From Aquipluma nitroreducens (GTDB lineage: Bacteria; Bacteroidota; Bacteroidia; Bacteroidales; Prolixibacteraceae), in NCBI RefSeq assembly GCF_009689585.1, contig NZ_AP018694.1, positions 3,797,001 to 3,861,000 of the forward strand: 64,000 bases of DNA. The letters are read 5' to 3'. The notes under the pieces were generated by a model. It saw only the letters and a list, made by a program, of their open reading frames with translations. It was not told the origin of the DNA and did no database searches. The translations under genes and the position numbers were made by a program. Below, in pieces: positions 1 to 64,000 of this stretch; positions within the stretch are counted from its first letter, which is position 1; each line of letters begins with the position of its first letter.

Positions 1-1
1 G

Positions 2-466
2 TTTAGCCTCAGTAATCCGAAGAACAGTAAAAATGTAAAGAATATAATTCTTCAATTGACCACCATCAGCGAGATGTCGGTCACCGTAGGTTTGTATATG
101 CTCACAATTGGTACTTTTCTAGGCGGTGTTTGGGCCAACGAGAGTTGGGGCCGTTACTGGGGCTGGGATTCGAAGGAAACCTGGGCGCTGGTTACCGTTG
201 TCGTTTATTCATTTGTTGCTCATATGCGCCTGATTCCTTCATTAAAAGGTATTTACAATTACACAGTTGCCACGGTGGTCGGTTTTTCTTCGGTGCTGAT
301 GACCTATTTTGGTGTGAACTATTACCTGAGTGGTTTGCATTCGTATGGTCGTGGCTCGATCGATGGCATGCACTGGTCGGTGTATGTATTTGCCGGAATC
401 GTAGTTGCTCTTTTAATCTCATCAAATCTGAAACACAAAAATTTGGATTTCGAAAATACAAAATAG
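2..466 (+). CDS. CcsA/ResC-type cytochrome c assembly protein, C-terminal part
   Basis: The reading frame is open from the window edge, so the N-terminus lies outside. The visible 154 residues are strongly hydrophobic with about four membrane segments. They contain the WGWDSKETWALV tryptophan-rich signature of the haem-handling WWD domain of CcsA/ResC/CcmC proteins, followed by a histidine-containing periplasmic loop (around GMHWSVYVF). Family members deliver haem to apocytochrome c on the outer face of the inner membrane in system II maturation. In Bacteroidota this domain is often the C-terminal half of a ResB-ResC fusion, which cannot be tested here. A TTG at 56 could be taken for a start, but the frame continues upstream without a stop, so the gene is best read as partial. 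Confidence 0.88.
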   Translation, partial: FSLSNPKNSKNVKNIILQLTTISEMSVTVGLYMLTIGTFLGGVWANESWGRYWGWDSKETWALVTVVVYSFVAHMRLIPSLKGIYNYTVATVVGFSSVLMTYFGVNYYLSGLHSYGRGSIDGMHWSVYVFAGIVVALLISSNLKHKNLDFENTK

Positions 467-510
467 TACTATCTTTAAAGTCTTGTTGATCGAACTAAAG
501 GATAAGACTT

Positions 511-2376
511 ATGGCAATTGAGGTAAAAAGAACCTTTGACATTCTTGAATTTTGTCTCAGTAAATTTTCCAGAAAAGATGCTTTGGGTGGGAAAAATGGC
601 AACGACTGGTATGTATATAGTACTGCCGAATATGTTGAGAAATCACACCAGTTTGCAATGGGTTTAATGGTTTTAGGCCTGAAAAAAGGAGATAAAGTTG
701 CTACGGTAACCACCAACCGCCCTGAATGGAACTTTGCTGATATGGGTTTGGCTATGACTGGAATTATCCATGTTCCGATTTACCCGACCATTGGCGAAGA
801 TGAATACGCTTACATTCTGGAACATGCAGAAATAAAGCTTTTGCTGGTTGGCGACCGGAAATTGTATGAAAAACTAAGTCCGATTGTGGCGCAATTGCCC
901 GCAATTACCCTCATTTATTCATTTGAAGAGGTTGAAGGTGTCCCTAATTTTGATGAAATTTTGCAATTGGGAAAAGATCGTGAGCTGGAATTGGCGCCCC
1001 AGTTGGAAGAAATCAAGAAGGCGGTTGATCCGGAAGATCTGGCGACTATTATCTACACTTCAGGCACAACAGGGGTTCCCAAAGGTGTGATGCTGACACA
1101 TACCAATCTGGTATCAAATTTCTTGGCTCACGTCAAGATGCACAATCTGGGAATTGATCACCGGGTAATTAGTTTTCTTCCACTTTGCCATGTGTACGAA
1201 CGCAGCGTGAACTACCATTTTCAGTACAAGGGAATGGGGATTTATTACGTTGGAAACCTCGGGCAAATTGTTTCGGCGATCAAAGAAATCAAGCCTCATA
1301 TGTTTAATTCGGTTCCACGTTTGCTCGAACGGGTTTACGATGGTTTTGTGTCGAAAGGCAAGGAATTGAGCGGACTAAAAAAGGTGGTTTATTTTTGGGC
1401 GCTAAGTCTGACTCGGCATTTTGAATACAACAAAAAATACAATTTATTACTGAAAATCAGAATTAAACTGGCCGATAAGTTAATCTATTCTAAATGGCGT
1501 GAAGCGCTCGGGGGTAATATCGTTTATGTCGTTTCGGGCGGTGCTGCTTTGCAGCCGCGTATTGCAAGGGTTTTGGGAATGGCCGGAATGTTCAATCTTG
1601 AAGGTTACGGACTAACAGAAACGTCGCCGGTGATTGCGGTCAATAACCCAGCAACCCGTGAAATGAAAATTGGAACCGTTGGAGCCGTACTGGAAAATGT
1701 GGAATTGAAATTTGCCGAAGACGGTGAAATCCTTGTGAAAGGCCCCAGCGTGATGAAAGGCTATTACAAAGCTCCTGAATTAACTGCCGAAGTGATTGAT
1801 GAGGAGGGCTGGTTTCATACCGGTGATATCGGTATTCTGGAAGATGGTAAATACTTGAAGATTACCGACCGCAAAAAGGAGATGTTCAAGCTTTCGGGCG
1901 GAAAGTACATTGCGCCGCAGATGATTGAGAACAAGCTGAAAGCTTCGTTTTTTATTGAACAGGTGATGGTGATCGGTGCAGGTGAAAAGTTTGCCAGCGC
2001 CTTAATTTCTCCTAATTTCAGCTACCTGCATGATTGGTGTAGTGAGCGGAAAATACATTTTCAGAATAATGCAGAATTGATTCAGAAGACTGAGGTACTT
2101 GCGCAGTTTCAACGCGAAGTCGTTGCCATTAATAAAACAATGGGAGAACACGAGGAAATTAAACGATTTCGTTTAGTGGTTGATGAGTGGACACCACAAA
2201 GCGGCGAACTTTCGCCAACCTTGAAACTCAAACGGAACTACGTATCTGCTAAATATAAAGCGATTATCGACGAGATTTATTCGGTGCAGAAGATACAATC
2301 CGGAGGCCGCTTTCATCTGCCAAAGATTAATCTGAATTTTGATATGAACGAGTTTATCAAGAGGCTGAAGTTGTAA
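511..2376 (+). CDS. long-chain acyl-CoA synthetase (AMP-forming)
   Basis: The 621-residue product is an AMP-binding (ANL superfamily) enzyme. It carries the phosphate-binding signature YTSGTTGVPKGV near residues 182-193, the GYGLTETSP adenine-binding motif near 370 and the GWFHTGDIG plus ITDRKKEMFKLSGGK hinge region near 430-460. Length and motif spacing fit the FadD15/FACS-like branch that activates long-chain fatty acids to acyl-CoA at the membrane. The start is an ATG 44 bases after the preceding cytochrome assembly gene. No transport or beta-oxidation gene lies next to it, so whether it serves degradation or lipid synthesis is not shown. Chain-length specificity is inference. Confidence 0.9.
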   Translation: MAIEVKRTFDILEFCLSKFSRKDALGGKNGNDWYVYSTAEYVEKSHQFAMGLMVLGLKKGDKVATVTTNRPEWNFADMGLAMTGIIHVPIYPTIGEDEYAYILEHAEIKLLLVGDRKLYEKLSPIVAQLPAITLIYSFEEVEGVPNFDEILQLGKDRELELAPQLEEIKKAVDPEDLATIIYTSGTTGVPKGVMLTHTNLVSNFLAHVKMHNLGIDHRVISFLPLCHVYERSVNYHFQYKGMGIYYVGNLGQIVSAIKEIKPHMFNSVPRLLERVYDGFVSKGKELSGLKKVVYFWALSLTRHFEYNKKYNLLLKIRIKLADKLIYSKWREALGGNIVYVVSGGAALQPRIARVLGMAGMFNLEGYGLTETSPVIAVNNPATREMKIGTVGAVLENVELKFAEDGEILVKGPSVMKGYYKAPELTAEVIDEEGWFHTGDIGILEDGKYLKITDRKKEMFKLSGGKYIAPQMIENKLKASFFIEQVMVIGAGEKFASALISPNFSYLHDWCSERKIHFQNNAELIQKTEVLAQFQREVVAINKTMGEHEEIKRFRLVVDEWTPQSGELSPTLKLKRNYVSAKYKAIIDEIYSVQKIQSGGRFHLPKINLNFDMNEFIKRLKL

Positions 2377-2402
2377 ATGAGTTCATTAAATAATCGGTTC
2401 AA

Positions 2403-2777
2403 ATGATTTCAAAAACGCCAACCAACATTGATGAGTATATTGTAGGTTTTACTCCTGATATACAACTGATTCTGAATCAGGTCAGGTCAACCATCAGGCA
2501 TGCCGCGCCAGATGCTGAAGAATTAATTGGTTATGGTATGCCAGCTTATAAAACTCACGGGAGACCTTTGGTGTATTTTGCTGCATTTAAAAATCACATT
2601 GGGTTTTATGCCACACCAACCGGACATGCTGAATTTGCCAAAGAACTTTCAACGTACAAACAAGGAAAGGGTTCTGTCCAGTTCCCGATTGACCAGCCCT
2701 TGCCATTAGAGCTTATCTTTCAGATCGTTGAATTCAGAGTGATTGAGAATCAAAAGGCGAAAGCAAAGAAGAAATAG
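2403..2777 (+). CDS. DUF1801 (YdhG-like) protein
   Basis: The product is a 124-residue soluble protein that looks like a complete DUF1801 domain. Visible family features are the early IDEYI segment, the region around AEELIGYGMPAYK, the YFAAFKNHIGFYATP strand and a lysine-rich tail. Members of this fold have been compared with frataxin-like iron-binding proteins (YdhG), but biochemical roles remain poorly defined, so no activity is assigned. The gene follows the acyl-CoA synthetase by 26 bases on the same strand and could be cotranscribed. The tandem CATG repeat array begins shortly after its stop codon. Confidence 0.8.
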   Translation: MISKTPTNIDEYIVGFTPDIQLILNQVRSTIRHAAPDAEELIGYGMPAYKTHGRPLVYFAAFKNHIGFYATPTGHAEFAKELSTYKQGKGSVQFPIDQPLPLELIFQIVEFRVIENQKAKAKKK

Positions 2778-2800
2778 GTGCAAAAACGGAAAGCTAATGT

Positions 2801-2926
2801 CATGTTTAACATGACGGATTCCTAACCAACATGACGGGTTCTTTTCTAACATGGCGATGAAAAATCTAACATGGCAGCCATTTCTACGAACATGACATTT
2901 TCCCAATCAACATGACAACGATTTTT
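2801..2926. repeat. 20-bp-period CATG repeat array, left part
   Basis: CATG(A/G)C cores start at 2810, 2830, 2850, 2870, 2891 and 2911, each usually preceded by AA, with T-rich spacers of constant length. The IS1634-like element interrupts the sixth unit, and the array continues at 4598 on the other side. The period is about 20.4 bp, two helical turns. Spacer sequence is poorly conserved. No ORF uses it convincingly. It could be a degenerate minisatellite or an array of protein-binding sites. Confidence 0.75.
2871..2926. repeat. 56-bp target site duplication, left copy
   Basis: These 56 bases are identical to 4558-4613 and directly abut the two ends of the IS1634-like element. IS1634-type elements are known for long, variable target duplications, so this is read as the target duplication and not as an older repeat. 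Confidence 0.88.
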
Positions 2927-4557
2927 CCTGACTTGTGACATTTAGTGCGGTAGCAGATTCCATTTGGTAATAAGGTTTGCAAGTTGGCTATTCATGATTT
3001 CCTTTGTGGGGGATCGGAAGACAAATGTTTGTTTGGTCAATCGGTCTTGAATATGGGTTTCTGTTATGTTCCAGACAAGGAACCGGATTTCCCTCAATGA
3101 TAATTTGGTGATTATTTCCAGGTATTTTTCTGCTATCAGAGCGACAAAACAAATCAGTACGTGAGCCTTGATCGCTTCTTGTTTTTGATGGTATATTGGG
3201 CGGGTTTGCAAATCAAACTTACTCATGCGGAACGATTGTTCAATGTGCCAGAGCTGGTGGTAACGGTCTATGACCATTTGGTTGGACAGTTGTTGTTCGG
3301 GCAAGTTGGTGCAATACCCCTTAATTCCAAGCAACAGCCTCCTTTTTTCTATCAATGTCGTGTTGAGTTCTATTTTTTCTTTAGTAACCTTCCTGACAAA
3401 TTGAGCCTTCACTTTCAGTGACTGCTTTGCCACCAGCTCTTCGGCTTTTTGAACAAGCTTGTTTAGCTCGTTCAATTCCTTTTTATACCGTTTGAGTGAA
3501 AAATCGCACACCAAATAACCGTATCGCGATGGAAAGCGGGCTATGGCACCGTGTTTCCCGTTCAATGTTGCATGGATTTGTTTTACCAATCCAAGTTCCG
3601 CATTGGCCAGCCGTGCACCAACAATGTACGATAGTTTCTTTTCCCTGAGTTCGGCAAGCCTTTCTTCATCCAGCATTGCGGCATCGGCTACAATAATTGG
3701 CCGTGTCTGCGGGTGGGCTGAGGTAAACGTTTCCACAACCGGGAGCATTGTCTTTCCTTCGAATGTGTTGCCTGCAAAAACCTGATACGACAGTGGAAAC
3801 CCTGTTTGTGTTACCAGCAGCCCGATGACAATTTGGGGTTGCTGTGACTTGTTGTCCTTTGAGAACCCTTGTATTTTAAACTCATCGGCCTTAAACGACT
3901 CGAAATACAATGTGGTAACATCGTACAGCACAAAATAGAAAGGTTCATTGAACTTCTGTTGTGCCACCCTGTAAGCACATTGCTCAATATCTGCCTTGTA
4001 TGCTGACAACTTTGGAATATTGCGGTAAATCCGTTGAGAATATTTAATGCCGAAGTAATATCCCAGCAGTTCAACAGAGCGGAGTTTTGAAGCAGGCTCG
4101 ATAAGGCGCATAATGGCCAGATCAAGCAACAGGCGGGGAAGATGGGATAAACCGCATTCATCGAAACAGCCCATGAAGAACCGAAAAGCAAAGTGGTGCG
4201 TCACCCCAATGCATTCGCCCCTGTCTACAACTAAAAGTTTTTGTTTTTGGGCAGGGAACAACGATAACTGGGCGGTTTGTTCATCGATCCATTCCAATGC
4301 CCTTTGCCTCAAAACAGCCTCTTCTATCTGGTCTTTGGCGCTACCAATATGTTTGCCTACAATCGATCTGTGACCAACATACCTGACAACCTGAACCGCA
4401 ACAGATCCCGACTTAGTTTTGACTTTTCGTACTGAATACATACCGCAAAATTAGGCGTTAGTGCGGTGAAATCAATAAATATTAATTGCTAAATTGTTAA
4501 TAATGTGGAATTTAAAAATTGATCTCTGTGGAAAAATCAAAAGTGTCACAAGTCAGG
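2927..4557 (-). mobile_element. IS1634-family insertion sequence (1631 bp)
   Basis: The ends are perfect 14-bp inverted repeats: CCTGACTTGTGACA at 2927-2940 and its complement at 4544-4557. A single transposase gene fills the element on the minus strand. The flanks are a perfect 56-bp direct duplication. Family assignment rests on transposase sequence and on the long duplication, which is characteristic of IS1634. The element landed inside the CATG repeat array and disrupted no gene. Perfect inverted repeats, an intact ORF and an undecayed duplication suggest a recent insertion. Confidence 0.88.
2942..4441 (-). CDS. IS1634-family transposase
   Basis: The 499-residue product has the N-terminal pattern of IS1634 transposases (MYSVRKVKTKSGSVAVQVV, then a KHIGSAKD segment). 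A DDE_Tnp_1-type catalytic core follows, with candidate acidic residues at YDVTTLYFES, the IIVADAAMLD strand and the YHQLWHIEQSFRMSK segment carrying the C-terminal glutamate of the Y-(2)-R-(3)-E-(6)-K style region. The C-terminus has the HVLICFVALIAEKYLE helix usual in this family. The frame is uninterrupted and the length is usual for the family, so it is probably active. It is the only gene of the element and ends 15 bases from the left inverted repeat. Confidence 0.9.
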   Translation of the reverse strand: MYSVRKVKTKSGSVAVQVVRYVGHRSIVGKHIGSAKDQIEEAVLRQRALEWIDEQTAQLSLFPAQKQKLLVVDRGECIGVTHHFAFRFFMGCFDECGLSHLPRLLLDLAIMRLIEPASKLRSVELLGYYFGIKYSQRIYRNIPKLSAYKADIEQCAYRVAQQKFNEPFYFVLYDVTTLYFESFKADEFKIQGFSKDNKSQQPQIVIGLLVTQTGFPLSYQVFAGNTFEGKTMLPVVETFTSAHPQTRPIIVADAAMLDEERLAELREKKLSYIVGARLANAELGLVKQIHATLNGKHGAIARFPSRYGYLVCDFSLKRYKKELNELNKLVQKAEELVAKQSLKVKAQFVRKVTKEKIELNTTLIEKRRLLLGIKGYCTNLPEQQLSNQMVIDRYHQLWHIEQSFRMSKFDLQTRPIYHQKQEAIKAHVLICFVALIAEKYLEIITKLSLREIRFLVWNITETHIQDRLTKQTFVFRSPTKEIMNSQLANLITKWNLLPH

Positions 4558-4613
4558 ATGGCAGCCATTTCTACGAACATGACATTTTCCCAATCAACAT
4601 GACAACGATTTTT
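4558..4613. repeat. 56-bp target site duplication, right copy
   Basis: Identical base for base to 2871-2926. Removing the element plus one copy restores an uninterrupted CATG array with even spacing across the junction. Confidence 0.88.
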
Positions 4614-4705
4614 AAGTACATGGCCATACGGTTTTTAACATGACGGTCATTTTTTCTAACATGGCGGCTTTCCAACCAACATGGCGGCAAAAATCTGAAC
4701 AGGGC
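4598..4705. repeat. 20-bp-period CATG repeat array, right part
   Basis: This continues the array split by the IS. CATG cores start at 4598, 4619, 4639, 4660 and 4680, with a degenerate CAGG at 4700, so spacings are 21, 20, 21, 20 and 20 bp. Together with the left part it makes about eleven units over roughly 210 bp in the pre-insertion sequence. The motif ends abruptly before the palindrome at 4736. Confidence 0.75.
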
Positions 4706-4735
4706 GAGTGGTGGCGGGCGTTTCGTCGAGCTTCT

Positions 4736-4768
4736 AATCCTGACAGGTTTTCAAAACCTGTCAGGATT
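4736..4768. repeat. perfect 16-bp-arm palindromic intergenic repeat
   Basis: Arms AATCCTGACAGGTTTT (4736-4751) and its exact complement (4753-4768) are separated by one base. Repeats with this CTGACAGGTTTT core are common between genes in Bacteroidota. It would form a strong hairpin but lacks a long T run, so a structural or REP-like repeat is more likely than a terminator. Confidence 0.75.
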
Positions 4769-4821
4769 CAAAGCCCTAAATTAAAACTGCTTAACAGAAG
4801 TAAAACCTCGAAGAAGTAGCA

Positions 4822-4829
4822 TATATTTG
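4822..4829 (+). promoter_or_regulatory. putative -7 element of the small lipoprotein gene
   Basis: TATATTTG matches the Bacteroidota -7 consensus TAnnTTTG and lies 33 bases before the second ATG (4855) of the lipoprotein gene. No convincing -33 TTG is seen at the usual spacing. Confidence 0.4.
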
Positions 4830-4854
4830 GTGGTATATACTAGTTATGCATATT

Positions 4855-5187
4855 ATGAAAAAACTGTACGCTATTGTTATAGTCCTGATTTTGATCTTGA
4901 GCTCGTGTGACTCGAATAAAGGAAAAGGAATTAAGTTCGCAATTAGAAACAATTCTGATCAACAAATCACCAAAGTAAAATTCTACACTTCAGAAAAATT
5001 GGCAATTGCAGAAATTGACAAAATTGAACCGAATGAATCTGTATCTGGTTTCTTAACGATGAAAAATAATCAATCTGACGGTGGATATGGTTTGGAATTC
5101 ACACGTGCGGATGGGAAAAAAGAAATTATTGGTTGTGGATATTATACGAATGGTGCCCCTTTGGAAAACATAGCTAAATTTGGGTAA
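4855..5187 (+). CDS. small lipoprotein, 3' end removed by an IS256-family insertion
   Basis: The product begins with a lipoprotein signal (MKKLYAIVIVLILILSSC, lipobox LSSC) and continues as a charged beta-rich domain of about 90 residues with no family I recognise. An ATG at 4846 is also possible, but the one at 4855 gives the standard signal peptide. The present stop lies inside the IS256-family element. Across its 7-bp duplication AAATTTG (5176-5182 and 6448-6454) the original frame continues at 6455 and ends at 6504, so the last residues of the native protein now lie beyond the IS. The truncated form still has nearly the whole domain and may be functional. Native length would be about 125 residues. 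Confidence 0.75.
   Translation: MKKLYAIVIVLILILSSCDSNKGKGIKFAIRNNSDQQITKVKFYTSEKLAIAEIDKIEPNESVSGFLTMKNNQSDGGYGLEFTRADGKKEIIGCGYYTNGAPLENIAKFG
5176..5182. repeat. target duplication AAATTTG, left copy
   Basis: Matches 6448-6454. Extending one base gives TAAATTTG versus CAAATTTG, so an original 8-bp duplication with one change is possible, as is usual for IS256-family elements. Confidence 0.65.
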
Positions 5188-5307
5188 TGTACTGAAAAAT
5201 AGTTGGTGATTTTTAGAATAATAATTTGTAAACTCCCGCCATTAATCTGAAGAGGAAACAGGCTCTGGTGGAGATCAACTTGTCAGCAATAAGATTAATG
5301 CATTTAC

Positions 5308-5350
5308 AGTAATACAAGGGCAGTCAGTTTGGCTGCCTTTTTGTATTACT
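5308..5350 (-). terminator. hairpin downstream of the IS256-family transposase
   Basis: AGTAATACAA (5308-5317) pairs with TTGTATTACT (5341-5350), enclosing a second stem GGCAG/CTGCC. It lies 25 bases after the transposase stop and probably ends its transcript or blocks read-through from the host gene. Confidence 0.55.
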
Positions 5351-5374
5351 GGGATGCTACATGGCTAAAAAAAC

Positions 5375-6344
5375 TCATTTTTCGTTTGTAAAATAGATGT
5401 ACCATTTGATGAAGTTGATCCGATGTTTTACCGTTAATCCACGATGGATATCCAGGTGATTTTTCAGATGACTGAAATAGCCTTCTATCCCATTTGTGGT
5501 CTTTGGAATAGCAGGGTTTGACAGGTAATGAAACATGTTTGGCAAAGCCCGTTTGATGGTTATATAAGAACGCCTGAGTAGTTTATGGGTATACCAATAC
5601 CTCCCGGTTTCTGTATTATAGGTTCGTTCATTCAGGTAATCTTTGTGAAATTCATGCCAACTTAGAAATTCTCTGGTCCAGTAAATACGGTCATTTTCAG
5701 TTTCGATTTTAAGAATCTGTAGCACCAATCTGCGTAACTGTTGTCCTGCTGGGTGCCTGGGATAACGGGTCAGCCATATCAGGCACATGCGTTGAATATG
5801 AACCAGGCAACGCTGCACAATGGCATCAGGAACTGACTTCCGGATGGCTTTCAGAGCACTTTTATGACCATCGCTTGTGATACTTTCAATCTGTATCCCC
5901 AGCTTGAGCAAATTAGCAAGATCTTCCCTGATCTCTTCATAATGCTCCCCATCAGTAAAACGCAATAACTGAGTATAGCCGTCATAGTCGTCCTGATAAC
6001 ATACCACACAAAACTTTGCAAAATAGGTAGCATCTATTCGAAAATGAACACCCTCTCGCTTGATTATTTTTATCCGAGGGGCTTGCTCTAATAACTGGTA
6101 GAATGTCCGTTGAAGTGTATCCCTGCACAAACCGCTGTCTCTGCTTAATGTCTGATATGTCTGACGTTCCAGAACCCATTTCCGAAACCAAACGAACCTG
6201 TTTTGGACACGCTGCTCTGGTCGATTATCGGTTAGAAAAATATCACACCTTTTGCACTTAAAACGTTGTTTCCCGTTTTGTTTTCCCCAACGAATTACAT
6301 CAGTATAACCACATGCCCAACAGCGTTTTTTTTGATTTTTTCAT
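5375..6344 (-). CDS. IS256-family transposase, variant Zn-binding type, +1 frame break at A8
   Basis: The catalytic part (to 6130) has the SDGHKSALKAIRKSVPDA segment, QRCLVHIQRMC, and the TTNGIEGYFSHLKNHLDIHRG block typical of IS1249-like members of IS256. Translating upstream in the same frame adds a two-CxxC zinc ribbon (CWAC at 6322-6311, then CKRC), but there is no start codon in that frame. The only nearby ATGs (6350, 6344) are in another frame, and the two frames join if one A is removed from an eight-A run (T8 on the plus strand, 6326-6333). The joined gene would be 322 residues. So expression would need slippage on A8, or this copy is dead, or one base is a sequencing error. Confidence 0.75.
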
Positions 6345-6353
6345 AAACATAAA

Positions 6354-6383
6354 AAGTTTGATGAAACCAATTTCATCAAACTT
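6354..6383. other. strong hairpin before the IS256-family transposase start
   Basis: AAGTTTGATGAAA and TTTCATCAAACTT form a perfect 13-bp stem with a CCAA loop, 10 bases upstream of the transposase ATG at 6344. Such hairpins inside ISs can limit translation from impinging transcripts. That role is inference. Confidence 0.55.
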
Positions 6384-6447
6384 CCTGTAATATCAATAGC
6401 AATGAGCTCTACAGAGCTTTTTACCAACTATTTTTCAGTAATATGCC

Positions 6448-6504
6448 AAATTTGAAATAAAAAAGGACACAACTCTTTCAACGTTTAGTGGAGTTGGTTA
6501 TTAA
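6448..6504 (+). pseudogene. displaced 3' end of the small lipoprotein gene
   Basis: After the right copy of AAATTTG this segment continues the lipoprotein frame (AKF, then EIKKDTTLSTFSGVGY and a TAA at 6502-6504). Left part to 5182 plus right part from 6455 gives a whole number of codons. It is now separated from its start by the IS and cannot be translated with it. Confidence 0.7.
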
Positions 6505-6544
6505 AAATACATGCATATCTATCCATCTGAGATGCTACAAAACA

Positions 6545-6584
6545 AAAATCCCAAATTTCAAGTTCACCTGAAATTTGGGATTTT
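6545..6584. terminator. bidirectional terminator between lipoprotein tail and deaD
   Basis: AAAATCCCAAATTTCA (6545-6560) and its exact complement (6569-6584) flank an 8-base loop. T-rich tracts occur on both sides. It lies just after the stop of the DEAD-box helicase (minus strand) and after the original end of the lipoprotein gene (plus strand). Confidence 0.75.
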
Positions 6585-6603
6585 AATTTTCAACTATCGC
6601 GTG

Positions 6604-8376
6604 TTAGTTTCTTCTGCGTCTTGGGCGATCGCTGCGGTCGTTGAACCCACCTTCGCGACTGCGTCCTTCTCTTGGTCGTCCGCCACCATATCCACCACCA
6701 CTGCCTTCCCTGCGGAATGATCCGCCTTCGCGTGAAGCGGGCTGTCCTTCGATGGATTGCACTTTGCCAATGTTGATGACATGGCCTTCAATCACCTGGT
6801 TGTTCAATGCATTAACCAGATCTTTTTCGAATGCGCTGTCAACCTCGAAGAATGAGAATTTACGTTGGATGTCAATTTTCCCGATTTCGATGTTCCTGCG
6901 GTTCGAATATTCGTTAATCAGGCCAATCAAACCCGAAGCATTTAGGTTTTGTTTCTTTCCGGCGTTAATGAACAGTTTGGTAAAGCTCATGCGGTCGCCA
7001 CTGCGTTCACTTCCGCGGTCGTTCCGTCCCATTGGATCGCGTCCTGCTTCAACCCTGATGTTCAAATCGCGTGCATTTTTATAATAATCAAGCAATTCGT
7101 TGAATTCGAGCGAAACAAAGTGTTTCACAATATCGCTGTGGGTCATACCCTCAAATTGATCCAGAATCTGTGGTAGGTATTTTTCAACCTGACCACTGCT
7201 GATGTCAACGTTCTTTACCCGTTCAATGAGGTGAAACAATTGTTTCTCAACAATTTCTTCGCCTCCCGGAACCATTTTGCGTTCAAATTTCTTGCGCGAA
7301 AGCTTTTCGATCTGTTTCAGTCGTCCAGTTTCCTTCATGTTAATGATGGTCACCGAAATACCGCTTTTGCCAGCTCTACCGGTACGTCCGCTACGGTGAA
7401 TGTACACTTCCGGATCGTCAGGCATCGAATAATTGATTACGTGGCTCAATTCGGTTACGTCCAGACCACGGGCAGCAACGTCGGTAGCAATCAGCATTTG
7501 CAGTTGTTTGCTGCGGAAACGGGCCATCACCTGGTCGCGCTGAGCCTGCGAAAGATCGCCGTGCAAAGCGTCGGCATTGTATCCGTCGGCCATAAACATC
7601 TCGGCAACATCACGGGTTTCCATGCGGGTGCGGCAGAATACAATGGCATAACAGTCGGGGTAATTGTCTGCAATACGTTTCAGCGTTGCATATTTATCTT
7701 TGGCATGAACCACATAATAATGGTGCTCAACGTTTTCAGCACCTGCATTACGTTTGCCAACCGACATTTCCAGCGCATTATTCAGATATTTCGATTTGAT
7801 TTCAGAAATACCTAATGGCATGGTGGCCGAAAACAGCAACGTTTGTTTCTCTGCCGGAGTGGTAGCGAGAATAGCGTCCAGTTCTTCCTTGAACCCCATT
7901 GTCAGCATTTCATCAGCTTCATCCAGGATCATCCAGCGAATGGCCGAAATGTTGAGCAATTTCCGGCGAATCAGGTCATGAACACGTCCGGGAGTACCCA
8001 CAACGATTTGCCCGCCCGATTTTAATTCCCTGATTTGTTTGGTAATGTCGGCACCACCATATACCGGAATAGTTTTAAAACCCGGAATGTATGCCGAAAA
8101 CTTGTCGAGGTCGCGGGTGATTTGCAGACACAATTCACGCGTTGGGCAAAGAATCAGCGACTGCACCTCTTTGATCTGCATCGAGATGTTGTTAATTACT
8201 GGTAGCCCGAATGCAGCAGTTTTACCTGTTCCGGTTTGTGCTAAAGCTACTAAATCTTGTGTTGAATTGATCAGGTGCGAAATGGTTTGCTCCTGAATAG
8301 GCGTAGGATTCTCAAATCCCATTTCTGCGATCGCCTTCAAAATTTCCGGTTTGAGGCCGGTTTCTTCAAATGTCAT
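6604..8376 (-). CDS. deaD: DEAD-box ATP-dependent RNA helicase
   Basis: The 590-residue product has all helicase motifs in order: Q motif (GFENPTPIQ, residues 20-28), Walker A AQTGTGKT (46-53), DEAD in MILDEADEML, SAT in LLFSATMP, and motif VI HRSGRTGRAG. A DbpA-like RNA-binding domain (TKLFINAGKK onward, roughly 465-545) and an Arg/Gly-rich tail follow. This architecture is that of DeaD/CsdA helicases, which unwind rRNA and mRNA structures in ribosome assembly and cold adaptation. The start MTFEETGLK places the Q motif at the usual distance. A leader of about 110 bases precedes it. It is the standard single-gene arrangement, with its own terminator at 6545-6584. Confidence 0.93.
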   Translation of the reverse strand: MTFEETGLKPEILKAIAEMGFENPTPIQEQTISHLINSTQDLVALAQTGTGKTAAFGLPVINNISMQIKEVQSLILCPTRELCLQITRDLDKFSAYIPGFKTIPVYGGADITKQIRELKSGGQIVVGTPGRVHDLIRRKLLNISAIRWMILDEADEMLTMGFKEELDAILATTPAEKQTLLFSATMPLGISEIKSKYLNNALEMSVGKRNAGAENVEHHYYVVHAKDKYATLKRIADNYPDCYAIVFCRTRMETRDVAEMFMADGYNADALHGDLSQAQRDQVMARFRSKQLQMLIATDVAARGLDVTELSHVINYSMPDDPEVYIHRSGRTGRAGKSGISVTIINMKETGRLKQIEKLSRKKFERKMVPGGEEIVEKQLFHLIERVKNVDISSGQVEKYLPQILDQFEGMTHSDIVKHFVSLEFNELLDYYKNARDLNIRVEAGRDPMGRNDRGSERSGDRMSFTKLFINAGKKQNLNASGLIGLINEYSNRRNIEIGKIDIQRKFSFFEVDSAFEKDLVNALNNQVIEGHVINIGKVQSIEGQPASREGGSFRREGSGGGYGGGRPREGRSREGGFNDRSDRPRRRRN

Positions 8377-8501
8377 AAATTTCCTTTAAAATTGTGAATC
8401 AGTAATACACTGATTCTTGCCAATGGAAGGAGACGGGTAGATGCTCCTGCCTTAAACCAGGCAAAAAGGAAATCCGACCCCTAAAATCTGTCGCAAAAGT
8501 A
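8377..8501 (-). promoter_or_regulatory. structured leader and putative promoter of deaD
   Basis: On the minus strand TACTTTTG (plus coordinates 8494-8501) fits the TAnnTTTG element and would start an mRNA leader of about 110 bases. The leader holds a hairpin with arms GAATCAGT (8396-8403) and ACTGATTC (8409-8416), a GCCTT/AGGC stem and purine-rich stretches. Helicase genes of this class often have structured leaders. Autoregulation is inference. The remaining bases to 8693 contain the promoter of the next plus-strand gene. Confidence 0.4.
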
Positions 8502-8661
8502 GTTTAATTTTTTGAAAAAATGTTATTCGACATTTTTTTGATTCGAACGATGCGCGGTTTTAACACAAAGAAAATATGGTGAAGCCTCCGGAAAGCGCTT
8601 GTTTTCAGTTAAGCTATTCTTATGATTTGAAATATTTGTTCACGTTTAGCCGTTTTAGGGT

Positions 8662-8669
8662 TATCTTTG
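8662..8669 (+). promoter_or_regulatory. putative -7 element of the large lipoprotein gene
   Basis: TATCTTTG fits TAnnTTTG and lies 24 bases before the ATG at 8694. A TTTG at 8635-8638 could act as the -33 box with a slightly long 23-base spacer. Confidence 0.5.
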
Positions 8670-8693
8670 AACCCTGAATAAAAGCAAAATATC

Positions 8694-10577
8694 ATGAGTG
8701 GTTTTAATGTGCGTTTGAGGCTGACAACGTTCGCAATAGCAGCGATTTTTCTGGGCTTAGCCTCCTGTGGCAATCGGTCGGAGAGTGGAAAGGCTGTTGC
8801 CGATTCTAAATCTTCAGTTGATGTTCCTGAAGAAGTAAATCAGGATGATGCTGCGCAAGCCGTTGTTGCGTTGTTGGTTTCGCCTGAAAATCCACGCCCT
8901 GGACAAGTGTTTCGCGTGATGGTAACCGGTGGAAAAGACATCAGGAAAGCAGAAGTTAAAGTAAAAAGTTCTTCAGGAACAATAAAATTGGAGAAAAGCA
9001 AAAGCGGTGACGGTTTGTCTTATTGGCAGATTGCTGAATTTAAAGCCGGTACTGACGGAAAATATCACGTTTCAGTGGATGGAAATAGTGCGGCTAGTTT
9101 GGATTTTCAGGTAACGGCCAAACCCTTGCAGTCGTCGTCGAATATGGTGTGGAAAACCATGCAAAGTTGGAATGGCAAGACGGAAGCGCTTTATTCTGCC
9201 TGGATAAATGCTTTGTTTCAGGATTCGAATGAAAGTGCATCGTGGAAAGCTTTGAACGAAACGACCGAGAATAAGGAAAATAACTTCCTTTACAATTATC
9301 TTTCGTTGGGCGAGGATGACGCTTCCGGAAAGATCAAGGTGCTAATGACACCCGATTGTGCGGATAACCCTTTTTATCTGCGGGCTTATTTCTCGTGGAA
9401 ACTTGGGCTTCCATTTGGCTATCATGAATGTGATCGTGGTTACCTGGGTAAGGCTCCCCATACCGGACGTTGGATCACCAATGAGACAATTATTTCTAAA
9501 ACGAATCCCACACAGAAATTCAATACTTTTGCACGAATGATCATGAATGGTGTTCATTCGGGAACTGCCAGGACTGCTTTTGCCGATGAAAGTTCCGACT
9601 ACTATCCAATTCCGCTTACTCATTCGGCTTTGCGCCCTGGAGCTGTATTCGCCGATCCGTATGGTCATACCCTGATTCTTGTACGAACCATTCCTCAAAC
9701 CAGCGATAGTCCGGGAGTGCTTCTGGCAGTTGATGCACAGCCTGACAAAACAGTCGCGATTAAACGATTCTGGAAGGGTAATTTTCTATTCAATACAAAC
9801 AACAAGGAAGTGATCGGAGAACCCGGATTTAAAGCCTTTCGCCCGATTGTTGAGAGTAATGGAAAGCTGAGACTTTTGAAGTCAACTGAGATCAATGCAA
9901 ATTCCGAATTAGTTCCGTTTTCACTTCAGCAAAAGGGAATGGAAAGCACAAAATTCTATCAATCCATGGAGCGGGTTATTAATCCGAAACCAATGGATCC
10001 GGAAATGGCTTTACTCGATTTGATCAATGCCTTGAATGAACAGTTGAATGTGAGGATTAACTCGGTTGGAACTGGCGAAGAATATATGAAATCACATCCG
10101 GGCACGGTTGTCCCAATGCCTGGCGGAACTTCCGGAGTATTTCAGGCCGGTGGTCAGTGGGAAGATTTTTCGACACCAAACCGCGATTTAAGGTTGCTGA
10201 TTGCGATGGACGCTGTTCAGGATTTTCCGAATAAGATTGTTCGTTCTCCTGATGACTTTAAAATACCTATGCTTCAGTCTCCGGAAAAAGTGAAGAGAAA
10301 TCTGGAAGAGCTTTTAGCGAAAAAAGCGAATGAACTTTCGATCACCTATACCCGCTCCAATGGCAGTAAGCAAACCCTGACCATTGCAGAAATTCTGAAA
10401 CGAAAAGAAGCTTTTGAAATGGCATATAACCCGAATGACGGTCCTGAAATTCGTTGGGGTGCGCCCGAAAAAAGCGAAGAACGTTCAACCTGTATACGGC
10501 ACGTGCCGGCCAATCAACTTGCAACTATGAATAAAGTTCGTGTGTGGTTTCAGAAACGATTGCATCCACCAACATAA
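8694..10577 (+). CDS. large exported lipoprotein of unknown function
   Basis: The 627-residue product has a lipoprotein signal peptide (MSGFNVRLRLTTFAIAAIFL, lipobox LASC near residue 26). Residues about 55-140 look like an Ig-like beta domain (SPENPRPGQVFRVMVTGGKD). The central part has a CADNPFYLRAYFSWKLGLP segment, a YHECDRGYLG segment, and later FADPYGHTLILV and LLAVDAQPD. The order Cys, then His in a GHT strand, then Asp resembles transglutaminase/NlpC-like hydrolases, but I cannot assign a family and no catalytic role is claimed. The C-terminal quarter is rich in charged helices. It stands alone between two divergent or convergent units and is probably periplasmic or outer-membrane anchored. 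Confidence 0.75.
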   Translation: MSGFNVRLRLTTFAIAAIFLGLASCGNRSESGKAVADSKSSVDVPEEVNQDDAAQAVVALLVSPENPRPGQVFRVMVTGGKDIRKAEVKVKSSSGTIKLEKSKSGDGLSYWQIAEFKAGTDGKYHVSVDGNSAASLDFQVTAKPLQSSSNMVWKTMQSWNGKTEALYSAWINALFQDSNESASWKALNETTENKENNFLYNYLSLGEDDASGKIKVLMTPDCADNPFYLRAYFSWKLGLPFGYHECDRGYLGKAPHTGRWITNETIISKTNPTQKFNTFARMIMNGVHSGTARTAFADESSDYYPIPLTHSALRPGAVFADPYGHTLILVRTIPQTSDSPGVLLAVDAQPDKTVAIKRFWKGNFLFNTNNKEVIGEPGFKAFRPIVESNGKLRLLKSTEINANSELVPFSLQQKGMESTKFYQSMERVINPKPMDPEMALLDLINALNEQLNVRINSVGTGEEYMKSHPGTVVPMPGGTSGVFQAGGQWEDFSTPNRDLRLLIAMDAVQDFPNKIVRSPDDFKIPMLQSPEKVKRNLEELLAKKANELSITYTRSNGSKQTLTIAEILKRKEAFEMAYNPNDGPEIRWGAPEKSEERSTCIRHVPANQLATMNKVRVWFQKRLHPPT

Positions 10578-10596
10578 AACTTATTTGTTTCGTGAT

Positions 10597-10646
10597 GCGG
10601 GTTACGGGTTGGATTCTCGTAACTTGCAACTCGTAACCCGTAACAT
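10597..10646. repeat. dispersed intergenic repeat (GTAACCCG type), copy 1
   Basis: GTTACGGGTT (10601-10610) and AACCCGTAAC (10635-10644) form an inverted repeat around a CGTAAC-rich spacer. Related words (GCAACCCGTAAC) recur at 54141 and 57511, each in a gap between genes. Confidence 0.65.
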
Positions 10647-10656
10647 TTTTTTCTCA

Positions 10657-11085
10657 TCATTCCTCCATAATCAAACTTCCCTGTTCGTCGAATTCCCAGA
10701 AGGGCGCCCAGGCAATTTCCCACGTATGTCCGTCAGGATCGGCAAAATAGGAATCGTATCCGCCCCAGAACGTATCGCGCGGTTCTACCAGCGATTTTGC
10801 TCCGGCGATAATCGCTTTCTGGTGGGTTTCTTCCAATTCTTCGCGGGTTTTGGTATTAATTGCCAACGTAACTCCTGAAAATCCGGAGCGTTCGGCAGGA
10901 ATTCCGACATCTTCAGCCAATAAGTGCATGGGGTAAAGTGCAAGTACGATTCCACCGTGATGGAAAAATACAATCTGGTCACTGCTGCCTTTTGCCGGTT
11001 TCCAGCCCAATGCATCCTGATAAAACTGCCGCGAGCGCGGAAGATCGGCAACTCCAAGGGTAACAATGTTTAAACGTGGTTTCAT
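10657..11085 (-). CDS. VOC-family (glyoxalase/bleomycin resistance-like) protein
   Basis: The 142-residue product has the two beta-alpha-beta-beta-beta modules of the vicinal oxygen chelate fold. It starts with NIVTLGVADLPRSRQFYQDALGW, typical of the first module, and ends with YFADPDGHTWEIAWAP, which carries the usual metal-binding E of the last strand. The FADPDGH motif is diagnostic. Substrate cannot be predicted for this family from sequence alone. The gene is separated by 24 bases from the TfoX-C gene upstream on the same strand, and the two may form a small operon. Confidence 0.88.
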   Translation of the reverse strand: MKPRLNIVTLGVADLPRSRQFYQDALGWKPAKGSSDQIVFFHHGGIVLALYPMHLLAEDVGIPAERSGFSGVTLAINTKTREELEETHQKAIIAGAKSLVEPRDTFWGGYDSYFADPDGHTWEIAWAPFWEFDEQGSLIMEE

Positions 11086-11109
11086 AGCTGAGTTTTCCTG
11101 ATTACTTTT

Positions 11110-11379
11110 TTATATCCTTCGGAGATGGAGAAACTCCTTCAACTCTTCCTTTCGTTCTTGCGGCAAATTGTGCCATCGGATTCCTTGTACTGCACCTTCT
11201 AATGCTTGCAACATACTCAAACAAGCAGTTTCGTCAATGGTTTGCAGCCGAACAAAAGCCTGTTCACTGCCAAGGGCTTTTAGTTCTTCCGGAGAGGTAA
11301 TCCCAACCTCAATGAGTTTTTCTGCAACGACTTTGCCAATGTTTTTCATTTGGGTTAAATTTTCGATTTTTGAATCCAT
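11110..11379 (-). CDS. TfoX C-terminal-domain protein
   Basis: The 89-residue product matches the TfoX C-terminal domain, a helix-hairpin-helix-like fold. Visible signs are NIGKVVAEKLIEVGITSPEELKALG near the start and the LEGAVQGIRWHNLPQERKEELKEFL end. In gamma-proteobacteria TfoX controls competence, but stand-alone C-terminal domains occur widely in Bacteroidota with no known role, so no competence function is inferred. It lies upstream of the VOC gene and is divergent from the isoprenoid locus that starts at 11593. Confidence 0.85.
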   Translation of the reverse strand: MDSKIENLTQMKNIGKVVAEKLIEVGITSPEELKALGSEQAFVRLQTIDETACLSMLQALEGAVQGIRWHNLPQERKEELKEFLHLRRI

Positions 11380-11592
11380 TGAAGGTGATTTTGGATTGAT
11401 AACAAAGATAAATAAAGCATTCTAAATTTTCACAACTCAACAAACTTAGGTACTTTATTGCTTAGGAACTCAGGAACTTTCTTTGATTTTCTCTAATGTT
11501 TGTTAATGATTTCATTTTATCCGCCGATCTTCTTTTCTGTCGTTCGGATTTTTGGTTTATTTATACTGAATTCCTAAATCGGATTAAATTCT

Positions 11593-12366
11593 ATGAGTAA
11601 ATCGTGTATTCTCTTCTGCAATTGTGGTGCGGGTGTAATTACTTTGGAAAAATCGCAACAAATCAAATCCAGTCTTGAAACTCTTGATGCTGATGTTTAT
11701 CAGCTCGATGATTTTTGTGGAATTGTTTTGGGTAGAAAGGATTTTATCCGGGCGATTGATCAACAATACGAGCGAAAAATAATGATCGCCTGTTATCCAC
11801 GAGCGATTAAAAACCTGCTGACTCAAAACGATCTGGAATTTTCAGGATTGGAAGTCTTGAATTTCAGGGAATTGACGGCTGGTGAAATTGAATCAAAATT
11901 GCAGAAGGATTATTCGTTTGCAGAAGGAAAAGTTTCTGAAACACGGATTGAAAGTGGGTTAGATGTTCCTGCCTGGTATCCGGTAATCGATCAGCCATTG
12001 TGCATCGATTGTGGAAAATGTTTCAAATTTTGCTTGTTCGGTGTTTATACTTTTGGCGACAAAAAGCTGAAGGTAGTTAATCCATTGGCTTGCAAAAATA
12101 ATTGCCCGGCTTGCGGTCGAAACTGTCCAACTTCGGCGATCATTTTCCCGAGACTGAAAGAAGGCGGAGTTTTGGCTGGCGCAGAGCCGGGAACAGAAGT
12201 AAAATCAAAAGGCTTGGCTGCTGACATAAATATGATCTCAACGCTGAAACAGCGCTCGGCATTACGGAGGAATATTTTCAGGGCTGGATTGGTCGAGCAG
12301 GCTGAAGCTGAACGGCAGAAAGCATTAGACGAATTGAAGAATACGTCCAAAGGATTGAAGATGTAG
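11593..12366 (+). CDS. 4Fe-4S ferredoxin-domain protein, first gene of the isoprenoid locus
   Basis: The 257-residue soluble protein has two parts. The N-terminus (CILFCNCGAGVITLEKSQQI) has the CxCG pattern seen at the start of HdrA-like redox proteins, followed by an alpha/beta domain. From about residue 137 a two-cluster ferredoxin module follows: CIDCGKCFKFC, then CKNNCPACGRNCP near 167-178. A charged helix ends the protein. It probably passes electrons to a partner, and the radical SAM gene starting 46 bases later is the obvious candidate. I know no characterised homologue with this combination. Its start ATG is 166 bases from any other gene, so a promoter is expected in the gap 11426-11592. 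Confidence 0.78.
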   Translation: MSKSCILFCNCGAGVITLEKSQQIKSSLETLDADVYQLDDFCGIVLGRKDFIRAIDQQYERKIMIACYPRAIKNLLTQNDLEFSGLEVLNFRELTAGEIESKLQKDYSFAEGKVSETRIESGLDVPAWYPVIDQPLCIDCGKCFKFCLFGVYTFGDKKLKVVNPLACKNNCPACGRNCPTSAIIFPRLKEGGVLAGAEPGTEVKSKGLAADINMISTLKQRSALRRNIFRAGLVEQAEAERQKALDELKNTSKGLKM

Positions 12367-12389
12367 GGTCAGGACATGTCCTGACCCTA
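12364..12389. repeat. perfect 26-bp palindrome spanning the stop codon
   Basis: TAGGGTCAGGACA is followed immediately by its exact complement, with no loop. The first three bases are the stop codon of the ferredoxin gene. There is no T run, so it is either a mobile palindromic repeat or an operator-like site between the first two genes of the locus. Confidence 0.75.
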
Positions 12390-12412
12390 CCAGATAACAC
12401 ATACAATTGCAA

Positions 12413-13594
12413 ATGGGATTATTAAAAAACATACTGATCCGGAGCGACAGGAAATGCTTGTACAAGTTTGTTGTAAACATGGGCATCAAAGGTTCCATGT
12501 CGTTTGCGAGGTTTCAGAAACGGCAAAAGAAAGGTGAGTTTTTCCCGGCCTTTAATTTTATTTCGGTTACCGACGATTGCAACCTGAATTGCCAGGGCTG
12601 CTGGGTGATGGGAAAGGAGAAAAACAGCCGTCTGAAGCCCGAACAAGTTGACCGGATCATCGATGATACAAAAAAAATGGGCTCCTATTTCTTCGGAATT
12701 TTGGGTGGCGAGCCTTTGTTGTATAAACCACTTCCGCAGATATTCAAAAAACATTCGGATTGCTATTTTCAGTTGTTTACCAACGGAACACTCATTACTC
12801 CTGAAGTGGCGGAAACATTGCGCCAGTGTGCTAATGTGACTCCGCTCATCAGTTTTGAAGGTGACGAGCAAGTCGCCGACGTGCGCCGTGGTGGAAAAGA
12901 TGTGTTTCAATCGGCGAATACTGGAATCGATAACTGTGTCAAAGCAGGTCTGATAACCGGAGTAGCCATCAGCGTTTGCAAGTCGAACCTCGAAATGGCC
13001 ATGTCGCCTCAATTTATCCAAGCACTGATTGATAAAGGAGTTGCTTATTTGTGGTACTACATTTATCGCCCGGTTGGACATCAACCCAATTACGAACTGG
13101 CGCTTAGTTCCGATGAAATCCGCCAGCTTCGCCAGCACATGGTTGATGCCCGGATGAAATACAGCATTGCGATTATTGATACCTATTGGGATGCTGATGG
13201 AAAAGGCATGTGTCCGGCTGCTGAAGGCCTGAGCCACCACATCAATGCTTCGGGATATGTCGAGCCTTGTCCGATCATTCAATTTGCAACCGATCATGTT
13301 GACGAAAAATCGTTGGATCGCCTGTATGCCGAATCTGGATTTCTGGGCGATTTCAGGACGCAGATTCAACAAAAAACAAAAGGTTGTGTTGTGATGGAAG
13401 ATCCGCGCTGGCTGGCCGAATTTGTACAAAAGCATAATGCTAAAAATACATCAGGACGAAAAGGTGAACTCGAACGATTGCAATTGGCTACTGAAGCCAA
13501 CAGTCATGGTTCGTGTGAAGTAATTCCGGAGAAAAGCCGGATTTACCGCTTTGCCAAGAAACGGGCATTTTTCGGACTGGGAGCTTATGGATAA
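12413..13594 (+). CDS. radical SAM protein with extra cysteine motif (SPASM-like)
   Basis: The roughly 393-residue enzyme has the radical SAM CxxxCxxC motif (CNLNCQGC, residues about 56-63), a GGEPLLY motif for SAM binding and a TNGTLIT strand. Later cysteines (GKGMCPAAEG, GYVEPCPII, KGCVVMEDP, HGSCEVIP) could bind an auxiliary cluster, as in SPASM proteins. The opening segment with KGSMSFARFQKRQKKG resembles the HpnH-type and peptide-modifying branches, but it is not clearly either. The ATG at 12413 is preferred over an in-frame TTG at 12407. The neighbouring ferredoxin could be its electron donor. An isoprenoid substrate is suggested only by context. Confidence 0.85.
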   Translation: MGLLKNILIRSDRKCLYKFVVNMGIKGSMSFARFQKRQKKGEFFPAFNFISVTDDCNLNCQGCWVMGKEKNSRLKPEQVDRIIDDTKKMGSYFFGILGGEPLLYKPLPQIFKKHSDCYFQLFTNGTLITPEVAETLRQCANVTPLISFEGDEQVADVRRGGKDVFQSANTGIDNCVKAGLITGVAISVCKSNLEMAMSPQFIQALIDKGVAYLWYYIYRPVGHQPNYELALSSDEIRQLRQHMVDARMKYSIAIIDTYWDADGKGMCPAAEGLSHHINASGYVEPCPIIQFATDHVDEKSLDRLYAESGFLGDFRTQIQQKTKGCVVMEDPRWLAEFVQKHNAKNTSGRKGELERLQLATEANSHGSCEVIPEKSRIYRFAKKRAFFGLGAYG

Positions 13595-13611
13595 AAAGTT
13601 CCGAGTAAGCT

Positions 13612-13680
13612 AGAGATTGGAGTGCCTAAAGTACTTCAAACCTAACTCTAGGCACTCCGAACTTTAGGCACTTCGAACTT
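13612..13680. repeat. AGTGCCTAAAGT-type intergenic repeat
   Basis: The gap before the fusion gene contains GAGTGCCTAAAGT, TAGGCACTCCGAACTTTA and GGCACTTCGAACTT in direct and inverted arrangement, so several alternative hairpins are possible. Repeats of this composition are common between genes in Bacteroidota. It may add a processing or pausing site within the operon. Confidence 0.6.
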
Positions 13681-13690
13681 AAAATTTGAA

Positions 13691-15262
13691 ATGAAGATTA
13701 AAGAAAACATACTGTCAGTTCCTGAAGAGGCTTTAACGAGGAATCGGTTGAGAAAAGCGGCACGCGATCTTATCGTAGAGCGGGGCATTTTGCCTCCGGC
13801 AAGCTTCACGCTGATTAGTCAGTTGGCTGATGAGGTGATTGCATTGACCGATACCGATACGAGCTTTCGTGAATTCGCTATGGTGGTTTGCGGAAACGAG
13901 ATTTGGCGGCCAATAGTGGCAGCAACTCCCTATAATCGCAGGCTTTTGCTCTTGCCTCAATGCCTGAAAAATAATAGCAATTGCAATGCGGTTATCGACG
14001 AGTTGGGTTTGATTTGTGCCGGTTGCCAAAGTTGCCAGATTGATTCGATTTTGCAAAAGGCCGAATCGCTTGGTTATGCCACTCTTGTTGCAGAAGGAAC
14101 GACAGTGGCTGTTAGTTTGGTTCAGGAAGGAACAATTGATGCCGTGATAGGCGTAAGTTGCATGTCGGTGCTTCAGAAGTCGTTCGAGCCTGTTTCGCGA
14201 GCTGCGGTCCCTGTAATTGGTATTCCGCTTTTGTTTGAAGGTTGCGCCGAAACCGATGTTGATGGCCGCTGGTTAAATGATGAGTTGATCGCTTTTCAGG
14301 ATAACGAACAATTCCGGAGCCTGTCAGTTTCAGCTTTGAAGGAAACGGTAAAGCAATTTTTTACTGAAGATACCCTTTCGAAAGCTTTTGATTCAATCGA
14401 TGATCGAACCTGTCAATTGGCCATTCAGTCGATGTTAACAGGTGGCCAGCGAATTCGTCCGCTGTTGACGGCATTGGCTTATTCGGCCTACGCTGCAACT
14501 GTTTCTGACGAATTAATGGCTTCACTTTCGCTGGTGGTTGAATGTTTCCACAAGGCATCACTCATTCACGACGATGTGGAAGACAACGACGATTTTCGTT
14601 ACGACACCGAAACCATTCATAAGCAAAATGGTATCCCAGTTGCGATCAACACCGGCGATTTTTTGCTTGGAGAAGGCTACGAATTACTCGGAAAACTCCC
14701 GATTGAACCGACTAAAATGGCTGCCTGTTATCAGTTGGTGGCTTCCGGACATGTGGCCTTGTCGCTCGGACAAGGAGCCGATTTGCTGGCCAGTTCGCAA
14801 AAAACCATTCTTCCACTCGATCAGCAACTCGAAATTTTTGAACGGAAAACGGGCTCGGCTATTCGTGTGGCTTTGCTGCTTGGAGCGGTTGCTGCCAATG
14901 CTCCTGAATGCGATTTGGCTATTCTGAAAACATTTTCAGGATATTTCGGAATGGCCTATCAAATAAAAGACGATCTGGATGAATTCCGTGACGCCAACGA
15001 ACATACACAAACGGCTGATTATCCTTTGTTACTTTCAATATTGGCTGAAAATTTGGAAGAATCTCAGTTGACAAACCTTCGCCTGATTTATGCTGAAAAT
15101 GATCGTTTACAAATTTCAGCATTGATCCTTGAGCATGAGATTGATCGGAAAGCCGAAGTTTTACTTCAGGAATACACCGATAAAGCCTACCGCGAACTCG
15201 ACAAAATTGAAAATTTGAAGATGAGATTGAGTTTGTACACCGTGCTGGGCAAAATATTTTGA
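13691..15262 (+). CDS. DUF116-polyprenyl diphosphate synthase fusion
   Basis: Two domains are visible in 523 residues. Residues about 15-210 match DUF116, with its cysteine-rich part CLKNNSNC (91-98) and CAGCQSC (109-115), then VIGVSCMSVLQKSFEP. Residues about 220-523 are an all-alpha trans-prenyl diphosphate synthase: GGQRIRP, the first Asp-rich motif HDDVEDND (about 292-299), and the second motif IKDDLDEFRD (about 427). Both Mg-binding motifs are intact. Such enzymes condense isopentenyl diphosphate with allylic diphosphates to C10-C20 or longer chains. Chain length is not predictable here. The DUF116 cysteines may bind a metal or Fe-S cluster, which would link prenyl synthesis to the upstream redox genes. 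Confidence 0.88.
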   Translation: MKIKENILSVPEEALTRNRLRKAARDLIVERGILPPASFTLISQLADEVIALTDTDTSFREFAMVVCGNEIWRPIVAATPYNRRLLLLPQCLKNNSNCNAVIDELGLICAGCQSCQIDSILQKAESLGYATLVAEGTTVAVSLVQEGTIDAVIGVSCMSVLQKSFEPVSRAAVPVIGIPLLFEGCAETDVDGRWLNDELIAFQDNEQFRSLSVSALKETVKQFFTEDTLSKAFDSIDDRTCQLAIQSMLTGGQRIRPLLTALAYSAYAATVSDELMASLSLVVECFHKASLIHDDVEDNDDFRYDTETIHKQNGIPVAINTGDFLLGEGYELLGKLPIEPTKMAACYQLVASGHVALSLGQGADLLASSQKTILPLDQQLEIFERKTGSAIRVALLLGAVAANAPECDLAILKTFSGYFGMAYQIKDDLDEFRDANEHTQTADYPLLLSILAENLEESQLTNLRLIYAENDRLQISALILEHEIDRKAEVLLQEYTDKAYRELDKIENLKMRLSLYTVLGKIF

Positions 15263-15272
15263 TTCTTCGATT

Positions 15273-16169
15273 GTGACTAATCCTACTCATATTCCTTTCT
15301 ATCGACAAATGATTGCTTTGCTCCGAAATGCACTGAACCTGCTGGACGAACAGGGTAGGGAAGAGGTGCTTAAATTTCTAATGAGTCAGCAAAATCCGGA
15401 TGGTGGTTTTCAGGATCGTGGTGGACGGTCGGACTTGTATTATTCGTTGTTTGGTGGGTTGATGCTCGGGGCATGGGGCTCGGGGCAAAGGGCAAGGAGT
15501 CTTAAGTCCGAAGATCTGCTCCCTGAGCGCGAAGCACTCGAAGGGGCAATTCTGAAACTAAGCAAATTTATTGCTCAACAGCAAAATTCCGAAGTGCCCG
15601 GATTTATCGAGAAATGTTGTTTAGTACTTCTTCAGAAGGAATTGAATTCCGGACAAAATTCACAAATTAGAGCAATGATTTCATTGGGGAAATCATTTTG
15701 GAAAGAACGTCGGTCCATCAATTTGTCGTACCGCGGTTTTGTGTTATTTCTGATATTGGATGCTGTTTTGCCTTTTCGAAGTAGCCTGAAGTTTGGCGCA
15801 AAAAGAATGTTGGCGCGAACAACAATCGATCAGCATTCGCCATGCTCTGAAGTGGCGGCCAGAGTTTTCCTGCAAAAAATGATGAATCAGGACGGATCGA
15901 AAGATCAGGAATTGCTGAAGTCGTTTGCCTGCGAAATGGGTGGGTTCAAAGCTTTTGCTCATCTGAATAATGCGGATATGTTATCGACTGCTGTTGCTTT
16001 GTTTGCATTAAGTTATTCAGTCTACGATTTGCGCTTGTTGAAACCATCCTGTCTCGATTTCATCGAACAAAACTTTGCTGGTGGTGCATTTCTCTCCGGA
16101 GATGGCGACCCAACTGCCGATGTGGAATATACATTTTATGGTTTGCTGGCACTGGGAGTATTGGGGTAA
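15273..16169 (+). CDS. prenyltransferase-beta/squalene-oxidase repeat protein
   Basis: The 298-residue all-helical protein has repeats of the alpha/alpha-barrel superfamily shared by protein prenyltransferase beta subunits and terpene cyclases. Diagnostic pieces are QQNPDGGFQDRGGRSDLYYS near the N-terminus, GGFKAFAHLNNADMLSTAVA, and GDGDPTADVEYTFYGLLALG at the end. It lacks a DxDD motif, so it is unlikely to start class II cyclisation alone. The GTG at 15273 lies 10 bases after the previous stop, and an ATG at 15309 is the alternative. It may be a partner subunit of the downstream cyclase-like protein or a separate prenyl-binding enzyme. A damaged copy of its last 20 codons occurs at 16770. 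Confidence 0.78.
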   Translation: MTNPTHIPFYRQMIALLRNALNLLDEQGREEVLKFLMSQQNPDGGFQDRGGRSDLYYSLFGGLMLGAWGSGQRARSLKSEDLLPEREALEGAILKLSKFIAQQQNSEVPGFIEKCCLVLLQKELNSGQNSQIRAMISLGKSFWKERRSINLSYRGFVLFLILDAVLPFRSSLKFGAKRMLARTTIDQHSPCSEVAARVFLQKMMNQDGSKDQELLKSFACEMGGFKAFAHLNNADMLSTAVALFALSYSVYDLRLLKPSCLDFIEQNFAGGAFLSGDGDPTADVEYTFYGLLALGVLG

Positions 16170-16173
16170 TAAT

Positions 16174-16472
16174 CTATAGCGAAATGGTAGATTTCTCTGG
16201 GTTTTGCCGGTTGTCCCAAACGGATAAAACTATGATTTCGGTTGAAGTAATTTGATATATAATGAGGTAGTTCTTAAGTATTTTTACCCTAACATTGTCT
16301 TTATTTGTGGGTTTTCCGATGAACGGCAATTTGCAGATTAGCTGCAACGAGTCTTTTATCAATTCGTTCAGTTTGCGACTGTATATGCTTGATTAGTTTC
16401 GCTCATTCCAGAAATGAAGAATTTCTTTTCTTTCAAACTGAGCTCTTTTGTCCAGATTATTTGCCTAACCAT
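16174..16472 (-). pseudogene. ParE/RelE-family toxin, decayed
   Basis: The last 62 residues (KILKNYLIIYQITSTEIIVL, VWDNRQNPEK) are clearly the end of a RelE/ParE ribonuclease or gyrase-poisoning toxin. Reading upstream, an ATG at 16472 overlaps the antitoxin gene's last codons, as is usual, and begins MVRQIIWTK. Two lesions follow: one A is missing from an A run at about 16447-16450 (AAAA where AAAAA is needed), and a TAA at 16395-16393 interrupts the restored frame after FWNERN. Adding one base makes the span exactly 100 codons, the usual toxin size. The gene cannot make full toxin unless both are errors. Confidence 0.78.
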
Positions 16473-16693
16473 TCGTCAATGTTTTTGTCAGCTTGTTCTT
16501 CAGTTAAAAACTCACCATTTTTGTATTGAAGTTGACCTTCTTCAACGGCTTTTATCTGTTCTTCTGAAAGTTCATAGACACTAATATCAGCTTCTTCGTT
16601 GGCAATCAATCGGTACATTTCTTCCAACAAATCATCGTTTTCTGATTGGCCTATTTTGTGTATTAATCTTTTCTTTAATTCTCTTGCAGTCAT
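16457..16693 (-). CDS. antitoxin of a ParE/RelE-type module
   Basis: The 78-residue product starts MTARELKKRLIHKIGQSEND and ends in an acidic LTEEQADKNIDEWLGK, the common form of antitoxins paired with ParE/RelE toxins in Bacteroidota. An N-terminal helix would bind DNA or dimerise and the acidic tail would bind the toxin. Its end overlaps the toxin start by 16 bases. The frame is intact although the toxin is broken, so it is now an orphan. The pair lies on the opposite strand to the surrounding isoprenoid genes and looks like a later insertion. Confidence 0.78.
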   Translation of the reverse strand: MTARELKKRLIHKIGQSENDDLLEEMYRLIANEEADISVYELSEEQIKAVEEGQLQYKNGEFLTEEQADKNIDEWLGK

Positions 16694-16769
16694 GGTATTT
16701 CGTTTTTACAAACTTACAAAATTAGTTTGTACGAATCCTTTACTCGAAATTGCAATCTTGCCTGTTTGC

Positions 16770-16835
16770 GACGGCGATTACACTGCCGATATAGAGAACA
16801 CATTTTATGGTTTGCTGGCGCTGGGGGTGGTCTAT
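16770..16835 (+). pseudogene. remnant of a duplicated prenyltransferase-beta-like gene end
   Basis: About 62 bases are roughly 80 percent identical by eye to 16103-16164, the last codons of the prenyltransferase-beta-like gene (encoding GDYTADIENTFYGLLALG versus GDPTADVEYTFYGLLALG). Nothing upstream matches. Most differences are at third positions, so the copy probably comes from a divergent paralogue, not from a fresh duplication. The antitoxin/toxin pair lies between the two copies. Confidence 0.65.
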
Positions 16836-16858
16836 GTCTGTTGTGATGGCTGGAGTTC

Positions 16859-17117
16859 ATCGTATCAATAATTAGCAAAAGTGAAGGTGATACGGTTGTC
16901 CACGTCTGTGGTTTTGGGCAAATCGGAAAAAGTAGGCTGACCACAAGTATGGTTTTGTCCAAATCGGTAAAAGTAGGTCAACCACAGCTGTGGTTTTGTT
17001 GAAAATGTGGAAAAGGAGCTTAGCCACACCTGTGGTTGGGGCCAAAATGGAAAAAGGAGGCCAAACACACTTGTGGTTAGGTTCAAAAAATGAAATGCTG
17101 ATCAATCACACCTGAAG
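16859..17117. repeat. 41-bp tandem array with palindromic CCACANNTGTGG core
   Basis: Cores start at 16900, 16941, 16982, 17024, 17065 and 17106, i.e. spacings 41, 41, 42, 41, 41. A half unit precedes at about 16871. The core (CCACGTCTGTGG, CCACAAGTATGG, CCACAGCTGTGG, CCACACCTGTGG and so on) is a near-palindrome followed by TTTTG. The second half of each unit has CAAATCGGAAAAAGTAGG-like sequence. Units decay toward the 3' side. The array ends at the start codon of the cyclase-like gene. The period is not a multiple of three, so it is not a repeat protein. Confidence 0.8.
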
Positions 17118-17118
17118 T

Positions 17119-18990
17119 TTGCAAGAAAACGAATATCTTGCATCTTTATTCAGAAAAATGAATCAGAACCCCGAACATATCCAATTCCAATTTTCTGAAC
17201 TCAGCACGCTTCTTCTTCAAAAGCGCAACGTTGCTGGTTATTGGGAAGGCTGTTTGTCTTCAAGTGCGTTGGCGGTTGCGGTTTCCATTACGGCATTGCA
17301 TTTTTACGATGCAATTCTAAATACCTCAGAGATTTCATCAGGCTTAAATTGGTTGGAGACTAACCTAAATGCTGACGGCGGTTTTGGCGATTCACCCGGA
17401 AGTGTGAGTAATGTGAGTACGAGCTTGCTGTGTTATTCGGCAGTAAAAGTTTGCAGCGCCGATGATCAATACACACCTCTGCTCCTGAAACTCGGCGATT
17501 ATTTGCGTACGCAAAACATTGATGTGAATTCGGAACAACTTATTCCGGCGATACTTGATTTTTATAAAACGGATCGGACTTTTTCGGTGCCAATACTCAC
17601 CATGTGTGCTTTATGCGGTGTTCCAGGTAAAGAAGCATTTGAATCGATTCCTCAGTTGCCATTCGAACTTTCGTTGTTGCCGCGATCATTTTATCGGATG
17701 CTCAATCTGAGTGTGGTGAGCTATGCTATTCCGGCATTGATCGCTGTTGGTATCACTATTTTCAGGTTTAAGAAAAGGAAAAATCCATTGATGCGGTGGA
17801 TTCGAGAAGCTTCGGTCAATAAGTCGCTTGCTTTGCTGCGTAAGATTCAGCCGCATAGTGGAGGATACCTGGAAGCCATTCCGTTGACTGCATTTGTGTG
17901 TCTGTGTATGGTCGAATCTGGATACCGCGATTTGGAAGTGATCCATGATGGAATGAATTTCCTGAAACGGACTCAGCGGAAAGACGGAAGCTGGCCGATT
18001 GATATTGATCTTTCGACATGGGTAACGACTCTTGCCGTAAAATCGCTCCGAAGTAATATAGATAAAGTGTTGATATCAGCAGAAAGGCAGCGAATTACCG
18101 ATCATTTGTTGGCAATTCAGAATATGGAAATTCATTCGTTTAACGGAACTCAACCCGGAGGTTGGGGTTGGACTTCGCATTCTGGCTCGGTACCCGATGG
18201 CGATGACACTCCCGGAACAATTCTGGCCTTATTGACATTGAATCAAGATGATCCGACAGTTGTTCAGGAAGCTGTTTTATCGGGTCTAGGCTGGTTGCGC
18301 CAATTGCAGAACGGTGATGGCGGTTTTCCTACTTTTTCGCGCGGTTGGGGCAAGTTGCCGTTCGATCAGAGTTGTTCTGATTTAACCGGGCATGCGATTT
18401 TGGCGCTGGCCCAAACAGCTCACTTATTTGGCGATTCGCTCAGCCAAAAACAACTTTCGGAAATTAAAAAATCATTTGTCCGTTCAATTATCTATCTGGA
18501 AAAACATCAGGATCAATCGGGATTTTGGCTGCCTTTGTGGTTTGGAAATCAAAATACACCCGGTCATGCAAATCCGGTTTACGGAACCGCGCGGGTGACT
18601 GCTTACCTGAACGAAGCGTTGATTACCCAATTGGGCGTAGAATATTCGGTTGTCCTGAAACAAATGATTAATCGCGGCTGTCAATATCTCGTTTCTGTGC
18701 AAAATCAGGATGGGAGCTGGGGCGGAGCCAAAAACATTCAAGGAAGTATTGAGGAAACTGCACTTGCCGTTACAGCACTTGCGCCAAATGGGTTTCGGGA
18801 GGAGTGTACTTCAGGAATGAATTGGCTGACAGAAAAAACAAAATCCGACGGGATTGTTGCCTCACCCATCGGATTGTACTTTGCTTCTTTGTGGTATGAT
18901 GAAGAAATGTATCCTCTGACAGCGTATCTGGAATGTTTGTCGGTAAGCGTGGAGACTATTTCGTCACCACTACCGCCGGACTCACTTTAA
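17119..18990 (+). CDS. squalene-hopene-cyclase-like class II terpene cyclase
   Basis: The 623-residue protein has the length and repeat structure of squalene-hopene cyclases. A DxDD-type acid motif occurs as VPDGDDTPG (about residues 358-366) after GGWGWTSHSG. QW-like repeats are QNGDGGFPTFSRGWGKLP, QNQDGSWGGAKNIQGSIEE and KDGSWPIDIDLSTWVTTLA. A hydrophobic stretch (VVSYAIPALIAVGITIFRF) may attach it to the membrane. The conserved Asp acid suggests proton-started cyclisation of an isoprenoid. No squalene synthase is in the window, so a diterpenoid or other chain is possible. The TTG at 17119 abuts the repeat array, and an ATG at 17158 is the alternative start. It overlaps the convergent OB-fold gene by 35 bases. 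Confidence 0.83.
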   Translation: MQENEYLASLFRKMNQNPEHIQFQFSELSTLLLQKRNVAGYWEGCLSSSALAVAVSITALHFYDAILNTSEISSGLNWLETNLNADGGFGDSPGSVSNVSTSLLCYSAVKVCSADDQYTPLLLKLGDYLRTQNIDVNSEQLIPAILDFYKTDRTFSVPILTMCALCGVPGKEAFESIPQLPFELSLLPRSFYRMLNLSVVSYAIPALIAVGITIFRFKKRKNPLMRWIREASVNKSLALLRKIQPHSGGYLEAIPLTAFVCLCMVESGYRDLEVIHDGMNFLKRTQRKDGSWPIDIDLSTWVTTLAVKSLRSNIDKVLISAERQRITDHLLAIQNMEIHSFNGTQPGGWGWTSHSGSVPDGDDTPGTILALLTLNQDDPTVVQEAVLSGLGWLRQLQNGDGGFPTFSRGWGKLPFDQSCSDLTGHAILALAQTAHLFGDSLSQKQLSEIKKSFVRSIIYLEKHQDQSGFWLPLWFGNQNTPGHANPVYGTARVTAYLNEALITQLGVEYSVVLKQMINRGCQYLVSVQNQDGSWGGAKNIQGSIEETALAVTALAPNGFREECTSGMNWLTEKTKSDGIVASPIGLYFASLWYDEEMYPLTAYLECLSVSVETISSPLPPDSL

Positions 18991-19384
18991 TTTCCATCAA
19001 ATAGCCTTTGCAAACTCCTTTAACACTAACCGGCTTGCCTGTCTGGAGCGCCTCAATAACTGATTGGTTACTTGCAGACCAAAGACTATCGAGTTGACAA
19101 CTGATTCCAGCCATTTCATCTTCCAATATCAACAGATTAGTTCCGTTTGGAAGCTTGTTTTTGGCCACCAGGTTGCCATTTATTTCAAGTACTTTTTCAC
19201 TGTATTTGGTCGTTGCCGTTGCTTCATCTTTCTGAAATTCGTCCATCAACTTTGAAGCTTCCATTTTAAATTCAGCTTCCAGCTTATTTACATTGGCGTG
19301 AGGCTTAAAAAACATTTTCAGGCCAATACCAGCTCCAATTGCAATTACAGTCAAAACAAGAATGATTGCGTATTTGATTTTCAT
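18956..19384 (-). CDS. OB-fold (tRNA_anti-like) exported protein
   Basis: The 142-residue product has one N-terminal membrane segment (IKYAIILVLTVIAIGAGIGL) and an OB-fold domain of the tRNA_anti-like family, seen as KVLEINGNLVAKNK followed by GISCQLDSLW and GKPVSVKGVCKGYL. These small OB proteins are common in Bacteroidota next to cytochrome-like and YceI genes, but their ligand is unknown. It is the last gene of a five-gene reverse-strand unit, 11 bases after the YceI gene. Its 3' end overlaps the cyclase-like gene. Confidence 0.78.
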   Translation of the reverse strand: MKIKYAIILVLTVIAIGAGIGLKMFFKPHANVNKLEAEFKMEASKLMDEFQKDEATATTKYSEKVLEINGNLVAKNKLPNGTNLLILEDEMAGISCQLDSLWSASNQSVIEALQTGKPVSVKGVCKGYLMEIKVSPAVVVTK

Positions 19385-19395
19385 GTTTATTGCTT

Positions 19396-19947
19396 TTATT
19401 GCCCGTAAGGCAAGTATGTTGCTTTCACTGTAATTTCCATTTCCTTGCCAATTTTGTCGCGAACCAGTGATGGTATAGCAATACCGTATTCTTCAGGAGT
19501 TACTTTGAACTTTGAGGTTGCGACCAGTTTGCCACCTTCCATCCCGATAGTTCCGGGAACAGTGATTGTTTTGTCAACACCATGCACATTTAAAACGCCA
19601 GTAATTTTAATGTTGGCAACCGGGGCGGTAAGCATTTCTTTTTTAAACCCTTCAATAGTTCCTTTAAATTTTGCCTTAGGGAATTTGGTGCTTTCCATGT
19701 AATTTTCGTTGAAATGTTCTTCCATCAGTGCGCGTTTGAAATGGAATGTAGTCATCAGCGCCTGAAAAACAATTTCTCCGTTTGAGGAATCCAAGATTGT
19801 TACAGCCTCATTGCTTTCGCCAAGAATGTCTTCCATTGGAGTGGATGAGTAGAATGAGATGTAGGCGTTTTTGGCAATAAATTTGCCCTGGCTAAATGCA
19901 CCTATTGATGCTCCAAGCACGATCAGCACTAAAAAAATCTTTTTCAT
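19396..19947 (-). CDS. YceI-family periplasmic protein
   Basis: The 183-residue product has a signal peptide (MKKIFLVLIVLGASIGAFSQ) and a complete YceI lipocalin-like barrel. Typical segments are the FHFKRALMEEHFNENYMES stretch, KFPKAKFKG, ITGVLNVHGVDKTITVP and the final EITVKATYL strand. YceI proteins bind isoprenoid chains such as polyprenyls or quinones in the cavity in characterised members. That is notable given the isoprenoid locus next door, but the gene belongs to the opposite, cytochrome-like unit. It lies 2 bases after the DUF5777 gene, so cotranslation is likely. Confidence 0.88.
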   Translation of the reverse strand: MKKIFLVLIVLGASIGAFSQGKFIAKNAYISFYSSTPMEDILGESNEAVTILDSSNGEIVFQALMTTFHFKRALMEEHFNENYMESTKFPKAKFKGTIEGFKKEMLTAPVANIKITGVLNVHGVDKTITVPGTIGMEGGKLVATSKFKVTPEEYGIAIPSLVRDKIGKEMEITVKATYLPYGQ

Positions 19948-19949
19948 TG

Positions 19950-20846
19950 TTATCTGTCTTTTTGGAATGAAAATACTCTTGAAATATTGAACCCAAGGTG
20001 AATACCTTTATCGAACCAATTATCAGTCGTTTGAGGAATGAATGAGCCTTCGCGCATGCCCAATGAATTGGTCAGCATAATCTGGAATACGTGCCCGCCA
20101 GTTTCGATATCAACACCAACCGAAGCCGAATTGTAATATTTGGTATCCTGAAATTTGTTGTTCGGGTTGTAATTGTAATAGTACTCAGCGTTCAGCGAAA
20201 GTCGTTTCGAAAGTTTATATCGGGCGCCAAACCCCATCGCATAAACATCATTCATATCAAGTTCTGTTTTAACCAGGTTCCGGTGGATGAAAGTAGGCGA
20301 AAGCTGAAATGAGAATTTGTCATTAAACTTACGGGCAATCAGCAATTGATGGACAAATGCCAGCCTTGACGAAAAGTAATTGGTTCGTGTCGGATCTTGA
20401 AATTTAAGTGTATTCAACTCGACAGAAGTGAAGTAGCTCAACGAAACAGGCATCCATTTTACTCCTGATGATTGACGCAATAAACGGAATTTTGCAAATG
20501 AATCGTAGGTTTTGTTTAAGCTTCCGCGTCCAACACCAAGCATTAACCAGTCGGTTACTCCATATTCAAGACTGAAATGAATTTTCGATTGGTCGAGCCC
20601 GAATAACCCATAGGCGCCATCGTTGAGAGGTCCAAAGCGGTGTGAGATGCGAAAATCAAGTTGCCTTTTCTTCATCTGTTCAATAGAATGCCCGTTAATT
20701 ATCCGGCTGGCTTTGAAGGTTGCTGTAGCATAATCGATTGTCGGTTTTGTTTCTGCATTCAGTAAAGCATCCAGATCCTGACTGTATGTATTTCCGGAGA
20801 AAATCAAAAGAAATAATGCGATAAAAATATATTGTATTCGTTTCAT
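19950..20846 (-). CDS. DUF5777 outer-membrane beta-barrel protein
   Basis: The 298-residue product has a signal peptide (MKRIQYIFIALFLLIFSG) and alternating beta strands of an outer-membrane barrel ending in a strand with an aromatic residue (ISRVFSFQ). The segment RQLDFRISHRFGPLNDGAYGLFGLD is diagnostic of DUF5777, a Bacteroidota family that regularly accompanies YceI and cytochrome c-like genes. A porin or sensor role is possible but unproven. It follows the CxxCH lipoprotein gene by 11 bases. Confidence 0.85.
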   Translation of the reverse strand: MKRIQYIFIALFLLIFSGNTYSQDLDALLNAETKPTIDYATATFKASRIINGHSIEQMKKRQLDFRISHRFGPLNDGAYGLFGLDQSKIHFSLEYGVTDWLMLGVGRGSLNKTYDSFAKFRLLRQSSGVKWMPVSLSYFTSVELNTLKFQDPTRTNYFSSRLAFVHQLLIARKFNDKFSFQLSPTFIHRNLVKTELDMNDVYAMGFGARYKLSKRLSLNAEYYYNYNPNNKFQDTKYYNSASVGVDIETGGHVFQIMLTNSLGMREGSFIPQTTDNWFDKGIHLGFNISRVFSFQKDR

Positions 20847-20857
20847 TCGTCAGTGAT

Positions 20858-21241
20858 TTAGTTGTTTAATTTACCGTTGTCAATCCATTTTTGCAATTTG
20901 CTGATTTCGCAATCGGTTAGCTTGCCACCGCCCTGAGGCATTGCCTGGTATCCGGGTGTATGATTAATAGTTCCCATCAATTTTCCATTGTTCGTTGAGA
21001 TCAGAACATCGGCATAATTTTCAAGTTTTACGCCTCCTCCCGAGTTTGCAGCTTTTGAATTTGAGTGGCAAGACAAACACGAAGCTTGCAAAATTGGCTT
21101 AACCGTAGTGGCAAAGGTGACGTTTGACAAATCACATGAGGAGGAAACTTGTGGATATAGTTTTTCTTCCGTGTCGTAGTAACAACCTGAAACAAAGGCA
21201 ATCAACAGAATAAGGCTTGTTTTTATTATTTTATTCATCAT
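20858..21241 (-). CDS. small cytochrome c-like lipoprotein
   Basis: The 127-residue product has a lipoprotein signal (lipobox VSGC near residue 20) and one canonical haem-attachment motif CLSCH in VKPILQASCLSCHSNSKA. A later YQAMPQGG segment offers a methionine that could be the distal ligand, and EISKLQKWIDNG is the C-terminal helix of the fold. It resembles the third domain of the larger protein encoded upstream, so the two probably arose by duplication. A role in periplasmic electron transfer is inferred. It needs the system II apparatus whose CcsA part lies at the window start. Confidence 0.8.
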   Translation of the reverse strand: MMNKIIKTSLILLIAFVSGCYYDTEEKLYPQVSSSCDLSNVTFATTVKPILQASCLSCHSNSKAANSGGGVKLENYADVLISTNNGKLMGTINHTPGYQAMPQGGGKLTDCEISKLQKWIDNGKLNN

Positions 21242-21248
21242 GCTGAGT

Positions 21249-22235
21249 TTAATTATATCCTTGATTTATCCATAATTCTACTTGTCTAACATCGCAGGTT
21301 GATAGCGCATAATCTGGTGGCATGGCTTTATATCCTGATTTTCTATTTAGGGCTCCAAGTAGTTTCCCGCTTTTTGCAACCGTTTGAACATCACTGGCGG
21401 TTAGTAATTTTATTCCTCCTGAAGGATTATTTGCTCCATGGCATGATACGCAATCTAACTCAATAATTGATTGAATATGACTTGTGTAATTGATTGCTCC
21501 AGTTGTATCACAAGGCGATGCGCACTCTTCATTTAGTCCTCCTCTTTTTATCCAGCTATAAATTGTATCGATAGCTGCTTTGCTTAAAGGTGAGTATGGT
21601 GCTGGTGGCATAAAATTATCAGAATTTTGTTTTGCTGTAATTGAGTTGTATAATGGGCTCGTTCCGGGGTTTCCAGGTTTAATGCGTTCCAAAGTTTTCG
21701 CATAACTGCTAAAATCAACTCCGTCCTTGTGCGTTGTTGCATTGTGACAACCTGAAACTGCACAACTACTCATTAATATGGGTTGAATGTCCCGATCGTA
21801 GCAAGCCCAAAGTGTTCCTGATTTAGTCGTCACTGCTGAACCTGTTGATCCACAGGTTGTTTCTTTAGCGCCTTGCTCGATCCATAAGCGGATAGTTGTT
21901 CGTTTGTCGATTGGAAGTGCATTGTTAGGTGGCATTAACTGGAAAGTACTAGTAATGGCCTGATAGGCTTTGCTTTTGTCAGCATTCCCGGCAGTAATTG
22001 CTTTCATAATACCAGAGTAATCAGTGAAGTTATATCCGTGTCCACCTCCACTACTATGGCATCCTGTTGTTCCACAACTATTCTGAAATATGGGTAGTAC
22101 TTCAGTTTGAAAACAAACTTCTGGAAATTGATCCGCCGGAATGCCTTCATGTTTGCAAGAGCTGGCCATAAATAGCATGAATCCACCCCCGATCAAAAAA
22201 AACAATTTTAAAAATCCGATTTTGTTGTCTTTCAT
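21249..22235 (-). CDS. three-domain cytochrome-like lipoprotein with CX4CH motifs
   Basis: From the ATG at 22235 (MKDNKIGFLKLFFLIGGGFM) the protein has 328 residues and a lipobox ASSC. Three similar domains follow, each with a VxPI(F/L)xxSC-type entry: CGTTGCH, CAVSGCH, and canonical CVSCH. Each has a downstream MPP or AMPP methionine segment and an IxxWIxxG helix. The first two have four residues between the cysteines instead of two, so haem attachment by the usual machinery is uncertain. The longer frame start (22265) would add ten residues before the signal peptide and is less likely. It is the first gene of the five-gene unit. Confidence 0.8.
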   Translation of the reverse strand: MKDNKIGFLKLFFLIGGGFMLFMASSCKHEGIPADQFPEVCFQTEVLPIFQNSCGTTGCHSSGGGHGYNFTDYSGIMKAITAGNADKSKAYQAITSTFQLMPPNNALPIDKRTTIRLWIEQGAKETTCGSTGSAVTTKSGTLWACYDRDIQPILMSSCAVSGCHNATTHKDGVDFSSYAKTLERIKPGNPGTSPLYNSITAKQNSDNFMPPAPYSPLSKAAIDTIYSWIKRGGLNEECASPCDTTGAINYTSHIQSIIELDCVSCHGANNPSGGIKLLTASDVQTVAKSGKLLGALNRKSGYKAMPPDYALSTCDVRQVELWINQGYN

Positions 22236-22401
22236 CTGTAAAATATTTATGATTTCTAAAAACAATCATATCCTCAAAAGGATCATGCCTTTTTTAAGAA
22301 ACAGGACATTGTTTTGTTAAAAATAATTAAAGGACAATAAGGTGCTAAATTCTGAATGTATTCAACAAAACCGTTGGACAATAAAATTATTGTGTTCCCG
22401 A

Positions 22402-23499
22402 CTAATAAAAGGGAAGCATTTTAATAATTTCGCCTTCAGTTGTGAGATATTCTTTCATTAGGTTGGCTGTTAGGCAGGAATGGACAGGTATTATTTCAAT
22501 CAGATTTCCAGGTTTGAAATAGCTTAAATCGCGAGGTGTAATTTTGAGAATTCCGTGTTCTTGTGAAAGCGCATGAAGATAATTCCGCTCATCTAAAAGT
22601 ATTTTTTTATCATTTTCTTCGACAACAATTCTGCCGAAAAGTGGTTTCCCATCGATGTTGATGATCGAATCTTTTGCAAAATGGATGGCTCCGCCATAAA
22701 TAACCACTTCATTGCGCGATGGATGCACTGCAATGACTGGACAAACCATTCGAACAGCAATATCTGTAAGTTGGCAGACACCTAGTTTGAATTGTGTTAA
22801 GTCGTAAAAAACAAAATTCCCCGGGCGAATTTCATCAACACCATCAAAATTATCACAGATGCTGCACGATGGCGTATCTCCCATGGAAATCATCAGTTCA
22901 GGCCATTCGCTTCGGTACCTCATTTTCAAGGCTTTCATTTTGAGCAGGGCATCGAAGTGCCTGCTGAAAATATCGTGAGTTGAATTGGCGTGATACGTGT
23001 GTCCGGTATGTGATAAAAATCCCTTGAATTGAAGCAGTGGCGATTTTTGTATGGTTTCCAGCAATTCATCAATCAGTTGAGTACGGCTTGACTCAATTCC
23101 GGTACGATTGTACCCGGTGTCAATTTTGATAAAAACTCCGGTATGCCAGGTTATTTTTTCCTGAAGTGCAGCTAATCCTTCTTTATTTTCGATCAAAAGA
23201 TTCAGATTTATCCTTCCAGCAAGCTCGTTCATTTCCGGAATTTCCGGAATATTTACTGAAAATGCGATCGTAATATCGTCCCAACCAATGTCAGCAAAGT
23301 AATTAGCCATGGTTAGCGAGGATACTGTGATGCATTTTACACCTGCATCGCGAAACCATTCTCCGATTTCAGCAGATTGATGAGTTTTGAAATGGGGGCG
23401 GAAATTTAACCCATGATCATTTGCTTTACGAGCCATGTTCTGGATGTTTCGTAATGCAATTTCTTTACTAAGTAGAAGGGTAGGTTTTGTAATTTCCAT
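22402..23499 (-). CDS. fold-type III PLP enzyme, D-serine dehydratase/D-threonine aldolase-like
   Basis: The product from the ATG at 23499 (MEITKPTLLLSKEIALRNIQ) has 365 residues. It shows the alanine-racemase-like barrel with the PLP lysine in LNFRPHFKTHQSAEIG, and the C-terminal beta domain with PVHSCLTANLM, the His-x-Cys zinc pair of eukaryotic-type DSD1 D-serine dehydratases and related D-threonine aldolases. The MGDTPSCS and DEIRPGNFVFYD segments are also typical. It would act on D-amino acids in the cytoplasm. Which substrate is used cannot be told. The upstream ATG at 23553 gives a non-conserved extension. Confidence 0.85.
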   Translation of the reverse strand: MEITKPTLLLSKEIALRNIQNMARKANDHGLNFRPHFKTHQSAEIGEWFRDAGVKCITVSSLTMANYFADIGWDDITIAFSVNIPEIPEMNELAGRINLNLLIENKEGLAALQEKITWHTGVFIKIDTGYNRTGIESSRTQLIDELLETIQKSPLLQFKGFLSHTGHTYHANSTHDIFSRHFDALLKMKALKMRYRSEWPELMISMGDTPSCSICDNFDGVDEIRPGNFVFYDLTQFKLGVCQLTDIAVRMVCPVIAVHPSRNEVVIYGGAIHFAKDSIINIDGKPLFGRIVVEENDKKILLDERNYLHALSQEHGILKITPRDLSYFKPGNLIEIIPVHSCLTANLMKEYLTTEGEIIKMLPFY

Positions 23500-23586
23500 T
23501 TCAGGATAATAAACTGAATTACAATCGCTCAATTCGTGTCCTAAAATAAGCAATACTTTGTGAATTCAAAAGTTTTAAGCAAAAGA

Positions 23587-23610
23587 AAGGAGCCAGATAA
23601 CTGGCTCCTT
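23587..23610 (-). terminator. purA terminator
   Basis: AAGGAGCCAG and CTGGCTCCTT pair with an ATAA loop just after the purA stop. On the minus strand a TTTCTTTTG tract follows. Confidence 0.75.
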
Positions 23611-23614
23611 ATGT

Positions 23615-24889
23615 TTATTCTCCTAAGAAGATCGTTTGTGCTCGGTTTGGACCTACCGAAGCAATTGAAACCGGAACCCCAACCTGTTCTTCAATGAAGT
23701 TGATGTAGTTGTTGAATTCTTCCGGAAATTCGTTTTGACTGGATAATTGTGTCAAATCGGCTTGCCAACCGGGTAATTCAACGTATACCGGTTTTACGCT
23801 TTCGTTAAGTTCGAATGGGAATTTATCAACGACTTCGCCATTCATTTCGTAACCAACACAGATCTTAATGGTTTCGAATTTGTCGAGCACATCGGCTTTC
23901 ATCATGATCAGTTCGGTTACACCATTCAGCATAATGGAGTATTTCAAGGCTACCAAATCCAACCATCCACAACGGCGCGGACGACCAGTTGTGGAGCCAT
24001 ATTCGCGGCCAACGTCACGCATATCTTGTCCATCTTTGTCAAATAGTTCAGTAGGGAAAGGTCCCATTCCAACACGGGTACAGTATGCTTTAAAAATCCC
24101 AAATACATTACCGATTTTGTTCGGGGCAATTCCCAGCCCTGTGCATGCTCCGGCACAAATGGTGCTTGATGAAGTTACAAACGGATAGGAGCCGAAGTCG
24201 ATATCCAGCATGGTTCCCTGAGCCCCTTCAGCCAAAACCGATTTACCACCAGTCAGGTTGTCGTTGATCAAATGCTCGGTATCAACAATGTTGAAGGTTT
24301 TGAGAACTTCGATGGCTTTCATCCATTCCTTTTCGGTTTCAGCAAGAATGGTGGCAAAATCGAAGTGGTAATAGTTTTCTAGTAAATCTTTGTGTGCCTG
24401 AACCCTAGCTGTATATTTTTCAGTGAAGTTTTCGAACAAATCTCCGACACGTAATCCGTCACGACCAATTTTGTCGCGGTAAGTTGGCCCAATTCCTTTT
24501 AGTGTTGAACCTATTTTGGTGGCGCCTTTGGCTTCTTCCGAGGCTGCGTCAAGTAAACGATGTGTTGGAAGAATTAGATGAGCTTTTTTCGATATATAAA
24601 GTGTTTTGTGAAGATCGACATCATGTTTGCTGATCGATTCAATTTCCTTTTCAAAAGTAATTGGATCAATAACAACTCCGTTGCCAATTACATTAAGTTT
24701 GTTTTCACGAAATATTCCGGAAGGAATAGTGTGTAAAACTTGTTTGAAATTATTTATCTCCAAGGTGTGACCGGCATTTGGCCCGCCTTGAAATCTGGAA
24801 ATAATATCATATTTAGGGGTTAAAACATCAACAATTTTCCCTTTGCCTTCGTCGCCCCACTGGAGGCCTAACAATACATCTACTTTCAT
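23615..24889 (-). CDS. purA: adenylosuccinate synthase
   Basis: The product from ATG 24889 (MKVDVLLGLQWGDEGKGKIV) has 424 residues, the normal length. The GDEGKGK phosphate loop (residues 12-18), the GGPNAGHT segment, QGTMLDIDFGSYPFVTSS and the STTGRPRRCGWLD region are all present. It makes adenylosuccinate from IMP, aspartate and GTP, the first committed step to AMP. An in-frame ATG ten codons upstream is not conserved. The gene order rel-fur-purA on one strand is common in Bacteroidota, and here each gene is separated by 60-200 bases. Confidence 0.95.
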   Translation of the reverse strand: MKVDVLLGLQWGDEGKGKIVDVLTPKYDIISRFQGGPNAGHTLEINNFKQVLHTIPSGIFRENKLNVIGNGVVIDPITFEKEIESISKHDVDLHKTLYISKKAHLILPTHRLLDAASEEAKGATKIGSTLKGIGPTYRDKIGRDGLRVGDLFENFTEKYTARVQAHKDLLENYYHFDFATILAETEKEWMKAIEVLKTFNIVDTEHLINDNLTGGKSVLAEGAQGTMLDIDFGSYPFVTSSSTICAGACTGLGIAPNKIGNVFGIFKAYCTRVGMGPFPTELFDKDGQDMRDVGREYGSTTGRPRRCGWLDLVALKYSIMLNGVTELIMMKADVLDKFETIKICVGYEMNGEVVDKFPFELNESVKPVYVELPGWQADLTQLSSQNEFPEEFNNYINFIEEQVGVPVSIASVGPNRAQTIFLGE

Positions 24890-25086
24890 CTTCAAAATAT
24901 TTAAGATCTGTTTAAACACGATAATCCGCGAAAACTGAATTTTGTGATTTCAATTTTCACGGAAAAATGGTCTTATTTGAGCGATAAAATTACAATTTAT
25001 TTACTGAAGTAAGTTTAAAATAAACACTTAAAAGAAGCCGATTATTAATTTGTTCTTTTTCGATTAATCAATGGTCAGAAAGTTAT

Positions 25087-25527
25087 TTACTTGCTGATGA
25101 ATTGACCATAGATGTAAAGTGTATGGTGGGATAATTTAAAATCGTTTTTCTGACAGATGTCTTCAATAATTTCCTTGAGTCGTGGGTCGTAGAATTCATT
25201 CAGGGAACCATTTCGGAGATCAATTAAATGGTCGTGTTGAGGAATGGCAAAAGCTTTTTCGAATTGCGCCAGATTTTTTCCGAACTGATGCCTGATGATA
25301 AGTTTGCAATCGAGCAGTAAATCCATCGTGTTGTATAAGGTAGCCCGGCTTACCCTATAGTTCTTGTTTTTCATCGAAATGTACAACGACTCAATGTCAA
25401 AATGCCCTTCTCTTGAGTATATTTCTTCCAGAATTGCAAACCGTTCTGGAGTTTTTCTGTGTTCATTCTCTTCAAGATAATCGATAAACATGCGCTTGAC
25501 CGCTTCTTTTGTTTTTTGGTTATTCAT
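25087..25527 (-). CDS. Fur-family transcriptional regulator
   Basis: The 146-residue product has the Fur winged-helix domain ([14 protein letters not shown], then [19 protein letters not shown]) and the dimerisation domain with the HDHLID metal-binding segment. The structural-zinc CxxC pairs that normally follow HDHLI(C) are absent ([15 protein letters not shown]), so it represents the cysteine-poor Fur type. Target metal, Fe, Mn, Zn or peroxide, cannot be told. It sits between rel and purA, as in many Bacteroidota, where it is usually described simply as Fur-like. Confidence 0.88.
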
Positions 25528-25594
25528 ATTTAAACCAATTAAGAATAAGGATCAAAAATAGCACTTTTTTAGAACTTTATGCGAAGCTGGTTAC

Positions 25595-27814
25595 TTATTG
25601 CTGAATTTTTTCAATTCGTTCAACAGTGTCCATCCCCTTGATTTTCATTAATCGGGATATCAGTTCATTTAAATCCTGAACACTATGAATATAGAGGTAC
25701 AAATCACCTTCAAAAATACCATCGTGAGTATCAAAATGAACTGTGCGCATATTGATGTCGCTTTGCTTTGAAATGATGGTGGTTATTTCGTTGACTACAC
25801 CCACACGGTCGAATCCGCTAAGTTTAATCCGTGATAGATATGATAGTTTTTTGAATTTGGTCCATTCGGCCGTAATGATGCTATCTCCCTGTTGAGACAT
25901 AATCTTGAGCGCTTCGGGGCAGTTTCTTTTGTGAATAATGATGTGCTCATCATCTGAAACGTACCCGACAACATCGTCACCCGGAATTGGGTTGCAACAT
26001 TTGGCCAGCGTATAGTTGAGTTCTTCCGGATCCTCTTTCAGAATAAATGGTGCCTTTTTGTTGATTTTGCCAGTTGACGTGGGTTCCTCTTTTTTTGGAT
26101 AGAATGATAATTTCCAGAATTTGGCGAGTTTATTTTCTCTTCGGGTTTGTAATACTTCATCGAGGTTGTCGAGTTCCAGAAACCCCATTCCAACTTGCGC
26201 ATACAACTGCTCTTTGTTGGTCAGGCTGTAATATGCACTCAGTTTTTTAAGGGTATCAGATGAAGGTAGAATTTTATATTTGGCCAATTGATCTTCAATA
26301 ATCTTGCGCCCCTGTTCGATGTGCTTTTTCCGGTCGAGCTTGAAGGATTGTTTGACTTTTGTTTTTGCTTTAGCGGTGATGATGAAATTCAGCCAGCTAA
26401 GTTGCGGTGTTTGCGTTTTTGAAGAAAGAATTTCAACCTGATCGCCACTTTGTAGTGCATGAGAAACCGGAACAAGCTTGTGGTTGATTTTTGCCCCGAT
26501 GCAATGATTTCCAAGTTCTGTATGTATTTCGTAGGCAAAATCGATAATGGTGGCATTCTTGGGCAGGTTTACCATTCGGCCTTTTGGGGTGAAAACAATA
26601 ATCTCGGAAGAAAAAAGGTTCATTTTAAATTCATCCAGAAATTCAAGAGCATCCGATTCCGGATTCTGGAGCATATCCTTAATCTTCTGTAACCATCGGT
26701 CTAGTTCGTTTTCAACGTCATTAATATTCTTGTATTTGTAATGAGCCGCAAATCCTCGTTCGGCAATTTCATCCATTCGTTGCGTTCGAATCTGGATTTC
26801 AACCCATTTGCCCTGTGGCCCCATTACGGTAACGTGGAGAGCTTCATAGCCATTTGCCTTTGGTATGGTTATCCAATCACGGATACGGTCGGGCTTCGGT
26901 TTGTAAATGTCGGTTACCAGTGACAGAATATCAAAGCATTGCCGCTTTTCCGAAACATTGGTCTTGGGATTGAAGACGATTCGAACAGCCAATAAATCAT
27001 AAACTTCATCGAACGAAACACCTTTTGTTTGCATTTTATTCCAGATGGAATAGGTCGATTTTAGCCTTTCAGTAATGGTGAAATCAACTCCTTCGTGTTT
27101 CAGTTGCTCGTCAATTGGCCGAATAAATTCGGTTACTAGGTAATCTCTTTTTTCACGCTGGTTTTGTAGCCTGAACTGTATTTGGTTATAAGCATCTGGG
27201 TGTTTGTATTTCAGACTTAAATCTTCCAGCTCTGATTTGATGGCGTATAACCCCAGGCGATGGGCGAGGGGAGCGAATATGTAGAGGGTTTCGGCAGCAA
27301 TTTTTAGTTGCTTGTTTGGAGCCATCGAATCTAATGTGCGCATATTGTGCAGTCGATCAGCAAGTTTTATTAGAATTACCCGAACATCATCAGAAAGAGT
27401 CATTAGCATTTTTCTGAAATTGTTGGCTTGCTTGGAGTCGTGCTGAGGGGTAAACTCGTCAGTGAGTTTTGTCAAACCATCAACAATTGAAGCTACTTTT
27501 TCACCAAACAGGTTGCTTATGTCTTCCAGCGTATAGTCAGTGTCTTCAACAACATCGTGACACAAAGCCGCGATAATTGATGTAGCACTTAGCCCGATTT
27601 CTTCAACTACTATTTTAGCAACTGCCAGTGGATGAATGATGTATGGTTCTCCTGATTTTCGTTTTACCCCTGCATGTGCATTGTTCGCAAACTCGAACGC
27701 TTTTTGTATCCGAACCTTTCCTTCGTCTGAAACTTTGCGATCGCAAGCCTTCATCAAGTCATCAAAATAATCCTGTATTAATCGCTCTTCCGCTTTTGTC
27801 TGAAGTTTTGTCAT
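25595..27814 (-). CDS. bifunctional RelA/SpoT (p)ppGpp synthetase/hydrolase
   Basis: The 739-residue protein has the full Rel architecture. The HD hydrolase domain has HPLAVAKIV and ALCHDVVEDTDYT (His-Asp at 86-87). The synthetase domain has YSIWNKMQTKGVSFDEVYDL and GYEALHVTVMGP. A TGS domain follows (IIVFTPKGRMVNLPKNATII), then a helical/zinc-finger region with YTLAKCCNPIPGDDVVGYVS, and the ACT domain ends the protein (KLSGFDRVGVVNEITTIISK). Both catalytic domains look intact, so it should make and degrade the alarmone. No obvious promoter was identified in the 290-base AT-rich gap upstream (27815-28104). Confidence 0.93.
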   Translation of the reverse strand: MTKLQTKAEERLIQDYFDDLMKACDRKVSDEGKVRIQKAFEFANNAHAGVKRKSGEPYIIHPLAVAKIVVEEIGLSATSIIAALCHDVVEDTDYTLEDISNLFGEKVASIVDGLTKLTDEFTPQHDSKQANNFRKMLMTLSDDVRVILIKLADRLHNMRTLDSMAPNKQLKIAAETLYIFAPLAHRLGLYAIKSELEDLSLKYKHPDAYNQIQFRLQNQREKRDYLVTEFIRPIDEQLKHEGVDFTITERLKSTYSIWNKMQTKGVSFDEVYDLLAVRIVFNPKTNVSEKRQCFDILSLVTDIYKPKPDRIRDWITIPKANGYEALHVTVMGPQGKWVEIQIRTQRMDEIAERGFAAHYKYKNINDVENELDRWLQKIKDMLQNPESDALEFLDEFKMNLFSSEIIVFTPKGRMVNLPKNATIIDFAYEIHTELGNHCIGAKINHKLVPVSHALQSGDQVEILSSKTQTPQLSWLNFIITAKAKTKVKQSFKLDRKKHIEQGRKIIEDQLAKYKILPSSDTLKKLSAYYSLTNKEQLYAQVGMGFLELDNLDEVLQTRRENKLAKFWKLSFYPKKEEPTSTGKINKKAPFILKEDPEELNYTLAKCCNPIPGDDVVGYVSDDEHIIIHKRNCPEALKIMSQQGDSIITAEWTKFKKLSYLSRIKLSGFDRVGVVNEITTIISKQSDINMRTVHFDTHDGIFEGDLYLYIHSVQDLNELISRLMKIKGMDTVERIEKIQQ

Positions 27815-28104
27815 TTATGATTCCTTCTGTGCTCTGTCAAAATTAATGCTAAATAGTAAAGATATATTTTTTCTTAAAATATAGATGGTTAAGAATCCAT
27901 ATTCAAGTTTATAAGAACAAATATTTAAAGTTTAGGTTGATTTTAAGTATCGAGGTGTAGAGATCTTGGATGATCAATTGCCTGAGTTGATTCTCTTTCT
28001 AAAGTTTGTGGGCAGATCAATCTCAATTCAGAAGCAATGCCTTTTAGTTTAATGTAATAATCGCTTCGAATTGCTGCTTGTTTAAATAATTGTTATTGAG
28101 CTTG

Positions 28105-29355
28105 TTATTCGAATCGAAGGCTTTCTATTGGATCAAGTTTTGAGGCTTTCTGCGCAGGGTAATATCCGGAAATTACACCAACGAAGAAACATAAAATTAC
28201 GCCAACAAAGATCCAGACCCAAGGAATGAAGAATGGAGTTCCAATCATCATTGCAACGCCGTTCCCTGCCAATATTCCCAGAATGATTCCTACAATTCCT
28301 CCAATCTGCCCGATAACAACCGATTCAATTAAAAATTGCTGCTTCACAATTTCCGATGTTGCACCAATCGCTTTGCGGATGCCAATTTCGCGAGTTCGTT
28401 CAGTCACTGAAACGAGCATGATATTCATTAGCCCAACGGCAGCACCGAATAATGTAATAAGTCCGATGATGGTTGCAACGAGGGTTATGTTTTTTATGTT
28501 CTTAAGAAGTATATTGACCAGATTATCACTTTTCTCAATGTTGAAATCACTTTCGTCAGCAGGATTAAGGTTTCTGATCACCCTGAAAACACCTTCAGCT
28601 TCTCCGGTGGCAGGGTCAACCATCTCATTATTACTTACCTTAATTTGGATCGAAAAATTCATTTGAGGGCGTGAAAAATAACTTCTTACATTGGTAAACG
28701 GAAGTAAACACATTTGATCTCCACCCGACCCAAATCCTTGTCCCTTTGATGCAAGAACCCCGATTATCCGATATTTTCCACCTCCAATACTTATTGTTTT
28801 TTGCAGTGGATTTTCGCCTTTTTTGAATAACTTCTTAATTATTCCATCACCAATGATTACAACATTTCTTCCTGAATTAATTTCTTCTTCAGTAAAATTA
28901 CGTCCGGATTTAATTTCATTTCCTGATGTAAACAGGTAATTCTCATCAACACCCTGCACCGATACATTTGGATTTGTTTTCTCCGACTCATACTTTATAG
29001 TTGCCGTTCCGGTGGCATTGGTCGAAATAGAAACTGACGCAGGGAAAACAAACTTATCTTTGAACTCCTTTGCCTGATAATAACTTATGAAAGAATAATT
29101 CCTGGTACGATAGCGCTTGTCTCCAACCTGAATGCGCATTCCTCTCGAATTGATTGTGAACGTATTTGCGCCCATAAACGTAAATTCCTTTGTTATCGAA
29201 TTTTTTATCGAATCGATAGCAGTAAGGATTCCCACCAATGCTGTAATTCCTACGGCAATTATACATACAGTCAGTATTGTCCTAAGCAGATTACCGCGGA
29301 TGGATTGTAGTGCTATATTCAGGTTTTCAAAAAAGAGAGTTCCTAATCTCATCAC
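28105..29355 (-). CDS. ABC transporter permease (MacB/FtsX family)
   Basis: The 416-residue product has an N-terminal membrane helix ([20 protein letters not shown]), a long periplasmic MacB_PCD domain (about residues 40-270), and three C-terminal helices of the FtsX domain. Characteristic text is [28 protein letters not shown] and the final [18 protein letters not shown]. Such permeases work with a separate LolD/MacB-type ATPase to move lipoproteins, peptides or drugs. No ATPase gene is adjacent here, so the partner must be elsewhere. An ATG three bases inside is an equal start candidate. Confidence 0.9.
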
Positions 29356-29702
29356 TTATAAATTATGGGACTTTTAATAGGTCATACAAGTTTAAAAATA
29401 ATTACATAAATTCTGTACTTGTCCAAGCAGTATAATAAATATTGGTTCGTAAAAATTAAAGCATGATTTAACGACCAATTGTAACATATATTCGATTTTT
29501 CAAGAAACAGATTTTATTGAATTTTGAACCTTGATTCATAACTGTCAGATATGTAGGTCGATGTAAGTGGCTTGATTAGAAATTAATCTTTTTTAACATT
29601 TTTGAACTAACTTTTTGTTTTGCATTTCGGTATAGGAGTTACTATTTGAACTTATTTTGAATTGAATATTAAGAATAATCAATCACAAATAATTCTTGAT
29701 TT
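29356..29702. other. AT-rich gap between divergent genes
   Basis: No gene, strong hairpin or clear repeat is seen in these 347 bases. They must contain promoters for the ABC permease (minus) and the pRiA4b-like gene (plus). Confidence 0.5.
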
Positions 29703-30215
29703 ATGATTTGTATTTTCGAAATTTCATCATTAGAGGCTCCTGATTTTAAACGATTGATTCATGTTGGATCCGAAAATACCTTTGAAGAGCTGCATCGGAC
29801 ATTACAAAACACTGCAAATTTCGATACTTCCCAATTGGCTTCTTTTTTTATAACCGATGATCATTGGAAACGTCTGGTTGAGATCAGCCCTCTTGACTCA
29901 GGCAAAAAGAGTATGAAAGTACTTAGTATGCGAAATACAAAATTAAATGAATATATATCAGAAATCGGGCAAAAGTTAGTTTACGTCTTTGATTTCTTTA
30001 ATGAACGTTTTTTATACATAGAATTAAAGGAGAAACTTATGAAAACTGATTTAAAAGAACCATTTGTTGCTTACGAAAAAGGCAATGCGCCAAGTCAATT
30101 TTTGATTAACGATCTGGAAAGTTCTGGAGTCGAGATGATGGAAAAGGACGAATCTTATAAGAGTTTTGGAGATCTGGAAGACTATTATGAGATTTTCGGG
30201 GAAATGGATGCATAA
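29703..30215 (+). CDS. pRiA4b ORF-3-like (IS1096 ORF3-like) protein
   Basis: The 170-residue acidic protein begins with a short beta strand and the FEELHRTLQNTANFDTSQLASFFI segment characteristic of the pRiA4b_Orf3 fold. VEISPLDSG and LVYVFDFFNERFLYIEL follow. Its tail is very acidic (SFGDLEDYYEIFGEMDA). In Bacteroidota this protein is often encoded just before miaA, as here. Function is unknown. A terminator follows its stop directly, so it is transcribed separately from miaA. Confidence 0.75.
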   Translation: MICIFEISSLEAPDFKRLIHVGSENTFEELHRTLQNTANFDTSQLASFFITDDHWKRLVEISPLDSGKKSMKVLSMRNTKLNEYISEIGQKLVYVFDFFNERFLYIELKEKLMKTDLKEPFVAYEKGNAPSQFLINDLESSGVEMMEKDESYKSFGDLEDYYEIFGEMDA

Positions 30216-30220
30216 CAAAT

Positions 30221-30248
30221 GGGGACTTTAAAGTCCCCTTCTTTTTTG
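30221..30248 (+). terminator. intrinsic terminator after the pRiA4b-like gene
   Basis: GGGGACTTTAAAGTCCCC is a perfect 9-bp stem, followed by TTCTTTTTTG. Confidence 0.85.
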
Positions 30249-30258
30249 TATTAATCCT

Positions 30259-30266
30259 TATCTTTG
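30259..30266 (+). promoter_or_regulatory. putative -7 element of miaA
   Basis: TATCTTTG lies 21 bases before the miaA ATG at 30288, directly after the terminator of the upstream gene. No good -33 element is visible, so this is only suggestive. Confidence 0.4.
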
Positions 30267-30287
30267 TTGAACAACCAATCGATCAGG

Positions 30288-31196
30288 ATGAATACATTAA
30301 TTATTGTTTTGGGACCTACAGGAGTTGGGAAATCTGATATTAGTATTCAATTAGCCAAACATTTTCATACCGAAATTATTTCAGCAGACTCCAGACAGTT
30401 CTTTAAGGAACTTTCAATAGGTACTGCAGTTCCTTCATCGGAGGATCTGGAAATTGTTCCTCACCATTTTATCCAAAATAAATCAATACACAATTATTAT
30501 AATGTAAGTGAATATGAAACTGAAGCATTATGCCTTATCAATGAGCTGTTTGCAAAGTTAAATCCAATTGTCCTTACAGGAGGTTCAATGCTTTATGTCG
30601 ATACTATTTGCAACGGAATCGATGACATTCCAACTGTTGATCCCGAAATCAGGGATGACGTAATCAGGTGGTATGAACAAAACGGAATTGAAGCCTTGCG
30701 GCAACGTTTACTCGAAATAGATCCTGAATATTATCAGATTGTCGATCTGAACAATCCGAAACGATTACTTCATGCTGTTGAAATTCATCAAATGACCGGG
30801 CAACCGTTAACTTCGTTCCGAAAAAAAACAATCAAAGAAAGGTCGTTTCGTATGATAAAAATCGGGATCAACCAGGATCGCAAAGTATTGTACGAAAGGA
30901 TTAATCAGCGTGTTTTAAAGATGATGGATGCTGGTCTTCTTGAAGAAGCAAAGACGGTATGCCCGTACCGCATGTTAAACTCATTAAATACTGTTGGGTA
31001 TAAGGAATTATTCTCCTATCTGGATGGAGAATGTACTTTAGATGAGGCGATTGACCTGATTCAACGGAACACCCGAAAATATGCACGGAAACAATTAACA
31101 TGGTTTCGGCGCGATCAACAAATCAAATGGTTTGAACCCGAACAGATTCAGGAAATAATTGAGTTTGTCGAATCAGAGATGAGCGAAAATGAATGA
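30288..31196 (+). CDS. miaA: tRNA dimethylallyltransferase
   Basis: From ATG 30288 the protein has 302 residues. It has the P-loop GPTGVGKS near the N-terminus, SADSRQFFKELSIGTA, the VLTGGSMLYVD segment, and the C-terminal QRNTRKYARKQLTWFRRD signature of MiaA. It adds a dimethylallyl group to A37 of tRNAs reading U-starting codons. A TTG-initiated extension to 30264 is possible but not conserved. The next gene, a NUDIX hydrolase, starts inside its last codons (overlap 8 bases), so the pair was cotranscribed before the IS21-family insertion. Confidence 0.94.
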   Translation: MNTLIIVLGPTGVGKSDISIQLAKHFHTEIISADSRQFFKELSIGTAVPSSEDLEIVPHHFIQNKSIHNYYNVSEYETEALCLINELFAKLNPIVLTGGSMLYVDTICNGIDDIPTVDPEIRDDVIRWYEQNGIEALRQRLLEIDPEYYQIVDLNNPKRLLHAVEIHQMTGQPLTSFRKKTIKERSFRMIKIGINQDRKVLYERINQRVLKMMDAGLLEEAKTVCPYRMLNSLNTVGYKELFSYLDGECTLDEAIDLIQRNTRKYARKQLTWFRRDQQIKWFEPEQIQEIIEFVESEMSENE

Positions 31197-31440
31197 TCAG
31201 TTGCCCTCTCAGTTTACAATTCGGGTTTATGTGTTAATCATTAGCAAACAGAATGAAGTTCTGGTTACAGATGAATTTCAGATGAACATGAAAATGACCA
31301 AATTCCCTGGCGGTGGAATGAACTTTGGCGAAGGTATGATTGATTGCCTTAAGAGGGAAATGTTGGAAGAGTGTAATCAGGAAATTGAAGGGATTCAGCA
31401 TTTTTATACCACTGATTTTTACCAGAAAGCCCTGTTTTGG
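31189..31440 (+). pseudogene. NUDIX hydrolase, 5' part, split by an IS21-family element
   Basis: The N-terminal 84 residues contain the start of a NUDIX domain with the box GGGMNFGEGMIDCLKREMLEEC (G-x5-E-x7-REMLEE). The frame then runs into the IS21-family element and stops within it at 31485. Joining 31440 to 34137, across the duplicated GTTTTGG, gives one frame of 156 residues, the normal size of a small NUDIX pyrophosphohydrolase. The NUDIX box itself is intact. The truncated product lacks the last strands and helix, so it is probably inactive. Overlap with miaA shows it was part of that operon. Confidence 0.8.
31434..31440. repeat. target duplication GTTTTGG, left copy
   Basis: Identical to 34130-34136, directly at the element end. 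Seven bases fits the 4-8 bp usual for IS21. Confidence 0.8.
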
Positions 31441-31576
31441 TGGACACGCCGGATAAAATATCCAGTGTTCGCCGGAACAAATTGACCACCTTCCGCCGGT
31501 CAAAATGGTTGGGTTGCGCCGGAGCAAATTGACCACCCTCTAAGAACGATTTATCCTTGTTGATTAGCGGGCATTT

Positions 31577-33169
31577 ATGATTAAGTTGGCTTTGTTCAAT
31601 ATAATCAAAATGTCAAATAAACTAATCATTATGAGCAAGGTAAGAAGCATTATCAGGCTTTACACCGAGGGTGTAAGTAAACAGTCCATCGGGGAACGGA
31701 CAGGTCTTCCCCGCAATAGTGTTAAGAAGTATATCAGGTTGTTCCTGGCTTCGGGCAAATCGCCCCAGGAGATTCAACTGATGAGTGACACTGAACTTGA
31801 GCAGATGTTTCTGGATATGGTTCCACGCAATCATATTGAGAATGATCTGCGTTATCAATCTCTGGAAGCATTTTTCCCCACCATGGAAAAAGCATTGAAG
31901 ATCCGGGGAAACACCAAGGAGAAGCTTTGGGAGCAATATTTTGAACAGCATCCTGCAGGCTATCGGTTTTCACAGTTCAAGCATTATTATCTTCTCTGGA
32001 AGAAGGTTCGTAATCCGGTTATGCACATTGAGCATAAGGCCGGGGAGAAGATGTATGTTGATTATGCAGGCGAAAAACTCAAGGTTTTAGATCCGGAAAC
32101 ATTAGACATCACAGAGGTAGAGGTTTTTGTCGCCATACTGGGTGCAAGCCAGTTGACCTACGTAGAGGCCAGTTATACCCAACAGAAGGAAGACTTCATC
32201 AACTCCTGCGAAAATGCATTACATTACTTCGGAGGTGTTCCTAATGCCATCGTTACGGATAACTTAAAATCGGCGGTAATCAAGAGTAATCGTTATGAGC
32301 CAACACTTAATGAGGCTTTTCGTGACTTCGTAAGCTATTATTCGATGGCGGCTTTACCGGCAGCTCCGTATAAACCCAAACACAAAGCGTTGGTAGAAGG
32401 TGCCGTCAAAATCATTTACCGTTCGATTTACAGCATTTTAAAGGGTAATGTATATTCTTGCATTGAACTGCTAAATAGCGCGATCAGGGAGGCACTGGAA
32501 GCTCATAATAACAGGCCGCTTACAGGAAGGCCATTCAGCAGGCGACAGTTATTCGAAGATACTGAACGACACTTTTTGCACCCTTTACCTGAAAAGAGAT
32601 ATGAGTTGAAGCGACGCTATATCGCTTCTGTGATGAAGAACAATTACGTCTGCCTTGCCGAGGATAAGCATTATTACAGTGTTCCTTACCATTTTATCGG
32701 CAAGAAGGTAACCTTGCTTTACAGCCAATCTGAGGTTGAAATTTATCACCGCTACGAGCGAATTGCAGTGCACAAAAGGAACAGGCACCTTTTTGGACAC
32801 ACAACAATAACAGATCATCTGGCCTCGCAGCACCGCTTCATGAGCGACTGGAACCCCGATAAATTTATCGAACGAGCCGCAGAGGTAGGCCCTCAAACAA
32901 AAGAATATATTATCCAGTTGCTAAATGCCCGGCAGCATCCGGAGCAGACCTATCGATCCTGCCAGGGAGTTTTAAGTTTTTCGGTACGTGCCGGAAAAGA
33001 GCGGCTTAACAATGCTTGTCTGCGTGCACTTCAATATGGCGATTACAGCTATCAGACCATCCGGGTAATCCTTGAAAAAGGACTTGACCGAAACGTTGAT
33101 GATCAGCAGCATGTTGATCAGTCAATGCCCCCTCACCTGAACATACGTGGTAAAAACTATTACCGGTAA
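31577..33169 (+). CDS. istA: IS21-family transposase IstA
   Basis: The 530-residue product has an N-terminal helix-turn-helix (SKQSIGERTGLPRNSVKKYI), then an integrase-type catalytic core with DYAGEKLKVLD, the AIVTDNLKSAV strand and the YKPKHKALVEGAVKIIYRSI segment. These supply the DDE residues. The C-terminal beta domain contains YVCLAEDKHYYSVPYHFIGKK. Several in-frame ATGs near the start (31577, 31610, 31631) make the exact N-terminus uncertain. The frame is intact over the full expected length, so the element should be competent. Confidence 0.92.
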   Translation: MIKLALFNIIKMSNKLIIMSKVRSIIRLYTEGVSKQSIGERTGLPRNSVKKYIRLFLASGKSPQEIQLMSDTELEQMFLDMVPRNHIENDLRYQSLEAFFPTMEKALKIRGNTKEKLWEQYFEQHPAGYRFSQFKHYYLLWKKVRNPVMHIEHKAGEKMYVDYAGEKLKVLDPETLDITEVEVFVAILGASQLTYVEASYTQQKEDFINSCENALHYFGGVPNAIVTDNLKSAVIKSNRYEPTLNEAFRDFVSYYSMAALPAAPYKPKHKALVEGAVKIIYRSIYSILKGNVYSCIELLNSAIREALEAHNNRPLTGRPFSRRQLFEDTERHFLHPLPEKRYELKRRYIASVMKNNYVCLAEDKHYYSVPYHFIGKKVTLLYSQSEVEIYHRYERIAVHKRNRHLFGHTTITDHLASQHRFMSDWNPDKFIERAAEVGPQTKEYIIQLLNARQHPEQTYRSCQGVLSFSVRAGKERLNNACLRALQYGDYSYQTIRVILEKGLDRNVDDQQHVDQSMPPHLNIRGKNYYR

Positions 33170-33235
33170 TATCTCCCCGGAGGAAAGCTGTAACGGCTAC
33201 CCCTCCGGGTATTGTTTAACCTTAAATCGAATAAA

Positions 33236-33991
33236 ATGAATGAGCAAACGCTTCAAAAAATGAGACAGATGAAGTTCTTCGGTATGGTTCGTGCCTTTAG
33301 AACAAGCATCGAGAATGGCAGCATGATTCAAATGACAGGCGATGAAATGGTATCGATGCTTATTGATGCCGAATGGGATGATCGTAACAATCGCCGCATA
33401 GAGAGGCAAATGCGCAATGCAAAGTTCCGTTATAAAGCCAACATTGAGCAGTTGCACTTTGATATAGATCGCAACCTGGACAAAAATCAGTTCATGCGTA
33501 TGGCTGAGTGTACTTTTATCGGAAGAAAAGAGAATCTTCTGATCACCGGGAGTACCGGAATAGGCAAGAGCTTCATTGCTTCTGCTATCGGAAATCAAGC
33601 CTGTACCCTTGGGTTCAAAGTACTTTATGCCAACACTACAAAGCTGTTTACAAGATTAAAAATGGCCAAAGCAGATGGTTCGTACATCAGAGAAGTTGCA
33701 AAGATAGAAAGACAGGATCTTTTGATTCTGGACGATTTTGGCTTGCAGCCGCTTGATGCATCAAACAGGTCGGTACTTATGGAAATCGTGGAAGATCGTC
33801 ACGGAAACCGTTCAACCATTATAACCTCTCAGTTGCCAGTGGCACAATGGTATGAGGTTATCGGAGAACAAACAATAGCGGATGCAATACTTGACCGCAT
33901 TGTTCATGATGCTCATCGAATGGAACTTGTAGGAGAATCAATACGAAGAAGACAACGAAACAAAATCGTAGAAACTGTTGAATCAGAATAA
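33236..33991 (+). CDS. istB: IS21-family helper ATPase IstB
   Basis: From ATG 33236 the product has 251 residues, as is normal for IstB. It is an AAA+ ATPase with Walker A GSTGIGKS, Walker B LLILDDFG, the sensor TSQLPV and the arginine-finger region ADAILDRIVH. IstB remodels target DNA for IstA. The gene starts 66 bases after istA, and the gap contains a GC-rich palindrome (CCCCGGAGG and CCCTCCGGG). Confidence 0.92.
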   Translation: MNEQTLQKMRQMKFFGMVRAFRTSIENGSMIQMTGDEMVSMLIDAEWDDRNNRRIERQMRNAKFRYKANIEQLHFDIDRNLDKNQFMRMAECTFIGRKENLLITGSTGIGKSFIASAIGNQACTLGFKVLYANTTKLFTRLKMAKADGSYIREVAKIERQDLLILDDFGLQPLDASNRSVLMEIVEDRHGNRSTIITSQLPVAQWYEVIGEQTIADAILDRIVHDAHRMELVGESIRRRQRNKIVETVESE

Positions 33992-34129
33992 ATAAATCTA
34001 ATTTTGTATAACTCTAATCAAAACAAGGAAATGATCGTTCTCAATATTGAAAATAGGTGGTCAATTTACTCCGGCGAAAGGTGGTCAATATAAAACGGCG
34101 CGGACTGGTCAATTTAACCGGCAAATCCA

Positions 34130-34136
34130 GTTTTGG
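34130..34136. repeat. target duplication GTTTTGG, right copy
   Basis: Second copy of the 7-bp duplication at the right end of the IS21-family element. Confidence 0.8.
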
Positions 34137-34355
34137 GAAGGTTATCAATTAATGAGTATTTATTATCTGGCAAGAATCAAGGAGCCGGTTCGGTTTTCTA
34201 TTTCTGAGATTCCTTTCGACTTCCCGGAAATGAAAAATGGATGTCAGTCATTTCGGTGGGTTTCTCCCGGGGAAATTAATCCTGACGATTTTACTTTCCC
34301 AATTGATAAACATGTTGCACATTTGTTGAAAGAATATTTAATCAGGAAATCTTGA
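34137..34355 (+). pseudogene. NUDIX hydrolase, 3' part
   Basis: In the frame that heals the split gene this segment reads EGYQLMSIYYLARIKEPVRF through FRWVSPGEINPDDFTFPIDK to HLLKEYLIRKS and a TGA at 34353-34355. That is the normal C-terminal half of a NUDIX domain (the WVS..E..PDDFTFP region). An apparent ORF from 34047 begins inside the IS end and is not an original gene. The stop overlaps the start of the glycosyltransferase gene by four bases, so the original operon was miaA-nudix-GT4-gmhA. Confidence 0.78.
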
Positions 34356-35497
34356 AAAGGATTAAAATTATCGGACCTGCCTATCCCTACCGGGGAGGAA
34401 TTGCCACATTCAATGAACGGTTGGCTCAGGAGTTTGCTTCTATGGGAATTGATATTGACATCGAAACTTTTATTATCCAATATCCATCTTTTCTTTTTCC
34501 CGGAAAGACACAATACAACGACAAGCCAGCTCCTGAAAACCGGAACATTAAACGAACCATAAATTCGATTAATCCATTGAACTGGATTAAAGTGGGTCGG
34601 CGCATTCGAAAAGAAGCGCCTGATTTGGTCATTATTCGTTACTGGCTTCCAGTTCTGGCTCCTTGCCTGGGAACAATTGTAAGTCTAGCTCGGAGAAATA
34701 AGCATACTGTTATTATATGTCTTGCTGATAATATTATTCCACACGAACATCGGTCTGGAGATCGTTTACTAACCAACTATTTCATGCAGCGAATTGATGG
34801 TTTAATTGCCATGTCGCAAAGTGTACTGAAAGATGGAAATTCCTTCCGGAAAAATTTGCCGCAGGGATTTTGCCCTCATCCAATTTTTGATAATTATGGC
34901 GAGAAGCTGTCATTCGAAATTGCCAAACAAAAATTGAAATTAGATCCAAATACCCGGTATTTGCTTTTCTTTGGATTCATTCGCGATTACAAAGGGCTTG
35001 ATTTGTTGATCAATGCTTTTGCTGATGAGCGACTGCGTAAATTTCCGGTCAAGCTTTTGGTTGCAGGCGAGTATTATTCGAGTCCGGAGCCTTATCTCAA
35101 ATTAATTAGAGATAATAATCTGGAAAACTTAATCGAGCTCAGAACTGATTTTATTCCTGACGATCAGGTTAATCTATATTTCAGTGCTGCGGATATGGTC
35201 GTACAGCCCTATAAAAGTGCTACTCAAAGTGGAGTGACACAAATTGGATATCATTTCAACAAACCGATGTTGGTAACCAATGTGGGTGGTTTGGCTGAGA
35301 TTATTCCCGACGAAAAAATTGGATATGTCGTTGAACCTGAAATTCGTGAAATAGCTGGTGCTTTGATTGATTTTTATGAAAATGATCGAATTGCCGAATT
35401 TGAAGCAAATATCGTCGAGGAAAAAAAGAAATTTTCATGGGCTAATATGGCAAACACCTTCTTGTCCGTTTACAATAAAATAAAGAATCCGGAATGA
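34352..35497 (+). CDS. GT4-family glycosyltransferase
   Basis: The 381-residue product is a GT-B enzyme. The acceptor domain starts GPAYPYRGGIATFNERLAQE, with the glycine loop near the N-terminus. The donor domain has LLFFGFIRDYKGLDLLINAF, VAGEYYSSPEPYL and PYKSATQSGVTQIGYHFNKP, which contains a variant of the nucleotide-sugar-binding E-x7-E region. The start is a TTG sharing four bases with the NUDIX stop. Location before gmhA suggests a role in a cell-surface glycan, but the sugar is not predictable. Confidence 0.88.
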   Translation: MKRIKIIGPAYPYRGGIATFNERLAQEFASMGIDIDIETFIIQYPSFLFPGKTQYNDKPAPENRNIKRTINSINPLNWIKVGRRIRKEAPDLVIIRYWLPVLAPCLGTIVSLARRNKHTVIICLADNIIPHEHRSGDRLLTNYFMQRIDGLIAMSQSVLKDGNSFRKNLPQGFCPHPIFDNYGEKLSFEIAKQKLKLDPNTRYLLFFGFIRDYKGLDLLINAFADERLRKFPVKLLVAGEYYSSPEPYLKLIRDNNLENLIELRTDFIPDDQVNLYFSAADMVVQPYKSATQSGVTQIGYHFNKPMLVTNVGGLAEIIPDEKIGYVVEPEIREIAGALIDFYENDRIAEFEANIVEEKKKFSWANMANTFLSVYNKIKNPE

Positions 35498-36072
35498 TAA
35501 TTAAACGTATCCAACAATCGATTGAACTTAAGACAAAAATTCTTTCTGATGAGATTCTGATTGAAAGAATCAGGAAAGCTTCGGAGTTGATTATTCAAGC
35601 GTACCGTTCAGATAATAAAACACTTTTTTGTGGGAATGGAGGAAGTGCTGCTGATGCACAACATTTGGCGGCAGAATTATCCGGAAAATTTTACCTGGAT
35701 CGGGCTCCAATTCATGCCGATGTTTGTCATGGGAACAGTTCTTTTATGACGGCAGTTTCGAACGACTACGGATACGAAATGGTTTTTGCACGCCACATTC
35801 AGACGGTTGGAAAGAGGGGAGATGTGCTTGTTTGTATCTCAACATCAGGAAATTCGACTAATATTATCAATGCCATGCACGAAGCCCGAAAGTTAGGTTT
35901 GACTTGCGTTGCATTGACTGGAGAAACTGGTGGACTCATGGCCGGATTGGCGGAAGTGCTGATTAATGTTCCATCAGTTGATACTCCGCGAATTCAGGAG
36001 GCTCATATCTTGATTGGCCATATTATTTGTGAATTAGTCGAAACGGAATTGTTCGGTGAGCATGTGGGCTAA
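35494..36072 (+). CDS. gmhA: phosphoheptose isomerase (SIS domain)
   Basis: The 192-residue product is a single SIS domain with CGNGGSAADAQHLAAELSGK, STSGNSTNII, and the helix EAHILIGHIICELVE carrying the His and Glu typical of GmhA zinc sites. GmhA converts sedoheptulose-7-phosphate to glycero-manno-heptose-7-phosphate for heptose in lipopolysaccharide. It overlaps the glycosyltransferase stop by four bases (ATGA). Other SIS proteins such as DiaA look similar, but the key residues and length favour GmhA. Confidence 0.88.
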   Translation: MIIKRIQQSIELKTKILSDEILIERIRKASELIIQAYRSDNKTLFCGNGGSAADAQHLAAELSGKFYLDRAPIHADVCHGNSSFMTAVSNDYGYEMVFARHIQTVGKRGDVLVCISTSGNSTNIINAMHEARKLGLTCVALTGETGGLMAGLAEVLINVPSVDTPRIQEAHILIGHIICELVETELFGEHVG

Positions 36073-36190
36073 AGCCCATTCTTTAATGCATTCAGATCCG
36101 TTCGCTAAAGCGAACGGCAAAGGATAATTCAGTGATGGAGAGAATATGCTGATTGGAAAGTTATCCTTTGCCGTCACATTCATGTGACGG
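36062..36190. repeat. cluster of short hairpin repeats after gmhA
   Basis: Four stem-loops follow one another: TGGGCTAAAGCCCA over the gmhA stop, CCGTTCGCTAAAGCGAACGG at 36098-36117, an outer pair CGGCAAAGGATAA (36115-36127) with TTATCCTTTGCCG (36161-36173), and CCGTCACATTCATGTGACGG (36171-36190). Repeats of this composition occur between genes in many Bacteroidota. Together they could end transcription or protect the mRNA end. Confidence 0.7.
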
Positions 36191-36199
36191 ATAGAAATA

Positions 36200-37610
36200 G
36201 GGACCTTCGCAAATAATTTAATCTACTGATTGATAGCTAGTAAGATATTATTATCTTTAAGGAAAAACCCCGAATTTGGCTCATTTAGCTCAAAAACGGG
36301 GTATTTTCTTAAAAAGCTATGGGAAAATTAATCAGAATTTTTGAAAGAACCCAGCCAATTAACTTTCTTTCTCCACAAAACGAGTACAATCTTTACCGTT
36401 CCAGTTTTCTTAGCTCTGAATTGGGATGGATTTACCAGGGAATTCCATGGAAGGAACTGATTTTGAGTTTTGGGTTAAGGGACAAGGGTCATGGTCCAGA
36501 CAGTCTTTTTTCACCACAAGGCAAGCTGGCATTAATGTTTCTGAAGTCATATACCAATTTTTCAGACCGGAAGCTGATCGAAAGTGTGAACGGGAACCTT
36601 CATTACCAGATGTTTTGTGGTATCATGCTTAAGGCGGGTGAAAGCCTGAAAGATTTTAAGATAGTAAGCCGGATACGCACTGAACTGGGGGCCAGGTTTG
36701 ACCTGGATCGTTGCCAACAGGATTTAGCCCGGGCATGGAAACCGTTGATGAATCAAACCCATGTGATGTTGGAAGATGCCACCTGCTACGAAACCCAGAT
36801 GCGCTACCCCACCAATGTCAAGTTATTATGGGAAAGTGTGGATTGGATGTACCACCAGATGGCTTTGATGTGCAAGCATTGCAAGGTCCGGATGCCCCGC
36901 AGCAAATACCTGGATCAAAAGCAGAAATACTATAACTACCAGCGCCGCAAGGTGATCCGCAAAGTTTACCGGCAGCAACTTCAGATGTTCCGAACCGGGG
37001 AAAGTATCCCTGACCGTATTGTCAGTCTTTCCAAATCCTATATCCGCCCCATTGTCAGGGGCAAGGAAGTGAAGAAAGTTGAATTTGGCGCCAAAGTGAA
37101 CACCATCCAGATCGATGGACTCAATTTTATTGAACACCTAAGTTTTAATGCTTTTAACGAAGGAACCCGTTTGAAGAAGTCCGTTTGGCTCGCCCGACAA
37201 TTGTTCGGAAGAATCACACACCTGGCTGCCGATGCCATTTATGCCACCAATGCCAACCGGAGCTATTGTACAGCCAAACACATAACCACCAACTTTAAAC
37301 GAAAAGGAAGAGCAGGGAAATATGAAGACCAACGGCAGATGATCAGCCGTGAACTCAACATCGAAAGATCAACGCGTATGGAAGGTAGTTTTGGAACAGA
37401 GAAAGAACATTACAGCCTGCAAAGAATCAAGGCACGAACAGAGCAAAACGAGGTGATCTGGATATTTTTTGGAATCCACACCGCTAATCTGGCCCGACTG
37501 GCTCAACGAATCAAAGCCAAACATCAAAGAAAGGCATCCTGATTAACAAAATCTGGAACATCGATGGGATAGTTATGCATTTTTTGAAGCAAAACCTCAA
37601 ATTTGCACCC
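36200..37610 (+). mobile_element. IS4/IS5-superfamily insertion sequence, ends tentative
   Basis: A single transposase gene lies between GGGACCTTCGCAAAT (36200) and a weakly complementary ATTTGCACCC (ends 37610). Only GGG and GCAAAT match, and no duplication is evident, so the boundaries are guesses. A hairpin with arms ACCCCG and CGGGGT precedes the gene near 36266-36300 and may block incoming transcription. Confidence 0.5.
36319..37542 (+). CDS. DDE transposase (IS4/IS5 superfamily)
   Basis: The 407-residue product has an N-terminal DUF772-like part (FSDRKLIESVNGNLHYQMFCG) and a DDE_Tnp_1-type core. The first aspartate is in THVMLEDATCYE, the second in HLAADAIYATNANRSY, and the glutamate in RMEGSFGTEKEHYSLQRIK. 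A basic insertion of about 70 residues separates the first two. The exact IS family (IS5 or IS1182-like) is not resolved. The frame is intact. The gene is oriented like the upstream gmhA operon and is followed by the terminator at 37642. Confidence 0.82.
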   Translation: MGKLIRIFERTQPINFLSPQNEYNLYRSSFLSSELGWIYQGIPWKELILSFGLRDKGHGPDSLFSPQGKLALMFLKSYTNFSDRKLIESVNGNLHYQMFCGIMLKAGESLKDFKIVSRIRTELGARFDLDRCQQDLARAWKPLMNQTHVMLEDATCYETQMRYPTNVKLLWESVDWMYHQMALMCKHCKVRMPRSKYLDQKQKYYNYQRRKVIRKVYRQQLQMFRTGESIPDRIVSLSKSYIRPIVRGKEVKKVEFGAKVNTIQIDGLNFIEHLSFNAFNEGTRLKKSVWLARQLFGRITHLAADAIYATNANRSYCTAKHITTNFKRKGRAGKYEDQRQMISRELNIERSTRMEGSFGTEKEHYSLQRIKARTEQNEVIWIFFGIHTANLARLAQRIKAKHQRKAS

Positions 37611-37641
37611 TGAAATTTGACCAACTGTTAATCTTCAAACA

Positions 37642-37685
37642 AAAAGCGATGAACCATCTAATCATGATTCATCGCTTTTCTAGTT
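37642..37685 (+). terminator. terminator after the transposase region
   Basis: AAAAGCGATGAA and TTCATCGCTTTT (37642-37653, 37668-37679) form a 12-bp stem, followed by a T-rich tract. Confidence 0.7.
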
Positions 37686-37726
37686 TTTTACTTTACTCGC
37701 GAATGTCCCGAAATAAACTAAACAAA

Positions 37727-37752
37727 AAAGGCAGCTCTTTCGAACTGCCTTT
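37727..37752 (-). terminator. gap terminator
   Basis: AAAGGCAG and CTGCCTTT enclose a TTCGAA-containing loop. On the minus strand a TTTTTTG tract follows, 24 bases after the GAPDH stop. Confidence 0.78.
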
Positions 37753-37775
37753 CCTATTTTGTATGAATTTCAGAA

Positions 37776-39675
<1,900 letters not shown>

Positions 39676-41796
39676 ATGAGAAAATTATTTACTCGGCTTT
39701 TTAGTCTTTTGGCACTTTTTTGTGTTCTGGGGCTACAAATGGTTTATGGAGGAGTAATTGATCGAGTCCCGGCTGACGGAAAAACAAACGTCAAGCCTAG
39801 TACAGATCTTACTCTCACCTTTGATTATCCGCTTGCACAAGGGGAGGATTACACAGGAGCTGTTATTCAGCTCTTTAAAAATGGAGATACATCTCCTGCT
39901 GATGCAATTACCCTACCAAGTTCCCGTTTTGTTATTGATGGATCAAAAATAACCATTGATCTTCAGGCTACACTGTCGGATAACACTGGTTATTATGTTG
40001 TTATGCCTGATAAAGTTGTAAAGGAAATGAAACCAGATGGAACAAGTGTTGTTTTCCCAGGTTTTGTTGCTCCTACTGCAACTGCTCCAGCTCTTGACTG
40101 GAATTTTACTACTGGTGATTTCACTGCTCCAAAGTTGGCAACTTTATCTACTTTTACTCCTGCTGATGGCGCAACTAATGTTGGTGGAGCATTCTCATCT
40201 TCGAATGCGTTAAGTATCAAAACCTCATCTTTTACGGTTAAATTTAACGAACCTGTTACTGGTGTGAGTGGTAAGTATATTAAGATTTATACTGCTGCTG
40301 GTAATGTTCATGAAATGATTGATGCAGGAGATGCTTCCAGGATTACTATTACTTCTAGTGGTTCTACAAATGGTACAGTTGAGTTTACAACTACAAATTT
40401 GCGTGAAAATTCAGATTATTATATTTTAATTGATGCAGGTGCTTTTGTAGATACCAATGCAGATTCTGATCTAAATAATAAAAATCCTTTTGCTGGACTT
40501 TCTGATAAAACTAAATGGAATTTCACAACCCGTGATTACACTCCGGCTAAGTTTGCTACTGATTATCCTGCTTTTGGAACTGTTGCAAGTACTTCAGTTG
40601 ATTTGAAAGTTAAATTGGATGAGCCAGCTGATGTATATTTTATTGCCTATTCTAAAGCAACGGTGGATGGTACTAGTTTTACTGCCCCAACTGCTGCTAC
40701 AGTTATAGCGGGAGGTGGTTCTGCAAAAATGGTTGCTGCAACTACTGCAGGAACGGAATATACATATAAATATCAAAACCTTACTGAAGGTGAAGAATAT
40801 GTGTTTTTTTATGTTTCTGTAAATAAGGCGAAATATGGTCCAACACCGACAAATGATCCGTTAACAAGTGCTGTTGGTAAAACAGATTCTAAAACTACAT
40901 TGGATGTACAAGCTCCTACAGTTGCTATTTCAGGTTTGACACCTGCTGATAACGCTACTGGAGTTGCTCAATATTTAGATGGTGTTACTGCAGATGGTCA
41001 TGGTACTGTATCTATTAAATTTACAGAAAATGTAAAAGCTGGTGCAGGTAACATTATCCTGAAGAAATCTTCTGATAATTCTACTGTTGAATCTATTGAT
41101 ATTACTTCTGATAAAGTAGTATTTGGTCCTTCTACTGGTACAGGTACTGCCACTGATTTAGTTACTGTAAAATTTGCAACGAAATTGGCAAGTGCCAGTG
41201 GTTACTACATTAATATTGCTTCAGGAGTTATTTCTGACAAATCAGGTAATAAATTTGATGGTATTACAACTGCAACAGGTTGGAATTTTACAACGAAGGA
41301 TGTTGTGGCTCCAACTGTAACTTTCTCATCTCCTGCACATGAAGGTGTATTAGCATCGAATGAAACTGTTGTGCTTACATTCAGCGAAGATATTTATTCA
41401 GATGAAACCGGAACTGTAATGATGAATAGTACTACAGCTTTAAGTAGTATCGCTGTTGAGAAAGACAATGATCCAGTTACACCTACATCAGTTAGCTATG
41501 GCGCAAAAAAAATTACTATTACTGTTGCATGGACACAGAATTCTACTTATGTTGTAAAACTTCTGAAGAATAAAGCCTATGATTTATCTGGTAATGTTAT
41601 TGCTACTGAACAGAAGAAATCTTACAATACCGACAGTTATGATGATCCTTATGTAGGAACTAATAATACTGCCAATACTGCTGTAGATGGACAATCATAC
41701 ACGAAAAATCCAAGTGATAATCTAGTTGTTAGATTTTCTGAAGATGTTGAATTACTTGGCGGTGGCGCAATTACCAATGATAATATTGGTAGTTAG
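39676..41796 (+). CDS. giant Big_5-repeat surface protein, N-terminal part
   Basis: The first 706 residues have a signal peptide (MRKLFTRLFSLLALFCVLGL, cleavage after about VYGG) and at least four SbsA/Big_5 Ig-like domains of about 130 residues. Each begins like PADGKTNVKPSTDLTLTF or PADNATGVAQ and ends with a WNFTT segment. The frame stops at 41796 within a domain, just after FSEDVELLGGGAITNDNIGS. The stop comes from a tandem TAGT pair (41790-41797): with one TAGT the frame continues as GSLINLNENAGD into the next ORF. Alone this piece lacks the sorting domain and would not be attached by the T9SS. Confidence 0.88.
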   Translation: MRKLFTRLFSLLALFCVLGLQMVYGGVIDRVPADGKTNVKPSTDLTLTFDYPLAQGEDYTGAVIQLFKNGDTSPADAITLPSSRFVIDGSKITIDLQATLSDNTGYYVVMPDKVVKEMKPDGTSVVFPGFVAPTATAPALDWNFTTGDFTAPKLATLSTFTPADGATNVGGAFSSSNALSIKTSSFTVKFNEPVTGVSGKYIKIYTAAGNVHEMIDAGDASRITITSSGSTNGTVEFTTTNLRENSDYYILIDAGAFVDTNADSDLNNKNPFAGLSDKTKWNFTTRDYTPAKFATDYPAFGTVASTSVDLKVKLDEPADVYFIAYSKATVDGTSFTAPTAATVIAGGGSAKMVAATTAGTEYTYKYQNLTEGEEYVFFYVSVNKAKYGPTPTNDPLTSAVGKTDSKTTLDVQAPTVAISGLTPADNATGVAQYLDGVTADGHGTVSIKFTENVKAGAGNIILKKSSDNSTVESIDITSDKVVFGPSTGTGTATDLVTVKFATKLASASGYYINIASGVISDKSGNKFDGITTATGWNFTTKDVVAPTVTFSSPAHEGVLASNETVVLTFSEDIYSDETGTVMMNSTTALSSIAVEKDNDPVTPTSVSYGAKKITITVAWTQNSTYVVKLLKNKAYDLSGNVIATEQKKSYNTDSYDDPYVGTNNTANTAVDGQSYTKNPSDNLVVRFSEDVELLGGGAITNDNIGS

Positions 41797-44700
41797 TTTA
41801 ATTAATCTGAATGAAAATGCAGGTGATCCTGTACAATTTGTAGCAACTTACAGTTCTTCCACAAGGGATGTAACCATTAATCCTGTTGAAGATTTGAAAA
41901 GTGGTAGTGCTTATACTTTAAATATTTCTGATGGATATCAGGATTTAAATTTAATCAATGGCGCTAATCAGGGTTTGCCTGCAACTGTTACTTATAACAT
42001 TGCTGATAAAGTTTCTCCTGTTGCTACTTTTGACTTTGTTAAGACGAATGTTCCTGTAGTTGCAGCTGATGCTAGTTTGGTTGTTAAATTTAGTGAAAGT
42101 TTAGCAGTCGATCCAACTGAAAATCAAGTTATACTTCGCGTAGGCGATGTTAATGGCACAGTTGTTCCACTTGCTGCACCTAGTAAAGTTACTAATGGCG
42201 ATGGAACAGTTAGCTATACTTTTAACCCTTCAGTTAATCTTAAAGAAGGAACAACTTATTATTTAGCTATTGCTACTGGTGTACTTGAGGATGCTGCGCA
42301 TAATAAAGTTACTGGCGTAAGTACTACTTTTGTTACCAAAACTACACCAACTTTGGTAAGTTCTGTCCCTGCAGATAATGCTGAAAATGTTGTTAAAACT
42401 ACTAATAGTATTGCATTAACTTACTCTGAAAATGTGAAACTTAATACAGCAACCACTGGCTCAAATGCTAATGGAAAAGAAGGCTTTACTGTTGATCCTG
42501 ATTCTGATTCGGGTACTGCTAATACCGTAAGTAATGTTGCTGTTAAAGTTTTGAATAGTTCTAGTGTTGTTGTTGCTTATGCTACTGCAAGTGACTTGGT
42601 CTTTTTAGGTTCAACGGTTAGTTTTAACTTAACCTGGGTTACTGGTGGCACGCCATCTCCTTATGTATTTGAAAGTGGTGCATCTTATGATGTTATTGTT
42701 GATGGAAGTTACATCGCCAGTTCAAATAATAACAGAGCTAGCCTTATTGATTTGAATGCACTTGACTTTACCATTGTTGATTATTCAGCTCCTGTGTTAA
42801 CTTCAGTAGATGCTCCTGCAGCTGCTGATCCAAATGATGCTGCTGCACCTTTAAAATTAATTTTCGCTGGAGATAAGGTTAAAAAGGGTAGTGGTTCAAT
42901 TGTTATTCAACGTGTAGATCTTACAAACCAGCCACAGACTGTTATTGATGTAAATTCGACATCTGTTACGATTAACTCTACTGGCCACGAAGTTTCTGTT
43001 AGTCATGCAGCTTTTATACCAGTTACTGCTAACTCGACTCTAACTGGTACCCCGGTTTATAAAGTTACTGTTAGTAATGGTGCAATTACCGACATGGCTG
43101 GTAATAAATTCGCCGGGTTGGTAAATGATGCAAACTATTTGCCTGGTACTATAACTGTTGGTCAAAATGTTTTACCATATGCTGATGCTACAGGTACAGC
43201 TAGTGTAGATGAAAGTTCGCAATCACCTATTACTGCGAATAAAGCATGGTACTTTTCTACCGCGCAAAATGATGTGCCTGCCTTTGTGGCAACTTTGAGT
43301 TCACCAAAACCAGGTACTGATAACGTAGTTATTACTGCAGATCTTGTTATTGCTTTTGATGAAGCTATTGCCAAAAGTAGCAATACCGCAACAGTTACTG
43401 TTTCAGCTGATGGTAATATTGCTCAACAATATGCAATGTCAGAATCAAATGTTTCGTTTAGTGGAAACAATATTAATGTTGCATTACAAAATTTAACAGC
43501 TGATAAACTCTATACTGTTACTTTAGACGCTGGCGCTGTTAAAGATATTTACGGCGATGTTAATGAAGCTATAACCGGAACTACTTTCCAGTTTAACACC
43601 GGCTCAACGAACGCACCTGTCCCTACCGTTGTTGTTGATGGTACTTATAAAGTTAGTACAACACCAAATTGGACAATGGTAAAACGGAATTCTAATATTG
43701 TTATTAATTTCGATGAACCTGTTCGTAATACTGACGGTTCCACAATTGTGAGCTCAGACATTCCTGGTGATATTATTTCCATTGTTGCAAATTCATCTTT
43801 AGCAGACAATGGTATTAACGAGGTTATACCATCTTTTACAGCGAACATTAGCGCCGATAAAAAGACTATTACTGTTGATGCAAGTTCTTTCAATAATAAC
43901 TTAACATCATTTGGCCTTTACGATGTCGTTGTTAATAATGTTGAAGATGCTGATGGAAATGCAATGTCAGCTGCTTATAGTTTTACTTTTGAGGTTGATG
44001 ATTATACCGCACCTGTTGGTCAGTTTGCATCAGCTGCTGGTGTTAATGTAATTGAAAACTATAAGGGAACAGAAATCAAAGTAAACCTTGATTACGATGA
44101 AGACGCAGTTGCTTATTATTTGTTATTACCTGCAACTTCCTCTGCACCTAACAAAGCTACTTTACTAGCAAATGGAACTGCTGTTACTGTTGATTCTGAA
44201 GCTGATCCAGTACAATCTTTGGTTATTGCAACTACTGCTCAGACTAAATATGTGTTGTATGTTGTAGCACAAGATGTTGTAAATTCAACTTCACAAACTG
44301 CCGTTGAAAGTCATAATATCAGAACTGCTGATATTACTGCTCCTACGGTTGCTGAGTTTGTCGATAATGGCAAATTGGATGTAGATCCAGCAGAAGATTT
44401 TGACATTACTCTCAAGTTTGCTGACAAGATTCAATCTGGAACTGGTTCTGCTTATTTGTATGATTCAAATAATGTATTGGTTCAGACTATTGCTGCAAGT
44501 TCTGCTACAATTGATGTTGAAACTGGAAAAGAACTTACGTTAACTGTTTCAGCATCAAGTATTGAACCTAATAAATCGTACTATTTAGTAGTTGATAAGG
44601 GTTTTGTAACTGATGTATGGGCAGCATCTTCTGATTTTGATAATGCTGATGATACACATCCATATCCTGCTGTTGGTTCAGGTTCAAAAGCTAAAACGGT

Positions 44701-47623
44701 TAATCAATTTACTGGATTTAGTAATGTTAGTACTTATACTTTTAACACTGCTGATGACATTGCTCCATTAATTTCAAGTATTAATGTCAGAGAAAATGCT
44801 ACTGTTACTTATACTGGTGGTAATTATGTTCCAGGCTCTCAGGTTAAGGCAGACCCAAATTCAAATATTGTCATTACTTTCAAAGAAGGTATTAAACTTG
44901 GTGCTGCTGCAGGTGCGGGTGATATATTGATCACTAATGGTGGTGATGTTAAAGAATTAGTTTTAGCGAACAGTTCTAAGGTTACTATAGCTGGCAGCGT
45001 TTTAACCATTAATCCTGGGTTAGACTTTGTTGAAAATATGGGTGTATATAACATTGCTGTTAAAGCTGGTGTTATTGAAGATCTTTCAGGTAATCCAAAT
45101 TATGGGTTTAATTGGAATATTGCTATCAAAGACATTAAAGCTCCTACAGTTGATTTTACTGTTTTAGATGCTGATAATGCTCCTATAGCTATAGATGAGG
45201 CTCCTGTTAAATTGAATTCTCCTATTTACGTAGACTTTTCTGAGGCAGTACGTTTGTTGGATAATTCAGCATTTATAAAGGATGACCTTGATTCTTTAGT
45301 AACTTTGGTTGATGGTGCACAAAAGGCTGTTAAATTTACTACTGAAACCGCAGGTGCTGATAATTTTAGGATTATACCTACCGGTGGTTTGAAATCTAAT
45401 ACTGATTATACCTTAAGTTTTGGACAGGTATTCGAAGACGTATCTGATAATGCTGTTCCTGCTCAAAGTATTAGTTTTACAACTAAAATTAGTGATTCTC
45501 CAACTGTAATGTTCGATCCTGCAAACGCATCAGTTAATGTTGCTAAGGATAAAACTGTAACGATTACTTTCAGTAGAGGTATTGTACAACAAGACCCTAC
45601 AGGCGCTTCAGTAGGTTATTTTAGTCCTTTGGAAAATAGTGAGTTAAAAGACTATTTTAAACTTTATGACAATGATAGTAATGAACCTATTGCTGTTAAT
45701 GCAACCATTTCTGCAAACAAAAGAGTTGTTACTCTTGACCCAATTGTAGACTTGCCATCATCGTCGACTGTTCGGTTGAATTTCGATTTTGGACATACTT
45801 ACCAGCCTGATTTATTGGCATTAAAATCTGCTTCTATTATTGATCCTTCTGTTCCTGCAGCTTTGGTTGACAGTTTGAATAATCAGGTTATGGCTGATCC
45901 GATGGATGTTGAGACTCAGGATGAGGGAATCTCTGGCTATATCTTATTTGATGTTGTTGATTATACTGCTCCAATATTAGCCGGAACGAAATACGCTCCA
46001 AATAAAGCAGATTATTTAAACTCTTCTGATAAATTGTCAATTGAGTTTAACGAAAAAGTAAAGGCTGGTACAGGTGATATCAAAATCTATCGTAAAGACG
46101 GTACATTGGTTGAAACCATTGCTGCATCTACATTAACGACTAAATCGGATAATTCTAAAATTATTTTGATTAATCCTTCAGCTGCTGCGCGTGAGAATAA
46201 CATGGAATACTATGTGTTGATTCCATCTGGAGCTATTGTGGATTTGTCACCATTGGCCAATCCTTTTGCCGGTACTGTTGACTATACTTCATGGACATAT
46301 TCAACTGCTGATGACCAAATTCCGGTGGTAACTAGTTTATCACCTGCTATTGGTGCCACTGACGTATATGTTTACGATAATTTAGTAATTACTTTTGACA
46401 AAAAAGTAAAAATTGGTTCTGGAAATATTGCTCTTTACAAAAAGGGTGGTGATGCATTTGATTTATTACGTGTTTCATCTACTGAATATCGTATTAAGTT
46501 AGATCCAAGTGGATTATTTGTAACCATTGATTTTACAAATACTCTTGCTCCTGAAACTGAATACTACGTTGAAGTTGAACCTGGTACTTTTGTAAATGCT
46601 AAAAATACCAACGCTAAATTTGCTGGTATCATGACTAACACTGGTTGGACATTCTCAACTGAGGTTACTGAGGCTCCTAAAGTAATTGCAAATGGGTTGG
46701 TACCTGCTGACGATGCTACTGCAATTCCTGTAAGTAATCTTGTTTTAGATATGACTTTTGATCGTCAAGTAATGAAGGGATCAGGCGTTGTTAAACTGAT
46801 TGAAACAGCTACAGGTACATTGGCTGAAACAGTTAATATTTCTGATGCTGTTGTAAGTGGTACAAAGGCTACTATTACTTTCTTAAATCCATTGAAGTCA
46901 AATACTGCTTATCATGTTATTGTTGAGGCTGGTACTGTAACAAATACATTACCTAGCAAGGTTGCTTATGCTGGTATTACTTCTCCTTCTATCTGGAACT
47001 TTACAACTGTAACTGATGTAACGGCTCCTGTTCTGTTAACTTGGACTCCAAATGCAACAACACTTACTGATAATCATCCAACTTTAGTGATGACATTTGA
47101 TGAAGATGTTGTATTGGGTGTGGGTAGTGTTAAAATTGTTAAGAAATCTGATGATGCTACAGTTATTACTATTCCAGTTACAGCTTCAATGGTTAATGGG
47201 AAAACGGTTACTGTAACTTATGTAGCTACAGCTACTGATTTCCTTGCACAATCTACTGATTATTATGTATTAGTTGATGCTGGTGTTGTAAAAGATGCTG
47301 CTGGCAACAATGTTGTTGCTGTAAGTGATAAAACCAAATGGACTTTCAAAACAGGTACAGATTGGGCAACTCCAGTTGTTGATCCAAAAGATAATTCTCT
47401 CGAGTTTAAGGTTTATCCAAACCCATTTGTTGATTATGTGACTGTATCTAATGCTTCTGAACTTTCTAAGGTTGTTGTTTCTAACATCGCTGGTCAGATT
47501 GTGAAAGAAGTGGTTAATCCAGAAAGCACAATTCAATTAAACGAACTCCGCAGTGGTGTTTACTTCATCTCTCTTTACCAAGATGGTGCAGTACTCAAAA
47601 CTGTTAAGCTTCTTAAAAGGTAA
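41726..47623 (+). CDS. giant Big_5-repeat surface protein, C-terminal part with T9SS sorting domain
   Basis: This frame (meaningful from about 41798) has about twelve more Big_5-type domains, with recurring cores such as VPADNAENVVKTTNSIALTY, LSPAIGATDVYVYDNLVI and VPADDATAIPVSNLVLDM. The last ~80 residues are a type A T9SS C-terminal domain: LEFKVYPNPFVDYVTV, the VVVSNIAGQIVKE strand and GVYFISLYQDGAVLKTVKLL. Joined to the 5' part minus four bases, the gene encodes 2647 residues. Such proteins are secreted through the T9SS, often anchored to the surface, and may serve adhesion or as stalks. The apparent ATG at 41726 is an artefact of the shift, since there is no signal peptide. GTT/GCT/ACT-rich codons match its repeat content. 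Confidence 0.88.
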   Translation: MLDFLKMLNYLAVAQLPMIILVVSLINLNENAGDPVQFVATYSSSTRDVTINPVEDLKSGSAYTLNISDGYQDLNLINGANQGLPATVTYNIADKVSPVATFDFVKTNVPVVAADASLVVKFSESLAVDPTENQVILRVGDVNGTVVPLAAPSKVTNGDGTVSYTFNPSVNLKEGTTYYLAIATGVLEDAAHNKVTGVSTTFVTKTTPTLVSSVPADNAENVVKTTNSIALTYSENVKLNTATTGSNANGKEGFTVDPDSDSGTANTVSNVAVKVLNSSSVVVAYATASDLVFLGSTVSFNLTWVTGGTPSPYVFESGASYDVIVDGSYIASSNNNRASLIDLNALDFTIVDYSAPVLTSVDAPAAADPNDAAAPLKLIFAGDKVKKGSGSIVIQRVDLTNQPQTVIDVNSTSVTINSTGHEVSVSHAAFIPVTANSTLTGTPVYKVTVSNGAITDMAGNKFAGLVNDANYLPGTITVGQNVLPYADATGTASVDESSQSPITANKAWYFSTAQNDVPAFVATLSSPKPGTDNVVITADLVIAFDEAIAKSSNTATVTVSADGNIAQQYAMSESNVSFSGNNINVALQNLTADKLYTVTLDAGAVKDIYGDVNEAITGTTFQFNTGSTNAPVPTVVVDGTYKVSTTPNWTMVKRNSNIVINFDEPVRNTDGSTIVSSDIPGDIISIVANSSLADNGINEVIPSFTANISADKKTITVDASSFNNNLTSFGLYDVVVNNVEDADGNAMSAAYSFTFEVDDYTAPVGQFASAAGVNVIENYKGTEIKVNLDYDEDAVAYYLLLPATSSAPNKATLLANGTAVTVDSEADPVQSLVIATTAQTKYVLYVVAQDVVNSTSQTAVESHNIRTADITAPTVAEFVDNGKLDVDPAEDFDITLKFADKIQSGTGSAYLYDSNNVLVQTIAASSATIDVETGKELTLTVSASSIEPNKSYYLVVDKGFVTDVWAASSDFDNADDTHPYPAVGSGSKAKTVNQFTGFSNVSTYTFNTADDIAPLISSINVRENATVTYTGGNYVPGSQVKADPNSNIVITFKEGIKLGAAAGAGDILITNGGDVKELVLANSSKVTIAGSVLTINPGLDFVENMGVYNIAVKAGVIEDLSGNPNYGFNWNIAIKDIKAPTVDFTVLDADNAPIAIDEAPVKLNSPIYVDFSEAVRLLDNSAFIKDDLDSLVTLVDGAQKAVKFTTETAGADNFRIIPTGGLKSNTDYTLSFGQVFEDVSDNAVPAQSISFTTKISDSPTVMFDPANASVNVAKDKTVTITFSRGIVQQDPTGASVGYFSPLENSELKDYFKLYDNDSNEPIAVNATISANKRVVTLDPIVDLPSSSTVRLNFDFGHTYQPDLLALKSASIIDPSVPAALVDSLNNQVMADPMDVETQDEGISGYILFDVVDYTAPILAGTKYAPNKADYLNSSDKLSIEFNEKVKAGTGDIKIYRKDGTLVETIAASTLTTKSDNSKIILINPSAAARENNMEYYVLIPSGAIVDLSPLANPFAGTVDYTSWTYSTADDQIPVVTSLSPAIGATDVYVYDNLVITFDKKVKIGSGNIALYKKGGDAFDLLRVSSTEYRIKLDPSGLFVTIDFTNTLAPETEYYVEVEPGTFVNAKNTNAKFAGIMTNTGWTFSTEVTEAPKVIANGLVPADDATAIPVSNLVLDMTFDRQVMKGSGVVKLIETATGTLAETVNISDAVVSGTKATITFLNPLKSNTAYHVIVEAGTVTNTLPSKVAYAGITSPSIWNFTTVTDVTAPVLLTWTPNATTLTDNHPTLVMTFDEDVVLGVGSVKIVKKSDDATVITIPVTASMVNGKTVTVTYVATATDFLAQSTDYYVLVDAGVVKDAAGNNVVAVSDKTKWTFKTGTDWATPVVDPKDNSLEFKVYPNPFVDYVTVSNASELSKVVVSNIAGQIVKEVVNPESTIQLNELRSGVYFISLYQDGAVLKTVKLLKR

Positions 47624-47641
47624 TGCCGAATTGATTGATTT

Positions 47642-47672
47642 AAAAAGGGAAGCTTGCGGGCTTCCCTTTTTT
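47642..47672 (+). terminator. terminator of the giant surface protein gene
   Basis: AAAAAGGGAAGC and GCTTCCCTTTTTT pair around TTGCGG, ending in a run of T. Confidence 0.88.
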
Positions 47673-47692
47673 ATTTATATAAACTTCTAGAT

Positions 47693-48436
47693 ATGGAATT
47701 GTTAAAATCGCATCGTACGATACGAAAGTACAAAGCAACTGCTGTTGATAAAGATATTCTTACTGATATTTTGGAATCTGGAATTCGCTCGTCGAATACC
47801 GGGAATATGCAGCTTTACAGTATTATTGTTACAAGAAGCATTGACAAGAAAGCCGATCTCGCCCCATTTCACTTTAATCAACCGATGGTGAAGGAAGCCC
47901 CTTTGATTCTGACTATTTGTTTCGATGTTAACCGATTTAAATCATGGTGTCTGCTGAATAATGCCAATGTTGATTTTACCGGCTTATTGTGGCTGTTAAA
48001 TGGCACTATTGATTCTTCGATTTTGGCACAGAATATTTGCGTTGCTGCCGAAAGCTACGGATTAGGTATTTGTTATTTGGGGACCACGCTATACAATGCT
48101 CCTGAAATTGGTAAAGTTCTCTGTTTACCAGAAGGAGTAATTCCAATTACAACTTTAGCGATTGGCTATCCTGAGCTTGTTCCTGAATTAACTGACCGTT
48201 TATCTTTGGATTCTGTTGTACACTATGAAGAATATCAGAATTATTCCGTGAAAGCTATCCGGGAAATGTATGAGTTTAAAGAGAAGTTGGAATCTTCGCA
48301 AAAATTTGTTGCAGAGAATGGAAAAGAAAACCTGGCTCAGGTTTATACTGATGTTCGATATAAAAGTGCTGATAGTCAGCTTTTCTCGAAAAAGTTGCTG
48401 GACATGCTGACCGAGCAAGGATTTGTTTTTGAATAG
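47693..48436 (+). CDS. nitroreductase-family NAD(P)H/flavin oxidoreductase
   Basis: From ATG 47693 the protein has 247 residues. It shows MELLKSHRTIRKYKATAVDKD, with the conserved R-(T/S)-(I/V)-R of FMN-binding nitroreductases. NTGNMQLYSIIVTR, the AQNICVAAESYGLGICYLGT segment and the C-terminal FGYP-like LAIGYPELVPELTDRL follow. These fit the NfsA/FRP-like branch. It would be an FMN enzyme reducing quinones, nitro compounds or flavin with NAD(P)H. The frame upstream (from 47654) runs through the terminator and is not used. Confidence 0.85.
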   Translation: MELLKSHRTIRKYKATAVDKDILTDILESGIRSSNTGNMQLYSIIVTRSIDKKADLAPFHFNQPMVKEAPLILTICFDVNRFKSWCLLNNANVDFTGLLWLLNGTIDSSILAQNICVAAESYGLGICYLGTTLYNAPEIGKVLCLPEGVIPITTLAIGYPELVPELTDRLSLDSVVHYEEYQNYSVKAIREMYEFKEKLESSQKFVAENGKENLAQVYTDVRYKSADSQLFSKKLLDMLTEQGFVFE

Positions 48437-48448
48437 CTTTTGAGATCT

Positions 48449-49153
48449 TTAGATTGAGATGTTGCTAATTCTGGTGAAGAAATCTGTTCTGTAATTGCTG
48501 CCTATTGTCAGTTTTATACCGGGTAACTCAACCATATTTCCTTCAATTGCAATTATCTTCGTACGGTTCACTATGTGCGATTTATGTATTCTGTAGAAAT
48601 CACTTGGTGGAAGGAGTTCCTCCATTTTCTTCATTGAGAGATTTGTCACTAAATGTGATTTTTCAGTGTAGATTTTGATATAGTCACCCAAGCCTTCAAT
48701 GTATATAATTTCGCTAAATTTAACCTGATACGTTTTTTTGTTCGATTTTATGAATACAGATTCTGCTTTTTCCTCAGATGTAGTTTTTCTTGTCAATTGA
48801 AATTGATACTCTGCTTTTTGAAATGCTTTTAGAAAACGAGCGAACGAGAAAGGCTTTACCAGATAATCCAATACATTTAATTCATAGCCTTCCATGGCAT
48901 ATTCACTGTTCGCAGTGGTAAAAACGACTAATGGAGGGTTCTTTAGCATTTTTAAAAATTCAATGCCTGACAGTTTGGGCATGTTTATGTCCAGAAAAAT
49001 CAAATCAACAGTCTGTTTTTCGATGATTTCAACTGCTTCTACGGCATTGTTGCAAAACCCTATGACTTCAATTGATTTGATATCTTCAGTATATTTCCGA
49101 AGAACATTTAAGGCTAACGGCTCGTCGTCAATAATTAGTGTTTTTAAGATCAT
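48449..49153 (-). CDS. LytTR-family response regulator
   Basis: From ATG 49153 (MILKTLIIDDEPLALNVLRK) the protein has 234 residues. It has a receiver domain with the acidic pocket IIDDEP and phosphoacceptor Asp in DLIFLDINMPKLSG, the TTANSEYAMEGYELNVLDYLVKPFSF region, and a LytTR DNA-binding domain (VFIKSNKKTYQVKFSEIIYI, then SDFYRIHKSHIVN). It would act with the histidine kinase encoded 16 bases upstream. Target genes are unknown. It converges with the nitroreductase gene and has a 12-base gap to it, with no terminator in between. Confidence 0.9.
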   Translation of the reverse strand: MILKTLIIDDEPLALNVLRKYTEDIKSIEVIGFCNNAVEAVEIIEKQTVDLIFLDINMPKLSGIEFLKMLKNPPLVVFTTANSEYAMEGYELNVLDYLVKPFSFARFLKAFQKAEYQFQLTRKTTSEEKAESVFIKSNKKTYQVKFSEIIYIEGLGDYIKIYTEKSHLVTNLSMKKMEELLPPSDFYRIHKSHIVNRTKIIAIEGNMVELPGIKLTIGSNYRTDFFTRISNISI

Positions 49154-49169
49154 ATAATACTCTTTCTGA

Positions 49170-50215
49170 TCATTGTTTAAGTTGAACTTCAAGTAGAATG
49201 GAGAACGTATCGTTGGTTCTGATTACTTCATATTTATATTCATTGGGCGAATATAGATATTCGAGGCGACGTTCGATGTTTTTTAACCCAATCCCTGAAC
49301 TTTTACTCGTTTTGCTTAGTCGCGTGCAATCAAAGTTATTCTCAATCTTAAATCGCATCGTATCTGCTGAAAATAGATAAATACATGAATGTACGGTAAA
49401 GGTGCAGGGTTTCTTAGTCCATGTTTGAATGCATTATCGATAAACGGTTCGAAAATTAAAGGGATAACCTTTGTGTCCGGAACTTCACCTTCAATCAAAT
49501 ATTGAATTTCAATTTCATTGTTTAATCTGATTTTTTGCAATTCGATGAAATTACTCAGAAAATTCAATTCTTCTTTAACGGAGATAAAGTTTTCCCTGGA
49601 TTCGTAAAGTACATGGCGCATTAAATCGGATAGTTTCAGTATAATCTCTGGCGTTCTTGGCGAATTTACCAGCGACAATGAATAGATATTGTTCAGACTA
49701 TTAAACAGAAAGTGTGGATTTAATTGCGATTTTAGAGTATTTAATTCTGCCTCAAGTTTTTCGCGCTCGATTTGCGTGATTTTCAATTTTATTTCCTGAA
49801 GCTTTAACCAATCTTTAACGAATTTGAATAGTGAAGTTATTCCTACATAAAACAAGGCCGTAAAGAAATGCGAAGAAAACATGTTTCGAAACTGATCTGA
49901 AAGGCTTCTTGGTTCTGATAGATAAGTGAAAATTAACTGAATTAAAATAGCTGAAATTGCAAGTAAAATTATTAGCCAGAAGGTATAGAAAATGTAATTT
50001 TTGTTCTTGAGGAATTTTGGAATTAGGAGATACAAATTGAAATAAACAGCCAAGGCAAAGCCTATGTTCGGAATTAACGCGCGCAGGAAAAGATCGCTGT
50101 TCAGGATTAATTTATGATCGGATGCAACGTAAAAAGCTGAGATTGCAAAAGTAATGCTGCAAATCCAGAATAAGACATGACTATAGATTTTAAATTTATC
50201 GTATCTGTTTACCAT
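49170..50215 (-). pseudogene. LytS-like sensor histidine kinase, frameshifted near the C-terminus
   Basis: The N-terminal part has four membrane segments, followed by a coiled coil (KLKITQIEREKLEAELNTLK) and a His_kinase domain with the phosphoacceptor in QLNPHFLFNSLNNIYSLSLV and the N-box FIDNAFKHGLR. After YIHVFIYF the frame shifts. The remainder continues in the next frame as SADTMRFKIENN and the G-box SSGIGLKNIERRLEYL. Adding one T to the four-T run (plus A4 at 49370-49373) makes exactly 349 codons. The split removes the ATP-lid part of the catalytic domain, so the kinase would be inactive unless this is a sequencing error. The intact partner regulator follows. Confidence 0.82.
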
Positions 50216-50223
50216 TGAGATCT

Positions 50224-50934
50224 TTAGATTCGGTCGAGGCGCTTGATCAGTTTTTGATAATAGTATTTGATTGGATTTTTATATTTTAATTGTTTCCAGG
50301 GTCTGCTGCTGTGTGGTTTGTGCAAAACGCCTTCGTCTAGAAGTAGATAGTTGTTTAATCCCAATTGAAGCGATTTGCGTGATATTGAAACGTCGTACCA
50401 ATGTTTTTCGGTTGAAAGTGTTTTGAAATCGTACTTCTTTAGTAATTCGTTGGAAATTAAGGTGCAACAAAAACTTAGACTATGCCTTGTTTTAGCGATC
50501 TCTTTTCTTGTTCTCTTGAAATTCAGGTATGGAAAATTAATTTTCCCTTCACGATCTCTGGTTACTGATCCAACCATGCCGCACTCCGGAAGCTCTTTTG
50601 ATTGCCTAACTAATTCGCTTAAGGTATTGCTTTGTACTTCAACATCAGACTCGACGATAATGAGTGGAAGATTGAGTTTTAATGCTTTTTCTTGTGCCAA
50701 TTGGAGTACAAGACGATAGTTTGGTGATGGGGTATTGGTTATTTCAGCAAGATTAATCAGTTCAAAATTGTGTTGGACGCTTAACGATTTGAGGTTATTT
50801 GTTGTTTCCTTCGTACTGAAATCGTTGAAAATGCAATAATGAAAATTACCAGTTGAGTTTTTGATGGATTCAATGGTTTCAGTCGTTGTTTTCAACGAAT
50901 CTTTTACCGGAGTTATTACTAATGCTTCGTACAT
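50224..50934 (-). CDS. family 2-like glycosyltransferase
   Basis: The 236-residue product is a GT-A fold enzyme. The start MYEALVITPVKDSLKTTTET and IFNDFSTKETTNNL match GT2 nucleotide-sugar domains, with the DxD-like acidic motif in LIIVESDVEV. A Trp-rich YDVSISRKSLQ region and the positively charged C-terminus follow. Substrate is unknown. It lies 8 bases upstream of the kinase gene on the same strand, and may be cotranscribed with the two-component pair. Confidence 0.78.
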   Translation of the reverse strand: MYEALVITPVKDSLKTTTETIESIKNSTGNFHYCIFNDFSTKETTNNLKSLSVQHNFELINLAEITNTPSPNYRLVLQLAQEKALKLNLPLIIVESDVEVQSNTLSELVRQSKELPECGMVGSVTRDREGKINFPYLNFKRTRKEIAKTRHSLSFCCTLISNELLKKYDFKTLSTEKHWYDVSISRKSLQLGLNNYLLLDEGVLHKPHSSRPWKQLKYKNPIKYYYQKLIKRLDRI

Positions 50935-50952
50935 GTAAGTTCTGTCTTATGT

Positions 50953-52050
50953 TTAATTCTTGTTCTCTGGGTTTTCATTAAAATTTAAACCGAATCGTGT
51001 AGCCAAATCCTTTAAATCAGCAACGACTTGCTCGTGTAAAGGTATTCCATTTTTCTGACGTTCGATGGTTAGTTCACGTTCAGGGTCACCAGGTATGAGA
51101 ACACGCTCTTGTCCGGCCGATGGTTCTGCGTTTCTAAACGTTTCAATCCAGTTATCCATGTCTTTTTTAAAATCTTCTGCCGATCTGAAAGCGTCAATCC
51201 GGATGGCGCCCAGGAAATGTCCTATGCCTTTTCCAACTTGATTTTTAGGTGGGTCGAGGAAACTCACAAATGGTGGAACCCATGGACCATAATTGGCGCC
51301 AGATAAAACAGCAGAGAAGATGTCCACCATAGCTCCCAAACAATAGCCTTTATGGCCGCCATGTTCACGGTCACCACCAAGCGGAAGCATCGATCCACCT
51401 TTTTTTAGCGAATAGGCATCGGTTGTTGGATTACCATCTTTATCCTGAGTCCACCCCAAGGGAGCATCCAGTCCTTTGCGCTGCAAAACTTCTAATTTCC
51501 CATTGGCTACAGTTGTTGTTGCCATATCGATAACAAATGGTGGCTGTGTTAATGCAGGGATTGCTACTGCAATCGGATTGGTTCCCAGAAACCGACTTTT
51601 TGAAAAAGTTGGCGAAACTAGCGGGCTGGCATTTGTCATTGAAATACCAATCATATCATTTTCAAGAGCCATCATGGCATGGTATCCGGCAATTCCGTAG
51701 TGATTCGAATTTTGTACGGCGACCCAGCCAGTTCCGGCTATTTTTGCTTTTTCAACAGCAATTTGCATGGCATGTGGAGCAGTTACCAGGCCTAGTCCCA
51801 AATCGCCGTCCAATACTGCGGTGCTTGGTGTCTCGTGCATGATTTTCATTTCTGGCGTTGCGTTCAAACGTTTAAGTTCCCAGAGACGAACGTAACCACA
51901 TAAGCGTGCAACTCCGTGTGAATCTACACCGCGTAAATCGGCCTGATTCAAACAGTCAGCAGCAATTTTTGCCTGTTCCAAAGGGCATCCCATTTTTACG
52001 AACACCTGTATTGTATATTCTTTTAAATATTCTGAATTGAAAATGATCAT
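50953..52050 (-). CDS. malate/L-lactate/ureidoglycolate dehydrogenase family protein
   Basis: From ATG 52050 (MIIFNSEYLKEYTIQVFVKM) the protein has 365 residues of the Ldh_2 fold. Characteristic parts are RGVDSHGVARL, VQNSNHYGIAGYHAM (with the catalytic His), TNASPLVSPTFSKSRFLGTN and GGDREHGGHKGYCLGAMVDI. Enzymes of this family oxidise malate, lactate, ureidoglycolate or sulfolactate with NAD(P). The substrate here is undetermined. The ATG at 52119 would add an unlike 23-residue extension. The SDR gene lies upstream on the same strand, 105 bases away. Confidence 0.9.
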   Translation of the reverse strand: MIIFNSEYLKEYTIQVFVKMGCPLEQAKIAADCLNQADLRGVDSHGVARLCGYVRLWELKRLNATPEMKIMHETPSTAVLDGDLGLGLVTAPHAMQIAVEKAKIAGTGWVAVQNSNHYGIAGYHAMMALENDMIGISMTNASPLVSPTFSKSRFLGTNPIAVAIPALTQPPFVIDMATTTVANGKLEVLQRKGLDAPLGWTQDKDGNPTTDAYSLKKGGSMLPLGGDREHGGHKGYCLGAMVDIFSAVLSGANYGPWVPPFVSFLDPPKNQVGKGIGHFLGAIRIDAFRSAEDFKKDMDNWIETFRNAEPSAGQERVLIPGDPERELTIERQKNGIPLHEQVVADLKDLATRFGLNFNENPENKN

Positions 52051-52154
52051 TTTAAAATCTTTATGGCCATGATTATCAGCCGGATAATTGGTTCTTGAGA
52101 ATGTTCTGTCAGCAAACATTCTTTTTCGTCCTGAAATAGATATGGGTTTGTAAA

Positions 52155-52916
52155 TTATTTTCGGTTAAAATCTCTTGCAGAAGCCTGATCAACAGGCATG
52201 ATCAACAAATCGTCGATGTTAACGTGTGCAGGCCGCGACAATACGAATAAAATTGTTTCAGCAATGTCTTTTCCTGAAAGTGGTGTAAATCCATTGTAAA
52301 CCTGATCGGCTCTTTCCTGATCTCCTCTGAAACGAACCAGTGAAAACTCAGTGTCGACAGCTCCCGGAGCAATAGTTGTCACTTTAATTCCGAAGGGCAT
52401 CAGCTCAATCCGCATCGATTTCGAAATGGCAGCAACGGCATGTTTTGTTCCGCAGTAAACCGATCCATTGGGATACGACTCTTTACCTGCAATGGACGTA
52501 ATATTGATAATATGACCAGTCCTTCTTTCGATCATCCACGGAGAAACAATTCTTGTGGTGTACAGAAGTCCTTTGACGTTGGTATCGATCATTGCTTCCC
52601 AATCATCTACATCGGCCGAATTAACAGGAGCAAGTCCTGCTGCCAGCCCGGCATTGTTGATTAATAAATCGATTGCTTTCCATTCTTCCGGAATACTGTT
52701 TAACGCAGCTTCAGTTTCAGCTTTTACCCTGATGTCAAAATTTAATGGATGGATTTTGCATCCGAACTCTGACTCCAGTTTATTTTTTAGTACAGTTAAC
52801 CGCTCTTTTCTTCGTCCAGTGAGTATTAAATTGTAATTATTTTGCGCAAGTAATAAAGCAGTTTCATAGCCGATACCTGCTGTGGCACCGGTGATTAAAG
52901 CTATTTTCTGATTCAT
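52155..52916 (-). CDS. short-chain dehydrogenase/reductase (YdfG-like)
   Basis: The 253-residue product has the SDR cofactor motif TGATAGIG (residues 9-16), NNAG in LLINNAGLAAGL, the catalytic Ser in HIINITSIAGKESYPN, and YCGTKHA with Tyr and Lys. The overall form is that of classical SDRs such as YdfG (3-hydroxy acid dehydrogenase, serine type). It would use NADP, suggested by the GRRKERL basic residues after the second strand. Substrate is inference only. Confidence 0.9.
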   Translation of the reverse strand: MNQKIALITGATAGIGYETALLLAQNNYNLILTGRRKERLTVLKNKLESEFGCKIHPLNFDIRVKAETEAALNSIPEEWKAIDLLINNAGLAAGLAPVNSADVDDWEAMIDTNVKGLLYTTRIVSPWMIERRTGHIINITSIAGKESYPNGSVYCGTKHAVAAISKSMRIELMPFGIKVTTIAPGAVDTEFSLVRFRGDQERADQVYNGFTPLSGKDIAETILFVLSRPAHVNIDDLLIMPVDQASARDFNRK

Positions 52917-53025
52917 TGATGAATAGGGTTTTAATGAGGCCTAAAATTAAAAATTCTGCAAAACTTATGGAATAACAAACTACTTAATTATTTTTGTTTC
53001 TGCATTTAAAGCTAAAAGAAACATC

Positions 53026-54063
53026 ATGATCGAACAAAATAACGAAACTCAGGAATTTGCAATCGACCAATTGCCGGAGGAACAAGACATTCAGGATATT
53101 GTATTTAACCTGATGGTTGATCCAAATCTTGCGCCGATTAACTATTTCAATGATTTTACCGAAGAAGCAATTGATGTTTCCTCCATGTCAAACGATGAAA
53201 ATGACGAAACAGGTATATTTTGTTCTGAAAATGGACAAATGATGGCAATTTCAACTCATGCGTTGCACCATCATCTCGATGCCGATCCACAACAGGCAAC
53301 TGAAATTCTTATTGCACGGGCAGTGCGGAAAATGATCTGTTTTGGAGCGATTCCTGAAGCCATAAGTTCATTTTTGTATCACATCAACATTGGCGATCCA
53401 AACGGGCAGTTTATTGCTGCGGGAGCAAAAAAAGGTCTTGAAAATGCGTGTAAGAAATTTGGCATTAAGCTCACCGACCGAAAAATTAGGTTTGATTATT
53501 TCTCGGCTCACGGTCCGGTATATCCTACGATTATCATTTCAATCATGGCTTCAATTCCTGATAAGGATAAGCTGGTAACTCATAGTTTCAAGAATAAGGG
53601 CAATAATTTATTCATGATTGGTAAGTCATACGATGATGTAAATTCGTCTGAATACCTGGAGTTTTACCATGAAATTTCAGATTCATCGCTTCCGGCTTTT
53701 GATCTGGATACTGAAGTGAAACTTCATGATATTATGAAAATGCTTATTGAGGCAGGTTATATAACTTCGGCAAACCCTGTAAGTAAAGGTGGTTTGTTTT
53801 TCACTCTTTTAAGGGCTGGAATGCCTTCTGAACTAGGATTTGATATAACAACAGATGCCGAAGTCCGCAGAGATGCTTTTCTTTTTGGCGAAGCGATGGG
53901 CCGCATTGTTGTCGGAGTTGATCCAAAGAAAGTTGATGAGTTCGTCGATTTTATGTGTAGCCTGAAAGTCCCATTCTTTGCATTGGGTCATGTTACCAAA
54001 GGTGAAATCAGAATTGACGATGAGTCGTTTGGGTATATCGATAAAATGATTCCGGCAAATTAA
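53026..54063 (+). CDS. AIR synthase (PurM/PurL)-related protein
   Basis: The 345-residue protein resembles one half of FGAM synthase. Features are the ARAVRKMICFGAIPEAISSFLYHINIGDP segment, the KLVTHSFKNKGNNLFMIGKSYDDVNSSEYL strand pair (cf. PurL domains) and ANPVSKGGLFFTLLRAGM, followed by DAFLFGEAMGRIVVGVDP. An acidic 60-residue N-terminal region is not typical. It is too short to be PurL and has no glutaminase domain. It may be a PurL-like subunit or a paralogue with a new role. It precedes ubiE by 126 bases, with a dispersed repeat in the gap. Confidence 0.75.
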   Translation: MIEQNNETQEFAIDQLPEEQDIQDIVFNLMVDPNLAPINYFNDFTEEAIDVSSMSNDENDETGIFCSENGQMMAISTHALHHHLDADPQQATEILIARAVRKMICFGAIPEAISSFLYHINIGDPNGQFIAAGAKKGLENACKKFGIKLTDRKIRFDYFSAHGPVYPTIIISIMASIPDKDKLVTHSFKNKGNNLFMIGKSYDDVNSSEYLEFYHEISDSSLPAFDLDTEVKLHDIMKMLIEAGYITSANPVSKGGLFFTLLRAGMPSELGFDITTDAEVRRDAFLFGEAMGRIVVGVDPKKVDEFVDFMCSLKVPFFALGHVTKGEIRIDDESFGYIDKMIPAN

Positions 54064-54094
54064 AAGAGGGTTATAACTTTAAGATAATGGCTGA

Positions 54095-54170
54095 ATCGAG
54101 TTTCGTGTTGCGAGTTACGTTTTTACCAGAAATATGAACCGCAACCCGTAACCTGAATCACGCAACATTT
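54095..54170. repeat. dispersed intergenic repeat (GTAACCCG type), copy 2
   Basis: Contains GTGTTGCGAGTTACG and, further on, GCAACCCGTAACCTG and CACGCAACATTTTTACG. The words match copies at 10597 and 57460. It sits between the PurM-like gene and ubiE. Confidence 0.65.
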
Positions 54171-54189
54171 TTACGAATACTTTCCACAC

Positions 54190-54912
54190 ATGCAAGTAAC
54201 TCCTTATAAGGATTCCGATTACCAAAAGAAACAGCAGGTAGAGCAAATGTTTGATAATATTGCTCCGAAGTACGATTTCTTAAATCATTTTCTATCGCTT
54301 GGCATTGATAAGCTTTGGCGAAAAAAAGCGATCCGTATTCTTTCTGCTTACAAATCAGATGTTTTGCTTGATGTTGCTACTGGCACCGGCGATTTTGCCG
54401 TTGCTGCATCAAAACTAAAGCCTTCAAAAATAATTGGATTCGATCTTTCGGAACAGATGCTGAATGTTGGTCGGACAAAGGTGAAACGTTTGGGCCTCGA
54501 TAAGGTCATTGAATTCCAAAAAGGCGATTCAGAAGCAATGCCTTTTCATGATGAGCAATTTGATGCAATAACAGTCGCGTTTGGCGTTCGGAACTTTGAG
54601 AATCTTGAAAATGGATTGAAGGAATTTGTCCGGGTTTTAAAGGCCGAAGGAGTGGTGATTATCCTCGAATTCTCGAAGCCAAAGTATTTCCCGATGAAAC
54701 AATTGTATTCTTTTTATTTCTTCGGGATATTGCCATTAATCGGAAGGATGGTTTCAAAAGATAGTTCGGCATACTCTTATTTGCCTGAATCGGTAATGGC
54801 TTTCCCCGATGATCAGAAGTTTTTGTCGATATTGCAAAAGGTTGGTTTTTCACGAACAAGCCAGAAAAGGCTTAGTTTTGGGATTGCTACCATATACATA
54901 GCCCAAAAGTAA
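54190..54912 (+). CDS. ubiE: demethylmenaquinone methyltransferase/ubiquinone methylase
   Basis: The 240-residue product is a SAM-dependent class I methyltransferase with the MenG/UbiE signatures: FDNIAPKYDFLNHFLSLGID, VLLDVATGTGDFA (SAM loop), ITVAFGVRNFENLENGLKE and the C-terminal LPESVMAFPDDQKFL. As the organism is a Bacteroidota, menaquinone is the likely product. The start is at 54190, 20 bases after the dispersed repeat. porT follows 40 bases downstream, a common arrangement in the phylum. Confidence 0.93.
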   Translation: MQVTPYKDSDYQKKQQVEQMFDNIAPKYDFLNHFLSLGIDKLWRKKAIRILSAYKSDVLLDVATGTGDFAVAASKLKPSKIIGFDLSEQMLNVGRTKVKRLGLDKVIEFQKGDSEAMPFHDEQFDAITVAFGVRNFENLENGLKEFVRVLKAEGVVIILEFSKPKYFPMKQLYSFYFFGILPLIGRMVSKDSSAYSYLPESVMAFPDDQKFLSILQKVGFSRTSQKRLSFGIATIYIAQK

Positions 54913-54952
54913 AACACCGAACAATAATTTAGTAATTTTGTGGTTTCTTTGA

Positions 54953-55737
54953 ATGATAGATAACCGTTTCCTTGTGAAGAAATTTTTCTATATCCTGATT
55001 TTTTATTGGCTGGATTAACATCAACAGCACAGAGGCTCTTATTAAAGAACCTGACAACCTTTGATGATAAACGGATACATTTCGGTTTTACCTTGGGTGT
55101 CAATACAATTGATTTTGGTTTTACGCATTATAACTTCGTTTCTGATAATCCAAAGTTTTTGTTGTCTACTAATGACATTGATACTCAGTATAAAACTAAC
55201 AATACTAAAGTACGGGCCGATATATCAACTTTAACACCCGGCTTTACAGTTGGAATTGTTACCAATCTTCGGTTAACTGAGAGTTTTGATCTTCGGTTTT
55301 TGCCCGGCATGTCGTTTGGTGAACGGAAATTAGTCTATAATATTCCAATTATAGATATTTCTGGTGAGACAACGAATCCATCTTCTTATTCCATTAAATC
55401 AACTTTTCTTGACTTTCCGTTGTTGTTGAAGTACAAATCAAGAAAGATGAATAATCAAAGGCCATATTTAGTTGCAGGTGGAGCTTATCGGATCGATATT
55501 TCAAAAAGTGGAACCGAAGACCTGGTAAGGTTGAAACCTCTAAGTTCGTATCTTGAGGCCGGTGTAGGATGGGATACCTATTTGCAGTTTTTCAGGCTTT
55601 CAACCGAGTTAAAGTTTAGCTTTGGATTGAATAATGTCCTGGATACCGGTCCAAAGGAAACACAGGCTCAGGTATATACCAATGCCTTTTCAAAGTTATC
55701 ATCCAATATCTTCACGCTTAGTTTTCATTTCGAATAG
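54953..55737 (+). pseudogene. porT: porT, T9SS outer-membrane barrel component, frameshifted in the signal peptide
   Basis: The barrel (LKNLTTFDDKRIHFGFTLGV through SFGERKLVYNIPI to FTLSFHFE) matches PorT, an outer-membrane protein needed by the type IX secretion system. Its frame has no ATG upstream, only a stop at 54961. In the neighbouring frame an ATG at 54953 begins a perfect signal peptide (MIDNRFLVKKFFYILIF). The two join if the six-T run at 54999-55004 had seven T (giving IFLLAGLTSTAQ). One added base makes 262 codons exactly. As a T9SS cargo gene is also present, PorT is expected to be functional, so a one-base sequencing error in the T run is quite possible. Confidence 0.78.
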
Positions 55738-55799
55738 CTTTGAAATGAGCATGACTCGCAATTTTGATCTTGATGATAATACAATATCACGCGAATTCC

Positions 55800-55820
55800 C
55801 TGTCTGCCGATAGGCAGGCA
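55800..55820. repeat. CTGCC-GATA-GGCAG hairpin repeat
   Basis: TGTCTGCCGATAGGCAGGCA is a typical Bacteroidota intergenic palindrome. It lies between porT and the FAD dehydrogenase gene and may act as a weak terminator. Confidence 0.6.
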
Positions 55821-55850
55821 TGTGACAATTAAAAAACAGATTATTATCAC

Positions 55851-57416
55851 ATGAAACAGGAAATCAATATCTCAGTTTCGCCAAAACAGGCTTCTTCCGA
55901 AGAGTTTTACAAACCCATTTTAGCCGAAAAACTTCATGTTGACGAAAATCGGATTCAACTGATCAATGTCAAACGGCGGTCGATTGATGCACGTCAACGC
56001 GTGATTCGCATCAATTTGAGCGCCGATGTGTATCTGGATGAACTTCCGGTAGAAGAAAAAATCGAATTTAAATACGACCTTGTTGATCAGAAACCATCGG
56101 TGATCATTGTTGGCGCTGGTCCTGCCGGACTTTTTGCCGCTTTGCGCCTGATTGAACTAGGGTTTAAGCCACTTATTTTCGAACGTGGAAAGAATGTCAG
56201 CGACCGTAAACGCGACATCGCCAAAATTCACCGCGAACATTTGGTCGATCCCGATTCGAATTATGGTTTTGGAGAGGGTGGGGCAGGAACATTTTCGGAT
56301 GGTAAACTATATAGCAGGTCCAAGAAACGTGGCAATATCAGGCGTGTTCTTGAAATATTTTACGCCAATGGCGCCCTTCCCGAGATTCTGATTGATGCAC
56401 ATCCTCACATCGGTACCAATATGTTGCCCGGAATAATCACCAGTATCAGGAACAAGATTATGGAGGCCGGAGGTGAAATTTATTTCAACAGCCGTGTGGC
56501 CGATCTAATTATTGAAAATGACAGATGTACGGGCATTATGCTTGCCGATTCGACAATAGTTGAAGCTGAAGCTGTTATTCTCGCTACCGGACATTCGGCT
56601 CGCGAAATCTACGAAATGCTTTACGAAAAGGGCATTTCCATTGAGGCAAAATCCTTCGCTGTTGGAGTCCGGGCCGAACATCCGCAAACATTGATTGACA
56701 CCATTCAATACAATCAGCCTGTTCGCGGACCTTATTTGCCACCGGCAACCTATTCGTTTGTTGAACAGGTTGATGGGCGAGGAGTCTATTCGTTTTGCAT
56801 GTGTCCAGGTGGAATAATGGTGCCAGCAGCAACAGCGCCTGGCGAAATGGTTATTAATGGCATGTCGCCAACGCAACGGAATACACGGTTTGCCAATTCC
56901 GGAATGGTTGTGGAAATCAGGCCTGAAGATTTGAACGAATTCAGGCATTTAGGCGTATTTGCTGGTCTGGAGTTTCAGCGTAATATTGAACGTTTGTGCT
57001 TTTCGCTGAATGGAAAAACACAGTTTGCGCCCGCTCAACGAATGGCTGATTTTGTTGCCGACCGCTTTTCTCAGGATTTGCCTGAAACTTCGTACCATCC
57101 AGGATTGGTATCGGTACCATTACACGATAAATTACCGAAACGGATACGGACACGGCTTCAGGAAGCATTTAAACTGATTGATAAAAAAGCTCATGGTTAT
57201 TTAACCAACGAAGCGATTATTGTCGGAGTTGAGTCGCGTACATCCTCGCCAATCCGGATTCCACGGAAAGAAGACACTTTTGAACATGTTAAAATCGCTG
57301 GGCTTTATCCTTGTGGCGAAGGTGCCGGATATGCCGGTGGTATTGTTTCATCAGCGATGGATGGCGAACGCTGCGCCGAAGCTTTTGCCGAAAACTATAA
57401 ATTGGCTTCGAAATAA
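55851..57416 (+). CDS. NAD(P)/FAD-dependent dehydrogenase (uncharacterised family)
   Basis: The 521-residue product has a short N-terminal domain and then a Rossmann FAD site VIIVGAGPAGLFAALRLIEL at about residues 84-103. GFGEGGAGTFSDGKLYSRSKKR, VILATGHSAREIYEML and the CMCPGGIMVPAATAPGEMV motif follow. The whole matches the large FAD-dependent dehydrogenase family without a known substrate that is present in many Bacteroidota and clostridia. The C-terminal GVESRTSSPIRI and CGEGAGYAGGIVSSAMDG complete the FAD-binding fold. No partner gene is near. Confidence 0.88.
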   Translation: MKQEINISVSPKQASSEEFYKPILAEKLHVDENRIQLINVKRRSIDARQRVIRINLSADVYLDELPVEEKIEFKYDLVDQKPSVIIVGAGPAGLFAALRLIELGFKPLIFERGKNVSDRKRDIAKIHREHLVDPDSNYGFGEGGAGTFSDGKLYSRSKKRGNIRRVLEIFYANGALPEILIDAHPHIGTNMLPGIITSIRNKIMEAGGEIYFNSRVADLIIENDRCTGIMLADSTIVEAEAVILATGHSAREIYEMLYEKGISIEAKSFAVGVRAEHPQTLIDTIQYNQPVRGPYLPPATYSFVEQVDGRGVYSFCMCPGGIMVPAATAPGEMVINGMSPTQRNTRFANSGMVVEIRPEDLNEFRHLGVFAGLEFQRNIERLCFSLNGKTQFAPAQRMADFVADRFSQDLPETSYHPGLVSVPLHDKLPKRIRTRLQEAFKLIDKKAHGYLTNEAIIVGVESRTSSPIRIPRKEDTFEHVKIAGLYPCGEGAGYAGGIVSSAMDGERCAEAFAENYKLASK

Positions 57417-57459
57417 ACAATTACAAATCAGTTCTTTTTCTTCCACTTGAAATCGCTGT

Positions 57460-57525
57460 TGTGTTGCGCGTTTCGCGTTGTGAGTTGCGTGTTCTCGGAA
57501 CTTAAAACCCGCAACCCGTAACAGT
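57460..57525. repeat. dispersed intergenic repeat (GTAACCCG type), copy 3
   Basis: Contains GTGTTGCGCGTTTCGCGTTG and GCAACCCGTAACAG (57511). It lies between the convergent FAD dehydrogenase and TrmH-family genes. Confidence 0.65.
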
Positions 57526-57560
57526 TTTTCTGCAAGCTGCGACTGAATACTGAATACTTT

Positions 57561-58322
57561 CTATCTTCTCCTGAATTCAGAACAACAAATTGATGCTGCA
57601 ATGGCAACATTCAGCGATTCTGCTTTATTTGGATTCGTCGAGAATGTCGGTATTGCAATTCTTCGATTAACTAATCTGGAAATAGAATCAGATATCCCAT
57701 TGCCTTCATTTCCTAAAATAACGATTCCATTTCGGGTAAGCGATTCGGTGTAAATGTTATTTCCATCCATAAATGTTCCGTAAACCGGGATTTGGCTTTT
57801 TGAAGCTTTCGACAGAAAGCTTTCGAGGTTAATATATCCTGTTTTTATCCTGAAAATGGCTCCCATACTAGCCTGAACAACTTTTGGATTAAATACATCA
57901 ACCGTATTTTCAGAACAAATCACTGTGGTAATACCAAACCAATCGGCAATCCGGAGAATGGTGCCTAAATTTCCCGGATCCTGAATAAAATCAAGCGCCA
58001 GACAAAGTTCTGCGTTTAAATTCAGTTCCGGAGTCTCGATTTCTGGTTGAATTATAATCGCTAATGCCTCCTGTGGGTTTTGAAGTAAGCTGGCTTTTTG
58101 AAGCGAATCTTTGTCGGTTTCAATAATCTCTTTTGCTTTTAATCGTATTTCAGGATGTTGATCAGCAAACTGAGACGTGCACACCAAAGTCTCAATTTGG
58201 TATTCCGAACGAAGCGCTTCCTCGACCATTTTGTTTCCTTCAACTAAAAAAAGTCCGGATTCATCCCTGTCTTTCTTGCGATTTAACGACTGGATTAGTT
58301 TAATTTTGTTCTTGCTCAACAT
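57561..58322 (-). CDS. TrmH/SpoU-family RNA 2'-O-methyltransferase
   Basis: The 253-residue product has an N-terminal substrate-binding part (GLFLVEGNKMVEEALRSE) and a SPOUT knot domain with LALDFIQDPGNLGTILRIAD, GAIFRIKTGY and VILGNEGNGISDSI. The order and motifs are those of TrmH-family enzymes acting on 23S rRNA or tRNA. The target nucleotide is not predictable. It is divergent from the TamL-like gene, a neighbourhood that is often conserved in Bacteroidota. Confidence 0.9.
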   Translation of the reverse strand: MLSKNKIKLIQSLNRKKDRDESGLFLVEGNKMVEEALRSEYQIETLVCTSQFADQHPEIRLKAKEIIETDKDSLQKASLLQNPQEALAIIIQPEIETPELNLNAELCLALDFIQDPGNLGTILRIADWFGITTVICSENTVDVFNPKVVQASMGAIFRIKTGYINLESFLSKASKSQIPVYGTFMDGNNIYTESLTRNGIVILGNEGNGISDSISRLVNRRIAIPTFSTNPNKAESLNVAIAASICCSEFRRR

Positions 58323-58371
58323 ATTTTTCGGTTCTTCGTTCTAAAATGTAAAAATAAAAGGTCTGGAAGAC

Positions 58372-58400
58372 TTGTGAACCGAAAGCTCTGTTTATTTTTG
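58372..58400 (+). promoter_or_regulatory. putative promoter of the TamL-like gene
   Basis: TTG (58372-58374) and TATTTTTG (58393-58400) are 18 bases apart, close to the Bacteroidota pattern. The ATG follows at 58416. Confidence 0.5.
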
Positions 58401-58415
58401 TAAAAACATCGAATC

Positions 58416-60761
58416 ATGCCGTTTTTTCTTCAGACCAAATTTTATCAACTTCAGAAACTCAGTTTCATGGCTTGCATCATTCTGCTTGCTTCATGCAACT
58501 CGACCCGGTTTGTGCCTGAAGGTAAATATTTGCTCAACCGGATTTCGGTCAGGTCTGATAATAAAAATCTGAAGCTTGAAGAGTTGAAAATTCACGTCAG
58601 GCAAAAAGAAAATCTCCGTATTCTGGGAGTATTGAAATTCCATTTGGCTGTTTATAATTTGTCGTCTGGCACAAAGGAGAACGACTGGCTTAAGAGTGTT
58701 GGAGAAGCGCCTGTGTTGTATGATGAGTTTCAGACACAGAAGAGCAAAGATCAGTTACAAATTTTTCTGAAGAACAAAGGTTATTACAACGCGGTGGTGA
58801 AGGATTCTTTGGTGATCAATCAGGCAAAGAAAAAGCTTAATCTGATCTTCGATATCAAATCGGGGAAACCATACAGGATTCGCAATTACACCTATTTCAT
58901 CAAAGATAAGTCGTTGCAGGGTGTTTTGCTGAAGGATTCAGTCAGCCAATTGCTCAAACCAAACGATGTTTTTGATCTGGATGTTCTGAATGCCGAACGG
59001 CAGCGCATAGCAACCTATTTGAAAAACAGAGGCTATTACAAGTTTTCTGAAGAGTTTGTAAGTTTTCAGGCCGACACTAATTTCTACAGCCATCAGGTTG
59101 ATTTAACCGTTAATGTTGATGATGCTCTTTTGTATAACGACGAAGCCGAAGTTGTTGCGCACCAAAAATATAAAATCAGGAATTACCTGATCTATCCCGG
59201 GTTTAAGACCGCTGATTTGAATGGTGAGCAACAAGAACAAAAGTTAGATACTTTAACTGAAAGGGATTACCGTTTTGTTTACTCCGGAAAACTAAAATAC
59301 CGTCCAATTTTGTTCTATAATGTGAACCGTATGAAAGACAGCGCCTGGTACTGTTTGCAGAATGCCGAAAAAACCTATCGGGCCCTGAACCGCTTAAAGC
59401 AATTCAAGCTGATCAATATTAGTTTTAATGAGACGGATCCATTGCCAGGCGATTCTATACCTCTTCTCGATTGTAAAATGCAGCTTTCACCGCTTCCAAG
59501 CCAAAACTTCTCGGTTGATGTTGAAGGCACAAATTCATCGGGTAACCTCGGAGTGGCGGGGAATCTAAATTATCAGCAACGAAATGTTTTTGGTGGGGCT
59601 GAGGTACTCGATATTCAATTGAGAGGGGCCAGAGAACGGCAACAAGCCTTAAAAGATAATAACAGGTTCAATTTTAACACTCAGGAATTGGGTTTTGAAA
59701 CGAGTTTAACCATTCCTAAATTTATCAGCTTTATCAATGGGAATCGAAGGTTTTCATTTCAAATTCCTGAAACAAGGTTCTCAGCCGGGTACAATTATCA
59801 AAAACGTCCCGATTATACCCGAACGATTACAAACCTGAAGTTTGGATACATTTGGAAGACTTCCGAATTTGTGTTTCATACCTTGAATGTGCTTGATTTG
59901 AATTACGTCAACCTTTCTAAGTTCAATGAGGCTTTCATTAATTCGATCAGGGATTTGTACATCAAAAGCAGTTTTACCGACCACCTGATTTCTGCGTCGA
60001 ATTACAGTTGGATGTACAACACTCAAAATGTGAATAAAAGAGAGGATTATAAGTATTTCAAGATAAATATCGAGTCTGCCGGAAGCATTCTGTCGCTCTA
60101 CTCCCGGTTGGTAAACAAAACCAAAATCGTTGAGACTGATTCAATAACCGGAATCAGAAGCTCCTATTACGAAGTCCTGAATACCCGTTTTGCGCAATAT
60201 CTGAAAGGTGATTTTGAATACCGATACGGACACATGATCAATAAATTGAGTTCAGTAGTTGGTCGTGCTTTTTTCGGAATCGGCGTCCCGTTTGGCAATT
60301 TTAATGTTTTGCCATTTGAAAAAAAATACTTTACCGGTGGTGCAAATGGTATCCGAGCCTGGCAGGTTCGTTCGCTTGGGCCGGGTTCATACAAAGCTCC
60401 TACTGATATCTATCCAAATCAGTCGTCAGATGTTAAGCTTGAGGCAAATCTGGAATATCGCTTTAAGATGTTTTGGCGGATGGAAGGTGCTTTTTTTATG
60501 GATGCCGGCAACATTTGGGCGATTAACTACAAGGATAATCGGGAAGGATCTGTATTCAAAGTGGATACGTTTTATAAACAAATTGCAGTTGGCTCTGGTT
60601 TTGGTGTGCGGTTCGATTTTACTTACTTCCTTTTCCGTCTCGATTTAGGTGTAAAAATGCGCGACCCATCGCTGGCCGAAGGCAAACGGTTTATTCCGGG
60701 AAATTATCAACTTTCAAGCGACCAGTTTAACCTTTCATTTGCCATTGGTTATCCGTTCTAG
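58416..60761 (+). CDS. TamL-like BamA/TamA-family outer-membrane lipoprotein
   Basis: The 781-residue product is a lipoprotein (lipobox LASC near residue 24, then NSTRFVPEGKYLLNRISV). POTRA-like domains cover residues about 30-380, with repeats of KNKGYYNAVVKDSLVI and KNRGYYKFSEEFV. A 16-strand barrel of the Omp85 superfamily follows, with FVDVEGTNSSGNLGVAGNLN-type first strands and GGANGIRAWQVRSLGPGSY as the conserved loop-6 region. The last strand ends FAIGYPF. In Bacteroidota TamL pairs with TamB to insert or modify outer-membrane proteins. No tamB is seen in this window. Which ATG is used is not certain, as one at 58467 also fits the signal. Confidence 0.85.
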   Translation: MPFFLQTKFYQLQKLSFMACIILLASCNSTRFVPEGKYLLNRISVRSDNKNLKLEELKIHVRQKENLRILGVLKFHLAVYNLSSGTKENDWLKSVGEAPVLYDEFQTQKSKDQLQIFLKNKGYYNAVVKDSLVINQAKKKLNLIFDIKSGKPYRIRNYTYFIKDKSLQGVLLKDSVSQLLKPNDVFDLDVLNAERQRIATYLKNRGYYKFSEEFVSFQADTNFYSHQVDLTVNVDDALLYNDEAEVVAHQKYKIRNYLIYPGFKTADLNGEQQEQKLDTLTERDYRFVYSGKLKYRPILFYNVNRMKDSAWYCLQNAEKTYRALNRLKQFKLINISFNETDPLPGDSIPLLDCKMQLSPLPSQNFSVDVEGTNSSGNLGVAGNLNYQQRNVFGGAEVLDIQLRGARERQQALKDNNRFNFNTQELGFETSLTIPKFISFINGNRRFSFQIPETRFSAGYNYQKRPDYTRTITNLKFGYIWKTSEFVFHTLNVLDLNYVNLSKFNEAFINSIRDLYIKSSFTDHLISASNYSWMYNTQNVNKREDYKYFKINIESAGSILSLYSRLVNKTKIVETDSITGIRSSYYEVLNTRFAQYLKGDFEYRYGHMINKLSSVVGRAFFGIGVPFGNFNVLPFEKKYFTGGANGIRAWQVRSLGPGSYKAPTDIYPNQSSDVKLEANLEYRFKMFWRMEGAFFMDAGNIWAINYKDNREGSVFKVDTFYKQIAVGSGFGVRFDFTYFLFRLDLGVKMRDPSLAEGKRFIPGNYQLSSDQFNLSFAIGYPF

Positions 60762-60778
60762 TTTCGTGTCAACGTCCT

Positions 60779-60866
60779 ATTGATGGAACGTCATGCTGAA
60801 CTTGTTTCAGCATCCCATGATATATGAGACCCTGAAACACGTTCAGGGTGACCTGTCGGGATGAAA
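60779..60866. repeat. dispersed repeat with CATGCTGAACTTGTTTCAGCAT
   Basis: GTCATGCTGAACTTGTTTCA and GACCCTGAAACACGTTCAGG form two hairpin halves. This composition is a frequent intergenic repeat in Bacteroidota and other phyla. In the opposite strand it reads as a short false ORF. Confidence 0.75.
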
Positions 60867-60871
60867 AAATA

Positions 60872-60899
60872 AAAAAGGCAGCCTCACGACTGCCTTTTT
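60872..60899. terminator. bidirectional terminator between tamL-like and fba genes
   Basis: AAAAAGGCAG and CTGCCTTTTT enclose an eight-base loop. T runs on either strand fit ending of both converging transcripts. Confidence 0.82.
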
Positions 60900-60919
60900 G
60901 TATGATTAAACCGATTGAA

Positions 60920-61915
60920 TTAAGCTTTGCCAGCCGAACCCAATACGTTTTCATTTTTGTGCTTGTATAGCTCTTTCAAAGCATCGCGAGCTGGTCCCAA
61001 ATATTTACGTGGATCAAATTCGCCTGGTTTTTCAACAAATACTTTGCGGATAGCAGCTGTCATTGCCAAACGTCCGTCAGAGTCGATATTAATTTTGCAA
61101 ACAGCCGATTTTGCAGCTTTCCGAAGTTGCTCTTCAGGAATACCAACTGAATCTTTCAAGGCTCCACCGAATTTGTTGATGGTGTCAACATCTTCCTGCG
61201 GAACAGAAGAAGATCCGTGTAATACGATTGGGAATCCAGGCAGTTTTGCTTCAATTTCTTCCAGAATATCGAAACGGAGAGGTGGCGGAACCAAAACGCC
61301 ATTGGCATTGCGGGTGCATTGTTCAGGAGTGAATTTATTTGCTCCGTGCGAAGTTCCGATAGAGATAGCCAGTGAATCGCAACCAGTTTTAGTTACGAAT
61401 TCAATTACTTCTTCAGGTTTGGTATAGTGCGATTTTTCAGCAACAACATCATCTTCAACACCAGCTAAAACGCCAAGTTCGCCTTCAACAGTCACGCCGT
61501 GAGCATGAGCGTATTCAACCACTTTTTTAGTCAAAGCAATGTTATCTTCGAAAGAGTGGTGCGAACCATCAATCATTACTGAAGAGAAGCCGCTGTCGAT
61601 ACAGTCTTTGCAAAGTTCGAAAGTGTCGCCGTGGTCAAGGTGCAACGCGATTGGAATTTCGCAGCCCAATTCTTTGGCAAATTCAACAGCGCCTTTTGCC
61701 ATGTTGCGAAGTAAGTTGGCGTTTGCATATTTGCGGGCTCCGGATGATACCTGGAGAATTACTGGTGATTTCGACTCAACACAAGCCTGAACAATTGCTT
61801 GAAGTTGTTCCAGATTATTGAAGTTGTATGCAGGAACTGCGTATCCGCCTTCAACTGCTTTTGCAAACATCTCTTTGGTGTTCACAAGTCCTAAGTCTTT
61901 ATAGCTAGTACTCAT
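60920..61915 (-). CDS. class II fructose-1,6-bisphosphate aldolase
   Basis: The 331-residue product is a Zn-dependent aldolase. It shows VPAYNFNNLEQLQAIV, ALHLDHGDTFELCKDCID (zinc His, Asp), SSVMIDGSHHSFEDNI, VEGELGVLAGVEDD, IGTSHGANKF and VLHGSSSVPQE. The family cleaves fructose 1,6-bisphosphate, but tagatose-bisphosphate members are similar. This gene is the class IIB-like (Gram-positive/GatY-like) form. A second, class IIA-like aldolase is encoded divergently from 62263. They share a 347-base upstream region. Confidence 0.92.
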   Translation of the reverse strand: MSTSYKDLGLVNTKEMFAKAVEGGYAVPAYNFNNLEQLQAIVQACVESKSPVILQVSSGARKYANANLLRNMAKGAVEFAKELGCEIPIALHLDHGDTFELCKDCIDSGFSSVMIDGSHHSFEDNIALTKKVVEYAHAHGVTVEGELGVLAGVEDDVVAEKSHYTKPEEVIEFVTKTGCDSLAISIGTSHGANKFTPEQCTRNANGVLVPPPLRFDILEEIEAKLPGFPIVLHGSSSVPQEDVDTINKFGGALKDSVGIPEEQLRKAAKSAVCKINIDSDGRLAMTAAIRKVFVEKPGEFDPRKYLGPARDALKELYKHKNENVLGSAGKA

Positions 61916-62262
61916 TTAGTGATTTATTAATTGATTAACGATTGTGATTTTTGGGTTTTTTAAAAGCAACGCAATAGTAGATATTTATCATTAAAAATCA
62001 GTCTGTGTGGTCAGATTGTTGATCTGTTTTAAAAAATACTTAACACTGAAAATAGCTACAATAAACCTTACCTAATCCATCTGTTGAAACTCAATACAAA
62101 CTAAGTTTTTGCTTGCTGAATATTAATTTTCAATCCCAGAAATTCAGATAGTTGCCCTATATTTTTATTTTCAGGTTGAACAATACTATCTTTGATTAGT
62201 TATATTTTGGCTGATAAAGAATTTCAAAATAAACGGAATATTATATTTAAAAAATTATTACA
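61916..62262. promoter_or_regulatory. shared upstream region of two divergent aldolase genes
   Basis: An AT-rich gap between the two class II aldolases. TATCTTTG at 62187-62194 fits the -7 element for the plus-strand gene, giving a leader of about 70 bases. No strong repeat or operator is visible. Divergence suggests opposite or joint control, which is inference. Confidence 0.4.
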
Positions 62263-63339
62263 ATGACAAAGATTTCAGAAGTTGTAAAACGCGGAGTAGT
62301 TTCCGGTGAAGACTTACAGAAAGTGTTCAAAATTGCTAAAGCTGAACATTTTGCACTACCTGCCGTGAATGTGGTGGGTTCCGATTCGGTAAACGCCGTA
62401 CTGGAAGCTGCAAAGTTGGTGAATTCACCGATAATCATTCAGTTTTCGAATGGTGGTGCACAGTTTTATGCTGGTAAAGGATTGAAACTTGATGGTCAGG
62501 CAGCGCCAGTTGCCGGGGCAATTGTTGGTGCAAAATCGGTTCATATACTTGCTGAATTGTATGGTGTACATGTAGTTTTGCATACCGACCATGCTGCTAA
62601 AAAATTATTGCCATGGATTGATGGTCTGTTAGATGCCGGCGAAAAACATTTCGCAACCTACGGAAAACCATTGTTTAGTTCTCATATGCTTGATTTATCA
62701 GAAGAACCACTTCTGGAAAATATCGATATTTGCAAAAAATATTTGGCTCGTATGAGTAAAATCGGAATGACTCTCGAAATTGAATTGGGTTGTACCGGTG
62801 GCGAGGAAGATGGTGTTGACAATACAGGTATGGATAATTCATTGCTTTACACACAGCCTGCCGACGTTAACTATGCTTACGAAGAATTGAGCAAAATCAG
62901 TCCAAACTTTACCATTGCCGCTTCGTTTGGGAATGTTCATGGTGTGTATAAACCAGGTAACGTTAAACTTACTCCTAAAATTCTTGATAACTCGCAGAAA
63001 TTCATTTCAGAGAAACATGGTTTAGGCGAAAAACCAATTGACTTTGTTTTTCACGGTGGTTCCGGTTCAACACTTGAAGAGATTCGTGAGGCAATCTCGT
63101 ATGGCGTTGTGAAAATGAATATCGATACCGATACCCAATGGGCTACCTGGGATGGAGTTCGCAAATACGAGGCTCAAAACAGAGCCTATTTGCAAGGTCA
63201 GATCGGAAATCCGGACGGAGAAGACAAACCGAACAAAAAATATTACGATCCACGCGTTTGGTTACGTAAAGGTCAGGAAACGATGATCGAAAGATTAAAA
63301 GTTGCCTGCAACGATTTGAATAATATCGACAGAAGCTAA
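62263..63339 (+). CDS. fbaA: class II fructose-bisphosphate aldolase, E. coli FbaA-like
   Basis: The 358-residue product matches class IIA aldolases. It has FALPAVNVVGSDSVNAVLEA, SPIIIQFSNGGAQFYAGKGL, VHVVLHTDHAAKKLLPWIDG (zinc His/Asp), LEIELGCTGGEEDGVDN, FGNVHGVYKPGNV and FVFHGGSGSTLEEI. The C-terminal NKKYYDPRVWLRKGQETM is typical. It should cleave or form fructose 1,6-bisphosphate. It has no sequence likeness beyond the family to its divergent neighbour, so the pair is not a recent duplication. Confidence 0.94.
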   Translation: MTKISEVVKRGVVSGEDLQKVFKIAKAEHFALPAVNVVGSDSVNAVLEAAKLVNSPIIIQFSNGGAQFYAGKGLKLDGQAAPVAGAIVGAKSVHILAELYGVHVVLHTDHAAKKLLPWIDGLLDAGEKHFATYGKPLFSSHMLDLSEEPLLENIDICKKYLARMSKIGMTLEIELGCTGGEEDGVDNTGMDNSLLYTQPADVNYAYEELSKISPNFTIAASFGNVHGVYKPGNVKLTPKILDNSQKFISEKHGLGEKPIDFVFHGGSGSTLEEIREAISYGVVKMNIDTDTQWATWDGVRKYEAQNRAYLQGQIGNPDGEDKPNKKYYDPRVWLRKGQETMIERLKVACNDLNNIDRS

Positions 63340-63363
63340 TTGCTTCCATTATAAAATAGTTTG

Positions 63364-63389
63364 ACCCGGAAGATTCTTCCGGGTTTTTT
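63364..63389 (+). terminator. fbaA terminator
   Basis: ACCCGGAAGA and TTCCGGGT form the stem, followed by TTTTTT. Confidence 0.85.
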
Positions 63390-63434
63390 ATTTTCAAAAA
63401 AATGAAGTAAATTAGGGTAACTCAATCTACCCTC

Positions 63435-64000
63435 ATGAACTTCAGACAGATTATTCAGGATTATTTTACCTTTAGCCGAAACGAGCGCAAAGGAATTGTC
63501 GTTCTTTTAATCCTGATCTTTTTGTTAGCTGTGGCCAACAAAGTCATCTTTTATTTTGAAAAGCCTGCTAAAATTGATATTGCTTTAATGGATTCTGCTC
63601 GTCATGAATTGGGGCAAGTTATCGATTCTATTAATCAGCAAGAAACGTCGCAAAAGCTTTTTCTTTTCAATCCAAATACGATTGATTCTCTTGGTCTTGA
63701 CAGTTTAGATATACCGACATCAGTAAAATTGAATTTGTTGAAATTTCGGAATAGTGGTGGAAAGTTTTATACCAATGCTGATTTCAGGAAAATATATGGA
63801 ATGACAGAACAGTTATTTAATAAGGTGTCACCTTTTCTTTTGCTTGAAAATAAATCGACCTCACAGAAGGTCGGAATTTCAACTCCTGATTATTTCCCGT
63901 TCGATCCTAATAAAGCTACCGATGATGAATTTTTTCGGTTAGGTTTATCTGATAAACAGGTTGCAACAATCCGAAAGTATTTGGATAAAGGAGGTGTCTT
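63435..64000 (+). CDS. ComEA-like helix-hairpin-helix protein, N-terminal part
   Basis: The frame is open from the ATG at 63435 to the window end (188 residues). One membrane segment (GIVVLLILIFLLAVANKVIF) near residues 20-40 is followed by a linker and two HhH-like units: FNPNTIDSLGLDSLDIPTSV through YTNADFRKIYGM, and FDPNKATDDEFFRLGLSDKQ. This is typical of the Bacteroidota membrane-anchored HhH proteins compared with ComEA, which bind DNA at the membrane in competent bacteria. The C-terminus is outside the window. Confidence 0.83.
   Translation, partial: MNFRQIIQDYFTFSRNERKGIVVLLILIFLLAVANKVIFYFEKPAKIDIALMDSARHELGQVIDSINQQETSQKLFLFNPNTIDSLGLDSLDIPTSVKLNLLKFRNSGGKFYTNADFRKIYGMTEQLFNKVSPFLLLENKSTSQKVGISTPDYFPFDPNKATDDEFFRLGLSDKQVATIRKYLDKGGV

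Follow-up and report, generated by a model that had tools for sequence, protein, structure and literature searches.

The locus analysed here raises the question of whether five neighbouring genes, which combine iron-sulfur and radical chemistry with prenyl diphosphate synthesis and a class II cyclase, make up one pathway, and what such a pathway would produce. In the window (the whole stretch of 64,000 nucleotides of Aquipluma nitroreducens DNA that was analysed), these genes probably encode one pathway to a cyclized isoprenoid lipid, for which squalene may not be required. The original prediction placed the five genes on one strand in a given order, and all five open reading frames were found there on the + strand, as follows.

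11593..12366, + strand: Fe-S protein gene (gene 1), 257 aa
12413..13594, + strand: radical SAM gene (gene 2), 393 aa
13691..15262, + strand: DUF116-prenyl diphosphate synthase fusion gene (gene 3), 523 aa
13691..14320, + strand: DUF116 half of the fusion
14570..14584, + strand: first aspartate motif (DDxxD) of the fusion, residues 294-298
14969..14983, + strand: second aspartate motif of the fusion, residues 427-431
15273..16169, + strand: prenyltransferase-beta-like alpha/alpha toroid gene (gene 4), 298 aa
16170..17157, no strand: spacer, outside the conserved cassette
17158..18990, + strand: squalene-hopene-cyclase-like class II cyclase gene (gene 5), 610 aa from ATG 17158

Alignment with relatives suggests that the radical SAM protein starts at ATG 12413 rather than TTG 12407, and that the cyclase starts at ATG 17158 rather than TTG 17119 (623 aa from the latter). 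The gap between genes 4 and 5, about 1 kb in this locus and short in many relatives, contains a 59-base second copy of the end of gene 4 (16770-16828, 80% identical) and four direct repeats of 41 bases each (16894-17058).

Protein families of the cassette

The fusion belongs to two families at once. Its first half matches DUF116 (PF01976, 107.9 bits, cut-off 25) and has conserved cysteines, while its second half is a trans-prenyl diphosphate synthase (polyprenyl_synt, PF00348, 132.6 bits, cut-off 27) carrying HDDVED and DDLDE. Across all 81 aligned fusions (that of the window and one from each of 80 loci), seven cysteines of the DUF116 half (C91, C98, C109, C112, C115, C157, and C185) are invariant, as are the first aspartate motif and the Ala, Ser, and Phe at positions -5, -4, and -8 ahead of it; the first two aspartates of the second motif are also kept in 81/81, and its fifth position is aspartate in 57 fusions and glutamate in the other 24. 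The residues before the first aspartate motif serve as a chain-length rule for prenyl synthases, and Ala -5 and Ser -4 indicate that the prenyl diphosphate is probably longer than FPP. Among NCBIfam models, the synthase half scored 117 bits with encapsulin-cargo prenyltransferase, 105.2 bits with FPP synthase, and 95.4 bits with heptaprenyl synthase component II, the last far under its cut-off of 456.55. The DUF116 half is predicted to have a helical N-terminal start followed by an alpha/beta core, with the cysteine loop modelled at low confidence. Foldseek matched the fusion model best to 1wy0 (E 4.9e-11); the 50 matches listed were to prenyl synthases, so the fold of DUF116 is not placed by this search. 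When DUF116 was searched against solved structures, nothing matched the single sequence at E 1, and a profile had no match with an E-value under 0.47. No fusion was found by tblastn in 72,556 plasmid records (E 1e-30).

Gene 2 encodes a member of the radical SAM superfamily (Radical_SAM domain, 60.2 bits, Pfam cut-off 29.5) with the CxxxCxxC motif CNLNCQGC at 12578-12601, and the domain was matched in all 24 cassette radical SAM proteins scanned. Extra cysteines had been noticed in this protein; C267, C286, and C325 are invariant in the alignment (24 of 60 proteins) in addition to those of CNLNCQGC and presumably form a Twitch-like pattern. The protein had 61 NCBIfam matches, all of the 25 listed being below cut-off, and the HpnH model TIGR03470 reached 36.8 bits against a cut-off of 225.05. 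By sequence, its best solved relative is SkfB (9.8e-18), then cytosylglucuronate decarboxylase (1.6e-13), with a weaker match to tetraether synthase (1.4e-06); none of the seven PDB entries matched is named HpnH, which may be missing from the PDB.

The cyclase possesses both SQHop_cyclase domains (C, 93 bits, cut-off 26.1; N, 66.1 bits, cut-off 26.2) and the sequence VPDGDDT, with D-x-D-D at 18196-18207, which place it in the class II (DxDD) cyclase superfamily. Loss of the DxDD motif in relatives, or membership of a known hopanoid or other pathway, had been named as grounds for abandoning the prediction. The motif is kept in 54/54 cassette cyclases and aligns with that of a solved squalene-hopene cyclase (SHC); the alignment of cassette cyclases comprises 29 of the 54. 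The window cyclase scored 77.9 bits with the hopene-cyclase equivalog TIGR01507, short of the cut-off of 431.1. Canonical SHCs are also present, as separate proteins, in 13 of 50 fusion-bearing genomes; they scored 428-470 bits with Pfam SQHop_cyclase_C in 12 genomes and 316 bits for one fragment, and the other listed matches reached 109.3 bits at most. A model built from cassette cyclases separated 17 high scorers (747-949 bits, high partly by construction, as they belong to the source family of the model) from 12 canonical SHCs (74-117 bits, low scores to which this does not apply). The independent Pfam model gave the same two groups in reversed order. The cassette cyclases form a family distinct from SHC.

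The toroid protein (gene 4) matched Prenyltrans (PF00432) weakly, at 22.6 bits (Pfam cut-off 26.5). The zinc ligands of protein prenyltransferase beta subunits are Asp, Cys, and His, and Cys and His are absent from the invariant and nearly invariant residues of gene 4, which is thus not assigned to the beta subunits. Invariant residues in 66 sequences (66 of 68 proteins, with the two long ones, L096 and L109, omitted) are D54, Y56, Y57, F60, Y153, F156, D235, L237, Y286, and Y289. Since complement C3/C5 fragments gave higher TM-scores (0.51-0.58) than prenyltransferases (0.39-0.42, ranked higher by E-value), the fold match indicates a toroid and not a function.

In the Fe-S protein (gene 1), 4Fe-4S ferredoxin-type domains fall under curated Pfam cut-offs (best E 4.5e-05, 23.6 bits, cut-off 25). 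Its N-terminal domain (C9, C11, C42, and C67), which to our eye resembles the HdrA N-terminus, is followed by a ferredoxin domain with eight cysteines. At several non-Bacteroidota loci, the protein is encoded by two adjacent open reading frames.

Conservation and co-occurrence of the cassette

The loci compared are the best 80 of at least 551 confirmed fusion relatives; with the window they make 81, of which one further alignment takes in 26. All five genes are present in the same order and strand at 44 of these, in records labelled Bacteroidota, Verrucomicrobia, Planctomycetes, Kiritimatiella, and Acidobacteria, and the order and strand of whichever cassette genes are present are kept in 80/80. 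Among the loci with enough flank (also 44, a different set), 29 have the complete cassette and four have the fusion alone. Tree distances of four cassette genes are correlated (r 0.85-0.96, 45 loci and the window).

Co-occurrence was counted in 288 genomes, one draw from one PVC phylum (that of genome G478), 52 of which carry the fusion. A strong cassette-cyclase match was found in 51/52 genomes with the fusion and in 2/236 without it (Fisher p 4.6e-53), or 6/236 if four matches of 80-87 bits, excluded as ordinary SHC, are counted; the radical SAM protein was found in 48/52 and 0/236, respectively (Fisher p 1.9e-50), both p values being uncorrected for kinship. The exceptions are G696, with the fusion and no cyclase match, G622 and G730, with a cyclase match and no fusion, and the four fusion-bearing genomes in which radical SAM is missing. 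No location on the same contig within 20 kb of the fusion was found for 25 of the 51 cyclases and 16 of the 48 radical SAM proteins; with these genes partly unlinked to the fusion, linkage is insufficient to explain the co-occurrence. The genes are therefore found together in other genomes, as the prediction needed, and a chance neighbourhood was rejected because the gene order recurs across phyla and the genes co-occur in the 288 genomes.

The Pfam scan of neighbours covered ten families, namely a CobW-like GTPase, an H-protein-like protein, proteins of the PQQ and NHL types, MFS, M20 peptidase, ArsP-type permease, histidine kinase, DUF4831, and a family-less protein of 1155 aa; they are not counted among the cassette core. 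CobW-type GTPase lies near the fusion at 18 of the best 80 loci, and strong matches to the lipoyl-type H-protein (aligned from 8 of 9 loci) were found in 11/52 fusion-bearing genomes and 0/236 others.

Squalene supply and proposed pathway

The absence of squalene synthase genes from the window had been put forward against a plain hopanoid cluster. The conclusion stands, but the argument is weak, because two SQS_PSY genes lie outside the window in the same genome, each adjoining a CrtI-like desaturase. A stronger argument comes from genome-wide scans for SQS_PSY (PF00494) and SHC in the genomes of 50 of the 80 loci (36 of them with a complete five-gene locus; the window's genome is outside the 50). 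A third of these carriers (17/50) have no SQS_PSY match, many of the 50 being MAGs or drafts in which absence may be incompleteness; in 12 of the 17, including Draconibacterium aestuarii and Mariniphaga sediminis, the five-gene set at the locus is complete. Since the cyclase is below the hopene-cyclase cut-off and these 17 genomes lack a match, the cyclase most likely acts on the prenyl diphosphate made by the fusion itself or on something derived from it, while squalene could be used in the window's genome and in the 33 SQS_PSY-positive genomes.

We propose that the synthase half would make a linear prenyl diphosphate, and that the DxDD cyclase would protonate this chain or a derivative and fold it into rings. 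The small toroid protein may be a partner of the cyclase or a second cyclase-like unit. The Fe-S protein may supply electrons to the radical SAM enzyme, the cysteine-rich DUF116 domain, or both; these two may act on this isoprenoid either as the linear chain or once it is cyclized. The inferred product is a polycyclic isoprenoid with a modification introduced by the radical SAM enzyme.

A more specific version, quite unlikely as a whole, takes the DUF116 half as a novel type of Fe-S allylic-diphosphate reductase, with radical SAM acting after cyclization. DUF116, with electrons from the ferredoxin-like partner, would reductively strip the diphosphate from the new polyprenyl chain to give a hydrocarbon, which the DxDD cyclase would fold before the radical SAM enzyme functionalises the product. 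IspH removes a hydroxyl, and the proposed step would be somewhat analogous. If true, PVC bacteria, some of the Bacteroidota, and the source of at least one Acidobacteria record would share an oxygen-independent, squalene-free route to polycyclic membrane lipids, from which orphan sedimentary terpanes might derive.

Several other readings were weighed against the pathway proposed above. HpnH adds 5'-deoxyadenosyl to hopene, and the cassette radical SAM enzyme might attach this or a different group to the hydrocarbon once it is cyclized, so that the product would be a membrane lipid bearing a polar side chain. The shared superfamily, a plausible step order, and the three invariant auxiliary cysteines are consistent with this; however, the best solved relatives (SkfB and cytosylglucuronate decarboxylase) and the lack of an HpnH name among the seven entries argue against it, as does the absence of a nucleosidase from the ten neighbour families, and we regard it as unlikely.

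It is somewhat less probable that the cassette serves to make or modify a redox cofactor of isoprenoid type, with the DUF116, ferredoxin, and H-protein-like parts as electron-transfer machinery, although an electron-transfer role has been predicted for DUF116 (PMC5898192) and H-protein and CobW accompany the fusion at the frequencies given above. Both of these are accessory rather than core, and no quinone-ring or respiratory gene was found among the ten neighbour families.

In the Bacillus sesquarterpene route, heptaprenyl diphosphate passes to a large terpene synthase and then to an SHC-like cyclase. A similar pathway here, with the redox genes serving another purpose, would share the logic of a long-chain synthase and an SHC-like cyclase without squalene, and the third-ranked heptaprenyl match of the synthase half points the same way. 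It is very unlikely, as neither the five genes nor the ten scanned neighbour families yielded such a terpene synthase, and radical SAM tracks the fusion as tightly as the cyclase does (48/52 versus 51/52). A divergent hopanoid cluster, in which squalene from elsewhere in the genome is cyclized to hopene and radical SAM performs the HpnH step, is most improbable of all, and a plain hopanoid cluster was rejected, despite the SHC domains of the cyclase, the weak HpnH match, and the two SQS_PSY genes of the window's genome, because the cyclase is sub-cut-off, canonical SHCs occur separately, some carriers are SQS_PSY-free, and both SQS_PSY genes adjoin desaturases.

Significance and comparison with known systems

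Cyclized isoprenoids regulate membranes and persist as molecular fossils. In cassette-bearing groups, genes with SHC domains can easily be taken for hopanoid genes; if the cyclases are a separate family that works without squalene, estimates of hopanoid potential could be too high in these groups, and a lipid class so far unseen may exist. Because named strains carry the complete cassette and have no SQS_PSY match, the question is testable now, and the proposal, if true, would for the first time place DUF116, a family without an assigned function, in a pathway.

No description of the five-gene cassette was found in the open-licence PMC papers searched, although subscription journals or preprints may contain one. 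The same kind of fusion was already noted in 2015 as Psta_0175 of the planctomycete Pirellula staleyi (PMC5898192); the passages concerned name the fusion only, with no mention of the radical SAM protein, toroid protein, or cyclase.

Drimenyl diphosphate synthase SsDMS (PDB 7xq4) is likewise a DxDD-type class II enzyme, with a prenyl diphosphate as substrate, and matches the cassette cyclase by sequence and the small toroid protein by fold; however, among solved structures the cassette cyclase is closer in sequence to SHC (3.4e-35) than to SsDMS (1.2e-13). The other cassette genes are, to our knowledge, not part of the SsDMS system. Tetraether lipid synthase Tes (PDB 7tol) is also a radical SAM enzyme that acts on isoprenoid lipids, whereas the cassette radical SAM protein scored 34.5 bits (cut-off 450) and matched it weakly by sequence.

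The Bacillus sesquarterpene enzymes are heptaprenyl synthase, tetraprenyl-beta-curcumene synthase, and SqhC. This pathway shares with the cassette a long-chain prenyl synthase and a squalene-free, SHC-like cyclase, but the cassette has no class I terpene synthase and adds DUF116, radical SAM, and the Fe-S protein. Hopanoid clusters comprise HpnC/D/E, SHC, HpnH, and HpnG, and likewise combine a DxDD cyclase of the same superfamily with a radical SAM enzyme that takes part in making an isoprenoid. The cassette differs from them in that its cyclase and radical SAM protein score far below the SHC and HpnH cut-offs and its fusion is also present in the 17 genomes without an SQS_PSY match.

A cassette shared across phyla

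The cassette consists of five forward-strand genes of the window, whose source genome is complete (5.7 Mb, one contig) and whose closest titled relatives carry the label Prolixibacteraceae or Bacteroidota:

11593-12366, +, Fe-S protein
12413-13594, +, radical SAM protein
13691-15262, +, DUF116-prenyl diphosphate synthase fusion
15273-16169, +, small prenyltransferase-beta-like protein (toroid protein)
17158-18990, +, squalene-hopene-cyclase-like protein

A perfect 26-base palindrome (12364-12389), starting at the stop codon of the first gene, lies between genes 1 and 2 and has no further match in the window with up to three mismatches allowed. Fifty-nine bases of the end of gene 4 (16101-16159) are repeated 669 bases downstream (16770-16828) with 80% identity, perhaps as the trace of a decayed duplicate, and four 41-base direct repeats (16894-17058, spacing 41-42 bases), three of them 61-78% identical to the reference copy, are located directly ahead of the cyclase gene. 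Upstream of the cassette, a 627-aa protein (8694-10577), a lipoprotein by eye, matched no Pfam family above its cut-off; downstream, two minus-strand proteins of 127 and 338 aa (20858-22265) show CxxCH motifs by eye, with a YceI-like gene close by.

The fusion was found in 21 of 23 same-genus genomes (the window's own counted), the two genomes without it being 97% and 95% complete, and cassette genes adjoin it in the same-genus loci that were fetched. It is rare in the window's phylum, because the window's own was the sole match at E 1e-40 among 395 evenly sampled genomes. With each species represented by one genome, a scan confirmed at least 551 fusion relatives, the best 80 of which formed the locus set: the records of 42 bear the label of Bacteroidota or of a group within it (one is Chlorobiota), and those of the other 38 the label Verrucomicrobia, Planctomycetes, Kiritimatiella, Lentisphaerae, Acidobacteria, Proteobacteria or simply bacterium. 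Among these best 80 of at least 551, the whole five-gene set is present in one order and strand in 44 loci (34 in the Bacteroidota-labelled group, 10 in the other), and in 29 of a different set of 44, namely the loci in which more than 3.5 kb precede the fusion and more than 6 kb follow it. The gene set is a cross-phylum cassette, and the order and strand of whichever of its genes occur are unchanged in 80/80 loci. After the cassette genes themselves, the commonest neighbour family is a CobW-type GTPase (18 loci of the best 80). Runs of PQQ-type or NHL-type proteins adjoin the cassette in some Bacteroidota loci (L056, L061, L068, L071, L073, L074, L078 and L082).

Co-occurrence and probable joint inheritance

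Tree distances of the radical SAM protein, fusion, toroid protein and cyclase are correlated (r 0.85-0.96; 45 loci and the window), and all four trees place the Bacteroidota group apart from the other loci, with support of 0.755 for the radical SAM protein and at least 0.98 for the other three; this agreement is consistent with joint inheritance. The expectation that fusion, radical SAM protein and DxDD protein recur together in other genomes was borne out in 288 genomes sampled from the phylum to which G478 belongs (G478 contains locus L100 and is titled Chthoniobacter flavus), 52 of which possess the fusion: the cassette radical SAM protein occurs in 48/52 genomes with the fusion versus 0/236 without, and a strong cassette-cyclase match in 51/52 versus 2/236, contrasts that are uncorrected for kinship. 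This co-occurrence goes beyond linkage. The cyclase gene lies more than 20 kb away or on another contig in 25 of 51 genomes, as does the radical SAM gene in 16 of 48, numbers that are inflated by draft assemblies; in G550, G670 and G673, the separated genes sit deep inside long contigs.

Nine loci outside Bacteroidota (e.g., L092, 5107-5586) have an upstream ORF that resembles H-protein, carries an EGFKA lipoyl-type lysine site and is close to the radical SAM part of the cassette; in seven of them, the CobW GTPase follows. Strong matches to this ORF (at least 147.8 bits; the next 86.8) were detected in 11 of the 288 genomes, all 11 with the fusion, and in 7/11 the radical SAM gene is no more than 5 kb away. 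In some carriers, this accessory seems to be linked to the radical SAM step.

Features of the encoded proteins

Seven cysteines of DUF116 are conserved in 81/81 fusions, and its predicted structure consists of a helical start followed by an alpha/beta core, with a poorly modelled Cys loop; sequence searches of solved structures turned up no relative. A 2015 survey (PMC5898192) reads the DUF116 family as flavodoxin-like and electron-transferring and already notes the fusion in Pirellula staleyi. No description of the whole cassette was found in the open-licence PMC literature searched.

The Fe-S protein combines an N-terminal Cys domain with eight ferredoxin cysteines, two portions encoded by separate ORFs in several loci outside Bacteroidota. 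The radical SAM protein possesses three additional invariant cysteines, and the 25 NCBIfam models shown of 61 matches were all under cut-off. The toroid protein has a confident predicted fold (pLDDT 93.4), whose top matches by E-value are Rab geranylgeranyl transferase beta and drimenyl diphosphate synthase (TM-scores about 0.4), while complement fragments, likewise of toroid fold, reach a TM-score of up to 0.58 with weaker E-values.

The cyclase and squalene supply

The DxDD motif, as VPDxDDT, is invariant in 54/54 cassette cyclases, as anticipated for relatives of the window protein, and aligns with the DxDD of a solved squalene-hopene cyclase (SHC). The window cyclase scored 77.9 bits against the 431.1 required by the hopene-cyclase model, which agrees with the view that it is not a known hopene cyclase. 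Canonical SHCs are additionally encoded in 13 of 50 fusion-bearing genomes, 12 of them scoring 428-470 bits with Pfam SQHop_cyclase_C and one, a fragment, 316 bits; the other matches listed in these 50 genomes reach at most 109.3 bits. With the cassette-cyclase model, 12 canonical SHCs scored 73.6-116.6 bits versus 747-949 for 17 cassette cyclases, whose high scores are partly by construction. By sequence, the cassette cyclase is distinct from SHC.

The window's own genome contains two genes of the squalene/phytoene synthase family (SQS_PSY; L116, C1:1809804-1810526, and L117, C1:1250683-1251438), each adjoining a CrtI-like desaturase recognised by eye, which suggests two carotenoid-type loci.

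The five genes form a real isoprenoid cassette, which, on sequence grounds, would be able to function without squalene synthase. The combination of a prenyl synthase with a DxDD cyclase is known; the fused DUF116, such an Fe-S protein and such a radical SAM family distinguish the cassette from every pathway of this kind known to us.
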